From contig JAFTRI010000023.1 of NCBI GenBank assembly GCA_017462345.1, positions 62,001 through 126,000 of the forward strand: 64,000 nt of DNA. Direction: 5' to 3'. Every line of letters starts with the position of its first letter. Within the stretch, counting starts at the first letter, position 1. The translations under genes and the position numbers were made by a program. The notes below the pieces were generated by a model, which did no database searches, had not been told where the DNA came from, and was given only the letters and a program-made list of their open reading frames with translations. The DNA is from Muribaculaceae bacterium. GTDB lineage: Bacteria; Bacteroidota; Bacteroidia; Bacteroidales; Muribaculaceae. Positions 1 to 64,000 of the stretch are shown here, one piece after another.

Positions 1-297
1 CGACATGGCAACGGCTCTCTCCTCAGCGCATCCGGCTTCCACGAGAACACGCCGGAAACGTTCGGTCATCAGAAACTCCTTGGTTATCTTACCCACATTG
101 TACAGCGGCCACAGACTGTGGTTACACTCAAGATACCGTTCACGCCACTCATCCACTGTAGGAAAAAACTCCACCAAATGCTCCGACTCGTACACCTGAC
201 CCAGTGCATCCAAGGAATTTGCACTGAAATCCCATATCGTATCATCAAGGTCAACCCACACCCAGTCGATTTTGCCGGTAGAAAACATTTTTCCCAT
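1..297 (-). CDS. HAD-family hydrolase, YjjG-like, N-terminal part (runs off window)
   Basis: This is the first 99 codons of a gene read leftward over the window edge. The start is ATG at 297, and a second in-frame ATG lies three codons later. Residues 16-24 read DLDDTIWDF, which is haloacid dehalogenase motif I: the first Asp (16) is the expected nucleophile and Asp18 the general acid. The following helical cap region (YESEHLVEFFP, then WRERYLECN) resembles the YjjG/pyrimidine 5'-nucleotidase branch of HAD phosphatases. Motifs II-IV lie outside the window, so the substrate cannot be stated. The gene begins 50 bp after the stop of the upstream permease gene on the same strand and may be the last gene of the export operon, or only a neighbour. 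Confidence 0.85.
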   Translation of the reverse strand, partial: MGKMFSTGKIDWVWVDLDDTIWDFSANSLDALGQVYESEHLVEFFPTVDEWRERYLECNHSLWPLYNVGKITKEFLMTERFRRVLVEAGCAEERAVAMS

Positions 298-347
298 AAC
301 TGATTTTCCGTAAACGTGACATCTGATTAACGCTTTTGTCTCCGCTT

Positions 348-1511
348 TTATTTCATTTTCCGGTTTTCCTCCATCCATTTACTTGCCGTCGCCAGGATGA
401 AGTAGGCTATCGCAAGAAACCAAAGAGCGAGATAAGGCTGCACTGACTGCCTGAGAGCCGCGCCATTGGAATTGATACGTACAAAACCTTCAATACCCCA
501 AGTCGACGGAATGGCATCGCCCACCCATAGCCACAGGGGACTCATGGCATACCGCGGCCATGTAAGTCCCGAGAGGAACAGAAATATCACCGACGTGAAC
601 ACAAACATTATCATCGACGATTCCCGCTCCCTGACAAACCGCTGCAATGCCATCCCCATAAATATCGACGCAAAAACCAGCGGCACAATAAACAGCAGCA
701 CATCAGTCACACTACCGTAATGAGGCAGGGAGAACATCCGCGGAATGAATACAAGGATATAGATTATCAGCGGAATATACAAAGTAAAGTAGCACAAGGA
801 TTTACCCATGACGGTTATCGCAGCGGGAGCTTTTACCGCCAGAGGATCCCTGCCGCCATAGAGACGACGGCGTTCGGCAACGCCTCCACCGAGCATGGTG
901 ATACCGAGAATGAGGCTCTGTTGCAGGATGAGTACCAGAATACCGGGAATGACAAACGATGCAAATCCCTGTGTGGGATCGCCAAGGAAGATGGCAGCAT
1001 TACCCACAGGTGAAACCGACGGCAGGCCTTCAAGTTGCCTTATCTGCACACCTGCGGCAATCGACAGATCAGTCAGTGCAGTAAGGAATGCCCTATATCG
1101 CAACAACAGGCTCATCTCGACATAGAACGGAATAACCGCCTGTTCCCCGCGACCGATTTTCCGGGAATATTCCTCGGGGATAACCATTATGCCGTAACAA
1201 GCCTTTTCGTTCATCCACCGGCGGGCTTCATTCAGGTCGGCTGCATACCCTGTGATAGAGATGGCCTCGGCTGCATCGGCCATGCGAACAAACTCACGGC
1301 TTCCGGCAGTACGGCAGTTGTCTACGACGGCAACCGGAATGTCACGGGCAACTTCGGGATTATAGATAAGGGTATAGACAACAGGGTACAGCACGGGCAA
1401 GCCGAAAAAGAACACCATTACCCCTACATCGCCCAACACAATGCGGAACTCTCTGCGCCACACGGCATACAGTTCTACAAATCGCTGTTTTATGCTATCA
1501 CACGGTTTCAT
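348..1511 (-). CDS. ABC-2 type permease (YhhJ/YbhR-like), second of a pair
   Basis: The 387-residue inner-membrane protein has the ABC-2 permease layout. One hydrophobic segment lies near residues 28-48. A large extracytoplasmic domain of about 130 residues follows (containing PVAVVDNCRTAGSREF), and then five or six membrane segments from about residue 185 to the end. Proteins of this type pair as half-transporters that move drugs or lipids toward a HlyD/TolC conduit. The gene starts 12 bp after the stop of the other permease, in the order tolC - hlyD - permease - permease. The extracytoplasmic motif PVAVVD is shared with the neighbouring permease, so the two look like diverged duplicates. 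No ATP-binding subunit is encoded beside them. Substrate is unknown. Confidence 0.88.
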   Translation of the reverse strand: MKPCDSIKQRFVELYAVWRREFRIVLGDVGVMVFFFGLPVLYPVVYTLIYNPEVARDIPVAVVDNCRTAGSREFVRMADAAEAISITGYAADLNEARRWMNEKACYGIMVIPEEYSRKIGRGEQAVIPFYVEMSLLLRYRAFLTALTDLSIAAGVQIRQLEGLPSVSPVGNAAIFLGDPTQGFASFVIPGILVLILQQSLILGITMLGGGVAERRRLYGGRDPLAVKAPAAITVMGKSLCYFTLYIPLIIYILVFIPRMFSLPHYGSVTDVLLFIVPLVFASIFMGMALQRFVRERESSMIMFVFTSVIFLFLSGLTWPRYAMSPLWLWVGDAIPSTWGIEGFVRINSNGAALRQSVQPYLALWFLAIAYFILATASKWMEENRKMK

Positions 1512-1523
1512 TGGCAGACAATA

Positions 1524-2690
1524 TTACGGGACATATACGGAACGGATACACGCCCGTTTAAGATTCCATAGCAGCGACATGGCTACAACGGGAAACGTGA
1601 GTAATGCCGCGAAATACCATCGCGAGTAATATAGCGGGATTCCGTTGAGTGCCTGATCGACATATATCAGGAAATAATAGCGCAACGGAATGATATAGCT
1701 GAAAATTCCCACGGCTCCGTACATATTCTGTACCGGAAAAGAGAATCCGGTTATCGAAAACGAAAGGATACCAAGGAGAGACACAATACTCAGGGACAAC
1801 CGCAGATTAGGGATGATACAGCAGAATATCAGCGCAAACGCCTGTGACGCAACAACCAACAGCACCATGGCTGTAACGACAAGCAACGGGCTGCCATTCA
1901 GAGGAAAGTGCATATAGCCGTAAAGCAATGACTGGCAAAATATCCCGATTACAGAAAAGACAACCGCCTGTGGAAACAATTTCCCCGCCACAGCCACTGC
2001 AATCGAGCCACGGGCCGTCTCAAGCCATTGCCGTGACGAACCGCACTTGATCTCATCACCTATCGAGTAGGCGGCAACAAGCATTGTCATAAGCGCGACA
2101 ACTCCGGGAATGAACGAATTGCCGAGATATATGGCATAATTGCTCCACGGATTCCCGATCAGATGCTCCTGTATCACTACCGGCTGCAACACGGCATCGG
2201 CTCCGGACTCATCCATCCCGGTACTGACCAGCACGGTCTCTACCATCTTTCCCGAAGTGGAGACGGCAACGGTCTTGAACCCCTTGAACGACAGCGTGCC
2301 CGGAATATATCCGGCCATATTGCAATAATAGGAAATAGTGGGCTTGCGTCCCGACACCGCCTCCTTTCCGAAATCATCGGGAATCATAAAGAACCCGAAT
2401 ATCTCCCCCCGACGCGTCAGGTCGTAAGCCTCGGTATAACTGGCGGCTTCCACGCCTATATCCACGACATCCATCGCATCAAGGGAACGGATGACGTCAC
2501 GTGACATCGGCGAATCATCAAGATCGACAACAGCCACCGGGACTCCCAGCGGCAGCCCCTCATCGAGCAGATCGAGAAAGAACAATGCCGACCCGACCGG
2601 CACAATAACCATCGCTACAACATAGATGCGACGGCAGGCCAATTGCCTGATGCCGCGTTTCACCGTATTCCAGAATCCTACAGTTCCCAT
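1524..2690 (-). CDS. ABC-2 type permease (YhhJ/YbhS-like), first of a pair
   Basis: This 388-residue membrane protein matches its downstream neighbour in layout. There is an N-terminal segment near residues 20-40, then a periplasmic domain with PVAVVDLDDSPMSRDVIRSL, and a C-terminal cluster of membrane segments from about residue 190. A longer reading frame is open back to 2828, but those extra residues overlap the end of the hlyD gene and look non-protein-like. ATG at 2690 gives a length nearly equal to the neighbour (388 versus 387) and a gap of 11 bp after hlyD, so it is preferred. It probably forms a heterodimer with the neighbouring permease and works with the membrane fusion protein and the TolC-like channel. 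Confidence 0.87.
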   Translation of the reverse strand: MGTVGFWNTVKRGIRQLACRRIYVVAMVIVPVGSALFFLDLLDEGLPLGVPVAVVDLDDSPMSRDVIRSLDAMDVVDIGVEAASYTEAYDLTRRGEIFGFFMIPDDFGKEAVSGRKPTISYYCNMAGYIPGTLSFKGFKTVAVSTSGKMVETVLVSTGMDESGADAVLQPVVIQEHLIGNPWSNYAIYLGNSFIPGVVALMTMLVAAYSIGDEIKCGSSRQWLETARGSIAVAVAGKLFPQAVVFSVIGIFCQSLLYGYMHFPLNGSPLLVVTAMVLLVVASQAFALIFCCIIPNLRLSLSIVSLLGILSFSITGFSFPVQNMYGAVGIFSYIIPLRYYFLIYVDQALNGIPLYYSRWYFAALLTFPVVAMSLLWNLKRACIRSVYVP

Positions 2691-2701
2691 TTCAAACCAT
2701 T

Positions 2702-3721
2702 TCAACGGGTCGGCTGATGATACAATACAGTCATCCCCGGGCGCAACCCGGCAATAGAATCCACAGGTCGCGCCTTTACCTTGAATGTACGGCTGTCCCA
2801 CTCGCCGGTCGCCTTGGTGGCACGCCACACGGCATAATTACCCATGTCACGGATGTAGTATATCCTGGCATCCGTTTCCACTCCTCCAAGTGCCGGTACC
2901 GTTACCCTGATGTCTTTGCCCATAGAGAAATCCTTGAGTAACTCCTCCCGTACATTGAACGTTATCCACTTGTCTTCAAGCCGCAACAGGTTCATTATCG
3001 GCGTACCCATGGCAACCAGTTCCCCCTCTTGCGGATATATAACATCTATTTCACCGTCACACGGGGCGGTCAGATAGCTGTCATCAAGAACCGACTGCAC
3101 CTCCAATACTCCTCCACGGGCAGCCGTTGCCATTGCCTCCGCACTCGTCCGATCCTCTTTCTGTGCCCCTTCACGAGCCAACTGATATTGGCTGTGGGCA
3201 GCCTTTTCCGAGGCATCGGCAGCCTGGAACGCAGCTAAAGCCTCATCCCGTTTCTGTGCCGACACTACACTTTGGGCAAACAATGACTCCATACGGTCGT
3301 AGGTTTTGCGGGCAATCTCCTTTGCCGCAATCGCCTGCTGCCACAGTTCATAGGCACTCTGTATCACCTGCACTCTCGTCCCGGCATCGACCTTACGGTT
3401 CTGGGCATCGGCGGCCGTCTGCATTGCCTCGGCCTGCAGCAACTTAGCCTCAACAATGGATGAATGGATATGCACAAGCGTGTCACCGGTCTTTACGCGG
3501 TCGCCCTCCCTTACATAAAATCTTTCGACCCGACCGGGCAGCTTGCCTGAGATCCTGACCGATGTGGCATCGGCTTCACCCTCGATTATCTCATCAGGCG
3601 GGGACAGGAACAGGAAACCTGCCACAGCAAGTATAGCCGTCAGCACTACCACTGCCCCTAACGCCATGAGCAGAGTGCGTTCCTCCTTTTTTACAACGTT
3701 GTTGTGAGATTCACCAGTCAT
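2702..3721 (-). CDS. HlyD-family membrane fusion (periplasmic adaptor) protein
   Basis: The 339-residue protein has a short cytoplasmic start, one membrane anchor at about residues 18-40, and then a split biotinyl-lipoyl domain. The first half is around SGKLPGRVERFYVREGDRVKTGD, the second around LTAPCDGEIDVIYPQEGELV. Between the halves lies a long Ala/Gln/Glu-rich alpha-helical hairpin (about residues 95-205). A beta-barrel follows near ITFNVREELL. This is the YbhG/EmrA-type adaptor that links an inner-membrane transporter to a TolC channel. It sits between the tolC-like gene (12 bp upstream) and two ABC-2 permeases (11 bp downstream), so one operon and one export complex is a safe reading. 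What is exported cannot be told. Confidence 0.93.
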   Translation of the reverse strand: MTGESHNNVVKKEERTLLMALGAVVVLTAILAVAGFLFLSPPDEIIEGEADATSVRISGKLPGRVERFYVREGDRVKTGDTLVHIHSSIVEAKLLQAEAMQTAADAQNRKVDAGTRVQVIQSAYELWQQAIAAKEIARKTYDRMESLFAQSVVSAQKRDEALAAFQAADASEKAAHSQYQLAREGAQKEDRTSAEAMATAARGGVLEVQSVLDDSYLTAPCDGEIDVIYPQEGELVAMGTPIMNLLRLEDKWITFNVREELLKDFSMGKDIRVTVPALGGVETDARIYYIRDMGNYAVWRATKATGEWDSRTFKVKARPVDSIAGLRPGMTVLYHQPTR

Positions 3722-3733
3722 GATATAAAAATT

Positions 3734-5191
3734 TTAACGTGTTGTCCGATAGTTGAGAGTGCCGAGCGACTTTTGCAGATATACGCTGCACAGCCGCATG
3801 TCAATTTCGGCATCAATTTTCTCGGAACCGGCTTTGAGCCATGCCGTCTGAGCCTCCATCACATTATCGGTTGTCAATGTCCCCTCTCTGAACCCCAATT
3901 GGGCCGTACGCAGATTCTCGACAGCCTTGTCAAGATTCACAAGCGACGTGTGATAGGCGAGCATCGCTTCCCGAGTCCTGAATGCCGCCTGATTCACCTG
4001 AAGTTCAATCTTTTCCTTGGCATCATCAAGTTCAAGCCTCCGGATAACGGTCTCAGTCTTGGCCGCACGGTATTTGTTATAGTTTCCGCCCCAGTGCCAG
4101 AGGGGAACCGTAATCACTGCACCTACCGAAAATGCCCCGTCAAAACGCCTGCTGAACCCGTCATACATGTTCGGATTACTGAATGCGTAGCTTCCGGTAA
4201 GCGCAATATTGGGCAACATCGATGACATTGCCACCCGCTGTTCCTGCTGATATATCTTCACCTGCAATTCAAGAGCCCTGACATCCTGCCGACGGGAATA
4301 CACACTTTCCATGTCAGGGATTGAGACAGTCGGAGTAAGACAATAGGCGGTTTCTCCGGTCCGTTCCTCGTCGTCCGTCACCAGAACCGTATCCACCGGA
4401 AGCCCGCACACCCGGGCAAGCTCCATCCGTGATAGCGTGAGTCCGTTATCAACCTTTGTCTTGTCGACCTGTGCCTGATTCAGCCTCACCTCCACACTGA
4501 GCAGGTCACTGTGTGTCGCCACACCGGCAGCTACCATTGCCCTGACATTGCGACAGAGCGAATCGAGCAGAGCCACATAACCTCCGGCGAGCCGTTGACG
4601 GGCTTTCAGGGAAACGACTTGCCAATATGCCCCGTCGACTGCATATATGACCTCCCCGACCTCACTGTCATGAAGAGCCCGGGCAAGCTGCCCGGCATAC
4701 CGGGCGATACGGTTCATCGCCATTATCCTGCCTCCCGTGTAGACGGGCTGTGTGAGTGTCACCGCACCGAAAAACACATTATGCACATCATAGGTCATAG
4801 CTTCCTTGGGTATAAGCGCCACGGTTTCGGGAATGTATTGCCCGTCACCGGTCCTGACCGGCTCTCCAGTCTCAGGATTCCTGACAAGGTTGTACACATA
4901 TTCCCCCGTTCCGGCATTGAACGTCTTGGTAGGCAGTAGCCGGTCACTGTCGAAAACCGATATATTCTTCTGGTTGTACGTATATCCACCGGCAAAGTCA
5001 ATCGCCGGCAGATAGGCGGCAGCCGCTTCCTTGTGCCGGTAACCGGCAGCCTTGATGCGTTCTTTTCCTATGAGCAGCCGTCGATTGGCATCGAGGGCCA
5101 TTGCACGACAGGAGTCAAGCGTCACCGTCCGGGCCGACAGCGCGGTTGCCATTGTCAGAATCAGAGCCGTTAAAACATACCTTGGTCGCAT
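3734..5191 (-). CDS. TolC-family outer-membrane efflux channel
   Basis: The 485-residue protein has a signal peptide (cleavage probably after ALSA at about residue 20) and two outer-membrane-efflux repeats. The start VTLDSCRAMALDANRRLL is the usual opening of TolC-family proteins. The two repeats, about 21-245 and 270-480, each end in long amphipathic helices; one contains SDLLSVEVRLNQAQVDKTK, the other TTDNVMEAQTAWLKAG. It should form the trimeric outer-membrane tunnel for the downstream adaptor and permeases. It is the first gene of the operon. No clear TAnnTTTG box was found in the 146 bp between its start and the divergent gene at 5338. Confidence 0.93.
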   Translation of the reverse strand: MRPRYVLTALILTMATALSARTVTLDSCRAMALDANRRLLIGKERIKAAGYRHKEAAAAYLPAIDFAGGYTYNQKNISVFDSDRLLPTKTFNAGTGEYVYNLVRNPETGEPVRTGDGQYIPETVALIPKEAMTYDVHNVFFGAVTLTQPVYTGGRIMAMNRIARYAGQLARALHDSEVGEVIYAVDGAYWQVVSLKARQRLAGGYVALLDSLCRNVRAMVAAGVATHSDLLSVEVRLNQAQVDKTKVDNGLTLSRMELARVCGLPVDTVLVTDDEERTGETAYCLTPTVSIPDMESVYSRRQDVRALELQVKIYQQEQRVAMSSMLPNIALTGSYAFSNPNMYDGFSRRFDGAFSVGAVITVPLWHWGGNYNKYRAAKTETVIRRLELDDAKEKIELQVNQAAFRTREAMLAYHTSLVNLDKAVENLRTAQLGFREGTLTTDNVMEAQTAWLKAGSEKIDAEIDMRLCSVYLQKSLGTLNYRTTR

Positions 5192-5284
5192 AAGTTTTTC
5201 AGATTACATTAAAAAACCGATTATGGTAACATCTTGGGAATATAACCACCCTGCATGACGAAAAGTTGGCGTCACCACGTAATT

Positions 5285-5316
5285 TTTGGCGGAAGTATGA
5301 TTTTTTAGTAATTTTA
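5285..5316 (+). promoter_or_regulatory. Predicted promoter (-33 TTTG, -7 TAATTTTA)
   Basis: TTTG at 5285-5288 is followed after 20 bp by TAATTTTA at 5309-5316. This is one base off the Bacteroidota consensus TAnnTTTG with a 19-21 bp spacer. Transcription would begin near 5323. That rules out starts upstream of it for the small secreted gene and favours GTG at 5338. Confidence 0.5.
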
Positions 5317-5337
5317 CGGCATCGATTGCAAATAATT

Positions 5338-5673
5338 GTGGGATTGAGAGGTTTCATACTGGCTGTCAGTGTTGCCGTGGCATTGTTGCCTGCCGTGGCA
5401 GCGTCCCCGTCGTGGGAGGAGCACCGCACGGCATCAGTGCAACAAGACGGCTCATCCAAGGAGCGCACCGATAGCGAGACCATCGAGATCACAACCCGCG
5501 ACGGATACGTGTATATCTCCACACCGCAGCCTGTCAATGTAAAGATTTTCTCTATCTTAGGGCAACTTGTATCGCAAGAGAACATACCCGCCGGCAGCTA
5601 CCGGCTGCGTCTTGCCAACCGTGGCATATATATCCTGAAAGCCGGCTCCATTACCCGCAGGATCACCATCTGA
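5338..5673 (+). CDS. Small secreted protein made almost only of a T9SS-like C-terminal tail
   Basis: From GTG at 5338 the product is 111 residues. It has a signal peptide (hydrophobic stretch FILAVSVAVALLPAVAA), a charged linker rich in Ser/Thr/Glu, and a last 60 residues that look like a Por-type sorting domain. In that part VYISTPQPVNVKIFSILGQL is followed by a Gly-Ser-Tyr turn and RGIYILKAGSITRRITI. The reading frame is open further upstream to TTG 5266, but that part overlaps a predicted promoter. TTG at 5344 is another possible start. There is no catalytic domain before the tail, which is unusual. It may be a remnant of a longer secreted protein or a true small surface protein. Function unknown. 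Confidence 0.6.
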   Translation: MGLRGFILAVSVAVALLPAVAASPSWEEHRTASVQQDGSSKERTDSETIEITTRDGYVYISTPQPVNVKIFSILGQLVSQENIPAGSYRLRLANRGIYILKAGSITRRITI

Positions 5674-5778
5674 CAATACCGGGAGAGGATAAACGGCTGA
5701 ACCGCCTGACAAGAAAAAACGTTAAACAATTGCGTATTTACGGACTATATTTTCAGAATAACGGCCGTGAATATTTTG

Positions 5779-5786
5779 TAATTTTG
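5779..5786 (+). promoter_or_regulatory. Predicted -7 box TAATTTTG
   Basis: TAATTTTG matches TAnnTTTG and lies 26 bp before the ATG of the PCMD gene. No good -33 TTTG was found at the right distance, so this is a partial match only. Confidence 0.45.
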
Positions 5787-5812
5787 TCCCACCAAATGTT
5801 AATTGTACCGAT

Positions 5813-6775
5813 ATGAGGAGATTTTTCGTGTCATGCATCGTGCCATTACTGTCATTGGCAGAAATATCGGCGGAAACGGTTGAAGCCATAAAATACGGAG
5901 ACTTTGAACAATGGGTCACCCGCAACATAAAGGAATCCCGCATATTGGGAGGCAACACCAAGCAGGTGTATGAGATTGCCCCCAACGAGACGATAAACGG
6001 CAGTGAGCCTTATCGCAAACGGGGCGGCTCACCGTGGGAAACCTCCAACGTGATGGCCAACGTGATGGGGATAATCAAGACAAGCAATGCAGTATTCCCC
6101 GATGAACGCTCGGCAGGAAACCGCTGCTGCAAGCTGTCGACCATACTGGAGAAATGCAAGGCTTTAGGGATGGTGAACATTGAGGTGCTGGTTACCGGCA
6201 CGGTATTTCTCGGCGAGATGCTCGAACCCATCAGGAGCACAAGCAACCCATACAGCAAGATGGAGATGGGAGTCCCGTTTTCGCGACGCCCCAAGGCTTT
6301 GCGGCTGGACTACAGATTAGTCATTCCCGACTCCGACGAACGCCTTTACAGTAGCGGATTCGGGAGCAAAAAGACCTATAAGGGCCATGATACCGCCGAA
6401 GTGTTTATCCTGCTGCAACGCCGATGGGAAGACGAGGACGGGAACCTGTATGCCAAACGTGTGGGTACCGGTCGCGAGCGGTTCGGCACATCTACCGGTG
6501 GCTGGGTCAACAACCATGACATAACCGTAATGTACGGGAATATCACCAAAAACCCCGGATACAAACCTTTTATGGGGCTGATTCCCGAGGAGAAAAACTA
6601 TTATGCCCGCAACAGCAAGGGCAAGATGGTGCCGGTAAAAGAGGTAGGATGGGATGACGCCGACGCCACCCCGACCCATCTGCTGGTCATGGCCTCATCG
6701 GGTAGCGGCACGGCATATATCGGCACGCTCGGGCTTACTTTCTGGATTGACAACATGAAACTCGTCTATGAGTAA
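5813..6775 (+). CDS. PCMD-domain secreted protein
   Basis: The 320-residue protein has an N-terminal signal peptide (FFVSCIVPLLSLAEISA). Almost the whole mature part resembles the PCMD family (putative carbohydrate metabolism domain), which is common on Bacteroidota cell surfaces. Typical landmarks are the opening GDFEQWVTRNI, a central SAGNRCCKLST segment, the RRPKALRLDYRL strand, and a closing GLTFWIDNMKLVYE. Such domains have a jelly-roll shape and are thought to bind glycans, but no enzyme activity is established. No lipobox cysteine follows the signal peptide, so it is probably secreted or held in the outer membrane by another route. It stands alone after the small tail protein, with its own -7 box upstream. 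Confidence 0.8.
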   Translation: MRRFFVSCIVPLLSLAEISAETVEAIKYGDFEQWVTRNIKESRILGGNTKQVYEIAPNETINGSEPYRKRGGSPWETSNVMANVMGIIKTSNAVFPDERSAGNRCCKLSTILEKCKALGMVNIEVLVTGTVFLGEMLEPIRSTSNPYSKMEMGVPFSRRPKALRLDYRLVIPDSDERLYSSGFGSKKTYKGHDTAEVFILLQRRWEDEDGNLYAKRVGTGRERFGTSTGGWVNNHDITVMYGNITKNPGYKPFMGLIPEEKNYYARNSKGKMVPVKEVGWDDADATPTHLLVMASSGSGTAYIGTLGLTFWIDNMKLVYE

Positions 6776-6852
6776 GTCGGGAGGTCGAGAGACTCGACAC
6801 GCAACCCTGCAGAAAGGGAGCAATTGTCGGGAAACTCGATACCTAATAATAA

Positions 6853-6948
6853 CCCCCTCAGTCGCCAAAGGCGACAGCTCCCCCTCGCAGGAGGAGCAGT
6901 TTCCCCAGTTCGACGCCCGGTTAACGCGGGCGGGGCATCCCGGGGTGG
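6853..6948. repeat. Intergenic hairpin repeat, copy 1
   Basis: This lies in the 340-bp gap between the PCMD gene and hipB. It starts CCCCCTCA, continues with a perfect 6-bp stem (6861-6866 with 6870-6875, loop AAA), then a C-rich/G-rich imperfect hairpin (about 6877-6898), and ends in a GC-rich tail cgcgggcggggcatcccggggt. The same opening, a different but self-complementary stem, and nearly the same tail occur at 13234-13304. Matching ends with compensating changes in the stem suggest a dispersed non-coding repeat, not a gene fragment. The rest of the gap has no protein-like frame. Confidence 0.6.
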
Positions 6949-6953
6949 AGAGT

Positions 6954-6968
6954 AGGTACAGCCGGGGC
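6954..6968 (+). repeat. 15-bp direct repeat left of hipBA
   Basis: The sequence aggtacagccggggc is found here and again, identical over 15 bases, at 8923-8937, starting on the last base of the hipA stop codon. The flanking bases differ on both sides of both copies. The pair brackets the toxin-antitoxin locus and could be a duplication scar or a recombination site. Confidence 0.6.
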
Positions 6969-7028
6969 TACAGTTCCAATCAAGAAAAATGGACATGCCT
7001 ACACCAACAGAACATTATAACGGATTAA

Positions 7029-7060
7029 TTTGCCTGATCCAAAAATTATCCATAATTTTG
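7029..7060 (+). promoter_or_regulatory. Predicted hipBA promoter
   Basis: TTTG at 7029-7032 and TAATTTTG at 7053-7060 are separated by 20 bp, a full match to the Bacteroidota promoter pattern. Transcription would start near 7067, giving a leader of about 50 bases before hipB. Confidence 0.65.
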
Positions 7061-7118
7061 TAAATATCATTTTACGGAATATTACAAACTAATATCAGGC
7101 ATAATTATCACCATTATG
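7060..7118 (+). promoter_or_regulatory. Candidate HipB operators (two inverted repeats)
   Basis: GTAAA-N6-TTTAC lies at 7060-7075, right on the expected transcription start. CATAAT-N7-ATTATG lies at 7100-7118 and ends on the hipB start codon. Both contain a TATCA core, and a third TATCA is at 7094-7098. HipB proteins repress their own operon by binding inverted repeats, so these are reasonable operators, but the match is by position and symmetry only. Confidence 0.4.
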
Positions 7119-7430
7119 ATACTAACAGACAAATCAATGGCAACAGCCGATGTAATACGTAATCTTGGATTACGATTCCGTGACTACCGCATGCGTTTGC
7201 GGATGACCCGCAAAGATATTTCTGAAACCGCGTCGATAGGCATGACCACGCTATACAAATTCGAATCGGGAAATATGACCGACATCTCATTCAGCACATT
7301 GCTAAGACTGCTGAGAGCGATAGGACTGGAGAAAAATTGGGACACCCTGTTGCCTGAACTTCCGGAATCACCTTATCTGTACGACAGCAATGAGAAGAAA
7401 GCACAACGTGTAAGACATTCCACGAAATGA
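7116..7430 (+). CDS. hipB: HipB-like antitoxin, XRE-family DNA-binding protein
   Basis: The 104-residue protein carries one helix-turn-helix domain at about residues 18-70 (LGLRFRDYRMRLRMTRKDIS, then the recognition helix region SIGMTTLYKFESG). This is the XRE/Cro fold of HipB antitoxins. In this family the antitoxin binds the partner kinase, blocks its activity, and represses the operon. The C-terminal 30 residues are charged and probably flexible. The gene overlaps hipA by 4 bp (ATGA), which is the normal coupling in these modules. A second in-frame ATG (codon 8) is another possible start. A full promoter and two inverted repeats lie just upstream. Confidence 0.9.
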   Translation: MILTDKSMATADVIRNLGLRFRDYRMRLRMTRKDISETASIGMTTLYKFESGNMTDISFSTLLRLLRAIGLEKNWDTLLPELPESPYLYDSNEKKAQRVRHSTK

Positions 7431-8923
7431 AATATCTGAGAGTTAATCTGTGGGGCAAGGAAATAGGCCGTCTCGTATGGGAATCAGATACAAGGCGCGC
7501 ATATTTCATGTACAATCCCGAGACAATCAGCACAATCCCTGACATTTCCCCATTGCTGTCGCCGGCAGCAAACCGCAACAGTCTGTTTCCCATATATAGC
7601 GACGACAGACCTATCTACCAGAACCTCCCCCCATTTATCGCCGACTCTCTTCCCGACTCATGGGGAAACACACTTTTCGACAAATGGATCAAAAACAACA
7701 AAATACCCCGTAACAAGGTCACCCCTCTCTATAAACTAATGTTTATCGGCACAAGAGGCATGGGCGCATTGGAATACGAGCCATGCGCATCAGACCTTAC
7801 CCATATACGGAAAATAGACATAAAATCGCTCTACGACATATCCCTTAAAATACTGGAAGACAGGGGAAATATCACACTAAACACCAATGAAGAACTGACA
7901 CTGCAAGCACTACTCGCAGTAGGCACATCGGCAGGAGGACGCCAGATGAAAGCCATCATTGCCATCAACAGTGAGACAGGAGAAATACGTTCAGGACAGA
8001 CCGACAGACTAAAAGGCTTCGAATACTATATCCTGAAATTCGGTAACAGTTCCATTCCTATCGCCGAAATCGAAACCGCATTCCACAACATGGCAAAGCA
8101 CGCCGGCATTGAAATGGAAGAATGCCGCTTATTTCCGGTTGAAGGGATCAACCATTTCCTCACGAAACGATTCGACAGAAGGATGGGGGAGAAAATCCAC
8201 ATGCAGACACTTGCTGCTATCAACCCTGAGGCACGGAGCTATGAAGACCTTGTGGCAACATGCCGGGAATTATCTATTCCCGAATCGGGAATAGAACAGA
8301 TTTTTTGCCGTATGGTCTTTAATGTCATGGCCAACAATACCGATGACCATACCAAGAACTTTGCGTTTCTGCTTGAAAAAAAAGGCAGATGGCGCCTGTC
8401 TCCGGCATACGACATGACATTCACGTTCAACACAAACGCCACCGGACCTAATGCCGAACGCAGACTGAGCATCTGCGGCAAGACGTCCGGAATCTCCAAG
8501 TCGGATCTACTGGACTTTGCCCGGCAGAACGACATAAGAAATGCCAATGCAACAATCAATAAAGTCGCCGATGCAATAAAACATTTCGACCGGCACGCTG
8601 ACGAGTGCTCTATCAACCAACCCTGGCGGAGCATAATCCAAACACACCTAAACGACACCCTTGCCAATTTCGGCTATTCATGCGAGCAAAGGACACCGGA
8701 TGAACAATTCTCCGACAAGTACGGAAGAACATTCAGCGACATCAGCATTTCCGTAAATTCCAAAGGGCACTACGAAGTATCCGCCATAATTGACGGCAAC
8801 CGCCGGAGACGATTTATACGACCGAATATGACCCTTTATGCAGAACTTAGCCGACAAAAAAGCCTCGACCTTCATAACCTGAACATGCCCTACATTATCG
8901 GGCAGCTTTTCCCGCCGGATTGA
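7427..8923 (+). CDS. hipA: HipA-like Ser/Thr kinase toxin with C-terminal extension
   Basis: The 498-residue protein begins with the HipA N-terminal subdomain (residues 1-120, with RVNLWGKEIGRLVW and LPDSWGN). It then has the kinase body: the flexible glycine loop VGTSAGGRQMKA (165-176), a catalytic-loop motif NNTDDHTKNFAFL (303-315), and the metal-binding segment RLSPAYDMTF (323-332, Asp329). All key parts of an active kinase are present. Known HipA proteins phosphorylate aminoacyl-tRNA synthetases and halt growth; whether this one shares that target is unknown. About 70 residues after position 425 (from DEQFSDKYGRTF) exceed the roughly 440-residue E. coli HipA and form a separate small basic region. 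The stop codon falls on the first base of the right direct repeat. Confidence 0.9.
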   Translation: MKYLRVNLWGKEIGRLVWESDTRRAYFMYNPETISTIPDISPLLSPAANRNSLFPIYSDDRPIYQNLPPFIADSLPDSWGNTLFDKWIKNNKIPRNKVTPLYKLMFIGTRGMGALEYEPCASDLTHIRKIDIKSLYDISLKILEDRGNITLNTNEELTLQALLAVGTSAGGRQMKAIIAINSETGEIRSGQTDRLKGFEYYILKFGNSSIPIAEIETAFHNMAKHAGIEMEECRLFPVEGINHFLTKRFDRRMGEKIHMQTLAAINPEARSYEDLVATCRELSIPESGIEQIFCRMVFNVMANNTDDHTKNFAFLLEKKGRWRLSPAYDMTFTFNTNATGPNAERRLSICGKTSGISKSDLLDFARQNDIRNANATINKVADAIKHFDRHADECSINQPWRSIIQTHLNDTLANFGYSCEQRTPDEQFSDKYGRTFSDISISVNSKGHYEVSAIIDGNRRRRFIRPNMTLYAELSRQKSLDLHNLNMPYIIGQLFPPD

Positions 8924-8937
8924 GGTACAGCCGGGGC
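8923..8937 (+). repeat. 15-bp direct repeat right of hipBA
   Basis: This is identical to 6954-6968 (aggtacagccggggc). Its first base is the last base of the hipA stop codon. Confidence 0.6.
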
Positions 8938-9020
8938 GGGTTCATCGGTTAATCAGGGATTTTTGGAGGGATTACTTGGGGGAGTGACAGGATCGCAGGC
9001 GAATGATGCAAAAATTTTTG

Positions 9021-9028
9021 TATCTTTG
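9021..9028 (+). promoter_or_regulatory. Predicted -7 box TATCTTTG
   Basis: An exact TAnnTTTG match lies in the 179-bp gap before the amidase-fusion gene. The leader would be about 70 bases. No TTTG was found at the right distance upstream. Confidence 0.5.
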
Positions 9029-9102
9029 CAAAGTTTTTTGAAAATTAGGCTTTAACCGGCCTTTCAAACCCTTTGCAATAATCGCGATTACAAAATAATA
9101 TC

Positions 9103-12100
9103 ATGTTCAAAAAGACCTTAACATTACTTGCTGTGGCATGTATGGCAACAGCAACCAATCTCAATGCGGCAGTCGTGCAGAAATCTCCGCAAGACGTAAA
9201 AATCTACATCAATCCGGGGCACGGCGGATTCAACTCCAACTGCCGCCCCATGGGAACCGTAAAACGCGGAGCTAACGTTACCACCTCCACCACGGCAGAG
9301 GACACAACCGCTTTCTTCGAGTCAAACACCAACCTGTGGAAGTGTCTGGCGATGTACCACAAGCTGCTCGATTACGGTGTGCCTGCCAACGAGGGAAACG
9401 CCTTGTATGATTCAAGCAAGGACCAGCACATCGTAATGTCACGTATCACAAACGGAAGCGCAACCGACCGCGGTCTCAGCACTGACATTGCAGTCGAGGT
9501 GGAGAAATTCTCACCCGACATATTCATCTCGGTACACTCAAACGCGTCAGCCGACGGCTCTATAGGTGGCAACGAGAACTATCCGCTTGTGATTTACCGA
9601 GGAGAGGACTACCGTTCCACGGCATTCACCGACACCTCATACGGCAAGAACTGGGACTATGCCGGGACAGGGCTTAACGGAGCAGGCAGCAGCTACGAGT
9701 TCGGGAAACTGGTCTACTCCCATCTGGCGACCATAGAACATGAGCCATATACCAACGAGTGGGAAAACCAATATGTCTCCGGATATACACCGTTAAAGAC
9801 CGGGCACAACGTGCGTGGAGACGTTAATCTGCGTGCCTACTTTGACCAACTGAATAATGTGAGCGGTAGTACCCTGACCTCCAACAGAGGTAATGGAGTT
9901 GTAAATACCCACAGCAACATCAGATACTATGGTTATTACGGAGTTTTGAAACATGGAGCGGTGGGAGTATTGTCGGAAGGATACATGCACACCTACTATC
10001 CGTCGGTGAACCGCCACATGAACAAGGACGTGTGCGCCATCGAAGGTATTGCCTACGCCCACGCCATCGCCGACTATTTCGGCTGGGAGAAAGAGAAGAC
10101 CGGCTATATCTACGGCATAGTCCGCGACCGCAACCAGACATTCACCCACACCTACTACATTCCCAACCAAAACTCAGATGACGTCTACAGGCCGCTGAAC
10201 AACTGTACTGTAAAACTTTACAAAGACGGCGTGCTTATCGACACATACGTCACCGATGACGAATACAACGGAGCATACGTGTTCTACGACCTCGAGCCGG
10301 GGGAATACACTCTCGACTATGAGTGTGACGGCTACCAGGCGGCAAGCGAGAGCCTTAAATCGACTGTCGTAACCGTCAAGGCCAACGAGATCTCCTACCC
10401 CAAGGCATTCCTCAACGCTGAAGGCTATACAATGAATTCAGGTGTATCCATGTCTACGACTCCGGTCGCCACACACTCAACAGCCAACTGGTATGGAGGT
10501 TCTTCCACAAATAAGATATACCCCCGACAGATTGCAGTATCCAACGATGTCGTCTATCTGATCATGGTGGGAGGCAAGAGAATAAGTTACTGGAATGCAG
10601 CCGATAACACCGAAGGCTCTTTCCAATACGGAGCAGCGGGAGGCAACGGTCTCGGAATATGTACCGATGACCACGGAAACGTCATTTTCGCCAGCAGTGC
10701 CAAAACTGCTTCCAATACCGACTATAACGCCCGTCTACAACAAGTTACCGTACTTGCAAAAAGCTCAGGTCCCGGAGAAGTTGTTTCAATCGACAACGCC
10801 AAGGACATCGACTTGTCCAGCGTTTATACAAAAGTCTTATCCGGCAGCAATTCCAGCGGTACGACAACGACAAACAGTTCAGGCATCACAAGGGTTATTC
10901 GCGCATCAGGCAACTGTTATACCGGAGAGGGGGCGCTATGGCTGACCAATGGACGTGATGTTGTCAAAATAACTATCAAAGATGGGGTGGCAACTCAACA
11001 GGATACATACACCACACCATTATCCGACAGTGACTTCAGCGGAAGTTTCGGGGGCTCTCATAACGAGGATATGGCAAAGGAAAGCAGTTTCTTCCCCTAT
11101 ACCGACGGCAAATACATGATGATAGGCCGTAACGGGACATTCCTGTGTACGTTGAACGGAAGCGCAGTTGACGGGTTCGAATATGTGGAAAACACATGGT
11201 ATGCATGGAACTCTGCAGATATTGAATACATAGGCGGACATGAAATAATTGTACATCAGGCAACTGCCAATTCCGGTCTAAACCAAAACGGGAAAATCAC
11301 TATCATAGACCGTACCACAGGGACAACCCTTGCAAGCGGCATAGATGCATACGGTTCCACAGCGACACCCGTCACATCCGATTATCTTTCGACATCCTAT
11401 CTCAGTGTGAACGCATGGTGCGAATTTGATGTAATAGACCCGAACACTCTCGCCCTATACACCTACGTACCCAATAACGGACTTGCAAAATACCTGATCA
11501 ACTACAATTCATACGGAGATGATCCGGTGGTAACCCCGGCGGCAGCAGTGGCAGCCGAGACCGGGTACACCTCAAACATCACCGTGACCTGGGAAGCCCC
11601 CACGACATGGACCGAGACTCCCGACAACTATCTTGTGAAATATCAGACAAGCTATGTCAACGCAGCCGGGGAAACCGTCACAAGCGACTGGCTGACAGCC
11701 GGCATGACAACGGATGCAACATGCGAGTTCGTGCATGAGAACGCCCGGTTTGCCGTTGCCGACGGACAGATATACCCGATGACCTACAGCTACAAGATCA
11801 TACCCAACTTCAACTGCTACGACGGTGAAGTGTCGGAGATTTCCAACGTTGTCACAGTGGAATTCAACGCCCCCGAACCGCAGATGGACGAGTTCTCGAT
11901 TTCGGCAGTCTGCGACACTACGGAACTGAAACAATATGACGGTGCGATAAGCTGGCAGGGAGCTGAAGACGAGGAGAACGACCAATACTCGCTCCAAGGC
12001 TACAAATTCGAGCTGTACAGCAACAGGGACAGCAGCACACCCATAGCCTCGTTTACGTTCAATGCCGGAGACAGCAAGTATTTCGGCACGATAGACAGTG

Positions 12101-13125
12101 AGACAGGCGAGGGCGCAATATTGGACGATAACGGCAATGCAATCGAAAACCTCACCTACTCGACAGCCGACGGCAACTACCTGTTCAAATACAATGTCGC
12201 CGATCTGGATGTACTCGATATTGTAAACGGCAACGAAGTCGACGCGACCATCTTCACGGCATACGTGTCGGCAATGTTCAATATCGAAGACACCTTTGTC
12301 TACAGTGCAGAGAGCGTGAAGAAAATAGCGGTAAAGCAATATGACCTCGCAGCACCGGGAGCAGAAGCAAAAGTCTACAGCTGGAAAGAGAACTGTAAGG
12401 ATGACAACGGCAACCTATACACGGCCTACTGGGCCCACCTTGACATAACTGAGCCCGATTACGGTGACAGTGACGCAATTCCGGTATCGCATTACCTCAT
12501 TTCGATGGACAAGGACAAGGACGGGACACCGGATGAATATGTGACCAAACTTTACGTGTATGACGCAGCCGGGTCACTGGGCATGGAGGCGGAAACCGAC
12601 GGAGACCTCAAGAATCATGTGCTGCTGACAGCACCGGCAACGATGTCGATGAGGTCGACAACCACTGCGGCACAGCTTCCGGGAACATACGATTTCGACC
12701 AAACCGTCCCGTCGGACAAGGCGATGACCAACTTCGCCATCAACGCATACGACGGTGAAAACCCCAAGGAATATGCCTACATCGTGGAGGCTGTATATGC
12801 GGCAAACAACGAAAAAATCTCATCGGCAACCTCCGTATCAGTTGACACACCTGCCGACGGCGGTGTCATTACCGGGGTCAGAACCATAGAAAGTGACGGG
12901 ACTGAAATCCTGAGTGTATACCCTGTTCCGGCAAGCGCATCGGTAACAGTAAAAGCCGCCGGAGCAATAGAGTCAATCGAGTTGTACAATGAGGCAGGCG
13001 TGACAATCAAGTCCCTCAACGGAAACGGAAACAATGTAATGACCGTAAACGTGAGCGACCTTGAAGCCGGGATCTACTTCCTGCGCGTCAACGACCTCAG
13101 CCCGGTCAAGATTGTGAAGAAGTAA
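9103..13125 (+). CDS. Secreted N-acetylmuramoyl-L-alanine amidase fused to surface domains and a T9SS-like tail
   Basis: The 1340-residue protein has a signal peptide (1-22), then an Amidase_3 zinc peptidase domain (about 30-325). The zinc site can be read as His40 in NPGHGG, Glu73, and His145 in SVHSNA; Glu292 in VLSEGYMHT fits the catalytic glutamate. A carboxypeptidase-regulatory-like beta domain follows (334-435, with the LEPGEYTLDYECDGY pattern). Next come about 360 residues of propeller-like repeats and a fibronectin III-like domain (about 807-930) followed by further beta-rich sequence. The end (about 1262-1340) is a Por-type sorting tail with YPVPASASVTV and GIYFLRV. Amidases normally work in the periplasm. 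This layout predicts a cell-surface or released wall-cutting enzyme. It is transcribed alone, with a strong terminator after it. Confidence 0.88.
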   Translation: MFKKTLTLLAVACMATATNLNAAVVQKSPQDVKIYINPGHGGFNSNCRPMGTVKRGANVTTSTTAEDTTAFFESNTNLWKCLAMYHKLLDYGVPANEGNALYDSSKDQHIVMSRITNGSATDRGLSTDIAVEVEKFSPDIFISVHSNASADGSIGGNENYPLVIYRGEDYRSTAFTDTSYGKNWDYAGTGLNGAGSSYEFGKLVYSHLATIEHEPYTNEWENQYVSGYTPLKTGHNVRGDVNLRAYFDQLNNVSGSTLTSNRGNGVVNTHSNIRYYGYYGVLKHGAVGVLSEGYMHTYYPSVNRHMNKDVCAIEGIAYAHAIADYFGWEKEKTGYIYGIVRDRNQTFTHTYYIPNQNSDDVYRPLNNCTVKLYKDGVLIDTYVTDDEYNGAYVFYDLEPGEYTLDYECDGYQAASESLKSTVVTVKANEISYPKAFLNAEGYTMNSGVSMSTTPVATHSTANWYGGSSTNKIYPRQIAVSNDVVYLIMVGGKRISYWNAADNTEGSFQYGAAGGNGLGICTDDHGNVIFASSAKTASNTDYNARLQQVTVLAKSSGPGEVVSIDNAKDIDLSSVYTKVLSGSNSSGTTTTNSSGITRVIRASGNCYTGEGALWLTNGRDVVKITIKDGVATQQDTYTTPLSDSDFSGSFGGSHNEDMAKESSFFPYTDGKYMMIGRNGTFLCTLNGSAVDGFEYVENTWYAWNSADIEYIGGHEIIVHQATANSGLNQNGKITIIDRTTGTTLASGIDAYGSTATPVTSDYLSTSYLSVNAWCEFDVIDPNTLALYTYVPNNGLAKYLINYNSYGDDPVVTPAAAVAAETGYTSNITVTWEAPTTWTETPDNYLVKYQTSYVNAAGETVTSDWLTAGMTTDATCEFVHENARFAVADGQIYPMTYSYKIIPNFNCYDGEVSEISNVVTVEFNAPEPQMDEFSISAVCDTTELKQYDGAISWQGAEDEENDQYSLQGYKFELYSNRDSSTPIASFTFNAGDSKYFGTIDSETGEGAILDDNGNAIENLTYSTADGNYLFKYNVADLDVLDIVNGNEVDATIFTAYVSAMFNIEDTFVYSAESVKKIAVKQYDLAAPGAEAKVYSWKENCKDDNGNLYTAYWAHLDITEPDYGDSDAIPVSHYLISMDKDKDGTPDEYVTKLYVYDAAGSLGMEAETDGDLKNHVLLTAPATMSMRSTTTAAQLPGTYDFDQTVPSDKAMTNFAINAYDGENPKEYAYIVEAVYAANNEKISSATSVSVDTPADGGVITGVRTIESDGTEILSVYPVPASASVTVKAAGAIESIELYNEAGVTIKSLNGNGNNVMTVNVSDLEAGIYFLRVNDLSPVKIVKK

Positions 13126-13152
13126 CCTCAGGGGCAAAGCGACAACACACGT

Positions 13153-13192
13153 ATGGAGGCTGCACTCATTGCCGGGTGCAGCCTCCATTGTT
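13153..13192 (+). terminator. Strong hairpin terminator after the amidase fusion gene
   Basis: A perfect 13-bp stem (13153-13165 with 13176-13188) with a 10-base loop is followed by a short T-containing run (TGTTTC). It starts 27 bp after the amidase stop codon. Confidence 0.75.
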
Positions 13193-13233
13193 TCATTCGG
13201 GAGCCTCCGACTATTTACAGCTCCCCTCCACGA

Positions 13234-13304
13234 CCCCCTCAGTCACTCCGTGACAGGTCGAGTGCCTCGACAGGCAATTAGCGCGAGCGGGGTATCCCGG
13301 GGTT
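13234..13304. repeat. Intergenic hairpin repeat, copy 2
   Basis: This copy opens with CCCCCTCAGTC like the copy at 6853. Its stem is different (GTCAC at 13242-13246 with GTGAC at 13250-13254), and it ends in cgcgagcggggtatcccggggt, differing at only two positions from copy 1. It lies in the 399-bp gap between the amidase gene and cysE. Apart from this, the terminator and the cysE promoter, nothing else was recognised in the gap. Confidence 0.6.
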
Positions 13305-13488
13305 GTAAGAGTAAGCGACAATCCGTTTGCTGACGAAAAGCCCGATTAAGCCATGCAACAATTGACTGTTATTACTGCCTATACCGGAGTCCCTATTTGA
13401 TACAGAAACTCAGGAGACAATAACGACTGATTCCGGTGGAGGTTATCATTCTTTCCGTAATCCGCACATTCACTTTCGTTTCTTTTTG

Positions 13489-13496
13489 TATCTTTG
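13489..13496 (+). promoter_or_regulatory. Predicted cysE -7 box TATCTTTG
   Basis: An exact TAnnTTTG match lies 28 bp before the ATG at 13525. It sits inside the longer open frame that begins at TTG 13486, so that longer start cannot be used. Confidence 0.6.
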
Positions 13497-13524
13497 CAAA
13501 AAGATTGTACAATCAACAGAAAAA

Positions 13525-14442
13525 ATGGGAATTACGGACAGACAAGAGGAGATGCTGGGGAAAACTGTCGCGGCACTATCCGATCAAGATAATCTGCACA
13601 ACGTATGCCACATGCGATGGAGGGGTGAGCCGCTGCCGTCGCAACAGGCCGTCCAGGAGATTATCGGATTGTGCCGTGCCCTTATCTTTCCGGGATTTTT
13701 CGGGGAAAGGGATGTAAACCGATTCAATATCACCTACCATACAGGGCTTTACATCGAGAAATTGTTTGCCGTGCTTACCAACCAGATTACCGCAGGGCTG
13801 TGTTTCAATGCCAGCTGCGAAGGCTTTGACCTGCAGGAGGTCAAGCATAGGGCAAAGGAGAAAGCCGAAGAATTCATCTCAGGGCTGCCTGAACTGCGCC
13901 GGTTGCTCTATACCGATGTCAGAGCCACCTATCTCGGCGACCCGGCAGCCGAATCGACCGAAGAGGTCATATACTGCTATCCGGCAATACGCGCGATAGC
14001 CAACTACCGTATAGCGCATAGGCTCGTCAGGCTCGGGGTGCCCATCATCCCCCGCATGATAAGCGAGCAGGCACACAGCGAGACAGGCATCGACATCCAT
14101 CCGGCAGCTACAATAGGGGAATCATTCACAATCGACCATGGGACAGGTGTCGTTGTCGGGGCAACTGCCATAATAGGCAACAATGTCAAGCTCTATCAGG
14201 GTGTAACCCTCGGGGCCAAGAGCTTCGACACCGATGAGAAGAACAATCCCATAAAGGGGATACCGCGCCACCCGATCATCGGCGACAATGTGGTCATATA
14301 TTCCAACACGTCAATCCTCGGCCGTATCACGGTAGGAGCCAACGCGGTGATAGGCGGTAACATCTGGGTGACCGAAGATGTTGCCGAAGGAGAAAAATTA
14401 GTACAAGCAAAGGCAAACAACATATTAAGATTCAAGCAGTGA
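13525..14442 (+). CDS. cysE: Serine O-acetyltransferase
   Basis: The 305-residue enzyme transfers an acetyl group from acetyl-CoA to L-serine, giving O-acetylserine, the acceptor for sulfide in cysteine synthesis. An alpha-helical N-terminal half (1-185) is followed by a left-handed beta-helix of hexapeptide repeats. HPAATIGESFTIDHGTG holds the expected catalytic Asp-His pair, followed by VVVGATAIIGNNVKLYQGVT and ITVGANAVIGGNIWV. The N-terminal half is longer than in E. coli, as is usual for Bacteroidota SATs. ATG 13525 is chosen because the promoter -7 box lies between it and the longer start. Its stop codon overlaps the start of the next gene (TGATG). The distant metY gene at 61427 also uses sulfide. 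Confidence 0.93.
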   Translation: MGITDRQEEMLGKTVAALSDQDNLHNVCHMRWRGEPLPSQQAVQEIIGLCRALIFPGFFGERDVNRFNITYHTGLYIEKLFAVLTNQITAGLCFNASCEGFDLQEVKHRAKEKAEEFISGLPELRRLLYTDVRATYLGDPAAESTEEVIYCYPAIRAIANYRIAHRLVRLGVPIIPRMISEQAHSETGIDIHPAATIGESFTIDHGTGVVVGATAIIGNNVKLYQGVTLGAKSFDTDEKNNPIKGIPRHPIIGDNVVIYSNTSILGRITVGANAVIGGNIWVTEDVAEGEKLVQAKANNILRFKQ

Positions 14443-15989
14443 TGAAGGAACAATTTGAAATGGTGGCAAAGACCTTCCAGGGGCTGGAAGATATTCTTGC
14501 CGAAGAACTCAAGAACCTCGGTGCAACCAACATAGAGACAGGACGAAGGATGGTATCGTTCGAGGGCGACCTCGAACTGCTGTACAAGGCCAACCTATGC
14601 TGCCGCACGGCACTGCGCATACTCAAGCCCATCTACAAGTTCATAGCAAAAGACACCGACAGCCTATACGAAATGGTGAAAGAATTTGACTGGACCAAGG
14701 TGCTGTCGCTCGGAAAGACATTCTCGATCGACACGGTGACCAATTCGGACGAATTCACCCATTCGCGATTTGTCACCTACCGCGTAAAGGATGCCATTGT
14801 GGACTTTTTCAAGGACAAATACGGGGCAGACAAGCGACCCGGCGTGCGTCTTCAGGATGCCGACGTGATGATAAACGTGCACATCGCCGGCGACCGTGTA
14901 ACCCTGTCACTCGACTCATCGGGCGAATCACTGCACAAGCGCGGCTACCGTGTGGCACAGACCGAAGCCCCCATCAATGAGGTACTTGCCGCCGGCATTA
15001 TACTTAAAAGCGGCTGGAAAGGGGAATGCCCCCTGGTAGACCCCATGTGCGGTTCGGGCACATTCCTTATTGAAGCCGCCCTCATCGCCGCCAACATCAA
15101 TCCCGGCATTTACCGCAAAGGCTTCGCTTTCGAGCAATGGAACGACTTTGACGTGGAACTGTTCGACAGCCTGTACAACGACGACAGCAACGAGCGGGAA
15201 TTTACCCACAAGATATACGGGGCCGACATCTCCCCCAAGGCAATAGCCATTGCCGAGAAAAACATCAAACAGGCCGGCGTGTCACGGTACATCGACTTGC
15301 AGATTAAACCGCTGTCACAATGGACCGAAGCCCCGGAAAAAGGTATGATAGTCACCAACCCCCCATACGGCGAGCGCATCAGCGCCGACGACATGGACGG
15401 GCTGTACGAAACCATCGGGACGAAACTTAAACACGTGTTCAAAGGATATAACGCGTGGATTATCGGCTACCAGGACGAACATTTCAAGCAAATAGGGCTG
15501 GCACCATCCCAGAAAATACCTGTCCTCAACGGTGCATTAGAATGCGAGTTGCGCCAATACGAAATATTTGACGGGGACTACAAGTCGTTCCGTCGTGAAG
15601 GCGGAATGCTGAACAAGTCCGGGCGCAAAGACGCTACAGGCAAGAAACCCGCCAAACGCCTGAGCGACAAGGAATGGAAAAGCCGTGCACGCGATAAAGG
15701 CATGGGCGGGAAAGAGGCAAGACGCCCCTCATCGGCTCCACGCAATCTCCTTGAAGAAAAATACCGCGCCAACAAACCCCGCCGCCGCGACGACAACCGT
15801 TACCGCGACGATGAGGAACAGCGGATACCGGAAAACCCGCTGGCACTGCGCCGTAACGAAAACGCCCTGAAATCGGTCCTCGGACGAAAGCCGTCCCTAC
15901 CGCCTGCCGAAGGGACATTCATGCGAAGCCGCCGAGGGTGGAAACGCCCCGGGAACAACAGCGGGGAAACAACCGACAATAAAGAATAA
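14442..15989 (+). CDS. THUMP-domain class I SAM-dependent RNA methyltransferase (RlmL N-half type)
   Basis: The 515-residue protein has an N-terminal ferredoxin-like/THUMP region (about 1-160, [17 protein letters not shown]). A Rossmann methyltransferase domain follows, with the SAM loop [15 protein letters not shown] at about residue 203 and the amino-N-methylation motif NPPYGERI at about 306. This is the layout of the RlmL N-terminal half/YpsC family that makes N2-methylguanosine in 23S rRNA. The last 120 residues (from about 390) are extremely Lys/Arg-rich and low in hydrophobics (for example [20 protein letters not shown]), probably a flexible RNA-binding tail. The ATG overlaps the cysE stop by one base. 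A GTG one codon earlier is possible but not needed. The exact rRNA position cannot be assigned from sequence. Confidence 0.88.
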
Positions 15990-16020
15990 CTCAACTTCAA
16001 GACACATACAGTCACACCTT

Positions 16021-17298
16021 ATGGAAAAAATCGACATACTCCTACTCGGCTCAGGCGGCCGCGAATCGGCACTCGCCTGGAAAATGAGCCAAAGCCCGAT
16101 GCTCGGTAAGCTATACATAGCCCCCGGAAACGGCGGCACACCGCAATACGGCACAAACGTCGCACTGTCACCCGTAGACTTTCCCGCCATCAGCGCATGG
16201 GTCAAGGAGAACAACATAGGAATGATTGTCGTCGGCAATGAAGACCCCTTGGTCAAAGGTATCTACGATTACTTTGCCGACGATGACATACTCATAGTGG
16301 GGCCATCCAAAGCCGGTGCCGCACTTGAAGGGAGCAAGGACTTTGCCAAACAGTTCATGGTGAAGAATAATATCCCCACAGCCCGTTACCGCAGTTTCAC
16401 TGCCGACACTATCGAGGACGGATTCCGTTTTCTTGAAGAGCTGCAACCGCCATACGTGCTTAAAGCCGACGGTCTTGCCGCAGGGAAAGGGGTACTCATA
16501 CTACCCGATCTGGAGGAAGCCCGCAAGTCGTTGCGAGAAATGCTGTCGGGCATGTTCGGGGCATCATCGGCAACAGTCGTTATCGAAGAATTCCTGTCGG
16601 GAATCGAATGCTCGGTATTCGTACTCACCGACGGTAACGGCGGCTACCGGATACTGCCGGTGGCAAAGGATTACAAACGTATCGGCGAAGGCGATACCGG
16701 ACTTAACACCGGCGGCATGGGAGCAGTAAGTCCCGTACCGTTTGCCGACGACACCTTCATGGAAAAAGTGCGCGAACGCATCATAGAACCTACCATCAAC
16801 GGACTGCTCGCTGACAAAATCGTGTACCGCGGATTCATCTTCCTCGGGCTTATAAACGTGGGCGGCGAACCGATGGTAATCGAATACAACGTGCGCATGG
16901 GCGACCCTGAGACCGAAGCCGTGATGCTGCGTATCGACAGTGACCTTGTGGCACTGATGAAAGCCGCAGCCGAGGGAAATCTCGGGAACATTGAACTGAA
17001 ACAGGACAGCCGCACCGCCGTTACCGTAATGATGGTTTCGGGCGGGTATCCCGGAAGCTACCCCAAAGGGAAAAAGATCACCGGGACCGAGAAAGTGACC
17101 GAAAGCATCCTTTTCCATGCCGGGACAGCCATTGACCCCTCAGGAGACCTCGTAACCTCGGGAGGACGTGTGATCTCGGTAAGCTCCCACGGCAAAGACA
17201 TGGATGAGGCATTGGCTCACAGCTACGCATCAATATCGCTCGTAGACTTCGACGGCAAGTATTTCCGCCGTGACATAGGGCAGGATCTCAAACGATAA
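16021..17298 (+). CDS. purD: Phosphoribosylamine-glycine ligase (GARS)
   Basis: The 425-residue ATP-grasp enzyme joins glycine to 5-phosphoribosylamine in the second step of purine synthesis. Diagnostic parts are the N-terminal [18 protein letters not shown], the ATP-grasp glycine loop [12 protein letters not shown] at about residue 147, the [12 protein letters not shown] segment, and the metal site [15 protein letters not shown] near 288. Length is normal for the family. It starts 31 bp after the methyltransferase gene. The next gene, a membrane protein, starts 12 bp later, so all four may be one transcript. No other purine genes are nearby. Confidence 0.96.
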
Positions 17299-17310
17299 GA
17301 CACAATACCG

Positions 17311-18291
17311 GTGACAGAGACCGACATAGTACGTTTTCTGCACTCCCGATTCGGAACAGCCGCCATGATGACAATCGCCATCGTGGCCGTTGCCGTATCG
17401 TTTACCGGAGGGAACGTGATACCCATCACAGGGTGTAACGGGCTGGGGCTGCCATCGGCCAATGAATGGATTCCACACGGCATTACATCCCTTACCGTCA
17501 ATATTGTCATGAATATCTCAGCAGCCCTGTTAACGGTGTTCATGAACCGGAGATTCAACATCACCCGAAGCGTATCGGCACTGTTTGCCGGCATGTTCTT
17601 CATTCTGCAAATGCCATTCCCAGCGTTCTTCGGGCAGTTCTACGGAGGCACGCTGCTATGCGTCATCATAAGCATGGCAACCATTACCCTGTTCGCCTCA
17701 TTCAACCGTCCGTATCCGCTACAACCCATATTTTTCATCTTCTTTCTGCTTGCGGCAGGCGCGTTCACCCAGTATGCCTACCTGTTCTACCTTCCGGTAT
17801 TCCTCACCGGATGCGCCCAGATGCGCATACTCGGATTCAGGACCATTCTTGCCGCCGGTATAGGCATGTTCACCCCGTTGTGGTTGCTGTGGGGATTCGG
17901 CATCATCTCATCCGACGGTTTCACGCTGCCCGAATTCAGCAGCATACTGTCGGCAATCGGCAGCATCGAGACACTCCAGCTGTCCGTATCCGTAGGGCTC
18001 ACCCTGCTACTGTGCATGATTTTCGGTACGCTCAATATCATTAAAATATTCAACTACAACGCTCAGACACGCTCCTACAACGGCTTCATATCCCTACTGT
18101 CGATAGCCACATCACTGTTTGTACTGCTTGACTACCCCAATCTGGCAATATATATCCCCACACTAAATTGCTGCACAGCATTCCAGATAGGACATTTTTT
18201 TGCCACTTACGACAGCCGCCGCAGCTATATAGCCATAATCGGTATAATCATGGTGTACGCAACCCTATACCTCTGGACGCTATGGATATAA
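17311..18291 (+). CDS. Multi-spanning membrane protein of unknown function
   Basis: The 326-residue protein starts with GTG and has about nine hydrophobic segments spread over its whole length, for example TAAMMTIAIVAVAVSF (about 13-28), ITRSVSALFAGMFFILQMPF, and LQLSVSVGLTLLLCMIFGTL. I do not recognise a family. There are no obvious catalytic motifs, no lipobox and no long soluble loop. It resembles polytopic proteins found next to glycosyltransferases or ligases, but nothing here proves that. It sits between purD (12-bp gap) and pdxB, and its last 10 bases overlap the pdxB start, so its translation is probably coupled to pdxB. Confidence 0.75.
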   Translation: MTETDIVRFLHSRFGTAAMMTIAIVAVAVSFTGGNVIPITGCNGLGLPSANEWIPHGITSLTVNIVMNISAALLTVFMNRRFNITRSVSALFAGMFFILQMPFPAFFGQFYGGTLLCVIISMATITLFASFNRPYPLQPIFFIFFLLAAGAFTQYAYLFYLPVFLTGCAQMRILGFRTILAAGIGMFTPLWLLWGFGIISSDGFTLPEFSSILSAIGSIETLQLSVSVGLTLLLCMIFGTLNIIKIFNYNAQTRSYNGFISLLSIATSLFVLLDYPNLAIYIPTLNCCTAFQIGHFFATYDSRRSYIAIIGIIMVYATLYLWTLWI

Positions 18292-19295
18292 AAATAATCA
18301 TCGAGAAAAACATCCCGTTCATACAAGGACTGCTCGATGCGGTTGCCGATGTCAGGTATCTGCCGGCAGAGGATATAACAGCCTCGGCAATGCGCGATGC
18401 CGACGCACTGATCACGCGCACACGCACACGCTGTGACGCCACTCTGCTCGACGGTTCCCGATGCCGGTTCATCGCCACGGCCACCATAGGCACCGACCAC
18501 ATCGACCTCGACTACTGCCGCAGTCACGGCATCACCGTTGCCAACGCACCCGGGTGCAATGCACCGGCCGTAGCCCAATACGTATTCGCATCCATTGCAC
18601 GGTTCATGGAACTACACGGCATTACCGGCAGGCCCACGATAGGCATAATAGGTGTGGGACACGTGGGGAGCATAGTTGCCCGATGGGCAGAGCAAACAGG
18701 CATGCATGTTCTCGCCTGTGACCCTCCTCGTGCCGATAATGAGGGGAGCAAGGACTTCGTTGACATGGAGACCATAGCCCGGGAGTCAGACATCATCACA
18801 TTCCACACTCCACTGACCCGGGACGGGAAATATCCGACATGGCATCTCTGTGACCTGAGCTTCCTCAACCTGACCGGACGGACACCACTGATAATCAACT
18901 GCGCCCGCGGAGCGATAACCGACACAGCCGCCCTAATCGAAGCCCTTGACAACGGAAAAGTGAAAGACGCGGTTATCGACTGCTGGGAAAACGAACCCGC
19001 CATCTCCTCCGGACTGCTAAGACGGGCACTCATCGCAACCCCCCACATCGCAGGCTACTCGCGCGAGGGCAAAATACGTGCCACTTCAATGGCACTACAG
19101 GCAATATGCCGCCATTTCAACCTCCCGGAGACCGACGTCCCGGAGAAAGTCCCGGCAGGTGCATCAGCCCATGTCTCACTCGAGAAGATCGCCGCATCCT
19201 ACGACCCTGCCCGCGACACGGCTGCCCTCAGGAATGCACCCGATACGTTCGAACTGCTCCGCAACAACTACCGCCTCCGCAACGAAGTAAAGTAA
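18282..19295 (+). CDS. pdxB: 4-phosphoerythronate dehydrogenase
   Basis: The 337-residue D-2-hydroxyacid dehydrogenase oxidises 4-phosphoerythronate in the DXP-dependent route to pyridoxal phosphate. The nucleotide-binding fingerprint is GIIGVGHVGSIVA at about 118. The catalytic Arg, Glu and His are seen in INCARGAITD, DCWENEP and TPHIAGYSREGK. TPHIAGYSREGK and the short C-terminal dimerisation tail are typical of PdxB and not of SerA. A longer frame opens to 18168 but overlaps the membrane gene; ATG 18282 gives the normal PdxB beginning MDIKIIIEKNIPF. pdxJ of the same pathway lies at 44402-45115 on the other strand, so the two steps are encoded apart. Confidence 0.92.
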   Translation: MDIKIIIEKNIPFIQGLLDAVADVRYLPAEDITASAMRDADALITRTRTRCDATLLDGSRCRFIATATIGTDHIDLDYCRSHGITVANAPGCNAPAVAQYVFASIARFMELHGITGRPTIGIIGVGHVGSIVARWAEQTGMHVLACDPPRADNEGSKDFVDMETIARESDIITFHTPLTRDGKYPTWHLCDLSFLNLTGRTPLIINCARGAITDTAALIEALDNGKVKDAVIDCWENEPAISSGLLRRALIATPHIAGYSREGKIRATSMALQAICRHFNLPETDVPEKVPAGASAHVSLEKIAASYDPARDTAALRNAPDTFELLRNNYRLRNEVK

Positions 19296-19357
19296 CTTTT
19301 CGATTTTTCCGTACGCATATTTGGACGAATTGTTTTCAAGGATTGAACATTTCGTTG

Positions 19358-19365
19358 TAACTTTG
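19358..19365 (+). promoter_or_regulatory. Predicted carB -7 box TAACTTTG
   Basis: An exact TAnnTTTG match ends 21 bp before the carB ATG. It falls inside the longer open frame from 19321, which supports ATG 19387 as the start. Confidence 0.6.
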
Positions 19366-19386
19366 CACGAATTAAATACACTAAAT

Positions 19387-22300
19387 ATGATCGACGGAAT
19401 TAAAAAAGTATTGTTGCTCGGCTCCGGTGCCCTAAAAATAGGGCAAGCGGGCGAATTTGACTACTCCGGTTCTCAGGCTCTCAAGGCCTTGCGCGAGGAA
19501 GGTATATCAACAGTTCTAATCAACCCCAACATCGCCACAATCCAGACATCGGAAGGCGTCGCCGACCAGGTGTATTTCCTTCCCATCACCCCCCATTTCG
19601 TTGAAGAAGTCATCAAGAAAGAACGCCCCGACGGCATTCTCCTTGCCTTTGGAGGGCAGACCGCGCTCAACTGCGGTACAGAGCTCTACCTCAACGGCAC
19701 TCTTGAACGCTACGGAGTGAAAGTGCTCGGAACATCGGTAGAAGCCATCATGATAACCGAGGACCGCGACCTCTTTGTCAAGAAACTCAATGAAATCGAG
19801 GCAAAGACTCCGGTATCACAAGCCGTTGAATCCATGGAGGACGCAGTAGAGGTAGCCCACCGCATCGGATTCCCCGTGATGGTACGCTCGGCATACGCCC
19901 TCGGAGGACTCGGCTCGGGGATATGCACCGACGACCGTGAATTCCACGACCTTTGCGAAAGTGCACTTACCCATTCCAAACAGATTCTCGTAGAAGAATC
20001 GCTGAAAGGCTGGAAAGAAATAGAATTTGAAGTCATACGCGACGCTAACGACCACTGCTTCACAGTAGTGCCGATGGAAAACTTCGACCCGCTGGGAATC
20101 CACACAGGTGAAAGTATCGTAGTCGCACCCATCGTGTCGCTCACACAGGAGCAGATACAGATGCTTCAGGAAATAGCCATCCGCGTAGTACGCCACATAG
20201 GCATCGTGGGCGAATGCAATATCCAGTATGCATTCAACGCCGAGACCAACGACTACCGCATCATAGAAATCAATGCCCGACTGAGCCGTAGCTCGGCATT
20301 GGCATCAAAGGCATCGGGATACCCACTCGCATTCGTGGCGGCCAAACTGGCTCTCGGCTACACGCTCGACCAGATCGGCGAAATGGGAACCACCAATTCA
20401 GCATACGTTGCACCTTCGGTCGACTATATGATAGTCAAAATTCCCCGCTGGGACCTGACCAAATTTGCCGGTGTTGACCGCGAGATAGGCTCATCGATGA
20501 AATCGGTAGGAGAAATCATGTCGATTGGCAAGTCATTCGAGGAGATTATCCAGAAAGGTCTCCGCATGATAGGACAGGGGATGCACGGCTTCGTCGGAAA
20601 CCGTGACATCAAATTTGATGACCTCGACCATGCTTTGACCCATCCTACCGACCTGCGTATCTTTGCCATTGCCCAAGCATTGGAGAAAGGATACACCGTT
20701 GAACGCATCGAGGAACTCACCAAGATTGACAAGTGGTTCATTTCACGCCTCAAAAACATTGTCGACTATGCATCCGTACTGAAAACGTACAACCGCATCG
20801 AAGAACTCCCCGCCGAGGTACTCGCCGAAGCCAAACGCCTTGGATTCTCCGACTTCCAGATAGCACGCTGCGTCGAGAATCCCGAAGGCAGCCTTGAGGC
20901 TGACCTGTTGCGTGTGCGCGAACACCGCAAGCGGCTTGAAATACTGCCTAAAGTGTGCCGCATAAACACCGTTGCATCGGAATACCCCGAACTGACCAAC
21001 TACCTATACGTGACCTATGGGGCCGATGCCCACCAGATACCATACGACTACAACTCGGGAAAGAACATAGTAGTGCTCGGTTCAGGAGCCTACCGCATAG
21101 GCAGCTCGGTAGAATTTGACTGGTGTTCGGTCAATGCCGTAAACACCTGCCGGCAACTCGGCTACAAGTCGATCATGATCAACTACAACCCCGAGACAGT
21201 CTCGACCGACTATGACATGTGTGACCGCCTGTACTTTGACGAACTGAGTTTCGAGCGTGTCATGGACATCATCGACCTTGAGACTCCCCGCGGTGTAATA
21301 GTCTCGGTAGGAGGACAGATACCCAACAATCTGGCAATGAAACTCTACCGCCGCCATGTTCCCATTCTCGGCACGTCGCCCATTTCAATCGACCGCGCCG
21401 AGAACCGGCACAAATTCTCGGCCATGCTCGATTCACTCGGAATAGACCAGCCGCGCTGGCGAGAACTCACAAGTTTTGACGACATCGACGCATTTGTGCA
21501 GGAAGTAGGCTTCCCGGTACTCATCCGTCCCAGCTACGTGCTGTCAGGTGCAGCGATGAACGTATGCTATGACTACGAGTCCATGCACGAATTCCTTAGT
21601 GCGGCAGCCAAGGTTTCCAAAGAATTCCCTGTTGTGGTATCGGAATTCCTCCAGAATGCCAAAGAAATTGAATTTGATGCCGTTGCACGCAACGGGGAGG
21701 TCATCGAATACGCCATCTCCGAGCACATCGAATTTGCCGGTGTACACTCTGGTGACGCGACACTCGTGTTCCCCGCCCAGAAGATATACATGGAGACTGC
21801 ACGCCGCATCAAGCGCATAAGCAAGAAGATAGCCAAGGAACTGAACATTTCAGGCCCGTTCAATATCCAGTATCTCGCCAAGAACAACGATGTCAAGGTA
21901 ATAGAATGCAACCTGCGCGCCTCTCGCAGCTTCCCGTTCGTGTCAAAGATACTCAAACGCAACTTTATCGACACGGCAACACGCATCATGCTCGGAGAGC
22001 CGGTCGAAAAAGCCGACTCGTCGACATTCGACATCGACTACACAGGCATAAAGGCATCACAGTTCTCTTTTGCCCGCCTGCACAAAGCCGACCCGGTACT
22101 GGGAGTGGACATGTCATCGACAGGTGAAGTGGGATGTCTCGGCGCCGACTTTGACGAGGCGCTGCTCAACGCCATGATTTCGGTAGGACATCATGTACCG
22201 GACAAGAACAAAGCTGTACTTGTGTCATCGGGTGACGTCCGCGGGAAAGTCGACATGCTTGACTGCTGCAAGATGCTTTCGGAAAACGGCTATAAGCTAT

Positions 22301-22605
22301 ACGCAACCGAAGGCACAGCCAAGTTCCTAAACTCCAACGGTGTTGCCGCCAATCCGGTGTGCTGGCCCGATGAAGTGGGCGAAAATGTCCTTGACCTGCT
22401 CGCAAGCCACGCTATCGACCTTGTGATCAATATCCCCAAGAATCACAGCAAACGGGAACTGACCAACGGTTACCGCATACGCCGTTCGGCAATCGACCAC
22501 AATATCCCGTTGCTCACCAATGCGCGTCTGGCAGCAGCCTATATACAGGCATTCACAGCCAAGCCCATCAGTGAGATAAACATCACACCCTGGAAAGAGT
22601 ATTAA
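19387..22605 (+). CDS. carB: Carbamoyl-phosphate synthase large subunit
   Basis: The 1072-residue protein makes carbamoyl phosphate from bicarbonate, ATP and ammonia for arginine and pyrimidine synthesis. It shows the two homologous ATP-grasp halves. The first begins KKVLLLGSGALKIGQAGEFD, the second (about residue 560) NIVVLGSGAYRIGSSVEFDW. A C-terminal MGS-like allosteric domain (about 935-1072) contains GYKLYATEGTAKFL and NIPKNHSKRELTNGYRIRR. Length equals the E. coli protein within a residue or two. The glutaminase subunit carA is not next to it; the neighbours are pdxB upstream and, after a strong terminator, a pyrophosphohydrolase. The start was set by the -7 box at 19358. Confidence 0.97.
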   Translation: MIDGIKKVLLLGSGALKIGQAGEFDYSGSQALKALREEGISTVLINPNIATIQTSEGVADQVYFLPITPHFVEEVIKKERPDGILLAFGGQTALNCGTELYLNGTLERYGVKVLGTSVEAIMITEDRDLFVKKLNEIEAKTPVSQAVESMEDAVEVAHRIGFPVMVRSAYALGGLGSGICTDDREFHDLCESALTHSKQILVEESLKGWKEIEFEVIRDANDHCFTVVPMENFDPLGIHTGESIVVAPIVSLTQEQIQMLQEIAIRVVRHIGIVGECNIQYAFNAETNDYRIIEINARLSRSSALASKASGYPLAFVAAKLALGYTLDQIGEMGTTNSAYVAPSVDYMIVKIPRWDLTKFAGVDREIGSSMKSVGEIMSIGKSFEEIIQKGLRMIGQGMHGFVGNRDIKFDDLDHALTHPTDLRIFAIAQALEKGYTVERIEELTKIDKWFISRLKNIVDYASVLKTYNRIEELPAEVLAEAKRLGFSDFQIARCVENPEGSLEADLLRVREHRKRLEILPKVCRINTVASEYPELTNYLYVTYGADAHQIPYDYNSGKNIVVLGSGAYRIGSSVEFDWCSVNAVNTCRQLGYKSIMINYNPETVSTDYDMCDRLYFDELSFERVMDIIDLETPRGVIVSVGGQIPNNLAMKLYRRHVPILGTSPISIDRAENRHKFSAMLDSLGIDQPRWRELTSFDDIDAFVQEVGFPVLIRPSYVLSGAAMNVCYDYESMHEFLSAAAKVSKEFPVVVSEFLQNAKEIEFDAVARNGEVIEYAISEHIEFAGVHSGDATLVFPAQKIYMETARRIKRISKKIAKELNISGPFNIQYLAKNNDVKVIECNLRASRSFPFVSKILKRNFIDTATRIMLGEPVEKADSSTFDIDYTGIKASQFSFARLHKADPVLGVDMSSTGEVGCLGADFDEALLNAMISVGHHVPDKNKAVLVSSGDVRGKVDMLDCCKMLSENGYKLYATEGTAKFLNSNGVAANPVCWPDEVGENVLDLLASHAIDLVINIPKNHSKRELTNGYRIRRSAIDHNIPLLTNARLAAAYIQAFTAKPISEINITPWKEY

Positions 22606-22622
22606 TACCGGCATTCCAATAC

Positions 22623-22676
22623 AACAGGAGAGGATGTATCAGACAGATTTTAGGTACATCCTCTCCTGTTTTTATT
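22623..22676 (+). terminator. Strong intrinsic terminator after carB
   Basis: A perfect 16-bp stem (22623-22638 with 22655-22670) is followed by TTTATTC; the last base of the stem begins a run of Ts. It is 17 bp after the carB stop. Confidence 0.88.
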
Positions 22677-22694
22677 CTTTCAAGGAAATTTTAC

Positions 22695-22702
22695 TACCTT
22701 TG
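22695..22702 (+). promoter_or_regulatory. Predicted -7 box TACCTTTG
   Basis: An exact TAnnTTTG match lies 25 bp before the ATG of the pyrophosphohydrolase gene, directly after the carB terminator. Confidence 0.55.
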
Positions 22703-22727
22703 TTATCGTAATAAGCATTTCATATTT

Positions 22728-23072
22728 ATGACCGGTGACGGAGATATTACCATAAAGCAGGCACAAGCCATTGTCGACAACTGGATAAGGACTGTCGGGG
22801 TAAGGTATTTTTCTCCATTGACCAATATGGCGATCCTGACCGAAGAAACAGGAGAAGTGGCGCGCATCATGGCCCGGCGATTCGGTGACCAGTCTTTCAA
22901 GCCGGGAGAAAAAGACAATCTGGCCGATGAACTTGCCGATCTGCTCTGGGTGACAATCGCAATTGCCAATCAGACCGGCATCGACCTTACCGAAGCATTT
23001 GCCGACAACCTTGACAAGAAATCGGCACGCGACAAGCTCCGCCACCTCAACAATCCCAAACTCAGCAAGTAA
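22728..23072 (+). CDS. MazG-like nucleotide pyrophosphohydrolase
   Basis: The 114-residue all-helical protein has the EEtgE...DELaD metal-binding pattern of the MazG/RS21-C6 superfamily: Glu39, Glu40 and Glu43 in LTEETGEVARI, and Glu68 with Asp71 in LADELADLLW. Such enzymes hydrolyse nucleoside triphosphates (often modified or deoxy forms) to monophosphates and pyrophosphate, cleaning the nucleotide pool. Single-domain length is right for this branch. deoC, a deoxyribose salvage gene, starts 24 bp downstream, so the two probably form a nucleotide-salvage operon. The preferred substrate cannot be inferred. Confidence 0.87.
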   Translation: MTGDGDITIKQAQAIVDNWIRTVGVRYFSPLTNMAILTEETGEVARIMARRFGDQSFKPGEKDNLADELADLLWVTIAIANQTGIDLTEAFADNLDKKSARDKLRHLNNPKLSK

Positions 23073-23096
23073 CAATCCCTTAATACTACAGAATTT

Positions 23097-23981
23097 ATGA
23101 GCGACAAATATCATGATACGGTTGCTGCAAGCAACGTTACAGAGGATGATGCACAGGTGAAAGCGGCCGTGGAAAAAATCCTTGCCGACCATCTTGAAGA
23201 AAACAAGACACAGGACGTCTACCGTTTCCTGTTCAACACCATTGACCTCACGACTCTCAATTCCACCGATTCCCCGCAATCAGTGGCCAAATTTGTGGAG
23301 CGCGTCAACGATTTCGATAACGAGCACCCCGACCTGAAAAACGTTGCAGCAATATGTGTCTACCCCAATTTTGCACAGATCGTCCGTACCGTCCTTGATG
23401 TTTCCGATGTAGACATCGCTTGCGTATCGGGATGTTTCCCCTCATCACAATCCTTCATTGAAGTCAAAGTGGCCGAGACAGCCCTTGCAGTCGACGCCGG
23501 AGCCGATGAAATCGACATCGTATTCAACCTCGGGAACTACTTTGACGGGGACTTTGAAGAAGTATGCGACGAAATTGCCGAACTTAAAGCGACCTGCCGC
23601 GAAGCCCGCCTGAAAGTGATACTGGAAACCGGTGCACTGAAAACCGCAGCCCACATTAAAGCGGCTTCAATCCTCGCCCTGTATTCAGGTGCCGACTTCC
23701 TTAAAACCTCTACAGGCAAAGGATACCCCGGGGCATCACTCGAAGCGGCCTACGTAATGGCGCAATGTATCAAGGAATACCATCAGCGTACCGGCACGAT
23801 GGTCGGGTTCAAAGCCGCAGGCGGAATCGCGACCACAGATGAAGCCGTGGCCTATTACACCATAATCAAGGAAGTGCTGGGTGAACAATGGCTCACAAAC
23901 GAATACTTCCGCATCGGAGCAAGCCGCCTGGCCAACAATCTACTGTCGGACATTCTCGGTACACCCACAAAATTTTTCTAA
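23097..23981 (+). CDS. deoC: Deoxyribose-phosphate aldolase
   Basis: The 294-residue TIM-barrel aldolase splits 2-deoxyribose 5-phosphate into glyceraldehyde 3-phosphate and acetaldehyde in deoxynucleoside breakdown. The Schiff-base lysine is Lys203 in DFLKTSTGKG, and a second conserved lysine is in VGFKAAGGI. ADEIDIVFNLG carries the usual substrate-site acids. The protein is about 35 residues longer at the N-terminus than E. coli DeoC (260), which is common in Bacteroidota. It follows the pyrophosphohydrolase by 24 bp and is followed 12 bp later by the GYF-dispanin gene. Confidence 0.95.
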   Translation: MSDKYHDTVAASNVTEDDAQVKAAVEKILADHLEENKTQDVYRFLFNTIDLTTLNSTDSPQSVAKFVERVNDFDNEHPDLKNVAAICVYPNFAQIVRTVLDVSDVDIACVSGCFPSSQSFIEVKVAETALAVDAGADEIDIVFNLGNYFDGDFEEVCDEIAELKATCREARLKVILETGALKTAAHIKAASILALYSGADFLKTSTGKGYPGASLEAAYVMAQCIKEYHQRTGTMVGFKAAGGIATTDEAVAYYTIIKEVLGEQWLTNEYFRIGASRLANNLLSDILGTPTKFF

Positions 23982-23993
23982 ACCTACTCTGAT

Positions 23994-24515
23994 ATGACAG
24001 AATACTGGGCAATCATAAACGAGAACCAAGAAGGGCCGTTCTCTCTCGATGAACTTATGAGTCTTGACATAACAGCCGACACCCCTGTATGGTGTGCCGG
24101 GATGGAGGCATGGGCATGGGCAGCGGATATACCCGAAATCGCCGAACGGCTCACAAGCACCGGGACAGTGGAAATACCACCCATCCCTGACACCCCTTTC
24201 ATTCCGGAGATTCCTGTTTCCGGGACTCTGCAGGAAGAACCGGCTAAAGTCGAGACTGCCCGCAACACGCCCGGTATCCCTGCCGGCAAATGCCCGCCGA
24301 CCTATCTCGTATGGGCTATACTCTGTACCATATTCTGCTGTATGCCACTCGGCATTCCGGCGATAATCTACGCTTCGCAGGTAACATCCTGCTATCGCAA
24401 CGGAGACTACGACGGAGCACATGAGCGTTCGGAAAAAGCCGCCTTGTGGGTTATAATCAGTTTTGTTGTAGGACTCACCACCCTCCCCCTACAGATAGCT
24501 TTCTCGCTATTATGA
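23994..24515 (+). CDS. GYF-like and CD225/dispanin membrane protein
   Basis: The 173-residue protein has two parts. Residues 1-55 match the GYF_2 type: YWAIINENQEGPFSLDELMS, then TPVWCAGMEAWAWAADI, the bacterial fold for proline-rich peptide binding. After a Pro-rich linker (58-100), the rest is a two-helix membrane domain of the CD225/dispanin type: PTYLVWAILCTIFCCMPLGI, ASQVTSC, and a second helix WVIISFVVGLTTLPLQIAF. The Cys-Cys pair and the loop between helices are as in dispanins. In eukaryotes these domains act in membrane fusion control; in bacteria the function is unknown. It overlaps the DUF2752 gene by 4 bp (ATGA), so the two are translated together. Confidence 0.82.
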   Translation: MTEYWAIINENQEGPFSLDELMSLDITADTPVWCAGMEAWAWAADIPEIAERLTSTGTVEIPPIPDTPFIPEIPVSGTLQEEPAKVETARNTPGIPAGKCPPTYLVWAILCTIFCCMPLGIPAIIYASQVTSCYRNGDYDGAHERSEKAALWVIISFVVGLTTLPLQIAFSLL

Positions 24516-24889
24516 CATCCGCATCACGACGATACACCGTGGTGGCGGCAATCCTGCTTGCCATCACGGTTTTGTGTATATATTTCTACTTTAATCCGGA
24601 GTCCGGCAGATTGTTCCCGCGTTGCCCTTTCCTTATACTGACCGGATTCCAATGCCCCGGATGCGGAAGCCAACGTGCCATACACTCGCTACTGCATGGG
24701 GACATTGCCTCAGCCTGGCATTTCAACGCCGTTATGCTGCTCTTTATCCCGATTGTGGCAATACTCCTCATCGCAGAGATAAAACGCGAGAAATGGGCCC
24801 GGTTCTACGCCTCGGTCAACAGCCGTTACGTTATATGGGGAATTGCCGCCATACTGCTATTATGGGGTGTACTGCGCAACATCTGTTAG
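24512..24889 (+). CDS. DUF2752 membrane protein
   Basis: The 125-residue membrane protein has the DUF2752 signature: CPFLILTGFQCPGCGSQRAI followed by HSLLHGDIASAWHFNAVM, then two more hydrophobic segments. The family has the conserved CPGCG-x-x-R pattern, but no activity is known. The start at ATG 24512 gives a normal first membrane segment; a longer frame to 24446 overlaps the gene upstream. It overlaps the GYF-dispanin gene by 4 bp. DUF2752 and dispanin proteins often neighbour each other in bacteria, which suggests a shared membrane role. Its last 4 bases overlap the end of the convergent phospholipase gene. Confidence 0.88.
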   Translation: MTSASRRYTVVAAILLAITVLCIYFYFNPESGRLFPRCPFLILTGFQCPGCGSQRAIHSLLHGDIASAWHFNAVMLLFIPIVAILLIAEIKREKWARFYASVNSRYVIWGIAAILLLWGVLRNIC

Positions 24890-25728
24890 AAATCACTGAA
24901 AAGACGCGGTTTTATGACAATACCGACGCGTAACATCGAGTGGAACCTGTTGTATTCGAGGAGGCCTTCCCCATAACCGTTGTAATATTGCAGGAACAGA
25001 TACTGGTTTTCACGTTCAGTTATCCTGTAATTAAGTTCAACGGTCGTGTTGTAATTCAGTTTCCAGTCCCGACGTTTGGTAAGCAGTACCGATAGTCCGA
25101 ATTTTTTATTGGGAGAAGTTATCGATGTCCCCATCTGGTATATTCCGCAATATTCAAGAATATCCTCATTATGTTCACCGTCGACTATCGGAATCCAGAA
25201 CTTGCCGTGAACAGTAAAATTGGGATCAAGCATAATGCTGGCACCGAAACTGATCTTGTTCCATGAACGCGAGTTCTCCCCGTCCTTTCCGTTACTTTCA
25301 TGCTCCACTACCGCCATCAGTTTCCCGATAAAACGGTTTTTCACAAACAACGGCTTTGCAAGTCCTATACCGGGGTTAAAATTAAGGTCGGTCATAGGCA
25401 TCGACTCCTCAAGTACGTTCCAGAAACACTTTTGGGTATAGAACAGGTAAAGGTAAGTATCCCATGGCAACGTACTCTTGGTAAGACGCTGCGACACTGA
25501 TATCTGAAACTTGATATTGGTATTCTGATTAGTCGGAGTCTCGCCTACCGCAGTACCGAAAATAAAGTAATTATCCTTATAAAGCCCGAAATACGGAGCA
25601 CTGTCAAATGCCCGTCGGGCACTGTCCGAGTCGATGACATTGTCAGCGATTGACACAATCTGCCCGTTGACCTGCACTAAAGCCAGGAATCCCATGCACA
25701 TAACTATTATCAATCGCAGTCTATCCAT
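24886..25728 (-). CDS. pldA: Outer-membrane phospholipase A
   Basis: The 280-residue protein has a signal peptide (1-22) and a beta-barrel of the OMPLA type. The catalytic triad is visible as His143, Ser145 and Asn157 in EHESNGKDGENSRSWNK, almost the same numbers as E. coli OMPLA (142, 144, 156). OMPLA removes acyl chains from phospholipids that have wrongly reached the outer leaflet and is normally dormant as a monomer. The C-terminus ends in Phe, as expected for BAM-assembled barrels. It is transcribed alone, with a -7 box directly before the ATG. Confidence 0.93.
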   Translation of the reverse strand: MDRLRLIIVMCMGFLALVQVNGQIVSIADNVIDSDSARRAFDSAPYFGLYKDNYFIFGTAVGETPTNQNTNIKFQISVSQRLTKSTLPWDTYLYLFYTQKCFWNVLEESMPMTDLNFNPGIGLAKPLFVKNRFIGKLMAVVEHESNGKDGENSRSWNKISFGASIMLDPNFTVHGKFWIPIVDGEHNEDILEYCGIYQMGTSITSPNKKFGLSVLLTKRRDWKLNYNTTVELNYRITERENQYLFLQYYNGYGEGLLEYNRFHSMLRVGIVIKPRLFSDF

Positions 25729-25738
25729 AAAAGTGATG

Positions 25739-25746
25739 CAAAGTTA
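25739..25746 (-). promoter_or_regulatory. Predicted pldA -7 box TAACTTTG
   Basis: On the minus strand TAACTTTG lies 10 bp before the pldA ATG, leaving an extremely short leader of a few bases. A -33 TTTG was not found at normal spacing. Confidence 0.45.
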
Positions 25747-25811
25747 TAAAGATTGACGCATGTTGACATGCGATAAAAGTCGATTTTTATATTCCATATC
25801 AATAATTTTTC

Positions 25812-25842
25812 TTTGCAGGATGTCCCGATATGTGTAACTTTG
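25812..25842 (+). promoter_or_regulatory. Predicted promoter, full Bacteroidota type
   Basis: TTTG at 25812-25815 and TAACTTTG at 25835-25842 are separated by 19 bp. Transcription would start near 25848. The ATG at 25830 lies inside the -7 region, so translation must begin later; GTG 25863 fits. Confidence 0.7.
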
Positions 25843-25862
25843 TCCCTATAACATTCAGGCAA

Positions 25863-26885
25863 GTGAAACGGTTAACTTATCTTCTTATAATATTCACACA
25901 GATACTGCTGGTATCTTGCGGTGACAACAGCGAGTTCAGCGTTGCCGGTGAAATTACCGGAATGGGGACACAGAATCTGCGCATATTCTACTACGCCGAC
26001 GGTGCGGTACACTCGGTCACATCCGCGGCTCTCGACGGTAAATTCCGCTTTTCAGGGAAGTCGCGCAATCCGGCCATTGTTGAGATTTTCAGCAGTAACC
26101 GCACTTTCATCGGACGCGTGCTTGTAAAAAACGGAGAGGAACTTGAATGCCGTTTCGACAAGAACAATCGCTATAATGTCTCCATTAAAGGTAACGGCAC
26201 ATCCGCAGAATGGGGAAAATTCCTCACCGGCAATGCCACTACACTGTCATCAGGAGACTACCGCCTGATAAATTCGGCCATTGCCGAATATGTCGTTAAA
26301 CACCCCGACAACCTGCTGTCGACGATACTGCTTCTCACCGAATACCACGTACCTGATAATGAGCAGTCGGCCGACTCGCTGTTGAACACCATCAATCCCG
26401 ATGCCTGCCCGGGATACCTCGTCGACGGATTCAGGGCACAGCTTGCGGCACTCAGTTCCGATGCCGCACAAGGCGAGATTTTTCCCATGAATCTGTATTG
26501 CTCCGACGACAGCCTGTTCAGCTTCAATCCCGCACACTCCCGCTTGTCGGTTATATGTTTCACCGCATCAGCCGAGGAGCGTACCGGCTCTATTGTCCCC
26601 GCAATGCACACATGGAGCGAGACTTTCAAGCCCTCCCTGCTGAGAATTGTCGACATCTCTCTTGCTACGGACACCGCAACCTGGTACAAGACCATCAAGG
26701 ATGACTCGCCACAATGGGTACAATGCTGGGCTCCGGGCTCTGTCGCATCACACTCCATCGAGCGGCTTTCTATTCCGCGGACACCCTATTTCATTGTTGC
26801 CGATTCCATTGGCCGACAAGTTTATCGTGGCATGTCCTTGAGTGAGGTCCAACGGATTATTAACGACAGCATTCCCCACAAATAA
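25863..26885 (+). CDS. DUF4369-type lipoprotein with thioredoxin-like C-terminal part
   Basis: From GTG 25863 the 340-residue protein begins with a lipoprotein signal peptide, KRLTYLLIIFTQILLVSCG, with the lipobox LVSC at about residue 19. Residues 25-120 follow the DUF4369 pattern (FSVAGEITGMGTQNLRIFYY, then a DGKFRFSG hairpin), usually found before thiol-disulfide oxidoreductases. The C-terminal third (about 225-335) has the length and strand order of a thioredoxin fold, including the cis-proline region IPRTPYFIVADSIGR, but there is no CxxC. It is therefore probably a redox-dead relative. The start was moved downstream because the promoter lies over the longer frame. The gene ends 2 bp before yifB. 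Confidence 0.78.
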   Translation: MKRLTYLLIIFTQILLVSCGDNSEFSVAGEITGMGTQNLRIFYYADGAVHSVTSAALDGKFRFSGKSRNPAIVEIFSSNRTFIGRVLVKNGEELECRFDKNNRYNVSIKGNGTSAEWGKFLTGNATTLSSGDYRLINSAIAEYVVKHPDNLLSTILLLTEYHVPDNEQSADSLLNTINPDACPGYLVDGFRAQLAALSSDAAQGEIFPMNLYCSDDSLFSFNPAHSRLSVICFTASAEERTGSIVPAMHTWSETFKPSLLRIVDISLATDTATWYKTIKDDSPQWVQCWAPGSVASHSIERLSIPRTPYFIVADSIGRQVYRGMSLSEVQRIINDSIPHK

Positions 26886-26887
26886 CC

Positions 26888-28447
26888 ATGCTTGTAAAGG
26901 TGTATGGGGCAGCGGTCCAAGGCATAGATGCAATACTCGTCACTATCGAAGTATCGGTCGATAACGGTATAACCTATTGCATCGTAGGGCTTCCCGATGC
27001 AGCAGTCAAGGAAAGCTATCAACGTGTCCTCTCTGCCATGAAACACTCGGGGCAGGAGTTCCCGCGACGGCACGTAGTGGTCAATATGTCTCCTGCCGAT
27101 GTGAAAAAAGAGGGAGCGGCCTACGACCTGCCAATTGCCGTAGGGATTCTCGCCGCTGACGAGAAAATTGACAGCAAAGCCATAGGTGACTATATGATTA
27201 TGGGAGAATTGTCTCTCGACGGTTCGGTACTGCCTATACGTGGAGTGTTACCAATGGCAATCAAGGCACGTGAAGCAGGATTCAAGGGCATGATCGTCCC
27301 AAAAGCCAACGTAAGCGAAGCGGCCGTAGTGAACAATCTGGATGTTTACGGAGTGGACAATCTCGCTCAGGTTCTTGCATTTTTCAACGGTTCTTGCCGT
27401 CTGGAACCGACTGTTATAAACACACGCGAGGAATTCAGCAAAGCAAGCGACCTGTTTGATTACGATTTTTCCGAAGTCAAGGGACAGGAAAATGTAAAAC
27501 GTGCTTTTGAAGTGGCTTGTGCCGGAGGGCACAACATTATTCTTGTCGGGCCTCCGGGTTCGGGAAAATCCATGATGGCAAAGCGACTTCCATCGATTCT
27601 GCCACCGTTATCACTGCAGGAAGCCCTGGAAACCACAAAAATACATTCCGTAGCAGGAAAACTGTCACGTGGCTCGATGTTGATGACCGCCCGTCCGTTC
27701 CGTTCACCGCATCACACTATTTCACCGGTTGCTCTCGTTGGTGGCGGCGCCAACCCCATGCCCGGAGAAATATCGCTTGCCCATAACGGCATACTGTTTC
27801 TTGACGAGTTTCCCGAGTTCAGCCGGGCAGTACTTGAAGTCATGAGGCAACCGCTTGAAGACCGGCATATATCCATCTCGCGCGCCAAATATTCTATCGA
27901 CTACCCTGCCGGATTCATGCTCGTTGCATCCATGAACCCCTGTCCGTGCGGATATTACAATCATCCGACCAAGGCATGCATCTGCGCACCGGGACAGGTA
28001 CAGAAATACCTGAACCGCATTTCAGGTCCCCTGCTTGACCGCATAGACATCCAGGTTGAGATAATGCCGGTACCATTTGACGAGATTTCCTCATCGTCTC
28101 CGGGTGAAAGCAGTGCGGCAATACGTCAAAGGGTCATCCGTGCACGAGCAATACAATCCGAGCGGTTTCGCGAAGAAAAAGATGTCTACTGCAACGCACA
28201 GATGAACCCAAGGCTCATAAACACCTATGCACGCCCCGATGACAAAGGGCTTGAAATCCTGCGCGATGCGATGACACGCCTCGACATGTCGGCTCGCGCC
28301 TACGACCGCATCCTTAAAGTAGCAAGGACAATTGCCGACCTTGACGGAGCGGTATCAGTCGGAGCAGGTCACATACGCGAGGCTGTAAGCTACCGCAACC
28401 TTGACCGGGCATCATGGGGTGCATCTTCAGGCAAACTCCCTTTCTGA
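26888..28447 (+). CDS. YifB/ComM-family AAA+ ATPase (Mg-chelatase-like)
   Basis: The 519-residue protein has the usual three parts. There is an S5-like ChlI N-terminal domain (1-170, VKVYGAAVQGIDAILVTIEV). A AAA+ core follows, with Walker A GPPGSGKSMMAKRL near residue 220 and Walker B GILFLDEFPEF near 300. A C-terminal Mg-chelatase domain follows, with four cysteines in NPCPCGYYNHPTKACICAPG. ComM-type hexameric helicases promote branch migration during natural transformation, but the family is widespread in non-competent bacteria. It starts 2 bp after the DUF4369 gene. Its last 58 bases overlap the end of queG on the other strand, so both C-termini are encoded by the same DNA. Confidence 0.93.
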   Translation: MLVKVYGAAVQGIDAILVTIEVSVDNGITYCIVGLPDAAVKESYQRVLSAMKHSGQEFPRRHVVVNMSPADVKKEGAAYDLPIAVGILAADEKIDSKAIGDYMIMGELSLDGSVLPIRGVLPMAIKAREAGFKGMIVPKANVSEAAVVNNLDVYGVDNLAQVLAFFNGSCRLEPTVINTREEFSKASDLFDYDFSEVKGQENVKRAFEVACAGGHNIILVGPPGSGKSMMAKRLPSILPPLSLQEALETTKIHSVAGKLSRGSMLMTARPFRSPHHTISPVALVGGGANPMPGEISLAHNGILFLDEFPEFSRAVLEVMRQPLEDRHISISRAKYSIDYPAGFMLVASMNPCPCGYYNHPTKACICAPGQVQKYLNRISGPLLDRIDIQVEIMPVPFDEISSSSPGESSAAIRQRVIRARAIQSERFREEKDVYCNAQMNPRLINTYARPDDKGLEILRDAMTRLDMSARAYDRILKVARTIADLDGAVSVGAGHIREAVSYRNLDRASWGASSGKLPF

Positions 28448-29367
28448 GCGCGCCTGATGTACATCGCATTCCGCTGAAGACCCGACAACTTGGTACGCTT
28501 TATCGCTGAATGACGGAATAGTGCCGAGAACTCCTGCTGCGACATGTTTTCAATCGCTTCACAACTGAGATTCAGCAACCGTTCCGACGGGGCGAATTCC
28601 TCTACGTTCGTCGCACTGGCATGACGGTTATGCGGACAAGCCGCCTGACAGCTGTCACAGCCATACAAGCGGTTACCCAACGGGACACCGGGAGGTAAGT
28701 CTCCCCGGTATTCTATAGTAAGATATGACAGGCAACGGCGGGCATCGATACCGCCGTCCGGCATCAACGCCCCCGACGGGCATACCCGCAGGCAAGCCCC
28801 GCAATCACCGCATGACAGCCTGCACGGCTCGTCAGGCTCGATTTCATGAGTGGCTATTATCTCCCCAAGAAAAAAATATGACCCTTTTCCGGGAATAATC
28901 AGCTGGTTGTTTTTTCCTACGAACCCCAGCCCCGATTGCACCGCCCAATAGCGTTCCCTGACCGGAGCAGTATCAACGCATACGCGTGTCTCACCGCCAA
29001 AATTCTCCCTGATGAATGCAGCAAGAGCCTCCAGTTTCTCCCTGACAACGTCATGATAGTCGCAACCGAGGGCGTATGAGGCGATTTGAGGCGCATCCGG
29101 GCACTGTTTGCGACTTGGGAAGTAATTCACTGCACAACATATAATAGAACGGGCAGAAGGCAGCAAAAGGCTCGGATTGGCACGCACCTCGCCATACCGT
29201 TCAAGATAAGCCATCTCTCCGTGCCGACCTGATGCAATCCATCGGTCATACATTTCTACAGCACCGGAAGAAACAGGCATGACTGCCGCCACCCCGGTCT
29301 TTTCTATTCCGAGACTGCGTGCCTTCTCTGCTATAAGTTCCTTACATGGGGATCGGAAGGAATTCAT
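28390..29367 (-). CDS. queG: Epoxyqueuosine reductase
   Basis: The 325-residue cobalamin-dependent enzyme reduces epoxyqueuosine to queuosine in tRNA, the last step of Q-base synthesis. Two [4Fe-4S] sites are readable: CGDCGACLRVCPSGAL and CDSCQAACPHN. The cobalamin-binding N-terminal half includes YALGCDYHDVVREKLEAL and VDTAPVRERYWAVQSGLGF, with the catalytic aspartate in VDTAPV. Length is slightly short compared with E. coli (379) because the C-terminal HEAT-like part is small. The start ATG lies 26 bp inside the end of the deacetylase gene. The 3' end overlaps yifB by 58 bp. Confidence 0.94.
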   Translation of the reverse strand: MNSFRSPCKELIAEKARSLGIEKTGVAAVMPVSSGAVEMYDRWIASGRHGEMAYLERYGEVRANPSLLLPSARSIICCAVNYFPSRKQCPDAPQIASYALGCDYHDVVREKLEALAAFIRENFGGETRVCVDTAPVRERYWAVQSGLGFVGKNNQLIIPGKGSYFFLGEIIATHEIEPDEPCRLSCGDCGACLRVCPSGALMPDGGIDARRCLSYLTIEYRGDLPPGVPLGNRLYGCDSCQAACPHNRHASATNVEEFAPSERLLNLSCEAIENMSQQEFSALFRHSAIKRTKLSGLQRNAMYIRRAQKGSLPEDAPHDARSRLR

Positions 29368-29959
29368 ATCCTTGCTCTTTTAGCCATTCTATCGCAAGGG
29401 GAAGGGCATAACGGAGATTCTTTTCGGCACGCAACGAGTCGTGGAACACTATTATCGAACCGTTGCGGGTGTAACGCTTGACATTTGCAAGAACCCGTTC
29501 CCCGTCCACATTCTTACTGTAATCACGCGTGACAAGATCATACATCACTATATTGTAATGGTCTTTGATGGCTCGCGCCTGCGCCCACCGGATAAGCCCA
29601 TGCGGCGGACGGAACAGCGTACTGTCGATAAGTTCATTTGCCTCAGTGATGTCCCGCATATAACGCAATGTGGTCACTTTGACCCCTTGCAGATGATGCA
29701 TCGTATGGTTACCGAAACTGTGTCCGCGACGTTTTATCTCCTCAAACACGTCAGGATTACGCCTCACATTATCCCCTACAAGGAAAAATGTGGCCTTTAT
29801 GCCATACCGGTCAAGAAGATCAAGAACCCACGGCGTAACTTCCGGTATGGGACCGTCATCAAACGTGAGATAAACCACCTTGCGTTTCTTACGTTTGATG
29901 CGCCACAATGTTTCCGGAAACAATATGCGGTAGATGAGCGGCGGCTGTTCTATAAACAT
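29342..29959 (-). CDS. Polysaccharide deacetylase (NodB homology domain)
   Basis: The 205-residue protein is a single carbohydrate esterase family 4 domain. Motif 1 is TFDDGP (Asp34, Asp35), motif 2 HTMHH (His85, His89, the metal ligands with Asp35), and motif 3 RPPHG (about 117-121). FHDS near residue 173 fits motif 5. There is no signal peptide; an Arg/Lys-rich stretch (RIKRKKRKV) precedes the domain, as in many Bacteroidota CE4 proteins that probably act on peptidoglycan or cell-surface sugars. It lies 18 bp after the DUF2723 gene and overlaps queG, so all three are probably co-transcribed. Confidence 0.9.
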   Translation of the reverse strand: MFIEQPPLIYRILFPETLWRIKRKKRKVVYLTFDDGPIPEVTPWVLDLLDRYGIKATFFLVGDNVRRNPDVFEEIKRRGHSFGNHTMHHLQGVKVTTLRYMRDITEANELIDSTLFRPPHGLIRWAQARAIKDHYNIVMYDLVTRDYSKNVDGERVLANVKRYTRNGSIIVFHDSLRAEKNLRYALPLAIEWLKEQGYEFLPIPM

Positions 29960-29977
29960 CTCCGTACCATTATTTGC

Positions 29978-32900
29978 TTATCTGGCATATTGGTCGAAAT
30001 TCACCCCGTCATCTTCCAGCTCTCCCATCAACGCCTCGGCATCACCTCCGCCACCGGCATACGTCTGTATAAGGGAGACAAAATAAGTGTCGTTGATGTA
30101 ACGGTCGGCACGGGGCAATGTACTGTACTGCCACGGGCTGAGACTCTGGAAATACCTTATATACTGACCGTATTTCCTTATCTCGTCCTCAAGTACATCA
30201 AGACCTTTCCCGGTAACGTCCTCCCTGCCGGTCACACTTCCGAGACGCAGATAAAGCTCGCCTATCTGTTCGCCTATCTGGATTGAATAAGGTGAGGCGG
30301 CAACCGGTAATTTCTCCTGTATCATATCGAGTATCACAAGAGCCTTACTGTAACGGTCAGCTGCATATTCCGCGGCTTTCAGCGTGTCTGCCGCACCCGA
30401 AATGCCCATATCCTCGGCATCTATGCCCTCATTATACAGGGATGTCGCAAGATCGAGCATAGCGCTGCGGTGGGTTGTAACCATGCGGCGTACAGTCTCG
30501 TCAAGATATATATCATCAGGAGATGTGACCTTATCGAGACCTCCCCATTGGAAACGCTCGGTGACATTGCGGTACATTTTGTCGGTATTCACCGCTGTCG
30601 AATAGCCGCTTGTAAATATCGGGGACACCTCCAATGTGAGCCCGGTGGCACGCAGATACGGTGACAGACCGAGATAATAACGCTCCGGGACTGTCATTGC
30701 AAAGTAAACAGGACGGTTCCAGCCGTTCTTGATACTCGTTGCAATCATATCGAGAGAGATCACTTTACTCAATGACATTCCTCCGTCACCTTTAGTATAG
30801 CCGTCATTAAGCATGTTGACATCTATATATTCGGCAACAGCCTCCTTCTCTTCGGGAGCGACGCGTCCCGCCTTGACAGCGGCTTCAGCATCGACAGGGA
30901 TGTACATGTTGGGATAATGGAACTCAGGAACACCCCACATGTTATTTGTCGCGTCAGGCTGGTACAGGGCCTTCAATGCAGCGAGGGCATTAACCTTGCT
31001 GCTGTCCGGTTCAAGGAAATAATTGAACTGGCGCTTGCCGTGGGCATAGACCGATGCCGGAGCAGATACCTCAATCGCAGGCGCATCGTATGACGGAATA
31101 CGGATCTGGTTCACATACCAGTCGGTTGTAAGATATGACAGGTTCACCACACGCACATCGGTACGGTATCCCTCAACCTCCTGGGCATACCACAACGGGA
31201 ACGTGTCGTTATCTCCGTTAGTGAAAATAATTGCATTCTCATCAAGGCTCGACAGATAATTCTTTCCGAAATCACGTGCGGTATAACGTCCCGAACGGTC
31301 ATGGTCGTCCCAAGTCTGCGACACCATCTGTACCGGTACAAGGATTCCCATCACACAGGCTATAACTGCAGTATAGGCAGGAGCTTCAGCAGGTTCACCG
31401 GATTCCGTCTTTCCAGTCTTCAGCGCCGACATTATGATATGCCATAATCCGGCAACACCGATACCTATCCAGATTGCGTATGCATAGAACGAACCGGCAA
31501 ACGCATAGTCGCGTTCACGCGGCTGCGACGGCGTCTGGTTCAGATACAGCACAATCGCGATACCTGTCATGAAGAACAGGAAGAACACCACCCAGAACTG
31601 CTCTATACCGCGCTTGGAATGGAACGCCTGCCACAACAGACCGATAACCCCCAACAACAGCGGAAGCAGGTAGAACACATTGTGCCCCTTGTTTCCCTTC
31701 CCCAACTCATCAGGGAGCTTGGACTGGTCACCGAGACGCAAATTGTCGATAACAGGTATCCCCGAGATCCAGTTTCCATGATTGACCTCACCGTTACCCT
31801 GGATGTCATTCTGCCGTCCGGCAAAATTCCAAAGGAAGTAACGCCAATACATGTGATTGAGCTGATAATTTATGAAGAAACGCATATTCTGCCCGAATGT
31901 AGGCTTCTTGCGATATTCCCCCTGCAGGGAAGTCCCGTTCTCGTCGACATACAGCGTCGCCACGACATCATCCATGTCATTGTCAGTGATTCCAGCCCAA
32001 TCCTTATAGCTTTGAGGATGGGAATCGGCGCCGCTATACATGCGGGGGAACAGCATGTTTAATTCAGGGGTCATTTCGTATGAGTCATCCGTTCCGGTAA
32101 TTTCGTAACGGTCAGGCTCGTCAGGTGTCGTCTTGACGGTCTTGCCGTAGAGAGGCTTGCCCGTTTGTCTCTTTGCCTTTGGAGAACCGTCTGCCCCCAC
32201 TTCATACACGACCGATGAATTGAATGTCTCACCATAGAACAACGGACGGTCACCATACTGCTCACGGTTAAGGTAAGAACTTAAGGCAAACACGTTGTCA
32301 GGGGCATTCTGGTTCATCGGGGGATTGGCAGAGGAGCGTATCAGCAACAAAGCGTATGACGAATATCCGATGAATATCACGAATATACTCAGCACAGCGA
32401 CATTAAGAATCCTTACAGGCAGCTTCTTGCACACCACGAAGAAGTAGACAATCAGGCCGGCGACAATGACAGCCGTAATAACAAGGCTGTCTCCAATGAA
32501 CGGGATACCCGAGAACAGGACGCTCAGAATCACCGAAATCTTCATACGCATCTCGCTGTCCTGACGGTACAGCTCGACTATAGCCCAGATAAATGACGCA
32601 AGGACAAGCACGGTGTAGAGAAGCACACCTGAATTGTATCCCCATCCCAATATGTTCACTGTCAACAGTTCGAAATATTGTGCCACCTCGATGAATCCGG
32701 GAACAAGACCATAAAGTATAAGCCCCACGATTACACATGAAACCCCCAGCGCAATCAACGAGCCGGTAGCATTCGTATGCTTGAACTTCTTGTAGTATAT
32801 CACCAATACGATAGCTGGGATACAGAGAAGATTAAGCAGGTGTACAGCAATCGATATGCCTATCACGTATGCGATCAGGATGAGATACCGGTCGGAATGC

Positions 32901-33418
32901 GGCTGGTCGGCACGGTTCTCCCACTTGAGGATAAGCCAGAACACCAGGGCGGTACAGAATGACGAGAACGCATAAACCTCTCCTTCGACAGCCGAGAACC
33001 AAAACGTGTCACTCCATGTATAGGCAAGAGCGCCCGTAAGTCCCGACCCGAAGATCACCAACATCCGCACTAACGGCACCTCCGTCACATCATCCTTGAC
33101 TATCAACTTCTTAACAAGATGTGTTATTGTCCAGAACAACAATAATATAGTGCCGGCACTCAACAGCGCCGACATAGCATTAACGGCAATGGCGATATTG
33201 GAAGGATCATTGCCGGCAAAGTTCACAAAGAACCGTGCCGCAAGCATGAATATAGGGTTACCCGGCGGATGCCCCACTTCAAGTTTGAAACCTTGGGAAA
33301 TGAACTCGGGACAATCCCAGAAACTTGCCGTGGGTTCCAGAGTAAGAAGATAGGTAACCGCTGCAATGACAAAGCATAGCCATCCGAGCGAATTGTTGAT
33401 TACACGATACTTTTTCAT
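29978..33418 (-). CDS. DUF2723 multi-spanning membrane protein (TMEM260-like)
   Basis: The 1146-residue protein begins with the DUF2723 signature (ASFWDCPEFISQGFKLEVGH, then PPGNPIFMLAARFF) inside about 12 membrane segments up to residue 390. A second membrane block comes near 610-720. The C-terminal 400 residues are soluble, with helical repeats near the end. DUF2723 is the domain of eukaryotic TMEM260, an O-mannosyltransferase, so a lipid-linked-sugar transferase role is plausible. The early acidic motif WDCPE would then be the catalytic centre, but this is inference. The start is ATG 33418: the longer frame to 33493 overlaps the predicted promoter. Confidence 0.85.
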   Translation of the reverse strand: MKKYRVINNSLGWLCFVIAAVTYLLTLEPTASFWDCPEFISQGFKLEVGHPPGNPIFMLAARFFVNFAGNDPSNIAIAVNAMSALLSAGTILLLFWTITHLVKKLIVKDDVTEVPLVRMLVIFGSGLTGALAYTWSDTFWFSAVEGEVYAFSSFCTALVFWLILKWENRADQPHSDRYLILIAYVIGISIAVHLLNLLCIPAIVLVIYYKKFKHTNATGSLIALGVSCVIVGLILYGLVPGFIEVAQYFELLTVNILGWGYNSGVLLYTVLVLASFIWAIVELYRQDSEMRMKISVILSVLFSGIPFIGDSLVITAVIVAGLIVYFFVVCKKLPVRILNVAVLSIFVIFIGYSSYALLLIRSSANPPMNQNAPDNVFALSSYLNREQYGDRPLFYGETFNSSVVYEVGADGSPKAKRQTGKPLYGKTVKTTPDEPDRYEITGTDDSYEMTPELNMLFPRMYSGADSHPQSYKDWAGITDNDMDDVVATLYVDENGTSLQGEYRKKPTFGQNMRFFINYQLNHMYWRYFLWNFAGRQNDIQGNGEVNHGNWISGIPVIDNLRLGDQSKLPDELGKGNKGHNVFYLLPLLLGVIGLLWQAFHSKRGIEQFWVVFFLFFMTGIAIVLYLNQTPSQPRERDYAFAGSFYAYAIWIGIGVAGLWHIIMSALKTGKTESGEPAEAPAYTAVIACVMGILVPVQMVSQTWDDHDRSGRYTARDFGKNYLSSLDENAIIFTNGDNDTFPLWYAQEVEGYRTDVRVVNLSYLTTDWYVNQIRIPSYDAPAIEVSAPASVYAHGKRQFNYFLEPDSSKVNALAALKALYQPDATNNMWGVPEFHYPNMYIPVDAEAAVKAGRVAPEEKEAVAEYIDVNMLNDGYTKGDGGMSLSKVISLDMIATSIKNGWNRPVYFAMTVPERYYLGLSPYLRATGLTLEVSPIFTSGYSTAVNTDKMYRNVTERFQWGGLDKVTSPDDIYLDETVRRMVTTHRSAMLDLATSLYNEGIDAEDMGISGAADTLKAAEYAADRYSKALVILDMIQEKLPVAASPYSIQIGEQIGELYLRLGSVTGREDVTGKGLDVLEDEIRKYGQYIRYFQSLSPWQYSTLPRADRYINDTYFVSLIQTYAGGGGDAEALMGELEDDGVNFDQYAR

Positions 33419-33461
33419 TACTAAACTTGATACGGGCACACTGCCCCAATTAATCAGCCTA

Positions 33462-33494
33462 CAAAGATAGCGTACCACACACCCCAAAAGCAAA
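33462..33494 (-). promoter_or_regulatory. Predicted promoter of the DUF2723-deacetylase-queG operon
   Basis: On the minus strand TTTG (33494-33491) and TATCTTTG (33469-33462) are 21 bp apart. The leader to ATG 33418 would be about 40 bases. Confidence 0.6.
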
Positions 33495-33581
33495 TAAAAG
33501 CACGTAAATTTTCCTAAAACCCTACATTTAGACGTAAATTATTATTGGGGTGAATTTATATCCGGGATTGTTTTCCTCTAT

Positions 33582-33640
33582 TGGCGACCCCGTTATCGCC
33601 CCCCTATCTTGCCAAGGGCAAGGGGAGAGCGGCAACAGTG
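33582..33640. repeat. GC-rich intergenic hairpin, possibly a distant copy of the dispersed repeat
   Basis: This lies in the 235-bp gap between the DUF2723 gene and the sorting-tail protein gene. A 6-bp stem (CTTGCC 33608-33613 with GGCAAG 33617-33622, loop AAG) is flanked by CCCCCC on the left and GGGGAGAGC on the right. The C-rich approach and three-base loop recall the repeats at 6853 and 13234, but the tail sequence is not shared, so the relation is weak. Confidence 0.3.
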
Positions 33641-33653
33641 CTGTACGGCAGTT

Positions 33654-34874
33654 TTATTGCTTCACAAGTTTATAACTGTACTCGCTTTTTCCAACCGCAA
33701 CAGTTACTATGTAATTTCCATTAATTAATGAACTCATATCACATTCTATGGAATATGCGCCCGGAGAATACATGTTCTCCCTCTCCCACACGGTTTTACC
33801 TGATGAGTCATATAGCATGGCTTTTACCTGTGCAGTTTCACATAGGTTCACCTTGACTATTGTTGAATTGGAAACATTTGTAGGACATACATCACAGCTA
33901 TTTAACATTGCCGGAATAGTGCCGGCATTTACCGAGCACGCTCCACCATTCTCTTGATAATCACCGGCAGACTGGTAGGGATTGGAATGGGCATTGGATT
34001 TCGTTGACACTGCGCCAATCATAGGTGACGATATTACTCTGCCTGAATAATCATTTTGCCTTATTCGCTCATTCTCCGGATCATCTGATAAATCATATTG
34101 TTGGGAAACAGGACTATAATATAACGCAACCGATGACGAATCGGATTGGATTCCATAATGATATATCAGGTTATAGGTTATGTCAATAATCGGATAACGG
34201 TATCCGTTGGCATACCAACATTGCCTCACAATGCGGTGAGTTATGCTGTCGGTCAAAAGATGATACCCGATTGAATCGGCTGACACCATGCTGCTGTCGG
34301 CTTGCCTACGGAAACTCCGCGAGAAATCAGTATCGGCAACAGTTGCACCACACCGCGTATATGTGGTCATCAGCACTTCCGGAATCGTATCGCCCTCGGG
34401 AGTTATAAGACATCCCCTTTCGTTGGCTCTTATACCGTAACGTCCGCAATGACGCAGATACCCTGATACACCCTCAACTCCTTCTGAAAAGAAATATCCT
34501 GATATTTCATCACCGTAATTGAACGGATACCTTATGATTGCCTCCGGTAGAATGTAACCGATATTTATCCCCGGGCTGCGGTAACCATATACATTTACTG
34601 AATCTCCTCGGCAATCCAATATATCTACGCTCCCGTTTTCATAAACAGAAATAAAAGAATCATTATAGGTCTTGATTTTACGAACTGACCTGCCAGTCAT
34701 CTCACATCCGGAAAAATCGTACACACCCGAATCATTCCGCAGGATTTTAGGGATTCCGATAATGTCCATTTCAAGAATGTCCCCATCCCTAAACGAATTG
34801 AGATTTTTTGTTACAGATGCCGCTGATACCGTTATTATCACTGCGGCACATATTATCGTCAATATTTTTCTCAT
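33654..34874 (-). CDS. Secreted protein with T9SS-like tail, last gene of the RHS cluster
   Basis: The 406-residue protein has a signal peptide (1-19, ILTIICAAVIITVSAAS). A middle part with many Ser/Tyr/Asp follows, containing five or more scattered cysteines. The C-terminal 75 residues look like a Por-type sorting domain: NSTIVKVNLCETAQVKAML, SSGKTVWERENM, then GNYIVTVAVGKSEYSYKLV. No enzyme family is recognised in the middle. The gene begins 17 bp after the second RHS-family gene and is probably its co-transcribed partner. A role as surface anchor, stalk or chaperone for the RHS proteins is only a guess from position. Confidence 0.7.
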   Translation of the reverse strand: MRKILTIICAAVIITVSAASVTKNLNSFRDGDILEMDIIGIPKILRNDSGVYDFSGCEMTGRSVRKIKTYNDSFISVYENGSVDILDCRGDSVNVYGYRSPGINIGYILPEAIIRYPFNYGDEISGYFFSEGVEGVSGYLRHCGRYGIRANERGCLITPEGDTIPEVLMTTYTRCGATVADTDFSRSFRRQADSSMVSADSIGYHLLTDSITHRIVRQCWYANGYRYPIIDITYNLIYHYGIQSDSSSVALYYSPVSQQYDLSDDPENERIRQNDYSGRVISSPMIGAVSTKSNAHSNPYQSAGDYQENGGACSVNAGTIPAMLNSCDVCPTNVSNSTIVKVNLCETAQVKAMLYDSSGKTVWERENMYSPGAYSIECDMSSLINGNYIVTVAVGKSEYSYKLVKQ

Positions 34875-34891
34875 AACCTCACCGTTTAAGA

Positions 34892-37800
34892 TTACTGGTA
34901 GTTGTAGTCATATTTGCGAATGAAGTACCGGTTGTAATCAGTCTCCTCCAATAACCGCCCCCAGTCATCGTACGTGAAATACATGACACTGCCATCTGAA
35001 CCGGTAGCAGAGGAAATCCCCAATATCCAATGATAGGTCATGGTCGTAATATCGTACATCGGCAAAGCCAAACGCAGTGCCGAAAATAATGTTGCGAGAT
35101 AGTCATATCCTGTTGTTTCAGATGAAATGAGATGGTCGGGATGCTTGCCAATTGTTGCCAATGCAGAAACGAGCGATTTGTATGGCAAACCTTTTACCTC
35201 CACAATCGGATACAAGCCGCGATAGCCCCACAGGTACGACGCCAGGACCTCTTCCCGAAACCTTATCTCGACCAGATTGCCGTAAGCATCATAGCTGTAT
35301 GTATATTCAGGTTCAGAAATGATGTCAAGCAGGTTGACGGATGCCGTTTTTTCACCGAGATTGTACCACATTGCCGATTCTCCGCTACAACCCAGCCTGT
35401 ATGTAGCTTTGAGCAGATTGCTGCCATCATGGTATTCCATTCGCTTGGCATCGGTAATGATTCCTCCGACAACGGTCACTTCTGTTTCCGGGAAATCGAG
35501 GCAGATTCCGCTGCCGGTAGTCTTGTATGTATAGAAAACCTGTTTTGATTCTCCATTTGATGCTGTTATTGTTTTTGACCTGACCGTTTGAGAGTCAATT
35601 TTGTCACTGTACCGGTCATAGAAATAGCTGTATTCAGTAACCGTTTCATTCACGCCCGAGGCTACAAGAGTCTCCCTTTTGAGCATCTTATTATACGGAA
35701 TCAGCGAGTATTTCCCGATACAATAATCATTGCTTAATGCCATGGGATTAAAATCACCTACCCGAAACAAGTCGGTGGTAAACTCACTCAATTCTGTGGG
35801 TTCATATATATTATACTCATAGCTTACACTTTCCGATGATGTCATTGAAGTCGAGATATAATAGTTCTTTTGCATAAGGTTTCCACGCCTGTGGGCAAGC
35901 GATGTCCACATTTGAGTGCCGGTGGCCTGGTAATCACGGAACTCCGTGGAATTATAGTCTTGTTTGTCATAACTCTTTTGCGTTGAATATCTGTAATATA
36001 TCTTATGGGTGTTTTGTGGCATTCCCGATGTTTGGTCTACCATCTGTAGACATTCGGTTACTGAAGAATACTCCACTCCTACATTTCCTACCGGAACATT
36101 ATATAGTCCATGGGAGTGGATTCCGGTAACCACGGCATTTTCATATCCCAATGTATTCAGGCTCGGGCACGTGATATAGTAGCGTGACTCATAATCGGGA
36201 AGCGTTGGAACAACACCGCTTGACACAGCCGGATCTTCACTGTCATACAGATATTGTTTTATTATCGGTATTGAATCTTCATCTGCATACGATTTTATCT
36301 GCGAAATGCGCACCCCTCCCCAATAGTCCTTGTTTGTCGTAGTCGTACCCGTACTGCCGGTATATGATGATAACGTAAGGAATATTCGTCCGCAATCGGC
36401 ATCGGCATAACGGAACTCCCGTTCAATTTGCTCCTCGGCATACATGACATCGGTGGGGTAATGCAACTCTATATCGTATGATCCTGACGACAGGTTCACT
36501 TTCACCGGTTCGTTGCCGTATCTTGTCTCAATAGTGTTCTTGTCAAGGAAAAACACATAGTCATACCCGACAGCCTGAGTGTCCTTGTTTTTGAACGTAA
36601 CCGCCGGATAATTGTACAGATACCCAGTCCCCTCGTCATACACATGGGAATGTTCATATTCAGTGGTCATCAATATTTGGGGATTAAAATTGAAATACTT
36701 TGTCATGTCAAGATATACAAACGTTCCGCCCGAAACTTTATAATCCGTGATTTTGAGTTTACGCACACCGCTTTCTTCCAATAGCCCCACCAAAGTGTCG
36801 GTTTTTATCTTGGAAACCGTGTTGGTTGTATGAGACTTCACCTCCACATCCCCGACACTGCCATACTCATGGGATTCCCATATAAATTCGGTTTTCCCTC
36901 CGGTAGGATAATTGATACTTTTAAGGCAGCCGGTCATGGCAACATCCGGAGCGACACCCCTGTCTACTGCATATACTGGAGATAATCCGGCATTATCCGT
37001 CTTCCCATTGTAATATCCACAGAACTCCTGTGCATAAAAATCAAGTGGTAATTCCGCATCATAGTAGGAAAATGAGTACCGGTTGCCATATCCGTCAGTT
37101 ACACCGGTTAGTACCTGTGTGTCATCAGCAATTTTATAACCAGAATCATCGGCATACTTGTTATATTCAAACTCTATCACCCTTAACACCTCCGACATCT
37201 CATCATTGGCTGTTATCTGCATTCTTACTACTTGGTCATATTTTTCTGTCCCATAGATGAATTTTACTGTAATCGATGTGCTGTGAATAGATGTAAGCCG
37301 GTGAGGATAATATGTTATCTGTCCCCGCGATAAAACATTGTCCGGAATGAAGACGTCAAGCTCGTTGTTATCGATTTCATAAACCGTTTCACCATAACCG
37401 GTCGTCCTTTTCTTTTGTCCAACCGAATCATATTTAAATATTATACTGTCGTTATGGATATTTTTTATTTTGGTAAGATGCCATGCCGATGTGTAGTAAA
37501 CAGAATCATTGAGCAATGACTCAGGTGAACCGTAGTAATACACATATTTTGTCTGCTCCTGACCGTTGAAATAATATTTTGTCCCCTTTGCGTCGGTAAC
37601 GATAAATTCCGGAGGATAACTGCTTATTACCGGTGACGAGGATATGGTTACCGGTACAGGGCTGCTTAACACTATCTCGCGGGAATCATTGTATATGAAT
37701 GTACCGTTTATCCCTTGACAACTGACCTTGAAAATATCATTTGCCATGTCAGCCTTACCCTCATTGTACGCAACACTATATTCTTGTTGCATTGACCGGT

Positions 37801-38263
37801 AGTTTCTGTAGTAATTGATGTCGCCTGGATCATAGTCGGCTATCGTGTTTCGTGCAAATTCCCGTAGGAGCCTGTCTTTTTCCGTAGCATTGAACAACCC
37901 TTTTACTCCCGATTGGTTCATTTCATCGGGATGACCATAGACATTACGGCAAATCACGCCTCCCGCATGCAACACCCATCCCAATCCCACATTCCCTTCC
38001 CGTTCGTCTACCCTGATACCGCCGCCTTGATATTGCAGAATAACCGGAACCGACAACGCCCCCTCCCTGACTGTATATATGGGTAATGATATGTCCGGAA
38101 TGCCTTTGAAGTAGTCAATGGGAAAGTCTATCGCCTTTACCAAAGATGCGACCTCGGGAGATGGTGGAATCACCGAATAGTCACGAGGTGCATACGTCGT
38201 TTCCGCCGATAATGACGATGTGACTGCCGCCACAGCTAAAATTACTGAAAGGAGAGGTTTCAT
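34892..38263 (-). CDS. RHS/YD-repeat family secreted protein without toxin tip
   Basis: The 1123-residue protein has a signal peptide (1-20). An opening domain typical of Bacteroidota RHS-related proteins follows: GIPDISLPIYTVREGALSVP, then GGIRVDEREGNVGLGWVLHA. There are about 800 residues of beta-strand repeats (FKYDSVGQ, FEYNKYADDS, YSYDAYGNLVEIRF). The C-terminus, FTYDDWGRLLEETDY then KYDYNYQ, ends right after a YD repeat, with no variable tip. This is a known Bacteroidota type often found with DUF6443-RHS proteins. It probably forms part of a hollow RHS-like shell or surface filament. Start codon and signal peptide agree. It lies 6 bp after the 64-codon gene and 17 bp before the tail protein. 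Confidence 0.82.
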   Translation of the reverse strand: MKPLLSVILAVAAVTSSLSAETTYAPRDYSVIPPSPEVASLVKAIDFPIDYFKGIPDISLPIYTVREGALSVPVILQYQGGGIRVDEREGNVGLGWVLHAGGVICRNVYGHPDEMNQSGVKGLFNATEKDRLLREFARNTIADYDPGDINYYRNYRSMQQEYSVAYNEGKADMANDIFKVSCQGINGTFIYNDSREIVLSSPVPVTISSSPVISSYPPEFIVTDAKGTKYYFNGQEQTKYVYYYGSPESLLNDSVYYTSAWHLTKIKNIHNDSIIFKYDSVGQKKRTTGYGETVYEIDNNELDVFIPDNVLSRGQITYYPHRLTSIHSTSITVKFIYGTEKYDQVVRMQITANDEMSEVLRVIEFEYNKYADDSGYKIADDTQVLTGVTDGYGNRYSFSYYDAELPLDFYAQEFCGYYNGKTDNAGLSPVYAVDRGVAPDVAMTGCLKSINYPTGGKTEFIWESHEYGSVGDVEVKSHTTNTVSKIKTDTLVGLLEESGVRKLKITDYKVSGGTFVYLDMTKYFNFNPQILMTTEYEHSHVYDEGTGYLYNYPAVTFKNKDTQAVGYDYVFFLDKNTIETRYGNEPVKVNLSSGSYDIELHYPTDVMYAEEQIEREFRYADADCGRIFLTLSSYTGSTGTTTTNKDYWGGVRISQIKSYADEDSIPIIKQYLYDSEDPAVSSGVVPTLPDYESRYYITCPSLNTLGYENAVVTGIHSHGLYNVPVGNVGVEYSSVTECLQMVDQTSGMPQNTHKIYYRYSTQKSYDKQDYNSTEFRDYQATGTQMWTSLAHRRGNLMQKNYYISTSMTSSESVSYEYNIYEPTELSEFTTDLFRVGDFNPMALSNDYCIGKYSLIPYNKMLKRETLVASGVNETVTEYSYFYDRYSDKIDSQTVRSKTITASNGESKQVFYTYKTTGSGICLDFPETEVTVVGGIITDAKRMEYHDGSNLLKATYRLGCSGESAMWYNLGEKTASVNLLDIISEPEYTYSYDAYGNLVEIRFREEVLASYLWGYRGLYPIVEVKGLPYKSLVSALATIGKHPDHLISSETTGYDYLATLFSALRLALPMYDITTMTYHWILGISSATGSDGSVMYFTYDDWGRLLEETDYNRYFIRKYDYNYQ

Positions 38264-38269
38264 GGCTTA

Positions 38270-38464
38270 TTATTGTTTAGTTAAGTTTTCGTGGGTGGCG
38301 AGGTAGTCGACGAGGGCGGCTCCGTTCTCCCCCTCACCTATCTTGCCGAGGGCTTCGGTCAACGCATCCATGAACGGGTCATTGCCCGGGTAGACGTTAC
38401 CGTCTCTGTCATAGAACCCGTACCTTTCTTCTCTATCCATACTCCTGTCATTTTTATCGTACAT
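38270..38464 (-). CDS. Small acidic protein of unknown function between immunity and RHS-like genes
   Basis: The 64-residue product is acidic and soluble, with no signal peptide. The first half has MYDKNDRSMDREERYGFYDR followed by DGNVYPGNDP; the second half, DALTEALGKIGEGENGAALV, looks helical. I do not recognise it. It is tightly placed: 8 bp after the putative immunity gene and 6 bp before the second RHS-family gene, same strand. Its GC-rich codons resemble the RHS genes and not the AT-rich immunity gene. That suggests it belongs to the permanent backbone of the locus and not to the exchangeable cassette. It could also be a chance frame. Confidence 0.5.
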   Translation of the reverse strand: MYDKNDRSMDREERYGFYDRDGNVYPGNDPFMDALTEALGKIGEGENGAALVDYLATHENLTKQ

Positions 38465-38472
38465 TAACGAAT

Positions 38473-38988
38473 TTATTTCTTTACCCGATTATCATAGGAT
38501 TCCACAAACTGTATGGGTTCATTATTTATCCACCGTATACACCATGCTCTATGAAACAAATCACTTAATGTTAGCACAAATAAACCGTTTTTTTTAACTG
38601 CTGTAACCTTTATGCGTTTTTTTTTCTTTACAAATATTCCATTAGTCTCTTTTTCAATCGAATATCTGTGATTGTTATACTCTAAGTTATAATATGATTC
38701 ATGTTTCGGCGTATCGACTTCAATAATACTAATCTCCAATGTATCTGTCTTCTCTAATGATAAGGAAAAAGCATCTTTCCCGTTTTTTTTAATTACCATA
38801 ATCCGATATATTTTCTTGCTGTCATGTTCTCCTATCTGGGACATTATAAGCGAATCTATTTGCTCAAAAAACAATGAATCTATGATTTCCACCGAATAGG
38901 AATCCATAATAACTGTCTCATTTTTTTTCCTGGCACTGATAGCAATTGAGATTAGCAGTACTACTATCATAAAAACATACTTCTTCAT
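38473..38988 (-). CDS. Putative immunity protein for the JAB-like toxin, exported
   Basis: The 171-residue protein begins with a signal peptide (KKYVFMIVVLLISIAISA), so it is predicted to be periplasmic. The mature part is rich in Lys, Ile, Glu and Ser and has no family I recognise. It starts 4 bp after the stop codon of the toxin-bearing RHS gene. That is the usual place for an immunity gene, and it shares the AT-rich composition of the toxin tip. ATG 38988 is used; a TTG frame extension would overlap the toxin gene. If it is the immunity protein, an exported form would fit a toxin that arrives through the outer membrane. An unrelated small secreted protein is the alternative. Confidence 0.65.
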   Translation of the reverse strand: MKKYVFMIVVLLISIAISARKKNETVIMDSYSVEIIDSLFFEQIDSLIMSQIGEHDSKKIYRIMVIKKNGKDAFSLSLEKTDTLEISIIEVDTPKHESYYNLEYNNHRYSIEKETNGIFVKKKKRIKVTAVKKNGLFVLTLSDLFHRAWCIRWINNEPIQFVESYDNRVKK

Positions 38989-38992
38989 ATCA

Positions 38993-41900
38993 TTAGAACT
39001 CAAAATAATTTCGTTTCGGTACGTGATATATCATGAATTTTGGAGGGAGTAATTTATTCTCGGCTTGATTTTTTTTGACTTGCTTCTTAAATTCATTGTC
39101 ACTTTTGCCTGAGTAATCCGAAACAGGGTGCGAATGAATGATTTCCCTGATGGAATATCTGTTATACAATTCCGTCATGTACAGATATGATATTCCCGGC
39201 TCGCTGCCTCTTTCATGTCCTGTCGTGATATAGTTACGCCCACGGTCTCCGGGGTAGCCTGTCCGTGTCAGTCCTACCTCGACCTGCGACAGGCTTCCCG
39301 ATATGTTGTCGCTCAGGAACTCAAAAAGCCTGCTGCCGTTATCGTCACCGCGTATTATGTACACATCGTACTCTGCCGGTTCGGTATGCGACGTCTGGCT
39401 GATTACAGTCCCGTATGGGAACGTGATTGAGAGCTCATTGCCCTCAGTATCGGTCATAACCTCGTTCTGACCTGTCACCATTATGAACTTGTCCTCTTCT
39501 GTCGTCTCTTCATGTTCTTTGATATAACCACGGTCATCTATCCTCCATATATCCCGACCTGTGGGGTCGATGAATGACAGCGGGTTGGAGGCACAGTTGG
39601 CGTATGGGGTAAAGTCGGGGTATTTCTCCGAAAGGGGGTCGGGAGAGAGGAACTCCCCGAGCAGGCCGTCGAGCATCCTCGCTCCGTTATCGTGCAGGCC
39701 AACGCCGCTGTGGTCGATGAACTGCTTGCCGCCGTGCAGGCGGTCGGTCTCGGCTGTGCCCGCCCCGAGGGCATAAGGCAGTCCCGAGGGGTAGTAGCCG
39801 ATTGACTGGAGCACCTGTCCGGTCTCGTCGAGTACCGTGCGGGTGCTGCCGAGCCGGTCGCGTATGTAGTAGCGGTGGCTGACAGCGCCGTCACTAACGG
39901 TGATGTCGCTGTGGCCTGCCTCATGGTACAGTCGCCAGCGGTCATTGTTGATTCTTACGAAGTCCCCTATATGGGTATAGATGTCGGTGACACTGCGGCT
40001 GCGCCACACCGTGTCGCCGTTCTCCTTTATCGAGGCAATGTAGATTATGGGGGCGCTGGTGGTGACGTACCGGTACAGCTCTCCGTCGCCGTGGTATTCC
40101 CATCGCAGACGGGACCCGTCGCTCATCGTTACCGATGTGGGGCGGTTGGTGCGCGGCATGTAGTTGACATTGTCTATCCCGCGCAGCCGGTCGAGGGTGC
40201 GGTTGCCGTTGGCGTCATACTCCACGGCATGGGGATAGTCGCCGGAGGGGAACTGCGGCACTTCGCCGGTGCGGCTGTCGTCGCTGACGTCATAGACCGA
40301 CCGGATGCGGTTGCCGTGCCTCACTATGGCGGCATCCTGCACTGTAGTCCCGCTGAAGCTGCGGGTAAGCTCGAGGATGTTGCCGTTGCGGTCGTAGCCG
40401 AAGCTCTCGCCAAAGCCGCCTCCGCTGCGGGTGTCGGTGGCTGACAGGAGCCTCCCGAGGGCGTCGTAGCGGTAGCTCATGGCGGTTTCTGTCATCGCTG
40501 GCGACGAGACCGGGGATGACGGGGTGCTTGTCCGCTCGGTTGCGGCGTTGAGGCTGCCGCTGTAGCTTACCGCCGCGGTGCTGTCGTTGGGGTTGGTGGT
40601 ATAGTACAGTTCCTGTGAGAACCACGGTGACTCTATCATGGTGACACGTCCTCCGGTGTCATAGCTGTATGTGACTGTTCCGGGGATGCCGGAGGCTACC
40701 GGCAGCCCGTCGCCGGGGGTGTAGCTACAGAGACGGCCTATGGCATCGTAGGTGCCACTCCATGCCACACAGGGGATGCCGCCGTCGATGGACAGGGTGG
40801 CCCGCGTTATGCGGTCGCCACGGTCACGGGTGTATTCCCACTCGGCGGTGTGGCGCTCCACGGCTTCCCCGCCGGCATAGATGCTGACGGCGGTCTTCAT
40901 CCTCTGCAGCACTCCGCGGAAGCTGTAATCGTAGTAGCGCTCATGCCCGTGGCTCTCCATCCAGTAGTCGCGGCTGCTCTCGGCGATGACCCTGCGGCGG
41001 CGGTCGTAGACAAGTGCGGTTACCATGCACGTGCCGCCATGCTTGGTCGCGGTGCCGGTAAGAAGACCGCGGGACGACGGGGGGGTGTCGGCAGGGTAGC
41101 CGCTGTCGTGGGGCAGCGCCCACCGCCAGTGGCTGTAGTCGTTGTAGAAGTATGCCTTCATGGGGATGAAGCCACTGATGCCGCAGGTGTCGGTATACAG
41201 CAGGCCTGCCTCGCTGGCGGGGGAGGGGGACTCGATGAGCATGCGGTGTCCCCACTGCTGCTGGAGTGTCTCACGGGTGGCTCCCTCCATAACAGCATAG
41301 CCCTCGACGGCAAGGTGGAAGTCGCGGGTGTACTTGTTGACGCTCCATGTGCCGGTCAAGCGCTGGTTGCCGTCCTGGGAGAATATGACGCGGTCGAGCT
41401 TGTCGTAGACGTAGTACTCAGGCTCGCTGCCGGGGCGGCGCAGCATGGTCAGGCGGTGGAACACGTCATAACGGAACGAGTGGCACAGGCGTTCCAGAAG
41501 ATCGTCGTTGCTCCCGCCCATACGGGGGAACAGGCGCTCGGCCTCGGGAGGGATGATGTGGACGAGGTTGTCGCACATGTCATAGACGTAGTAGGTGTCA
41601 TGGCGGATGCCGCTGCCGTCGAGGCGGCGGTCGAGGATCCTGTGCCCGCTGCGGTCGATGAATTCCAGCCGCTCATGGCCGTCCTCGTCGACGGTGCGGT
41701 ACACCCTCAGGGTCTTGGCACCGTAGTAGCCGTCTTCGACAAGGCCAAGTCCGTTCAGGTCGCAGCGGAACAGGCGGCACTCGCCGGCATCACCGGTGCC
41801 GTAGGCTTCCTCACGGTAGCCGGTGCCGATGCGTCCGGCAAAGAATGCTCCGGGGCGGTAGCGGGCTGTGACCCTGCCAAGGGCCGTCTGCTCGTACTCG

Positions 41901-42298
41901 GTGAGGGCGTAGGGCCTGTTGTCGCGGTAGAAGCTGACGGCCGACCGGACATAATCCTCATGCCTGACATACCGGCCGCTGCCGCCGGCAATGCCAACGG
42001 GCATCCACTGCCGGTCGGCTTTGCCGTAGATGTCGTACCCGGTCATGCTGACGATGTCCTCGCCGTTGCCGCCGCGGCCTTTGAGCACGCGCTGCACGGG
42101 GCGGCCAAGACCGTCGTAATAGTCGACCGTGACACGGGACACGGACGCATCGGCCACGGGCGTCTCAGCCGAGCCCTCGTCGGGCTCGATGACCATGACA
42201 TAGTTACGGCCGGGGCTCTGCCCCGATAGGGGGAGGATGGCCGCGGCTATAGCCACGGCCGCCATCAGGCGGGGGTGGGTCAGGAGGAGAGGGTTCAT
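38993..42298 (-). CDS. DUF6443/RHS polymorphic toxin with JAB-like toxin tip
   Basis: The 1101-residue protein has a signal peptide (about 1-26). A DUF6443-type N-terminal domain comes next (YYDGLGRPVQRVLKGRGGN), then many YD repeats (YDVFHRLTMLRRPG, YDALGRLLSATDT, YDRNGNILELT). The RHS-associated core has RDRLGSTRTVLDETGQVLQS and ends NPLSFIDPTGRD near residue 916. The last 186 residues (coordinates 39553-38996) are a separate tip matching the JAB-like toxin 1 pattern: TFPYGTVIS, LFEFLSDN, NYITTGHE, and IIHSHPVSDYSGKSD, with His1055, His1057 and Asp1067 as likely metal ligands. The core is GC-rich and the tip AT-rich. Such proteins deliver a C-terminal toxin into neighbouring cells. The adjacent downstream gene is probably its immunity gene. 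Confidence 0.88.
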   Translation of the reverse strand: MNPLLLTHPRLMAAVAIAAAILPLSGQSPGRNYVMVIEPDEGSAETPVADASVSRVTVDYYDGLGRPVQRVLKGRGGNGEDIVSMTGYDIYGKADRQWMPVGIAGGSGRYVRHEDYVRSAVSFYRDNRPYALTEYEQTALGRVTARYRPGAFFAGRIGTGYREEAYGTGDAGECRLFRCDLNGLGLVEDGYYGAKTLRVYRTVDEDGHERLEFIDRSGHRILDRRLDGSGIRHDTYYVYDMCDNLVHIIPPEAERLFPRMGGSNDDLLERLCHSFRYDVFHRLTMLRRPGSEPEYYVYDKLDRVIFSQDGNQRLTGTWSVNKYTRDFHLAVEGYAVMEGATRETLQQQWGHRMLIESPSPASEAGLLYTDTCGISGFIPMKAYFYNDYSHWRWALPHDSGYPADTPPSSRGLLTGTATKHGGTCMVTALVYDRRRRVIAESSRDYWMESHGHERYYDYSFRGVLQRMKTAVSIYAGGEAVERHTAEWEYTRDRGDRITRATLSIDGGIPCVAWSGTYDAIGRLCSYTPGDGLPVASGIPGTVTYSYDTGGRVTMIESPWFSQELYYTTNPNDSTAAVSYSGSLNAATERTSTPSSPVSSPAMTETAMSYRYDALGRLLSATDTRSGGGFGESFGYDRNGNILELTRSFSGTTVQDAAIVRHGNRIRSVYDVSDDSRTGEVPQFPSGDYPHAVEYDANGNRTLDRLRGIDNVNYMPRTNRPTSVTMSDGSRLRWEYHGDGELYRYVTTSAPIIYIASIKENGDTVWRSRSVTDIYTHIGDFVRINNDRWRLYHEAGHSDITVSDGAVSHRYYIRDRLGSTRTVLDETGQVLQSIGYYPSGLPYALGAGTAETDRLHGGKQFIDHSGVGLHDNGARMLDGLLGEFLSPDPLSEKYPDFTPYANCASNPLSFIDPTGRDIWRIDDRGYIKEHEETTEEDKFIMVTGQNEVMTDTEGNELSITFPYGTVISQTSHTEPAEYDVYIIRGDDNGSRLFEFLSDNISGSLSQVEVGLTRTGYPGDRGRNYITTGHERGSEPGISYLYMTELYNRYSIREIIHSHPVSDYSGKSDNEFKKQVKKNQAENKLLPPKFMIYHVPKRNYFEF

Positions 42299-42414
42299 GG
42301 CGGATAGGTTTTAACGTATCAACTCATACCTTTGCCCCGCAAATAAAACCTTTTATAGCCTAAAACCAAAAAAATCCACTAATTTTTAACAATAATTATT
42401 AACTTTTGGAGGGT

Positions 42415-43194
42415 CTATTCTATGAAGTGCCATGTGATTGTGCCTGTCTGCTCGGATAGGGCGTTGAGATCGACCGAAAAACGGGAATCGAGAGATGCCT
42501 GTACACAACTTTGCCGAACCGACTTATTGGCGGCAGCCGGTCCCTCTCCGCCGGCATATTCGGCACTTGTCACATGCCCCTGACGGTTTACCCGCACCCT
42601 GACGATTATCTTGCCGGATAACGACCGTGATTTTGGCGCTCCCCATGACTCGGCAGTACGGCCATTCAGGTTAAGCCCAGGCGTCCCCGACAATGCTCCT
42701 GCCGGTGCGTTACCGTCGGGAGAACCGGTCTTCCCGTTCCCGTTTGCGTCACCGCTATTGAATTTCACCCTACTGCTGATGCGCCGTGCCGCCTCTTGCC
42801 GCTTACGCTCTTCTTCACGTCGGGCAAGTTCCTCTTTTGTCGGCCCGTTATTCTCCGGTTGCTCCTCCACCCTTACTTTCATCGGGGATTCCTGTTCCGA
42901 GGCTACCGGCTGAACAGGATTGCCGGAAGCACCCTCATCGGTAAAGTCAAGTCCGCTCTCATCCACTTTATCCGGATTGGCACTTGATGCAGTTCCGGTG
43001 TCTTGCGACCCATTCGCAGCAGCCCTGCTGCCAAGCATCACGTACTCCCCGCCAAACAATATCTCGCCCTGAGTCTTCTCCTCCTTAGCGGGTGAATAAT
43101 GCAACGACACAAAGCATAACACCACAAGCAGAAGCAGATGGAAAACAATTGTAACGATCAGCGCGGCCAGGCGGTCTTTACGGAATTTTCCCAT
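42415..43194 (-). CDS. tonB: TonB-type energy transducer
   Basis: The 259-residue protein has one N-terminal membrane segment (about 12-32, AALIVTIVFHLLLLVVLCFV). A long charged, Pro- and Glu-rich spacer follows, with a Glu/Arg helix (REEERKRQEAARR). The C-terminal domain (about 190-259) fits the TonB fold: SLSGKIIVRVRVNRQGHVTS, then TITWHF. It couples the proton-driven ExbB/ExbD motor to outer-membrane receptors or, in the TolA sense, to envelope upkeep. The C-terminal sequence is closer to the short TonB-like/TolA-type proteins than to E. coli TonB. It is the last gene of pdxJ-exbB-exbD-tonB, 11 bp after exbD. Confidence 0.87.
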   Translation of the reverse strand: MGKFRKDRLAALIVTIVFHLLLLVVLCFVSLHYSPAKEEKTQGEILFGGEYVMLGSRAAANGSQDTGTASSANPDKVDESGLDFTDEGASGNPVQPVASEQESPMKVRVEEQPENNGPTKEELARREEERKRQEAARRISSRVKFNSGDANGNGKTGSPDGNAPAGALSGTPGLNLNGRTAESWGAPKSRSLSGKIIVRVRVNRQGHVTSAEYAGGEGPAAANKSVRQSCVQASLDSRFSVDLNALSEQTGTITWHFIE

Positions 43195-43205
43195 GAATAA
43201 CCCGA

Positions 43206-43631
43206 TTATCGTGGCGATGAATTTTTAGACGGCCTGGTGGCAAGCACCATCTTCAGATTATTGCGCGCCCCCATATCCAGAACCTCCACTATACGGCCAT
43301 ACGGGACCTCCTCATCGGCGTATATCGCAATGAAAGTCCCGGGATTCTCCTGCTGGGCAAGTTTCAGGAAAGCAAGTAACGCGCTTGTCCCGATGTGTTG
43401 CGGCGTCTCATCCCCAAAAGCGGCATATAGTTCCAAGTCACTGTCGATATACACGCGTGTTCCGGGCTTGATTGCCGTCTGCTCCGAACTTTGCGGCAGA
43501 TTAACCTCAAGGGCGGTAGGGAACACGTAGGTCGAGGTCACCATGAAGAAGATGAGCAACAGGAAGATAACATCAGTCATCGATGCCATCGAAAACATTG
43601 CCATCATGTCATGCTGTCTTTTCAGTGCCAT
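43206..43631 (-). CDS. exbD: ExbD/TolR-type biopolymer transport protein
   Basis: The 141-residue protein has a short cytoplasmic start and one membrane helix (about 12-34, SMASMTDVIFLLLIFFMVTS). The essential Asp is in the TDVIFLLLIFF motif. A periplasmic domain follows, with TALEVNLPQ near the helix end. It is half of the proton channel that drives TonB. Length is normal. The order exbB-exbD-tonB, with gaps of 31 and 11 bp, supports one operon. Confidence 0.93.
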   Translation of the reverse strand: MALKRQHDMMAMFSMASMTDVIFLLLIFFMVTSTYVFPTALEVNLPQSSEQTAIKPGTRVYIDSDLELYAAFGDETPQHIGTSALLAFLKLAQQENPGTFIAIYADEEVPYGRIVEVLDMGARNNLKMVLATRPSKNSSPR

Positions 43632-43662
43632 AAATTTTTCTTTTTGTGTTCCGTAACAGATT

Positions 43663-44373
43663 TTATCGGGCAGGCTCGTTCAGCAAGTCCATAAACTCCA
43701 TGGTTTTGCTTTCAAGCTGGTTCATTACGCTATTGATGCGCGCAACAAGGTAGTTGTAGGCAAACATGGCGATTATTCCCACGACAAGCCCGGCAACAGT
43801 TGTCACGAGCGCCGTATAGATACCGTCGGCAAAGTCGCCTATCCCGGCGGCATTTCCCGCACTTGCCATCGAATAGAACGCCTCAACCATACCGACAACC
43901 GTTCCGAGGAAGCCGAGCATAGGCGCACCCGATGCAGTAGTGGCAAGCCAAGGCAAGCCTTTTCCAAGCTTCGATATCTCAATGTTACCCGTATTCTCAA
44001 TCGCGACAAGCACGTCATTCATCGGACGGCCTATGCGGCTTATCCCCTTGCTTATCAGGAGGGCATACGGAGACCCGTTTTTCTTGCAAAGGTTCATTGC
44101 GCTCTCAATCTCCCCGTCATGGATATAGTCCTTTATACGCCTCATGAAAGTCGGGTCCTGACGGTTAGCGCGATTGATGACGATAGCCCGTTCAATGAAA
44201 ATATAGATACACACTATGGACAGGAGCGCAAGAGGTATCATGATGACTCCCCCCGACAGACATAACTCCCAGATTGAAAGCTCATCGGATATAGGTTGAG
44301 GCATGGCTGCCGCGCCGATGCTGTCGGTTGCAGCAACCGTTGTCTGCAAAATAACTGAACTGATGATTGGCAT
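43663..44373 (-). CDS. exbB: ExbB/TolQ/MotA-type proton channel protein
   Basis: The 236-residue protein has three membrane helices. The first is near 38-60 (MIPLALLSIVCIYIFIERAI). The other two are in the conserved MotA/ExbB block, LATTASGAPMLGFLGTVVGM at about 143-162 and YTALVTTVAGLVVGIIAMFA near 187-206. This domain surrounds ExbD helices and converts proton flow to mechanical force. An extra N-terminal extension (about 30 residues, MPIISSVILQTTVAATDSIG) resembles the signal-like leader seen in several Bacteroidota ExbB proteins. It starts 28 bp after pdxJ, probably in the same transcript. Confidence 0.92.
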   Translation of the reverse strand: MPIISSVILQTTVAATDSIGAAAMPQPISDELSIWELCLSGGVIMIPLALLSIVCIYIFIERAIVINRANRQDPTFMRRIKDYIHDGEIESAMNLCKKNGSPYALLISKGISRIGRPMNDVLVAIENTGNIEISKLGKGLPWLATTASGAPMLGFLGTVVGMVEAFYSMASAGNAAGIGDFADGIYTALVTTVAGLVVGIIAMFAYNYLVARINSVMNQLESKTMEFMDLLNEPAR

Positions 44374-44401
44374 GGTCTATATATTTTTATTTAGAAGATT
44401 A

Positions 44402-45115
44402 TCATTCAAGACATGACTTGTAACGCCTTACCGTTTCCTCAAGACCGAGATAAAGGGCATCGGAAATAAGAGAATGCCCTATCGATACCTCATTGAGGTA
44501 AGGTAACTGCTCATGGAAGAATTTCAGATTATCCAGATTCAGGTCATGACCGGCATTGACTCCGAGACCTGCCTGATGGGCAGCACGGCTTGCCTCGATA
44601 TATGGAGCGACAGCCGATTCAGGGTCCGACGGGTAACGGTCGGCATACGGCTTTGTGAAAAGCTCGACACGGTCAGCCCCGGCTTTTGCCGCCATACGTA
44701 TATTCTCAATATCGGTATCAACGAAGATCGAAGACCTGATACCGGCTTCGCGCAATGTGTCGACAATACCGGTAAGGAATTCCAGATTGGGCTCCACCTG
44801 CCAACCGGCACTTGACGTAATGGCATCAGGGGCATCGGGCACAAGCGTAACCTGTGCCGGCTTAACTTTAAGCACAAGATCAATGAATTCCGGTGACGGG
44901 TAGCCCTCGATATTGAATTCGGTCTTTATAAGCGGCCACAACAGGTACACGTCCTCATAGCGGATGTGACGCTCGTCGGGTCGCGGATGCACGGTAATAC
45001 CGTTTGCGCCAAACAGTTCACAGTCAACCGCAACCTGCTGCACATTAGGGATATTCTCGCCACGGGCATTACGCAGTGTGGCGACTTTATTGATATTTAC
45101 GCTTAAATTGGTCAT
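44402..45115 (-). CDS. pdxJ: Pyridoxine 5'-phosphate synthase
   Basis: The 237-residue TIM-barrel enzyme condenses 1-deoxy-D-xylulose 5-phosphate with 3-amino-2-oxopropyl phosphate to form pyridoxine 5'-phosphate. Typical pieces are [31 protein letters not shown] (the conserved His/Arg phosphate site), [13 protein letters not shown] near the end, and [10 protein letters not shown]. Length is normal. It is the first gene of a leftward operon with exbB-exbD-tonB, an arrangement common in Bacteroidota. It diverges from the ACT-like gene and nadK, with 130-150 bp between. pdxB of the same pathway is at 18282. Confidence 0.95.
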
Positions 45116-45186
45116 CTCTTTTACCTTAAAATCTTTTTAATACCCTCAGTTGTTGAATAATTACCGTAATATTAAAGAATTATTCC

Positions 45187-45194
45187 TATATTTG
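45187..45194 (+). promoter_or_regulatory. Predicted -7 box TATATTTG before the ACT-like gene and nadK
   Basis: TATATTTG matches TAnnTTTG and points rightward in the pdxJ/nadK divergent gap. A leftward TATTTTTG (45219-45212) is also present and could serve pdxJ. Neither has a clear -33 TTTG. Confidence 0.45.
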
Positions 45195-45267
45195 CCTCGT
45201 TATTCCGGCTACAAAAATAATACGAATTAATAAGAAACAGAAAGTTTTGGCAGCAAAAGATGACATA

Positions 45268-45645
45268 ATGCGGCAATTTGCGACCGAATGCCTGACATCC
45301 GGACTTCTTCTGGAAAAGGACAGGCTGTCAACCCTGTTCCCTCCCGTAGAGGAAGCGAGCGAGCTGACCGTATTGTGCCGTCCCGGACAATACTGTGCAT
45401 CAGAAATCGCACGGGCAGTAGAAGACTGTGATGCACATCTGCTGAATCTGAATGTAACCTCAGTGCGCACCGGGGACGGAGACAACATCGTGTCCCTGCG
45501 CGTCAGCCATGCCAACGGGACATCGGTAGCCCGTTCTCTACAGCGTTATGGCTACGATGTTATCGACATAAGCAGCCAGAACGAGGCAAATGCCGACGTA
45601 ATGCGCGAGCGCGTCAAGGAACTGATGCATTATCTCGAAGTGTAG
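45268..45645 (+). CDS. ACT-like small protein, probable remnant of a CBS-ACT protein
   Basis: From ATG 45268 the 125-residue product has an ACT-like middle: ELTVLCRPGQYCASEIARAV, then NLNVTSVRTGDGDNIVSLRV, then VARSLQRYGYDVIDIS, the beta-alpha-beta order of a ligand-binding ACT domain. It ends RVKELMHYLEV. Bacteroidota usually have a CBS-domain protein (AcuB-like) with this same C-terminal end next to nadK. Here the two CBS domains are missing and only a short N-terminal stretch is left. TTG 45247 is another start, which would add seven residues. It lies 8 bp before nadK and is likely co-transcribed. No ligand is known. Confidence 0.6.
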   Translation: MRQFATECLTSGLLLEKDRLSTLFPPVEEASELTVLCRPGQYCASEIARAVEDCDAHLLNLNVTSVRTGDGDNIVSLRVSHANGTSVARSLQRYGYDVIDISSQNEANADVMRERVKELMHYLEV

Positions 45646-45653
45646 ACTGACAC

Positions 45654-46523
45654 ATGAAAATAGCAATATACGGAAACGAATACCAAAAGGATTATCTTGC
45701 CCTACTGGCCGATTTCTTTGCCTCACTGGCGGGAAATAACATCCGGGCTGAAATCGAGGCCTCATTTTTCGATTACCTGAGCAGTGTACTGCCTGCTCCG
45801 CCACAAGTGTGCGACGTCATTCACGGTGACCGTTTTACGGCGACACTGGCACTGAGCATCGGTGGAGACGGTACATTCCTGAAAACAGCCGAATGGGTCG
45901 GGGACAAGCAGATACCCATTCTTGGTATCAACACCGGACATCTGGGTTACCTTGCCGATGTCCCGATAGGCGAGATCGACCACCTGCCTGATGACATTAT
46001 CAACCGTCGGTTCAAAATCGAAGAACGCTCCATGATCGAGGTATCGACCGAAAACGGTTCATTGACCGGATGGCCTTATGCGCTAAATGAAGTCGCGATA
46101 TTAAAGCAGGACACCGCTTCAATGATTTCAGCCAAGACCGAGATAAACGGTATCGCGCTCACAACCTATCTTGGCGACGGGCTCATCGTGTCAACACCCA
46201 CGGGAAGTACCGGTTACAACCTGTCGGTGGGAGGGCCTATCATAGAGCCGTCCACACCGAGTTGGGTCATATCGCCTATTGCCGCCCACTCGCTCACAAT
46301 GCGCCCGCTGGTCGTCAACGACAGCAGTGTGATAAAAATCACAACCACATCAAGGGCTTCATCGTTCCGCATAAGTCTTGACGGCCGGTCGGTCAGCCTC
46401 CCCGCCGGGACAGTAGTGACACTCCGCAAGGCACCGTTCCCAATACGGGTAGTACAACGTCTTGACCACCATTTTTCCGACACCCTGCGCAGTAAACTGC
46501 TCTGGGGAATCGACAAACGGTAA
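45654..46523 (+). CDS. nadK: NAD kinase
   Basis: The 289-residue enzyme phosphorylates NAD to NADP, the only route to NADP in most bacteria. Motifs are the GGDGTFL loop (SIGGDGTFLKTAE, about 70), NTGHLGYLADVP, and the diphosphate-binding TPTGSTGYNLSVGGPII (about 180-196), followed by PIAAHSLTMRPLV. Length and order are standard. It begins 8 bp after the ACT-like gene and is followed 17 bp later by the metallopeptidase gene, so the three probably share the promoter near 45187. Confidence 0.96.
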   Translation: MKIAIYGNEYQKDYLALLADFFASLAGNNIRAEIEASFFDYLSSVLPAPPQVCDVIHGDRFTATLALSIGGDGTFLKTAEWVGDKQIPILGINTGHLGYLADVPIGEIDHLPDDIINRRFKIEERSMIEVSTENGSLTGWPYALNEVAILKQDTASMISAKTEINGIALTTYLGDGLIVSTPTGSTGYNLSVGGPIIEPSTPSWVISPIAAHSLTMRPLVVNDSSVIKITTTSRASSFRISLDGRSVSLPAGTVVTLRKAPFPIRVVQRLDHHFSDTLRSKLLWGIDKR

Positions 46524-46540
46524 ACCCCGACCATTAACCG

Positions 46541-47251
46541 ATGTTGGAATCAGGCATTGAATTCGATTATCCCGATTTGGGAGTAGTGCATATTGTTGTC
46601 CGCCCCAATTCGCGCCACATTTCAGCCCGATGGCGCGACGGTAAAATATACCTTAACATCCCCCGCGGACTTCGTTTCGAGGATGTAATGCCGGTTCTTG
46701 AAGAAATGGCACCACGCCTGATTCAACGCAAACCCTTCCTGATGTATCACGACGGGCAGGAACTTGACTTCGGGCAACTCACGGTAATAATACAACGGCA
46801 AAGCCATTCCCCATCCAAGATCCTTGCACAGGCTCATATCCCCGTATCATCAATAGAAGTAGGATACGGATGGGACTTCAACACAGAAGACACGTCCCGG
46901 GCTATCAGCAACTATCTGTGCAGGATAGCCCAGCGCCTTGCATCCAATCTGCTGATACCCCGTGCACGCCAACTGGCCCAGTCAGTGAATGCCGTTCCCA
47001 CAGGATGGCGCATATCGACCGGACACCACGTCTTGGGGCAATGCAATACCACCGGAATCATCTCCCTGTCCTATATGCTTGTATTTCTGCCACAACACCT
47101 ACAGGACTACATCATCTACCATGAACTGGCCCATTTGTCGGAAATGAACCACAGCCCGAGATTCCATGCGCTCTGTGATTCCTACTGTTGCGGGAACGAA
47201 GCCCTCTATATACGCGAGTTACACCATTTCAAATGGCCTGTAATACGATAA
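46541..47251 (+). CDS. YgjP-type M48-like zinc metallopeptidase (DUF45)
   Basis: The 236-residue protein has the YgjP/DUF45 layout: an N-terminal beta region (HIVVRPNSRHISARWRDGKI) and a C-terminal half with the zinc site HELAH (194-198). That is followed by H204 and H209 in NHSPRFHALCDSY. WRISTGHHVLGQCNTTG and ISLSYMLVFLPQHLQDYIIY are the usual strands before the site. Members of this group (YgjP, WSS1-like) are probable proteases, with roles in protein-DNA crosslink repair shown for the eukaryotic relative. It begins 17 bp after nadK. A role in repair is possible but not shown. Confidence 0.88.
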   Translation: MLESGIEFDYPDLGVVHIVVRPNSRHISARWRDGKIYLNIPRGLRFEDVMPVLEEMAPRLIQRKPFLMYHDGQELDFGQLTVIIQRQSHSPSKILAQAHIPVSSIEVGYGWDFNTEDTSRAISNYLCRIAQRLASNLLIPRARQLAQSVNAVPTGWRISTGHHVLGQCNTTGIISLSYMLVFLPQHLQDYIIYHELAHLSEMNHSPRFHALCDSYCCGNEALYIRELHHFKWPVIR

Positions 47252-47256
47252 CCGCC

Positions 47257-47709
47257 CTATTCTTTCAATCGGGAATCGACTATGATTGTAACCGGACCGT
47301 CATTGACCAGTGACACCTGCATGTCGGCACCGAATATTCCACGGGCAGTGGGACGTCCCAATGATTCCGCCACCATGTCACAGTAAGCCTCATAGAGCGG
47401 GACAGCCACATCATGCCCTGCCGCACGGATATATGACGGGCGGTTACCCTTCCGGGTAGACGCCGTCAAAGTAAACTGGCTCACTGCAAGCACCTCTCCC
47501 CCTATATCGGCAACCGAGCGGTTCATCACCCCTGCTTCATCATCAAAGATACGCATGGCGACAGTCTTTGCCGCAAGCCAGCGGGCATCATCTGCGGTAT
47601 CGTCCCTCTCCACTCCCACGAGCACCATCAATCCTTGTCCTATAGAAGCCTTACATTCTCCTGAAACCGACACTGACGCTTCACCTACCCGTTGAATAAC
47701 AAGTCTCAT
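47257..47709 (-). CDS. dtd: D-aminoacyl-tRNA deacylase
   Basis: The 150-residue protein removes D-amino acids (and glycine wrongly attached to tRNA-Ala) from tRNA. Both active-site motifs of DTD are present: SQFTLTAS at about 78-85 and NDGPVTIIVDS at about 136-146. The start, MRLVIQRVGEASVSV, is diagnostic. Length matches the family (about 145-150). It is on the minus strand, ending 5 bp beyond the stop of the convergent metallopeptidase gene. Confidence 0.96.
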   Translation of the reverse strand: MRLVIQRVGEASVSVSGECKASIGQGLMVLVGVERDDTADDARWLAAKTVAMRIFDDEAGVMNRSVADIGGEVLAVSQFTLTASTRKGNRPSYIRAAGHDVAVPLYEAYCDMVAESLGRPTARGIFGADMQVSLVNDGPVTIIVDSRLKE

Positions 47710-47763
47710 ATCCTATCCTTTCATTTAAACAGGACAAAGTTACTGAATTATCCCGTTTTTTCG

Positions 47764-47771
47764 TAAATTTG
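47764..47771 (+). promoter_or_regulatory. Predicted -7 box TAAATTTG
   Basis: TAAATTTG lies 65 bp before the ATG of the GLUG-repeat protein gene. No -33 TTTG at the right distance. Confidence 0.45.
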
Positions 47772-47836
47772 CAATTTATTCTAACCATAACGAAACCAGA
47801 ACGATAAATCAGTAATCAACTAATAAATTTCTGCAC

Positions 47837-50800
47837 ATGAAAAAGTTCTACACCTTCGTGTTCGGGACAATAATGTCCATGTTGACGTTTCCAGGCGTCA
47901 CGAGCTATGCGGCAAACAACAGCATAGCCAAATTCAACAATTCCGGAACCGGAATCATAATCCCTAAAGACCGGCAATGGAAATCAAAGCCCCTGTTCCG
48001 GAAACCGTCATTCAGCACTATCACTCCCCACAGTGTGACCATCGGTCCGTCGGAAGGATACAGCCACCTGCAAGGGCCCGACGGCACACAATGGTACAGC
48101 ACCCAGACCTACACCGTGGACTCCTACTACTACACCGCATCGGAAATCACATTCTATAACAGCCTCGGGGAGGAACAAGGCAAGATTTCAGTGTCTGTTC
48201 CCGAAGGCAAGCAAGTTAACCAGATTATGGTTGGTGATGCCGTTTCAAGCAATCTTTTTGACCGGGACAAGAACACCTACGAAGTCCCGGTGATGCTCCA
48301 CATCATCCATTCGCCGGGAGTGGCATCATACGTCACACAAGTCTACGACATTGCAAGCGGAGAGCTCAAGACGACATTTGACGGGTTCATGTCATTAATA
48401 CCGGTCTATACCGGATACAGCTATGAGTTGACAGGTGTCTTAAGTTACACTGCTACCGAGAATGAAGTGAGCATGGCAAAATTCGACATTTACGCCAAGC
48501 CCGGATTCAGCGACACCTCGGCTGTTCTCAAACATTCATTCTCTGTGCCGTCAACCTTGGCAGAATATCAAGTGGGCGGCGTGTTCAACGCATTCACAGT
48601 CGATAACAGCCTCTACTACGTCGTGTCACAGTATGAAAAGGAATATCTTGACCCGGCATCCTACGCGGAGCCATGGGACATGATTCCCACCGAAGACAAC
48701 AACTTCATTGCCACCGTCTACAACAAGAATTTCGTGGAGATCGGGAAATTATCCATTCCTGTCGCATCGACAAGCCAATACCTTGTACAGCACGGCATAG
48801 GTCTCTACGGCACTGATGACCTCAGCGCAAATTTCTGGGATCAGTCAGGCGACATGCATCTGGTGGTCACGACATCGGGGTTTCAGGTAAACACCGAGGA
48901 GGAAGACATCTCCCATGATGTCTATGACCTGACCGGCAAGAAGCTAAAGAATATCGCAAGCGGCGTGAGCGACTGGATGAAGATGTACGACATCGCAGGA
49001 CAATCCTCCCAAATGGCATTCCTGTCCAAGGATGAAGCCACACTGATGATGATAGATGTACCCTCATGCGACACAGTTGCCGTATTCGGCACAGAAATAG
49101 AGGGCTACCCCATCTCAACCAATATCGACCGCTTCCCGGTGAACGGTGACTACCAGTACGTAATAGGACTCCCCGCGGCAGAATACGATGAGAACAGCAG
49201 CATCCACTACGGATTTGCATGGGTAACGAAAGATGCGACAATCGATCACATCGCAAAATTCAACGTGGGGACGAACAATGCAAGCTGGACACCTCTCGTA
49301 ATGGGAGAAGCACTCAACCCGTTCCTGTTTGACACCGACGACGAACGCGAATATGTGTTTATCGCAAACCAATATGCCGAAGGCCAGACCTCCGGAAATA
49401 TCACCGACGAGATACGCATTGTCAACGAGAGCGGCACTATTCTTCGCCAATACATTGAAGAGCCCGACGGTAAAGGGGATCTTGGTGGAGCGACACTGCT
49501 CGGTCTCGGGACAAATAACCCCACCCTGTTTATCCCGTTCATGAACCTGAACAAAGACACCTACACCGTAGAACTGGAATTCCTTCCCATTGAAATGTTC
49601 GGTGCAGGAGGGGACGGCTCGGCTGAGAATCCTTATCTGATTTCAAGTGCCGGAGACCTTGCCATGATTTCCCGCGACAATGACGCAAGCTACAGGATCG
49701 TCAAGGATTTCAGTATGAACGAGTACGGAGAGTGGACTCCGATACCCTCTTTTACCGGAACACTCGACGGCGACAACCATGTAATAAGCGGATTGGTTCT
49801 TGACGGGAATTCATCCAACTCCGCCCTATTTGAATGGACAGAAAATGCCACCATCAAGAACATCATCCTCAACACCCCGTCGATAGAAATCGATGAGACC
49901 GGTACGGCGGCATTCATCGTAGCGCAAGCCACAACAACAACTCTGGACAACATACACATCTACGACGCGACAGTTACCGGAAGCGACAATGCATGGTGTT
50001 CTTTTGGCGGTATTGTCAACATGGGGACGCTCAACAGTACCATATCGGACTGTTCGGTAAACGGCCTGAAATTCGATGCTGCCGCCTGCTCGACAATCGG
50101 AGGTATAGCTTCCGACCTGCGCACCGGGACCATAATCAGCGCATCTGCAGTAAGCGGGTCAATTGTAGCTGACAACACCATAGGCGGTATTGCAGGTGCT
50201 TCAGGCACAGACTGCCAGATTATCAACTGCCACGCCAATATCGATATAACAGGTAAGAACACTATAGGCGGTATCGCTGCAACAGCCGACCGCGGAGGTA
50301 TCCACCTGTGCCATGTGGAAGGAAAGATAACAGCCACCGAAAGCAACTACTCCAAGAATTGTATTGTGGGCGGTATTGCAGGAAAACTGTCACCCGACTA
50401 CAACTACCAAGGAACGTCCGAAGACAATGACACAACCGACCCATGGAACGGGATGGTAATATCCAACAACGTTATCGCAATCAGCGAGATGTCACTTGCA
50501 GCGACAGGAGGATGCCACCGTGTAGTGGGATACACTCGCTACGAAGAGGATGTCGAATACATGCAGTGGGATCCGACAATCGTCCCGACAGCCGAACACG
50601 CTCTCGACAAGAACTATGTGATCTCAACTCTTGCCGTAGTCAACAGTGAAACAGGAGCAGGGCTGACATCAACCGAAGGTGCCGATGTGACAACCGGAGA
50701 ACTCAACAAAGAATTTTTCAGTAATCTCGGGTTCAAATACGGCTCCGATACGGAAAACCCGTGGAATGAAGAATCGGCATCAGCTCCCTACCTGTACTTT

Positions 50801-51295
50801 GAAGAAAAAGCCGTCTCCATCACAATCAATCCGGCCACGCTTTCTCTTGTCGAGGAAGAAACAGCCGAAATCACAATAGCTGTGATTGGCGGCAATGCCG
50901 AAAACATCATAGCCGAATCTTCTGACGATAACATTGTCACCATCACCGCCAAGGAGATTTCAGGAAACGGAATGACCGTAACCGTGAAGTGCACTGGAGT
51001 GGGCAATGCAGAAATCAAAGCCACGATTGACAACCTTACCGCAGTATGCAACGTGACAACGGTGAGCGGTATCACCGAAGTGACAGCCGACAACACCATA
51101 GGTATCACTTACAACGGGACTGAGATAAAAGCCGCCGGTGCAACAGGAATCACCGTCCACAACATTGCCGGAGTAAATGTTGCCTCAACAACCGGAGAAT
51201 GTCTGGGAACAGCAAATCTTGCTGCCGGGGTCTACGTTGTCGTTGCCACCGATTCCAACGGTGCAAATTCAACCGCAAAACTTGTGATAAGATAA
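47837..51295 (+). CDS. Large secreted GLUG-repeat protein with Ig-like and T9SS-like tail
   Basis: The 1152-residue protein has a signal peptide (1-24). It continues with about 570 residues of beta-rich sequence typical of cell-surface propeller-like domains. A repeated region follows, with GLUG-type motifs: a run of short repeats each with a GGIAG or GGI-A core (for example NTIGGIAGASGTDCQII and KNTIGGIAATADRGGI, roughly residues 625-870). Then comes a bacterial Ig-like domain (SITINPATLSLVEEETAEIT), and a C-terminal sorting tail (about 1085-1152, TVHNIAGVNVAST, ending VVVATDSNGANSTAKLVI). GLUG repeats occur in adhesins and in M26 peptidases. No protease motif was seen, so adhesion or surface coating is the likely role. 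It is monocistronic with a hairpin terminator. Confidence 0.8.
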   Translation: MKKFYTFVFGTIMSMLTFPGVTSYAANNSIAKFNNSGTGIIIPKDRQWKSKPLFRKPSFSTITPHSVTIGPSEGYSHLQGPDGTQWYSTQTYTVDSYYYTASEITFYNSLGEEQGKISVSVPEGKQVNQIMVGDAVSSNLFDRDKNTYEVPVMLHIIHSPGVASYVTQVYDIASGELKTTFDGFMSLIPVYTGYSYELTGVLSYTATENEVSMAKFDIYAKPGFSDTSAVLKHSFSVPSTLAEYQVGGVFNAFTVDNSLYYVVSQYEKEYLDPASYAEPWDMIPTEDNNFIATVYNKNFVEIGKLSIPVASTSQYLVQHGIGLYGTDDLSANFWDQSGDMHLVVTTSGFQVNTEEEDISHDVYDLTGKKLKNIASGVSDWMKMYDIAGQSSQMAFLSKDEATLMMIDVPSCDTVAVFGTEIEGYPISTNIDRFPVNGDYQYVIGLPAAEYDENSSIHYGFAWVTKDATIDHIAKFNVGTNNASWTPLVMGEALNPFLFDTDDEREYVFIANQYAEGQTSGNITDEIRIVNESGTILRQYIEEPDGKGDLGGATLLGLGTNNPTLFIPFMNLNKDTYTVELEFLPIEMFGAGGDGSAENPYLISSAGDLAMISRDNDASYRIVKDFSMNEYGEWTPIPSFTGTLDGDNHVISGLVLDGNSSNSALFEWTENATIKNIILNTPSIEIDETGTAAFIVAQATTTTLDNIHIYDATVTGSDNAWCSFGGIVNMGTLNSTISDCSVNGLKFDAAACSTIGGIASDLRTGTIISASAVSGSIVADNTIGGIAGASGTDCQIINCHANIDITGKNTIGGIAATADRGGIHLCHVEGKITATESNYSKNCIVGGIAGKLSPDYNYQGTSEDNDTTDPWNGMVISNNVIAISEMSLAATGGCHRVVGYTRYEEDVEYMQWDPTIVPTAEHALDKNYVISTLAVVNSETGAGLTSTEGADVTTGELNKEFFSNLGFKYGSDTENPWNEESASAPYLYFEEKAVSITINPATLSLVEEETAEITIAVIGGNAENIIAESSDDNIVTITAKEISGNGMTVTVKCTGVGNAEIKATIDNLTAVCNVTTVSGITEVTADNTIGITYNGTEIKAAGATGITVHNIAGVNVASTTGECLGTANLAAGVYVVVATDSNGANSTAKLVIR

Positions 51296-51317
51296 ACCCG
51301 CCATTCCCCCTATAAGC

Positions 51318-51376
51318 CAATCGGGCTGCCATCTTTGTCGATAGCAGCCCGATTGCTGTTTACAGCCGTTTTTTCT
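51318..51376 (+). terminator. Hairpin terminator after the GLUG-repeat protein
   Basis: A perfect 12-bp stem (51318-51329 with 51344-51355) with a 14-base loop; a run GTTTTTTCT follows at about 51368, some 13 bases further. It separates two convergent genes. Confidence 0.6.
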
Positions 51377-51851
51377 ATATGCGGCGCAATGTCAATTTTT
51401 CATATTCGCTATAGGTTACACCATTATAAGTCTCACTGTATTCAAATTCAAGTATCAATGTAGATTCTGACAATTCAAGTACATTCAATGCCTGCTGCCC
51501 TGATTCTCCACCCTCATCTTCAACGGTAGAATAACTAATTATGATACGGCCATCGGAGTAACTGTAATTTCCGGAAGAATTTGCATGCCAACCCTCATCA
51601 TAATAATCATACCACACAAATGTACCGTCTGATTTAAATTCTATTTTCATGTCACTTGCATCACCGGTATATTCGTCATAAACTTGACCACTGATTTTTT
51701 CGCAGACATACGATGTCACCCCCTGCCAAGTGCCAACCAGACTACCGCCGGTAGCGGCTGCGTTTTCCTCGTCGTCATCGTCACTACATGACACAAATCC
51801 GGCGCACAATGCAACCATTAGCACAAGGCCGAAATACTTTAATTTTTCCAT
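51375..51851 (-). CDS. Lipoprotein with lipocalin-like body, paralog A
   Basis: The 158-residue lipoprotein has the signal EKLKYFGLVLMVALCAGFVS, a lipobox cysteine in FVSCSDDDD, and an acidic linker. The mature part has the start LVGTWQGVTSY and a strand pattern with SDGTFVWYDYYDEG and NYSYSDGRIIIS, like the small lipocalin-like lipoproteins common in Bacteroidota. Its signal peptide and the 100 bp before it are nearly identical to those of the lipoprotein at 53742-54179, but the mature parts differ strongly. Acidic residues after the Cys (SDDDDEEN) fit surface-exposed lipoprotein export. Ligand unknown. Confidence 0.82.
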   Translation of the reverse strand: MEKLKYFGLVLMVALCAGFVSCSDDDDEENAAATGGSLVGTWQGVTSYVCEKISGQVYDEYTGDASDMKIEFKSDGTFVWYDYYDEGWHANSSGNYSYSDGRIIISYSTVEDEGGESGQQALNVLELSESTLILEFEYSETYNGVTYSEYEKLTLRRI

Positions 51852-51948
51852 TTTTACTTGATGTTTTTAGAGTTATAAATTAGTTGTCGGCGCAAAGATA
51901 TAGATAAAGGTCCACCTTTTTACCCCCCCAATATTAATTTTTGTTAAC
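51775..51948 (-). repeat. Duplicated 5' block of lipoprotein A (signal peptide, leader, promoter)
   Basis: About 174 bp here match 54104-54276 with few differences. They cover the first 26 codons of the lipoprotein, its leader, a minus-strand TATCTTTG box (51900-51893), the run ACCCCCCC, and a TTAACAAAAATTAATATT stretch that resembles the last codons of uvrC in the other copy. Confidence 0.8.
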
Positions 51949-52046
51949 AAATATTCAGACTCACACTTTTTGATGGGCTAAAATGGTTCTTAATCAGTGC
52001 GAATACGTAATTTTACCGGCAAGTAGAATGAACACAATGATTAATT

Positions 52047-52565
52047 ATGGCAGACAGGATGACGGCAGATCAGAGGCACAAGTGCATGTCGCGGATTCGG
52101 AGCAAAGGGACGAAGCCGGAGATGATCGTGCGCCGTTACCTGTTCTCAAAGGGTTTCCGTTACAGGGTGAATGTCAAGCGACTGCCCGGTACACCCGACA
52201 TAGTACTGCGCAAATACCTGACCGTAATTTTCATAAACGGATGTTTCTGGCACGGGCATGAGGAGTGCGTAATATTCAAAATGCCCAAAAGCAATGTGGA
52301 GTTCTGGGAACGGAAGATCAACTGCAATCGGGAACGGGATCTACAGAAACGTATCGAACTACGACGATTAGGATGGCACACGATAGTCTTGTGGGAGTGC
52401 CAGTTGAAACCCAAAATACGGGAACTGACCCTACAAGGGCTTGAACTTACCCTGAACACAATCATGCTTGAAAATTACGGTAAAAACAAGCCATACCGGT
52501 CAGACAACGCTACGGAGCATCTTCAGGTTGCCGAGGAGAAAGCAGGATACGGCAAATCAGTGTGA
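52047..52565 (+). CDS. vsr: Very-short-patch-repair endonuclease (Vsr), orphan
   Basis: The 172-residue protein nicks DNA 5' to the T of a T:G mismatch that arises when 5-methylcytosine deaminates. The family key residues fall at the same numbers as in E. coli Vsr: Glu25 in TKPEM, Asp51 in GTPDIVL, Phe62, Trp68 and His69 in NGCFWHGH. The zinc ligands His71 and Cys118 (in LWECQLK) are present, with a one-residue shift before the first Cys (HEEC). RNRERD-type helix NCNRERDLQKR is also there. No cytosine methyltransferase gene is nearby, so it is an orphan in this window. Its last 9 bases overlap the pseudogene on the opposite strand. Confidence 0.94.
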   Translation: MADRMTADQRHKCMSRIRSKGTKPEMIVRRYLFSKGFRYRVNVKRLPGTPDIVLRKYLTVIFINGCFWHGHEECVIFKMPKSNVEFWERKINCNRERDLQKRIELRRLGWHTIVLWECQLKPKIRELTLQGLELTLNTIMLENYGKNKPYRSDNATEHLQVAEEKAGYGKSV

Positions 52566-53734
52566 TTGCGATGCAGAAACAAGTGCCTGTGCCGAGGCAG
52601 AACTAACTGAATCGGCACGTTCGACCATAGCCCTTATTGCCGGAGGAAGAGGTGTTGCCATAGGACTGCGGCGGAATTCGACCTGTGGAGGATTTTTCTG
52701 CATTTCCTTAGCCTCTTCTACAGTAAGGAACTCAAAAGCTACGGGATACAGCTCCACATATCCATTCATTGCTATCGGTTTTTTCGTTTTGAATGGAAGC
52801 CTCCACAACTTGCCTCTAAGCAAAACCTTGTATGAGATTGTCCTGTATAACAAGTCCCATGGCCGGTATATTCCGGCATCATTAACATGATATGCACTCA
52901 CATACGCACTTTCATTCAGGTCAATAGTCATTCCAAGCAACTTCATGGCATTAGGAGAATATCTGTGATTCTTTTTGTCAGCCAACTCGTCACAGGTTTC
53001 GATATAGACACCGTTATCCTTTCGGGCTATGATTTTTACACCGTGCCTGCCCATTATAACATCGGAATTTGCTCCCTGTTTCATCCTGTCACTTTCATGT
53101 ACCGTAGCATCGGGAAGCGGGAAATCTTCGCCTAACAACATCGTGAGTTCTTTATTATAGTGTATTGTAAGTGTATCCCCGACCGGAAAAACAGTATCAC
53201 ACAGATTGCTTTCCCCCTCTATAACTGCACCAGTGTAACATCGGGAAACCGGCAACTTATAACTATTCCTGAATTTCTTGACCTTTGTTGTCGCCACATA
53301 AAAATCCCCCATGCTTTCCGTATAGTTACGTATAGTGACTGCCGCCGACACGGTATCTCCGCTTTCGCTACCAAATGCCATGGAATTGAACTACCTGACA
53401 TAACAGACGGTTCGCAAAACCGGACGGTCATGCGGCGAAATAACAACCTCCCCGAGTTCACACATACTGCGAGGCAAGGCTATTGTATCGCAATGCGACG
53501 AGAATTCAACCGACTGATAACCTAACGATTTTATCATCAACGGATAATCCTCCACCTGTATATCACCGGTTTTGCCAGCAGCATCGGTTATTCCGATAAT
53601 TTTCCCGACCCTGAAAATACTGCGGCCGCCACTACCGGAGACTTGTTCTCGGCATCGACCACAACAAAGCCACTACCCTTAACAAGCAATCCTCCTGACA
53701 GAAGCAGAAGGATTGCCACGGTAATATTCTTCAT
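52557..53734 (-). pseudogene. Broken carboxypeptidase-regulatory-like secreted protein (frameshift and nonsense)
   Basis: Read from ATG 53734, the first 44 codons give a signal peptide (KNITVAILLLLSGGLLVKG) and the start of a regulatory-like beta domain (SGFVVVDAENKSPVVAAAVF). At about 53604-53611 (cccgaccc on the plus strand) the frame shifts. The +1 frame then reads GKIIGITDAAGKTGDIQVED, then YPLMIKSLGYQSVEFSS and RPVLRTVCYVR, then TAG (53393-53391), then FNSMAFGSESGDTV and on to the end at 52557. The TAG is where relatives often have a Glu (CYVRE), so GAG to TAG is a likely nonsense change. The C-terminal 274 codons remain open from ATG 53381. Either lesion could be an assembly error, but two together suggest real decay. 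It follows the lipoprotein at 53742 by 7 bp. Confidence 0.8.
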
Positions 53735-53741
53735 AATCCTG

Positions 53742-54179
53742 CTACTGCTTATACAATGTCGTAACCTCTTTATAGGTATAAACATCTCCGGAATAGGAAT
53801 ATGATTCACTTTCCTCACTCACAATAGTCCTCTGGTCCACAACAGTAAACACTACCGGATATTCCGTATCTCCATCTTCATAAATTATAAATTTACCATC
53901 GGATAAGACCCATGTTCCGACTTCCCCTTCTTCCCACTCTCCGTCTTCTTTTTCATAAAAGACATAGGTTCCATCATCCTTGACATCAATACGTTCTTCA
54001 TTAATACGAGTTTCTACAAGCTCTCCGTTATAATAGTCATAGTTAACTTCTTCGCCCTGCCAAACGCCAACCATGCCATTAGAGCCTCCGTTTTCATCGT
54101 CGTCATCGTCGCTGCATGACACAAATCCGGCGCACAATGCAACCATTAGCACAAGGCCGAAATACTTCAATTTTTCCAT
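53742..54179 (-). CDS. Lipoprotein with lipocalin-like body, paralog B
   Basis: The 145-residue lipoprotein has the same signal peptide as the gene at 51375 (EKLKYFGLVLMVALCAGFVS, lipobox FVSC, then SDDDD). The mature part is similar only in plan: MVGVWQGEEVNYDYYNGEL, then KDDGTYVFYEKEDG and VGTWVLSDGKFIIYED. It is very acidic. It begins 82 bp before uvrC's stop codon region and shares its promoter region with the other copy. The pseudogene starts 7 bp after its stop, so the original pair was probably lipoprotein plus regulatory-like protein. Ligand unknown. Confidence 0.82.
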   Translation of the reverse strand: MEKLKYFGLVLMVALCAGFVSCSDDDDDENGGSNGMVGVWQGEEVNYDYYNGELVETRINEERIDVKDDGTYVFYEKEDGEWEEGEVGTWVLSDGKFIIYEDGDTEYPVVFTVVDQRTIVSEESESYSYSGDVYTYKEVTTLYKQ

Positions 54180-54276
54180 TTTTACTTGATGTTTTTAGAG
54201 TTATAAATCAGTTATAGGCACAAAGATATAGATAAAGGCCCACCTTTTTACCCCCCCAATATTAAATTTTGTTAAT
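54104..54276 (-). repeat. Duplicated 5' block of lipoprotein B, reaching into the end of uvrC
   Basis: This is the partner of 51775-51948. It includes the first 25 or so codons of lipoprotein B, its minus-strand TATCTTTG box (54228-54221) and the final codons of uvrC (stop at 54262-54264). Since the other copy carries a similar stretch without uvrC, this copy is probably the source. Confidence 0.8.
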
Positions 54277-56076
54277 ACCATTATCCGATTTATTTCTCAG
54301 GGCTGCGTTGATAACCGCAGCAAGAGCTGGACCGGTAACAACGGCAATCTCATCAATCGAGGCTTCACGGATGCGTTTAACGCTCTTGAAATGCCTCAGC
54401 AAAGCAGTGCGTGTCTTTTCTCCCACCCCCTTTATCGAGTCCAATTCCGAGACAACCTGACCCTTGCTGCGCCGATTACGGTGATGTGTTATCCCAAAGC
54501 GGTGAGCCTCATCACGAAGATGTTGCACAACACGCAATGTCTCAGAATTTTTATCGATGTAAAGAGGTACACTGTCGCCCGGGAAATAAATTTCTTCAAG
54601 GCGTTTGGCAATCCCGACAACAGCAACAGTCCCACGCAGCCCGATTGCCTCAAGAGCCTCCACTGCCGAACTCAGCTGCCCCTTTCCGCCATCAACCACT
54701 ATCAACTGGGGCAAATCCTGCCCCTCTTCCATCAGACGCGTATAACGTCGTGTGAGCACCTCTTTCATCGACGCAAAATCATCGGGACCCTCTACCGTCT
54801 TGATATTAAAATGGCGATAATCGCGTTTTGACGGTTTTGCATTACGGAATACCACACATGAAGCAACCGGATTAGTGCCTTGAATGTTGGAATTATCAAA
54901 GCATTCTATGTGCCGGGGCAACTCGGTCAACCGGAAATCGGCTTTCATGCGTTCCAACAACCGTTCAAGACGCTGCTCTGGATTCTTTTTTTCCAGATGC
55001 TTGAGGTTATCAATCTTCTGCTGGCGTGCATTGCGCGACGACACATCAAGCAACATACGCCTGTCGCCACGCTGCGGCACAACAAAGGTAACGCCCTGTA
55101 ATTCCACATCGGGGATAACCGGGACAACCACATCACGATATACGACCTGTAACTGCCGGGAGATGTCATTCATGGCATATCCCAATATCTGCGCGACCGA
55201 CTCGTCAAGACGGCGCTTATATTCAAGCGTGACACTACGCACTATCACCCCGCGACGGACATGCATATAATTGACATATATATCACGGTCATCATCGTCC
55301 ACGCCAAACACATCGACATTCTCCACCGTCTGGCTAACTATCACACTTTTAGCCCGATAACGTTCCACCAGCAGGTATTTTTCCTTTATTTCCTGTGCTT
55401 GTTCGAACCGCAATTCCGATGCCAGACGCTCCATTTCAGAGCGCATATACGACATAAGCTCCTGAGTATCACCACGTAATATCTGCTTAACCCGTTCAAT
55501 ATACCCCTGATACACCTCAGCAGTAACAGCACCGGTACAGCATCCGAGACAGTTTTTTATATGATATTCAAGACATAAGCGACCCCTACCGCCTGCGACA
55601 TAATCGGGAGTTATGGGGATGCGACACGTTCTGATGGGATACAGCTCCCTGATCAAGTCAAGAACTGCCCGCGCCACCCCCGTATTGGTATAAGGTCCGA
55701 AATATCTGGAACCATCCTTAAGGTGATGACGTGTCAGGAACACCCGAGGGTAATACTCACCGGAAACACAAATCCAAGGATAGGACTTATCATCCTTCAG
55801 CAAGACATTATATCTCGGCTTGTGTTCCTTAATGAGTGAATTTTCAAGATTAAGAGCATCCTCCTCGGTAGGCACCACAATATATTTCATATCGGCTATG
55901 GACCGCACAAGCAGCCGCGTGCGCACCGACTCATGCTCACGGTTGAAATAGGAGGACACCCGACGCTTCAAGTTCTTGGCCTTTCCCACATAAATCACCG
56001 TACCTCCGGAATCATAATACATATAGACGCCCGGGGTATCAGGAAGTATTGCGATTTTCTCTTTCAGGTCAGGCAT
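54262..56076 (-). CDS. uvrC: UvrABC system excinuclease subunit C
   Basis: The 604-residue nuclease makes both cuts in nucleotide-excision repair. Domains in order: GIY-YIG at about 8-85 (PDTPGVYMYYDSGGTVIYVG, then KAKNLKRRVSSYF), a Cys-rich part with CRIPITPDYVAGG, a UVR helix pair near 205-240 (SELRFEQAQEIKEKY), and the RNase H-like endonuclease (about 365-520, with ECFDNSNIQGTNPVAS and IVVDGGKGQLSSA). C-terminal helix-hairpin-helix motifs follow (SIKGVGEKTRTALL). ATG 56076 gives the normal start MPDLKEKIAILP; GTG 56100 would add 8 residues. It follows apt by 36 bp. Its last codons lie inside the duplicated block used by lipoprotein B. Confidence 0.96.
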   Translation of the reverse strand: MPDLKEKIAILPDTPGVYMYYDSGGTVIYVGKAKNLKRRVSSYFNREHESVRTRLLVRSIADMKYIVVPTEEDALNLENSLIKEHKPRYNVLLKDDKSYPWICVSGEYYPRVFLTRHHLKDGSRYFGPYTNTGVARAVLDLIRELYPIRTCRIPITPDYVAGGRGRLCLEYHIKNCLGCCTGAVTAEVYQGYIERVKQILRGDTQELMSYMRSEMERLASELRFEQAQEIKEKYLLVERYRAKSVIVSQTVENVDVFGVDDDDRDIYVNYMHVRRGVIVRSVTLEYKRRLDESVAQILGYAMNDISRQLQVVYRDVVVPVIPDVELQGVTFVVPQRGDRRMLLDVSSRNARQQKIDNLKHLEKKNPEQRLERLLERMKADFRLTELPRHIECFDNSNIQGTNPVASCVVFRNAKPSKRDYRHFNIKTVEGPDDFASMKEVLTRRYTRLMEEGQDLPQLIVVDGGKGQLSSAVEALEAIGLRGTVAVVGIAKRLEEIYFPGDSVPLYIDKNSETLRVVQHLRDEAHRFGITHHRNRRSKGQVVSELDSIKGVGEKTRTALLRHFKSVKRIREASIDEIAVVTGPALAAVINAALRNKSDNGINKI

Positions 56077-56112
56077 AACGTCAATGCCGGCGATTAACAC
56101 ACCACGCCGATG

Positions 56113-56631
56113 TCAATAGGTAATCAACGATGTCACATCAGCCTCGGCAGGAAGATTTCCCCGACCGCCAAGCGCACCGAGCTCAATTATGAAATTGACA
56201 TAAATCTTTTTGGGATTCATGCTTTTCACCAGATTATAAGCAGCGGCCATTGTCCCGCCGGTAGCAAGCACATCGTCATGAATAACCACTATATCATCCT
56301 CAGTTATCGCGTCCCGATGAATCTCGATGGTATCTTTTCCATATTCCTTGTCGTATGTCGCGCTGACGGTATCGGCAGGCAGTTTTCCGGGCTTTCGTAC
56401 CGGTACAAAACCGGCGCCTAACTCAAACGCAAGGATTGCCCCTCCGATAAATCCGCGGGATTCAATACCCACAACCTTTGTCACCCCTTTGTCCCGGTAA
56501 AGCTGGGATAAATCCCATCCTATGATATGGAGAGCACGAGGATCTTTAAATACCGTAGTGAGATCCTTAAAAATTACGCCTTTCTGAGGAAAATCCGCAA
56601 TATCGCGGATTTTTGATTTGATATATTCCAT
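56113..56631 (-). CDS. apt: Adenine phosphoribosyltransferase
   Basis: The 172-residue enzyme turns adenine and PRPP into AMP. The PRPP-binding loop is VVIHDDVLATGGTMAAA at about 120-136. The purine-side part shows IESRGFIGGAILAFELGAGF near 62-81 and GKLPADTVSATYDKEYGKD. Length matches the family. It lies between mnmG (64 bp upstream) and uvrC (36 bp downstream), and is probably co-transcribed. Confidence 0.97.
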   Translation of the reverse strand: MEYIKSKIRDIADFPQKGVIFKDLTTVFKDPRALHIIGWDLSQLYRDKGVTKVVGIESRGFIGGAILAFELGAGFVPVRKPGKLPADTVSATYDKEYGKDTIEIHRDAITEDDIVVIHDDVLATGGTMAAAYNLVKSMNPKKIYVNFIIELGALGGRGNLPAEADVTSLITY

Positions 56632-56695
56632 CTTACAGATTTAAGTATTTGATATTTTGGAAATTATTTATGTTCCACGTGAAACAATCAACAGC

Positions 56696-58573
56696 CTATC
56701 GACCCAATAAGAGCAACAATATATTTATATCGCTCGGTGAAATGCCGGGTATGCGGGATGCCTGTGCAACAGTTTCCGGATTAATCTTTTCCAACTTTTG
56801 CCGAGCCTCGGTAGATAAAGCTTTGATTTCGGAATAATTAAGCTTTCCCGAAAGCCTGACGCCCTCAAGCCTGCGTATCTTATCAGCAACCAGACGTTCC
56901 CGGTCGATATAGCCCTGATATTTTATCAATATCTCCGCGGCCTCGATGATCTCATCACGCCGTTCCGTTTCGATTTCCGAGACAGCCGCGGCCAGTGCCT
57001 TGATGTACGGTTTCAATAACCTAATCGACAATTGGGGGCGAAGAATAAGATCATATAATTTTACACCCTGCTTTAACGGGACAGTGCCCAACGATTCAAG
57101 CACAGAATTTATCAATGCAGGCTTAACCGAAAAATCACGGACAAAATCTATCAGCCTATCACGCTGCATCAGTTTTGATTTCATCAGCTCATAACGTTCA
57201 GCCGTGACAAGCCCTATCTCATAACCACGGGGAGTCAACCGCATATCAGCATCATCCTGTCGCAACAAAATGCGATATTCGGCCCTTGAGGTAAACATAC
57301 GGTACGGTTCATCCACCCCTTTCGTAACAAGATCATCAATCAGTACCCCTATATACGCTTCATCACGACCGAGAACAAACGCCGGTTTTCCCTCAGCCCG
57401 ATTATGGGCATTGATTCCTGCAATAAGACCTTGACCGGCCGCTTCTTCATATCCGGTTGTACCATTTACCTGTCCGGCAAAGAACAGGCCTTTGACAAGT
57501 TTGGTTTCAAGCGTATGAACCAACTGCGTTGGATCGAAAAAATCATATTCTATCGCATATCCCGGGCGGTAAATCCGGACATCGGAGAGAGCAGGAATGC
57601 TGTGCAACGCCTCCACCTGAACATCTAACGGAAGCGAAGAAGAAAAACCATTAAGATAAAATTCCTGCGTATCCTCACCTTCAGGCTCAAGAAACAACTG
57701 ATGCTCCTGCTTGTCGGCAAAAGTCACAATCTTGGTCTCAATACTCGGGCAGTAACGAGGACCTATACTCTTAATCTGACCGTTATACAAAGGGGAATCA
57801 GGCAGTCCGCGACGCAAAATCTCATGCGTTTGAGGATTGGTGTAGACCGTATAGCATTTACGCTGTTTCAAACATCGTTTCACCCCTGGCAGATAGGAAA
57901 ACCCATGAAAATCATCCTCCCCCTCCTGAGGGACAGTCAATTCCCACTTGACACTTCGCCCATCGATACGTACCGGAGTTCCGGTTTTCATGCGCGATGT
58001 CACAAAACCCATTTCGAGCAATTGCTCCGTTATGCCATGAGAAGCCGGCTCTGAGACACGTCCTCCAGGCAACTGCACCATTCCGATATGCATCAGTCCA
58101 TTCAGGAATGTACCGGCTGTGAGCACAACCGCCTTTGCACCAAACTCCACCCCAAGAGCCGTCCTGACACCGGCAACACGCCCCTCGGCAAAGGATAATG
58201 CAACAACACTATCCTGCCACAGATAGAGATTAGGAGTATTCTCAAGTATATGCCGCCACTCAGCACTGAATTTCATTCTGTCACTCTGTGCCCGCGGACT
58301 CCACATTGCCGGACCTTTGGAGCGGTTGAGCATACGGAATTGTATGGCTGTACGGTCGGTCACAATTCCCATCTGACCGCCAAGAGCATCTATCTCTCTG
58401 ACAATCTGCCCTTTTGCAATTCCGCCCACAGCAGGATTACAACTCATCTGCGCAATCTTGTTCATGTCCATTGTTATCAACAAAGTGGACGAACCGAGAC
58501 GGGCAGCAGCCGATGCAGCTTCACATCCGGCATGACCGGCTCCGACTACTATCACATCATAATCAAATCTCAT
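56696..58573 (-). CDS. mnmG: tRNA uridine 5-carboxymethylaminomethyl modification enzyme MnmG (GidA)
   Basis: The 625-residue FAD protein works with MnmE to modify the wobble uridine of several tRNAs. The FAD fingerprint is VVGAGHAGCEAASAAARLGS (10-29). SCNPAVGGIAKGQIVREIDA (46-65), GPRYCPSIETKIVTFADKQ and NGTTGYEEAAGQGLIAGINA are the standard GidA signatures. The C-terminal helical domain ends with RIPGISPSDINILLLLLGR. Length is normal. It begins 18 bp after ybeY and likely shares its promoter. Confidence 0.97.
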   Translation of the reverse strand: MRFDYDVIVVGAGHAGCEAASAAARLGSSTLLITMDMNKIAQMSCNPAVGGIAKGQIVREIDALGGQMGIVTDRTAIQFRMLNRSKGPAMWSPRAQSDRMKFSAEWRHILENTPNLYLWQDSVVALSFAEGRVAGVRTALGVEFGAKAVVLTAGTFLNGLMHIGMVQLPGGRVSEPASHGITEQLLEMGFVTSRMKTGTPVRIDGRSVKWELTVPQEGEDDFHGFSYLPGVKRCLKQRKCYTVYTNPQTHEILRRGLPDSPLYNGQIKSIGPRYCPSIETKIVTFADKQEHQLFLEPEGEDTQEFYLNGFSSSLPLDVQVEALHSIPALSDVRIYRPGYAIEYDFFDPTQLVHTLETKLVKGLFFAGQVNGTTGYEEAAGQGLIAGINAHNRAEGKPAFVLGRDEAYIGVLIDDLVTKGVDEPYRMFTSRAEYRILLRQDDADMRLTPRGYEIGLVTAERYELMKSKLMQRDRLIDFVRDFSVKPALINSVLESLGTVPLKQGVKLYDLILRPQLSIRLLKPYIKALAAAVSEIETERRDEIIEAAEILIKYQGYIDRERLVADKIRRLEGVRLSGKLNYSEIKALSTEARQKLEKINPETVAQASRIPGISPSDINILLLLLGR

Positions 58574-58591
58574 ATATCTTTCCGAATTATA

Positions 58592-59038
58592 TCAAACGGA
58601 CTTTCTAATATCCTCCAGCATTGCAAGAGCCTCATTCTCATGACGTTCCATGATTTCACGTTCTCCGGGAGCCTTATCGTTTATCCCACATAAATGAAGC
58701 AGTCCATGAACAATAACACGTTCCAGTTCAACATCGTAACCACATTTAACCACATCATGAGCATTACTTGCAACCGTATCGAGAGAAATAAACATGTCCC
58801 CACTGACCATCTTTCCCCGGGAATAATCAAACGTAATTATATCAGTAAAGTAGTCATGACTCAGGAACTGCCTGTTAACCTCAAGAATACGATTATCATC
58901 ACAGAATATATATACCATAGGTCCAATGATGCGGTCATGGGAGGCGGCAACCATTTCGAGCCAGCGCTCCATTAATGCCGTATCGATACCAGGCATAGGC
59001 ACATTCTCACATATCCACTCGACTCTGCTTTTCATCAT
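58592..59038 (-). CDS. ybeY: Endoribonuclease YbeY (rRNA maturation)
   Basis: The 148-residue metalloprotein takes part in 16S rRNA 3' processing and ribosome quality control. The zinc motif is HGLLHLCGIND (His111, His115, Asp121). The usual third ligand His of HGxLHLxGYDH is replaced by GIND followed by Lys, a change also seen in Bacteroidota YbeY, so the protein is probably active. Before it, YFTDIITFDYS and GDMFISLD are typical. It is the first gene of ybeY-mnmG-apt-uvrC. Confidence 0.94.
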   Translation of the reverse strand: MMKSRVEWICENVPMPGIDTALMERWLEMVAASHDRIIGPMVYIFCDDNRILEVNRQFLSHDYFTDIITFDYSRGKMVSGDMFISLDTVASNAHDVVKCGYDVELERVIVHGLLHLCGINDKAPGEREIMERHENEALAMLEDIRKSV

Positions 59039-59057
59039 GACAGCACATTGTAACTCA

Positions 59058-59065
59058 CAAAAATA
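59058..59065 (-). promoter_or_regulatory. Predicted ybeY -7 box TATTTTTG
   Basis: On the minus strand, TATTTTTG (59065-59058) lies 19 bp before the ybeY ATG. A -33 TTTG was not found at the right distance. Confidence 0.4.
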
Positions 59066-59091
59066 GGAATATTTACACTAATATCACCGTT

Positions 59092-60324
59092 CTAACGGAA
59101 GAAAATATATGCCGCAGCTATTCCTGCAATCGAGCCTACAACATCGGCAAGAAGCGCATAGGACACCGCATACCGGGTGCGTTTCACACCGACACTGCCG
59201 AAATAAACAGCCAGGACATAGAACATTGTGTCAGTACTGCCTTGAATAGCAGCCGATACGCGGGATACAAATGCATCGGCCCCGTATGTGTTCATCAGAT
59301 CAACCATCATTCCACGCGACCCGCTTCCACTCAGCGGTTTCATCAATGCCGTCGGTAATGCCCCGACCCATTCCGAATCAAAGCCCATTGCCTCGACGGC
59401 CGATGACATAAGCCCGGTGACAACATCCATTGCTCCCGATGCACGAAACATGCCTATCGCAACAAGTATCGCAACAAGATACGGTATAATCATAACCGCA
59501 GTCCTGAAACCCTCCTTTGCGCCTTCAATGAAAGTCTCATACATATTCACACGTTTACGTAACCCGGCAATAATAAAACTCACTACGACACTGAATAACA
59601 GGAAATTGGCGATAAATCCTGAATATAACTGCACCTTATCTTGCGGCAAGGTGGAAAAATACCATACAATAGCCACAATCACAGCAGCCATCCCTCCGAG
59701 CCACGATACCATAACCTTATCCAACAACTTGATTCTCTGCTTTATACACAACGCTACAATTCCCACAAAGGTGGAGATGAACGTGGCGAGCAATATAGGC
59801 AGGAACACATCGGTAGGATTAGCCGCCCCGGCCTGAACCCTGTACATCATTATGCTTATGGGGATGAAACACAAGCCCGACGCGTTAAGCACAAGGAACA
59901 TTATCATGGCATCGGTTGCCGTATCTTTCTTGGTATTAATCTCCTGTAATTCGCTCATCGCCTTGAGCCCGAGCGGTGTAGCCGCATTATCAAGCCCAAG
60001 CATATTGGCAGATACATTCATGAAGATCGAACCCATGGCAGGATGCCCCTTCGGTATCCCCGGGAACAGCCGGCAGAACAGGGGACTGATGAGGCGTCCG
60101 AATAACTGTATCACCCCACCCTTCTCTCCAATCTTCATAAGACCCATCCACAGAGCCAGCACCCCGGTCAAGCCAATAGATATCTCAAACGCAGTGCCCG
60201 CCGAAGAAAATGACGCCCCCATGATCTCGGACCATACTCCGTAATCGCCCATGAAAACCGTTTTACCTACAGCGACCACAAAAGCAAGGAGAAAAAACGC
60301 AATCCAAATATAATTAAGTACCAT
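59092..60324 (-). CDS. Fused SpmA-SpmB nucleoside-recognition (Gate domain) membrane protein
   Basis: The 410-residue protein is a fusion of the two spore-maturation proteins that are separate in Firmicutes. The SpmA-like half has Gate-domain helices around GVLALWMGLMKIGEKGGVIQ and the motif NMLGLDNAATPLGLKAM. The SpmB-like half (from about residue 220) ends in the motif PLSGSGSRGMMVD, then ALIQGSTDTMFYVLAVYF-like AIQGSTDTMFYVLAVYFGS. Non-spore-formers keep it, so it has a different job, possibly nucleoside or small-molecule passage. About 11 hydrophobic segments. It is a single gene with its own promoter. Confidence 0.9.
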   Translation of the reverse strand: MVLNYIWIAFFLLAFVVAVGKTVFMGDYGVWSEIMGASFSSAGTAFEISIGLTGVLALWMGLMKIGEKGGVIQLFGRLISPLFCRLFPGIPKGHPAMGSIFMNVSANMLGLDNAATPLGLKAMSELQEINTKKDTATDAMIMFLVLNASGLCFIPISIMMYRVQAGAANPTDVFLPILLATFISTFVGIVALCIKQRIKLLDKVMVSWLGGMAAVIVAIVWYFSTLPQDKVQLYSGFIANFLLFSVVVSFIIAGLRKRVNMYETFIEGAKEGFRTAVMIIPYLVAILVAIGMFRASGAMDVVTGLMSSAVEAMGFDSEWVGALPTALMKPLSGSGSRGMMVDLMNTYGADAFVSRVSAAIQGSTDTMFYVLAVYFGSVGVKRTRYAVSYALLADVVGSIAGIAAAYIFFR

Positions 60325-60339
60325 TGAGGAAATTTTCTA

Positions 60340-60347
60340 CAAACTTA
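60340..60347 (-). promoter_or_regulatory. Predicted -7 box TAAGTTTG for the SpmAB fusion
   Basis: On the minus strand TAAGTTTG lies 15 bp before the ATG at 60324. Confidence 0.45.
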
Positions 60348-60605
60348 CGTATTTTTCATGATTTTTCGGCAATGGCACAATCACCGAATAATTCCAAAGC
60401 GAAATTCCAGGCACCTTGAATTTTTCTGAAATTTTTTCAGGATCGCATATTTTCGGCATATCCAGCTATATACCAATACATTACAAGTAATTCTTGCCCT
60501 ATGAGATTTTAATATTTTCTTCGACTCCGGCAATTTACCGGGAATTCCACAATGTCAGAGCAAATACATTCCACGTCGAAGAAGACACGAAAACAGCAAA
60601 AGTGT

Positions 60606-60613
60606 TATCTTTG
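60606..60613 (+). promoter_or_regulatory. Predicted alkD -7 box TATCTTTG
   Basis: TATCTTTG lies 16 bp before ATG 60630 and within the longer frame from 60552, so the short start is favoured. Confidence 0.55.
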
Positions 60614-60629
60614 TATAAAAAACATAAAA

Positions 60630-61346
60630 ATGATAGAAACATGGCAACATGAACTGCGAAATGCAGCCCAACCCGAAAAGATTAAAATATTCACATCTTT
60701 TTTCAAAACCGGAAAAGGGGAATACGGTGAAGGGGACATATTCATAGGTCTGACGGTCCCGTTCAACCGGGCAATTGCACGACACTACAGTAACGCTCCA
60801 CTTGAAACAATCGGACTGATGCTTAAGCATGAAATACACGAATTTCGTCTTTCGGGATTTCTCGCATTAGTGGAACGATTCAAAAAATGTAAATCTGCCG
60901 AAGAACGAAAAAGCATCACGGAGTTTTATGTTTCACATGGAACAAATGCCAACAACTGGGATCTCGTCGACCAGTCGGCACCCTACATTCTCGGAGCATA
61001 TCTTGTCGACAACCCCGACAGCACCCTGCTCGACAACCTCAGCCGTAGCGATAACCTGTGGCTACAGCGTATAGCCATTGTTTCGACCCTCATGCTCATA
61101 CGGCACAACCGATTTGCAGACACCCTGCGTATCGCCAAACGCTACATGACACACCCCCATCCCCTTATCCACAAAGCAACAGGCTGGATGCTCCGTGAGA
61201 CAGGAAAGCGTGACGAGGCGACCCTGCTGCATTTTCTTGACACCTACGCCGGCTCGTTGCCCCGCACTGCACTACGCTATGCCATAGAAAGACTCTCGCC
61301 GGAAAAACGCCGATATTACATGGATATCCCACAAAAGAACCGGTAA
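60630..61346 (+). CDS. AlkD-family DNA glycosylase (HEAT-like)
   Basis: The 238-residue protein is built of HEAT-like helix pairs and matches the AlkD family, which removes positively charged alkylated bases without base flipping. The active-site segment NANNWDLVDQSAPYIL holds Trp110, Asp111 and Asp114; in B. cereus AlkD, the equivalent Trp-Asp pair does the work. WLQRIAIVSTLMLIR and HPLIHKATGWMLRETGKRD fit the later repeats. Length is normal. ATG 60630 was chosen because a -7 box at 60606 falls in the longer frame, giving a short leader. It is probably transcribed alone. Confidence 0.88.
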   Translation: MIETWQHELRNAAQPEKIKIFTSFFKTGKGEYGEGDIFIGLTVPFNRAIARHYSNAPLETIGLMLKHEIHEFRLSGFLALVERFKKCKSAEERKSITEFYVSHGTNANNWDLVDQSAPYILGAYLVDNPDSTLLDNLSRSDNLWLQRIAIVSTLMLIRHNRFADTLRIAKRYMTHPHPLIHKATGWMLRETGKRDEATLLHFLDTYAGSLPRTALRYAIERLSPEKRRYYMDIPQKNR

Positions 61347-61393
61347 ACGACAAAAAGTACACATCAAAATACACTACTACCGAAAAAACTGAG

Positions 61394-61401
61394 TATTTTT
61401 G
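61394..61401 (+). promoter_or_regulatory. Predicted metY -7 box TATTTTTG
   Basis: TATTTTTG lies 25 bp before the metY ATG. No riboswitch-sized leader fits in the 80-bp gap. Confidence 0.5.
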
Positions 61402-61426
61402 TGTAAATTAAACAACGACCCAAACA

Positions 61427-62707
61427 ATGGCACAGAATTTTAAACCCGAAACACTATGCGTCCAGGCGGGATGGACTCCCAAGAAAGGAGAGCCACGCGT
61501 ACTCCCCATCTATCAGAGTACCACATTCAAATACGATACCAGCGAACAGATGGCCCGCCTCTTTGACCTTGAGGACTCCGGTTATTTCTACACCCGCCTG
61601 CAAAATCCTACAAATGATGCCGTAGCCGCCAAAATCGCAGCACTCGAAGGTGGAGTGGCCGCTATGCTCACATCAAGCGGACAGGCCGCCAATTTCTACG
61701 CCATATTCAATATATGCCAGGCAGGAGATCACTTCGTCAGCTCATCAGCAATATACGGAGGCACATTCAACCTTTTCAGTGTAACATTGAAGAAACTGGG
61801 CATCGAAGTCACATTTATATCGCCCGACGCCTCCGAGGAAGAAATTTCGGCAGCATTCCGGCCGAACACCAAAGCCTTGTTTGGCGAAACAATCTCCAAC
61901 CCCTCGCTCGAAGTCCTTGACATCGAGAAATTCGCACGAATAGCCCACAATCACGGAGTCCCCTTGATTGTCGACAACACATTCCCCACCCCCATCAACT
62001 GCCGCCCGTTTGGCTGGGGAGCGGACATCGTGGTACATTCCACGACAAAATATATGGACGGACACGCAACAAGCGTGGGAGGAGCCATTGTCGACAGCGG
62101 GAACTTTGACTGGGATGCACATGCCGACAAGTTCCCCGGACTGTGTACCCCTGACGAATCCTATCACGGACTGACATACACCAAAGCATTCGGCAAGATG
62201 GCCTATATAACCAAAGCAACCGCACAACTGATGCGTGATCTCGGCAGCATACAGTCTCCCCAGAACGCATTCCTGCTGAATATCGGGCTGGAAACATTGC
62301 ACCTGCGTATGCCCCGCCACTGCGAAAACGCAATGAGAGTGGCACAATTCCTGCACGACAACGAGCACGTGGCATGGGTCAACTACTGCGGACTGCCTGA
62401 CAACAAATACTTCGGGCTGGCACAGAAATATATGCCCAACGGTTCATGCGGAGTAATATCATTCGGGCTCAAAGGCGGACGCGATGTCTCAATCAAATTC
62501 ATGGACAGCCTTAAATTCATCGCAATAGTCACACACGTTGCCGATGCCCGCACTTGCGTACTGCATCCTGCAAGCCACACCCACCGCCAGCTCTCGGACG
62601 AACAGCTTATCGAGGCGGGAGTCCGTCCCGACCTGATACGACTGTCAGTAGGCATCGAAAACGTCGACGACATCATCAACGACATCACCCAAGCTCTCAA
62701 CTCCTGA
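61427..62707 (+). CDS. metY: O-acetylhomoserine sulfhydrylase (homocysteine synthase)
   Basis: The 426-residue PLP enzyme of the Cys/Met-metabolism family makes homocysteine from O-acetylhomoserine and sulfide. The PLP lysine is Lys208 in VVHSTTKYMDGH. Other landmarks are YQSTTFKYDTSEQMA, the YTRLQNPTNDAVAAKIAALE block, LIVDNTFPTPINCRPF and the C-terminal RLSVGIENVDDII. The length near 430 and the FYTRLQNPTND block are typical of O-acetylhomoserine-type enzymes, not cystathionine gamma-synthases (about 380). It may be followed by glf in the same transcript (31-bp gap), although the functions are unrelated. Confidence 0.93.
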   Translation: MAQNFKPETLCVQAGWTPKKGEPRVLPIYQSTTFKYDTSEQMARLFDLEDSGYFYTRLQNPTNDAVAAKIAALEGGVAAMLTSSGQAANFYAIFNICQAGDHFVSSSAIYGGTFNLFSVTLKKLGIEVTFISPDASEEEISAAFRPNTKALFGETISNPSLEVLDIEKFARIAHNHGVPLIVDNTFPTPINCRPFGWGADIVVHSTTKYMDGHATSVGGAIVDSGNFDWDAHADKFPGLCTPDESYHGLTYTKAFGKMAYITKATAQLMRDLGSIQSPQNAFLLNIGLETLHLRMPRHCENAMRVAQFLHDNEHVAWVNYCGLPDNKYFGLAQKYMPNGSCGVISFGLKGGRDVSIKFMDSLKFIAIVTHVADARTCVLHPASHTHRQLSDEQLIEAGVRPDLIRLSVGIENVDDIINDITQALNS

Positions 62708-62738
62708 TTTTCCATAAGTCAAATCACACGATTCCATA

Positions 62739-63860
62739 ATGCAAACAAAATACGACTACCTGATAGTTGGAGCAGGACTGTTCGGAGCAATTTTTGCCCA
62801 TGAAGCCCGCGATGCAGGGAAACGGTGTCTTGTAATTGACCGGCGCAATCATAGTGGAGGAAACATCTACTGTGAAGATACCGAGGGAATTCATGTACAC
62901 CGGTACGGTGCCCACATTTTCCACACCGACAATAAGGAGGTATGGGAATACGTCAACAGATTTGTGGAATTTAACCGTTACACCAACTCTCCAGTCGCAA
63001 ATTTTGAGGGGAAACTGTACAATCTCCCTTTTAACATGAACACATTCTATGCCCTGTGGGGAGTCAGGACTCCACAGGAGGCCATGGCAAAAATTGAGGA
63101 ACAGCGCAAGGAATACGATTATATTACCGAACCGGCAAACCTTGAGGAACAGGCATTGAAACTATGTGGGAAAGACATCTACCGATGCCTCATAAAAGGC
63201 TATACCGAGAAACAATGGGGACGCTCTGCCAAAGACCTGCCGGCTTTCATTATCAAGCGTATCCCATTCCGTTTCACCTTTGACAACAACTATTTCAACG
63301 ACCGATACCAAGGTATACCCATCGGAGGTTACAATCCATTGATAAACTCCCTGCTTGACGGAATTGAGGTCAGACTTGACACAGACTATTTCAAGAACAG
63401 GAACGAATTGGATGCCATAGCCGACAAGATACTGTTTACCGGCTGCATAGATGAGTTTTTTGACTACCGGTGCGGACAACTGGAATACCGTAGCCTCCGA
63501 TTTGAGCACAAGCACCTGAACATTCCCGACTTCCAAGGAAATGCAGTAATCAATTATACAGAGCGCGATATACCCTACACCCGCATAATCGAACACAAGC
63601 ACTTTGAATACGGCACACAACCCTCGACCGTTATTACCTATGAATATCCCGATGATTTCAAGCCGGGGAAAGAACCGTATTATCCCATAAATGACAGCCG
63701 CAACAACGGGATTCTGATGCAATACAAGCAACTGGCATCCCAAAATGACAAAGTCATCTTCGGCGGGCGACTGGCACAATATATCTATGCCGACATGGAT
63801 GACACCGCAGCCGCAGCTCTCGAGCTCTGTAAAAAAGAACTAAATCACTATTTCCCATGA
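62739..63860 (+). CDS. glf: UDP-galactopyranose mutase
   Basis: The 373-residue flavoenzyme converts UDP-galactopyranose to UDP-galactofuranose, the precursor of Galf in surface polysaccharides. The FAD fingerprint is IVGAGLFGAIFAHEARDAGK at about 8-27, followed by RNHSGGNIYCEDTEGIHVHR. GYTEKQWGRSAKDLPAFI holds the conserved Trp/Arg of the active site, and the C-terminal GGRLAQYIYADMDD is diagnostic. Length is standard. Its stop codon overlaps the ATG of the next gene (ATGA), so the glycosyltransferase is translated with it. Confidence 0.97.
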   Translation: MQTKYDYLIVGAGLFGAIFAHEARDAGKRCLVIDRRNHSGGNIYCEDTEGIHVHRYGAHIFHTDNKEVWEYVNRFVEFNRYTNSPVANFEGKLYNLPFNMNTFYALWGVRTPQEAMAKIEEQRKEYDYITEPANLEEQALKLCGKDIYRCLIKGYTEKQWGRSAKDLPAFIIKRIPFRFTFDNNYFNDRYQGIPIGGYNPLINSLLDGIEVRLDTDYFKNRNELDAIADKILFTGCIDEFFDYRCGQLEYRSLRFEHKHLNIPDFQGNAVINYTERDIPYTRIIEHKHFEYGTQPSTVITYEYPDDFKPGKEPYYPINDSRNNGILMQYKQLASQNDKVIFGGRLAQYIYADMDDTAAAALELCKKELNHYFP

Positions 63861-64000
63861 AGTGCCTCCACATCATAACTCCGGTAAAGGATTCCATCGA
63901 GCTAACGCTTGAAACGGTTAAGGCGGTATTGGATTCGGACATTTCCGTTCCATATACCTACACCGTCTACAACGATTTCAGCACACCTGAAAATACCCTA
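63857..64000 (+). CDS. Glycosyltransferase family 2, N-terminal part (runs off window)
   Basis: Forty-eight codons are visible before the window ends. KCLHIITPVKDSIELTLETV followed by AVLDSD, then VPYTYTVYNDFSTPENT, matches the start of GT-A fold family 2 transferases: a nucleotide-binding beta strand, ITPVKDS, then the YNDFSTPEN loop in place of the usual DDgSxD. Overlap with glf by 4 bp (ATGA) suggests a galactofuranosyl- or other polysaccharide-locus transferase. The catalytic part is outside the window, so donor and acceptor are unknown. Confidence 0.7.
   Translation, partial: MKCLHIITPVKDSIELTLETVKAVLDSDISVPYTYTVYNDFSTPENTL

What the first reader, a model, noticed from the sequence alone, without database searches (positions are those of the whole stretch)
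38993..42298. RHS protein with JAB-like toxin tip behind a Bacteroidota DUF6443 scaffold
The last 186 residues after NPLSFIDPTGRD form a distinct domain with HSHP then SD, as in JAB-like metalloenzyme toxins. Seen directly: an RHS core followed by a tip with its own metal-site pattern. Known: RHS tips are delivered toxins. Inferred: this protein is an interbacterial or phage-defence effector exported by a route that starts with a signal peptide (no VgrG, PAAR or T6SS gene is nearby). How DUF6443-RHS proteins are exported and what a JAB tip cuts are not established to my knowledge.
Basis: partly seen in the sequence, partly recalled or inferred. Interest (0 to 1): 0.7.

Follow-up and report, generated by a model that had tools for sequence, protein, structure and literature searches.

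The report
RHS toxin with T9SS-linked partner genes
A gut-type Bacteroidales bacterium carries a shell-type toxin gene with a JAB-type metal-enzyme tip, beside an immunity gene and two partner genes, one with a type 9 secretion tag, which suggests how such toxins leave the cell and where they act.

Summary
The 1101-aa ORF is an RHS protein (DUF6443, RHS core) whose tip matches Pfam Toxin-JAB1 at 64 bits (cut-off 21). AlphaFold gives the tip pLDDT 93.8. Glu1007, His1055, His1057 and Asp1067 are conserved; the usual serine position is Gly1064. The tip type is known (Tox-JAB-1, 2012).

Two things look new. First, the gene belongs to a module: a ~1120-aa partner (P) and a ~400-aa protein with a type 9 sorting tail (T). 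In 54 DUF6443 places from 149 genomes, P is fused to the RHS gene in 20, beside it in 13 and absent in 21; T lies within 9 kb in 21. This points to a two-piece RHS shell whose export uses the T9SS. Second, genes after JAB tips encode signal-peptide proteins in 41 of 46 cassettes, against 45 of 145 background genes and 16 of 24 after other tips. I infer a target outside the cytoplasm, against the published nuclease proposal.

No match to phage-defence models was found. T9SS export and the target remain inference. Structure comparison, and a fold of the whole RHS protein, could not be run.

The parts
38993..42298 (-). RHS toxin (D), 1101 aa: signal peptide, DUF6443, RHS shell, JAB tip
41834..42163 (-). 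DUF6443 domain, aa 46-155
   Evidence: PF20041 77.8 bits, cut-off 27.8
39557..39751 (-). end of the RHS core, aa 850-914
   Evidence: TIGR03696 39.8 bits, cut-off 32.5
38996..39553 (-). JAB tip, aa 916-1101; the PF15659 match is aa 982-1070 (39089-39355)
   Evidence: 64.3 bits, cut-off 21; AlphaFold pLDDT 93.8, pTM 0.91
39098..39280 (-). conserved site residues: Glu1007 (39278-39280), His1055 and His1057 (39128-39136), Asp1067 (39098-39100)
38473..38988 (-). putative immunity protein, 171 aa from the ATG at 38988, signal peptide, no lipobox (a TTG at 39003 would give 176 aa)
   Evidence: similar to the gene after the closest tip, E 4e-6 in a two-sequence comparison
38270..38464 (-). 64-aa ORF, probably the stump of a displaced tip
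   Evidence: 50% identical over aa 14-59 to part of an orphan core+tip ORF, G010:C57
34892..38263 (-). partner protein P, 1123 aa, signal peptide, YD repeats at the C-terminus
33654..34874 (-). protein T, 406 aa, signal peptide; T9SS type A sorting tail at aa 335-406 (33657-33872)
   Evidence: TIGR04183 25.7 bits, cut-off 23; PF18962 23.1 bits, under its cut-off 27

Best explanation
The operon encodes an interbacterial RHS toxin and its immunity protein together with a two-part delivery scaffold. D (the finding) and P each enter the periplasm by Sec and together form one RHS shell around the JAB tip. T, which carries the type 9 sorting tail, takes the complex out through the T9SS and/or holds it on the cell surface. 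The tip is a metal enzyme of the JAB/JAMM kind that attacks something in the envelope of a competing cell, most likely a protein or peptide bond, and the signal-peptide immunity protein protects the producer's own periplasm. Shown: domains, operon layout, conserved module, a confident tip model, signal peptides by a heuristic. Inferred: shell assembly from two pieces, T9SS export, envelope target, enzyme activity.
For: Five ORFs on one strand with gaps of 4, 8, 6 and 17 bases. In 54 DUF6443 places of 149 genomes, P is in the same ORF in 20, adjacent in 13, absent in 21; T lies within 9 kb in 21 of 54. All 30 D, P, T or fused proteins that I tested have a signal peptide by a loose heuristic. 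8 of 10 members of the T family match TIGR04183 at E <= 0.1. The genome has SprA at 2737 bits and 32 TIGR04183 matches, T included, and no TssC match. The D-shell profile matches YenC2 at E 1.7e-11; the end of the P profile matches a solved RHS protein at E 2.3e-8. Tip model pLDDT 93.8, pTM 0.91, with Glu, HxH and Asp conserved in 16 of 16 nearer tips. Genes after JAB tips encode signal-peptide proteins in 41 of 46 cassettes against 45 of 145 background genes (p 1.7e-12).
Against: Neither D nor P has a T9SS sorting-tail match, so their export by T9SS needs a piggy-back step that nothing here shows. 20 of 54 DUF6443 places have neither P nor T by my rule, and 16 of 46 T rows have neither neighbour; some but not all of these lie at contig ends. 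Genes after non-JAB tips also often encode signal-peptide proteins (16 of 24), so the JAB excess over other tips is slight (p 0.048). The signal-peptide classifier is home-made. The serine place is Gly1064 in the window. T's tail is weak. The weak solved-structure matches of the tip include non-JAB proteins. Order D-P-T is rare: 1 of 10 split loci with all three.
Confidence: 0.5

Rival explanations
1. The JAB tip is a nuclease that acts in the cytoplasm of the target, as Zhang et al. 2012 suggested for Tox-JAB by analogy with RadC; the exported immunity protein binds the toxin in transit or blocks its uptake.
For: Published suggestion (PMC3482391, passages seen). The best solved-structure profile match of the tip is a RadC homologue, E 0.014.
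Against: 41 of 46 genes after JAB tips encode signal-peptide proteins; the immunity protein of a cytoplasmic nuclease is expected in the cytoplasm. The RadC match is weak.
Confidence: 0.2
2. T is a bystander or a surface protein of unrelated function; D leaves the cell by another route (for example vesicles or lysis) and P is a paralogous RHS protein rather than half of the shell.
For: No sorting tail on D or P; 33 of 54 DUF6443 places have no T within 9 kb.
Against: P and D are one ORF in 20 of 54 places; 30 of 46 T rows have P within 6 kb or DUF6443 within 9 kb on the same strand.
Confidence: 0.25
3. The window tip is a weakened or inactive JAB: metal residues are kept but the serine is lost, and it acts by binding, or the locus is decaying.
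For: Gly1064 in place of the serine; the same in L078 and L081.
Against: Ser1063 is next to it; Glu, both His and Asp are kept in 16 of 16 nearer tips; the ORF is intact and the immunity gene is kept.
Confidence: 0.12
4. A phage-defence effector.
For: None found.
Against: No PADLOC match for the RHS, immunity, P and T proteins at E <= 0.01; all layers carry signal peptides.
Confidence: 0.02

Closest known systems
Tox-JAB-1 / Toxin-JAB1 (PF15659) polymorphic toxins of Bacteroidetes (Zhang et al. 2012, PMC3482391, passages)
   Same: Profile match over cut-off, RHS scaffold, HxH and Asp, an immunity-type gene next door with a signal peptide
   Different: Serine place is Gly1064; NxxxE spacing broken; immunity protein without lipobox, whereas Imm65 is described as a lipoprotein; the P/T module and a T9SS link do not appear in the passages I read (export is given there as T2SS)
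TANFOR polymorphic toxins of Bacteroidetes (Jana et al. 2020, PMC7073777; outline and one results section read)
   Same: Signal-peptide toxin without its own sorting tail, encoded near T9SS-tailed proteins; T9SS export proposed there as speculation
   Different: RHS shell and DUF6443 instead of TANFOR; a dedicated T family and a partner P that is fused to the toxin in many genomes
Toxin-complex B and C subunits (YenB/YenC2 type)
   Same: RHS core of the C-subunit type: the D-shell profile matches YenC2 at E 1.7e-11; a second RHS-like protein beside or fused to it
   Different: P matches RHS structures only at its C-terminal ~50 aa and has no Pfam domain over cut-off in the window; signal peptides and a T9SS-tailed protein; presence of an A subunit was not tested
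T6SS RHS effectors (Tse5, Tre23)
   Same: RHS shell with a C-terminal toxin; profile matches
   Different: Signal peptide on D; no TssC match in the genome

Membership tests
Toxin-JAB1 (PF15659) / Tox-JAB-1 | profile score over the curated cut-off | tested here: met
   64.3 bits against 21
Toxin-JAB1 (PF15659) / Tox-JAB-1 | HxH and Asp | tested here: met
   His1055, His1057, Asp1067; 16 of 16 nearer tips
Toxin-JAB1 (PF15659) / Tox-JAB-1 | conserved serine before the Asp (listed by Zhang et al.) | tested here: not met
   Gly1064 at that column, Ser1063 beside it
Toxin-JAB1 (PF15659) / Tox-JAB-1 | NxxxE | tested here: not met
   Glu1007 is kept, but an insertion separates it from the Asn
Toxin-JAB1 (PF15659) / Tox-JAB-1 | RHS scaffold in Bacteroidetes | tested here: met
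   relatives are Bacteroidales records
Toxin-JAB1 (PF15659) / Tox-JAB-1 | Imm65-type lipoprotein immunity gene | tested here: not met
   signal peptide but no lipobox; no Pfam match better than E 0.0086 in the 15 aligned immunity proteins; 13 of 46 other cassettes do have a lipobox
Toxin-JAB1 (PF15659) / Tox-JAB-1 | JAB/MPN fold | tested here: inconclusive
   confident model whose order of elements fits a JAMM enzyme as I recall it; the structure search never ran
RHS polymorphic toxin | RHS core, variable tip, adjacent immunity gene, orphan cassettes in relatives | tested here: met
T9SS substrate | C-terminal sorting domain on D or P | tested here: not met
   no TIGR04183 or PF18962 match
T9SS substrate | C-terminal sorting domain on T | tested here: met
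   TIGR04183 25.7 bits against 23; PF18962 23.1 is under its cut-off 27
T9SS substrate | T9SS translocon in the genome | tested here: met
   SprA TIGR04189 2737 bits; other components were not searched
T9SS substrate | export depends on the T9SS | not testable with these tools
   needs a deletion strain
Toxin-complex B/C pair | two proteins form one RHS shell | not testable with these tools
   fusions in 20 of 54 places suggest it; no complex could be modelled
T6SS RHS effector | T6SS in the genome | tested here: not met
   TssC PF05943: 0 matches in the one genome searched, 84% complete; VgrG and PAAR not searched
Anti-phage defence system | match to a PADLOC model | tested here: not met
   0 of 4 proteins at E <= 0.01

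The most novel reading that the evidence does not exclude
Bacteroidales use the T9SS as a weapon: a T9SS-tailed carrier (T) exports or displays a two-piece RHS shell (P plus D) that delivers interchangeable tips, many of them aimed at the envelope of the target cell; the JAB tip is an envelope metallopeptidase rather than a nuclease.
Probability: 0.4. Interest if true: 0.8.

Novelty: new variant of a known kind. Interest (0 to 1): 0.58.

Why it matters
T9SS export of polymorphic toxins has been offered for TANFOR proteins as speculation. A conserved carrier-like gene beside an RHS shell that is split in some genomes and fused in others makes that question testable by single gene deletions. Where the immunity proteins sit is an independent clue to where Tox-JAB-1 acts, which Zhang et al. 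left as a suggestion. I found no report of this module in ten full-text searches of the held library; I saw listings only, apart from passages or sections of two papers, and the tool states that no bioRxiv preprints are held and that most papers of subscription journals are missing.

Tried and rejected
Immunity family: the best Pfam match among the 15 aligned immunity proteins has E 0.0086 and none is an immunity family. Viral contigs: 46 stretches matched a pattern, none encodes a relative of the tip. PADLOC: nothing. N-domain of T: no solved structure at E <= 10; Pfam finds only the sorting tail, plus two single weak matches, in the 10 whole T proteins. My first signal-peptide heuristic was too loose: it called 23 of 49 window ORFs SPI or lipoprotein when alternative starts were allowed. 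I replaced it by a stricter one with a background set. One search used a loose threshold again, so 'all 30' there is weaker evidence. The high G+C of the D shell (0.642; window 0.499) first looked like transfer from another donor, but the shell is richer in G+C than P in 7 of 7 other loci where both were measured, so I do not claim it. Cellular JAB (PF01398): no match in the own genome; this says nothing about function.

Rows left out of counts; one of the 55 DUF6443 rows (second piece of one ORF), and second pieces and weak rows of the P table; counting these would add one fusion (G530:C120). Three pairs of the 46 T rows are two pieces of one gene or close neighbours, and T of G467:C17 counts as alone although a fused P-D gene lies about 4 kb away. 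L033 (wrong ORF), L076 (no next gene), L091 (broken tip) and duplicates were left out; of the five JAB cases called negative, L054 and L074 have the next gene more than 190 bases away, L072 has a doubtful start, and L069 and L026 looked signal-like under the looser rule.

Full report
WHAT IS THERE. The ORF 38993-42298(-) encodes 1101 aa: a signal peptide by my heuristic, DUF6443, RHS repeats, and a Toxin-JAB1 domain at aa 982-1070 with 64.3 bits against a cut-off of 21. The RHS core match ends at aa 914 and the tip is aa 916-1101.

THE TIP. Among 26 tips the two His of HxH (1055, 1057) are the only invariant columns and Glu1007 is nearly invariant. Among 16 nearer tips Glu1007, both His and Asp1067 are invariant. 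AlphaFold with these 16 sequences gives pLDDT 93.8 and pTM 0.91. In the model, Glu sits at the start of a strand that follows a long helix, HxH at the end of a later strand, and Asp at the start of the next helix, which is the order in JAMM enzymes as I recall it. Profile matches to solved structures are weak: a RadC homologue E 0.014, a surface-layer protein E 0.026, an uncharacterised protein E 0.14, a viral large T antigen E 1.1 and BRCC36 E 1.1. The serine place is Gly1064 in the window. At that column Gly also stands in L078, L081 and L082, Ser in 8 of the 16 tips, and Lys or Arg in four; L082 and the Lys/Arg rows have longer loops, so the column may be misaligned there. The structure search never ran because the machine was full, so the fold assignment rests on the Pfam profile and the order of elements. 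Toxin-JAB1 occurs in 36 of 393 genomes of the order.

THE IMMUNITY GENE. Four bases after the RHS stop begins a 171-aa ORF with a signal peptide and no lipobox. It is similar (E 4e-6, two-sequence comparison) to the gene that follows the closest tip, L028 (that tip fragment is 49% identical), and not convincingly to a farther one (E 0.046). Zhang et al. 2012 describe Imm65, a lipoprotein, as the partner of Tox-JAB-1 (passages). I asked whether export is general. By a home-made rule, the gene after a JAB tip encodes a signal-peptide protein in 41 of 46 cassettes (13 of 46 also with a lipobox), against 45 of 145 genes after ordinary genes of loci L016-L035 and 16 of 24 after other RHS tips. JAB differs strongly from background (p 1.7e-12) and slightly from other tips (p 0.048); other tips differ from background too (p 0.0012). 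So tips on this scaffold seem often to act, or to be neutralised, outside the cytoplasm. For JAB this argues against the nuclease suggestion of Zhang et al.

THE MODULE. On the same strand, with gaps of 4, 8, 6 and 17 bases, follow the immunity gene, a 64-aa ORF, a 1123-aa protein P and a 406-aa protein T. P has a signal peptide and YD repeats near its C-terminus; a P-family profile matches solved RHS proteins at that end (7q97, E 2.3e-8). T has a type 9 sorting tail (TIGR04183 25.7 bits, cut-off 23; PF18962 23.1, under its cut-off 27); 8 of 10 family members match TIGR04183 at E <= 0.1. Its N-domain has no solved relative. In 149 genomes of the family I compared 54 DUF6443 places with P and T places: P in the same ORF in 20, adjacent in 13, absent in 21; T within 9 kb in 21 of 54. 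Ten split loci had all three: order P-T-D in 6, T-P-D in 3, D-P-T in the window alone. L106 (G438) shows a second order of D, following gene, P, T, with D cut by the contig start. G026, of another family of the order, has T-P-D with another tip. Of 46 T rows, 30 have P within 6 kb and/or DUF6443 within 9 kb; of the 16 without, eight were looked at: four start or end within 500 bases of a contig end, two others within 700, and G467:C17 has a fused P-D gene about 4 kb away.

EXPORT. All 30 D, P, T or fused proteins that I tested have a signal peptide by a loose rule. The genome has SprA, 32 sorting-tail matches and no TssC match. D and P have no sorting tail. The simplest reading is that T brings the P-D shell to the T9SS or tethers it outside. 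This is inference from gene association. TANFOR toxins show a similar pattern, an untailed toxin near tailed proteins, and their authors offered T9SS export as speculation (section read).

SHELL. The D-shell profile matches YenC2 (E 1.7e-11), Tse5 (E 4.9e-11) and teneurin-like proteins. With the P-D fusions, this suggests that P and D are two halves of one shell, comparable with toxin-complex B and C subunits. It was not tested structurally.

HISTORY OF THE LOCUS. The 64-aa ORF is 50% identical over aa 14-59 to part of an orphan core+tip ORF of G010, so it is probably the stump of a displaced tip. Tip plus immunity gene have G+C 0.384, rank 4 of 1259 stretches of that size in the window. Relatives carry strings of orphan core+tip ORFs with following genes, the usual picture of tip exchange in RHS loci.

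VERDICT. A known tip type, diverged at its serine, on a known kind of scaffold, in a conserved three-gene arrangement that I did not find described in ten full-text searches (listed under Why it matters), with a testable export route and a clue to the site of action.

Noticed in passing
L018, L019, L026, L027, L029, L030, L034, L082, L092: 13 of 43 short (at most 600 aa) core+tip ORFs begin with their own signal peptide joined to the core end; two ORFs of L092 share an 88-aa exported N-domain. They may be complete miniature toxins rather than silent cassettes.
   Followed up: partly
L017 7326-9577, L111 4917-7166, L112 4945-7237: A DUF3244 protein of about 120 aa precedes P in three loci of the same genus, with a protein of 581-596 aa further upstream (TPR repeats in the two that were scanned, L017 and L111).
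   Followed up: partly
G014: L026 and L031: One genome holds five Toxin-JAB1 matches. For four of them the next gene was looked at: all four look exported by the loose rule, three by the strict one.
   Followed up: partly
window 39554-42298: The RHS shell has G+C 0.642, P 0.439 and the window 0.499; shells are richer in G+C than P in 7 of 7 other loci measured.
   Followed up: partly
L087 and L089, C-terminal end of the tip: Some JAB tips carry a C-terminal extension of about 25-30 aa with similar last residues, which the window tip lacks.
   Followed up: no
window 9103-13125 and 47837-51295: Two further large ORFs carry T9SS sorting-tail matches (genome places C4:74916-75095 and C4:113122-113292).
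   Followed up: no
L084: Six orphan core+tip ORFs on one 20.6-kb stretch, five of them with similar first residues.
   Followed up: no
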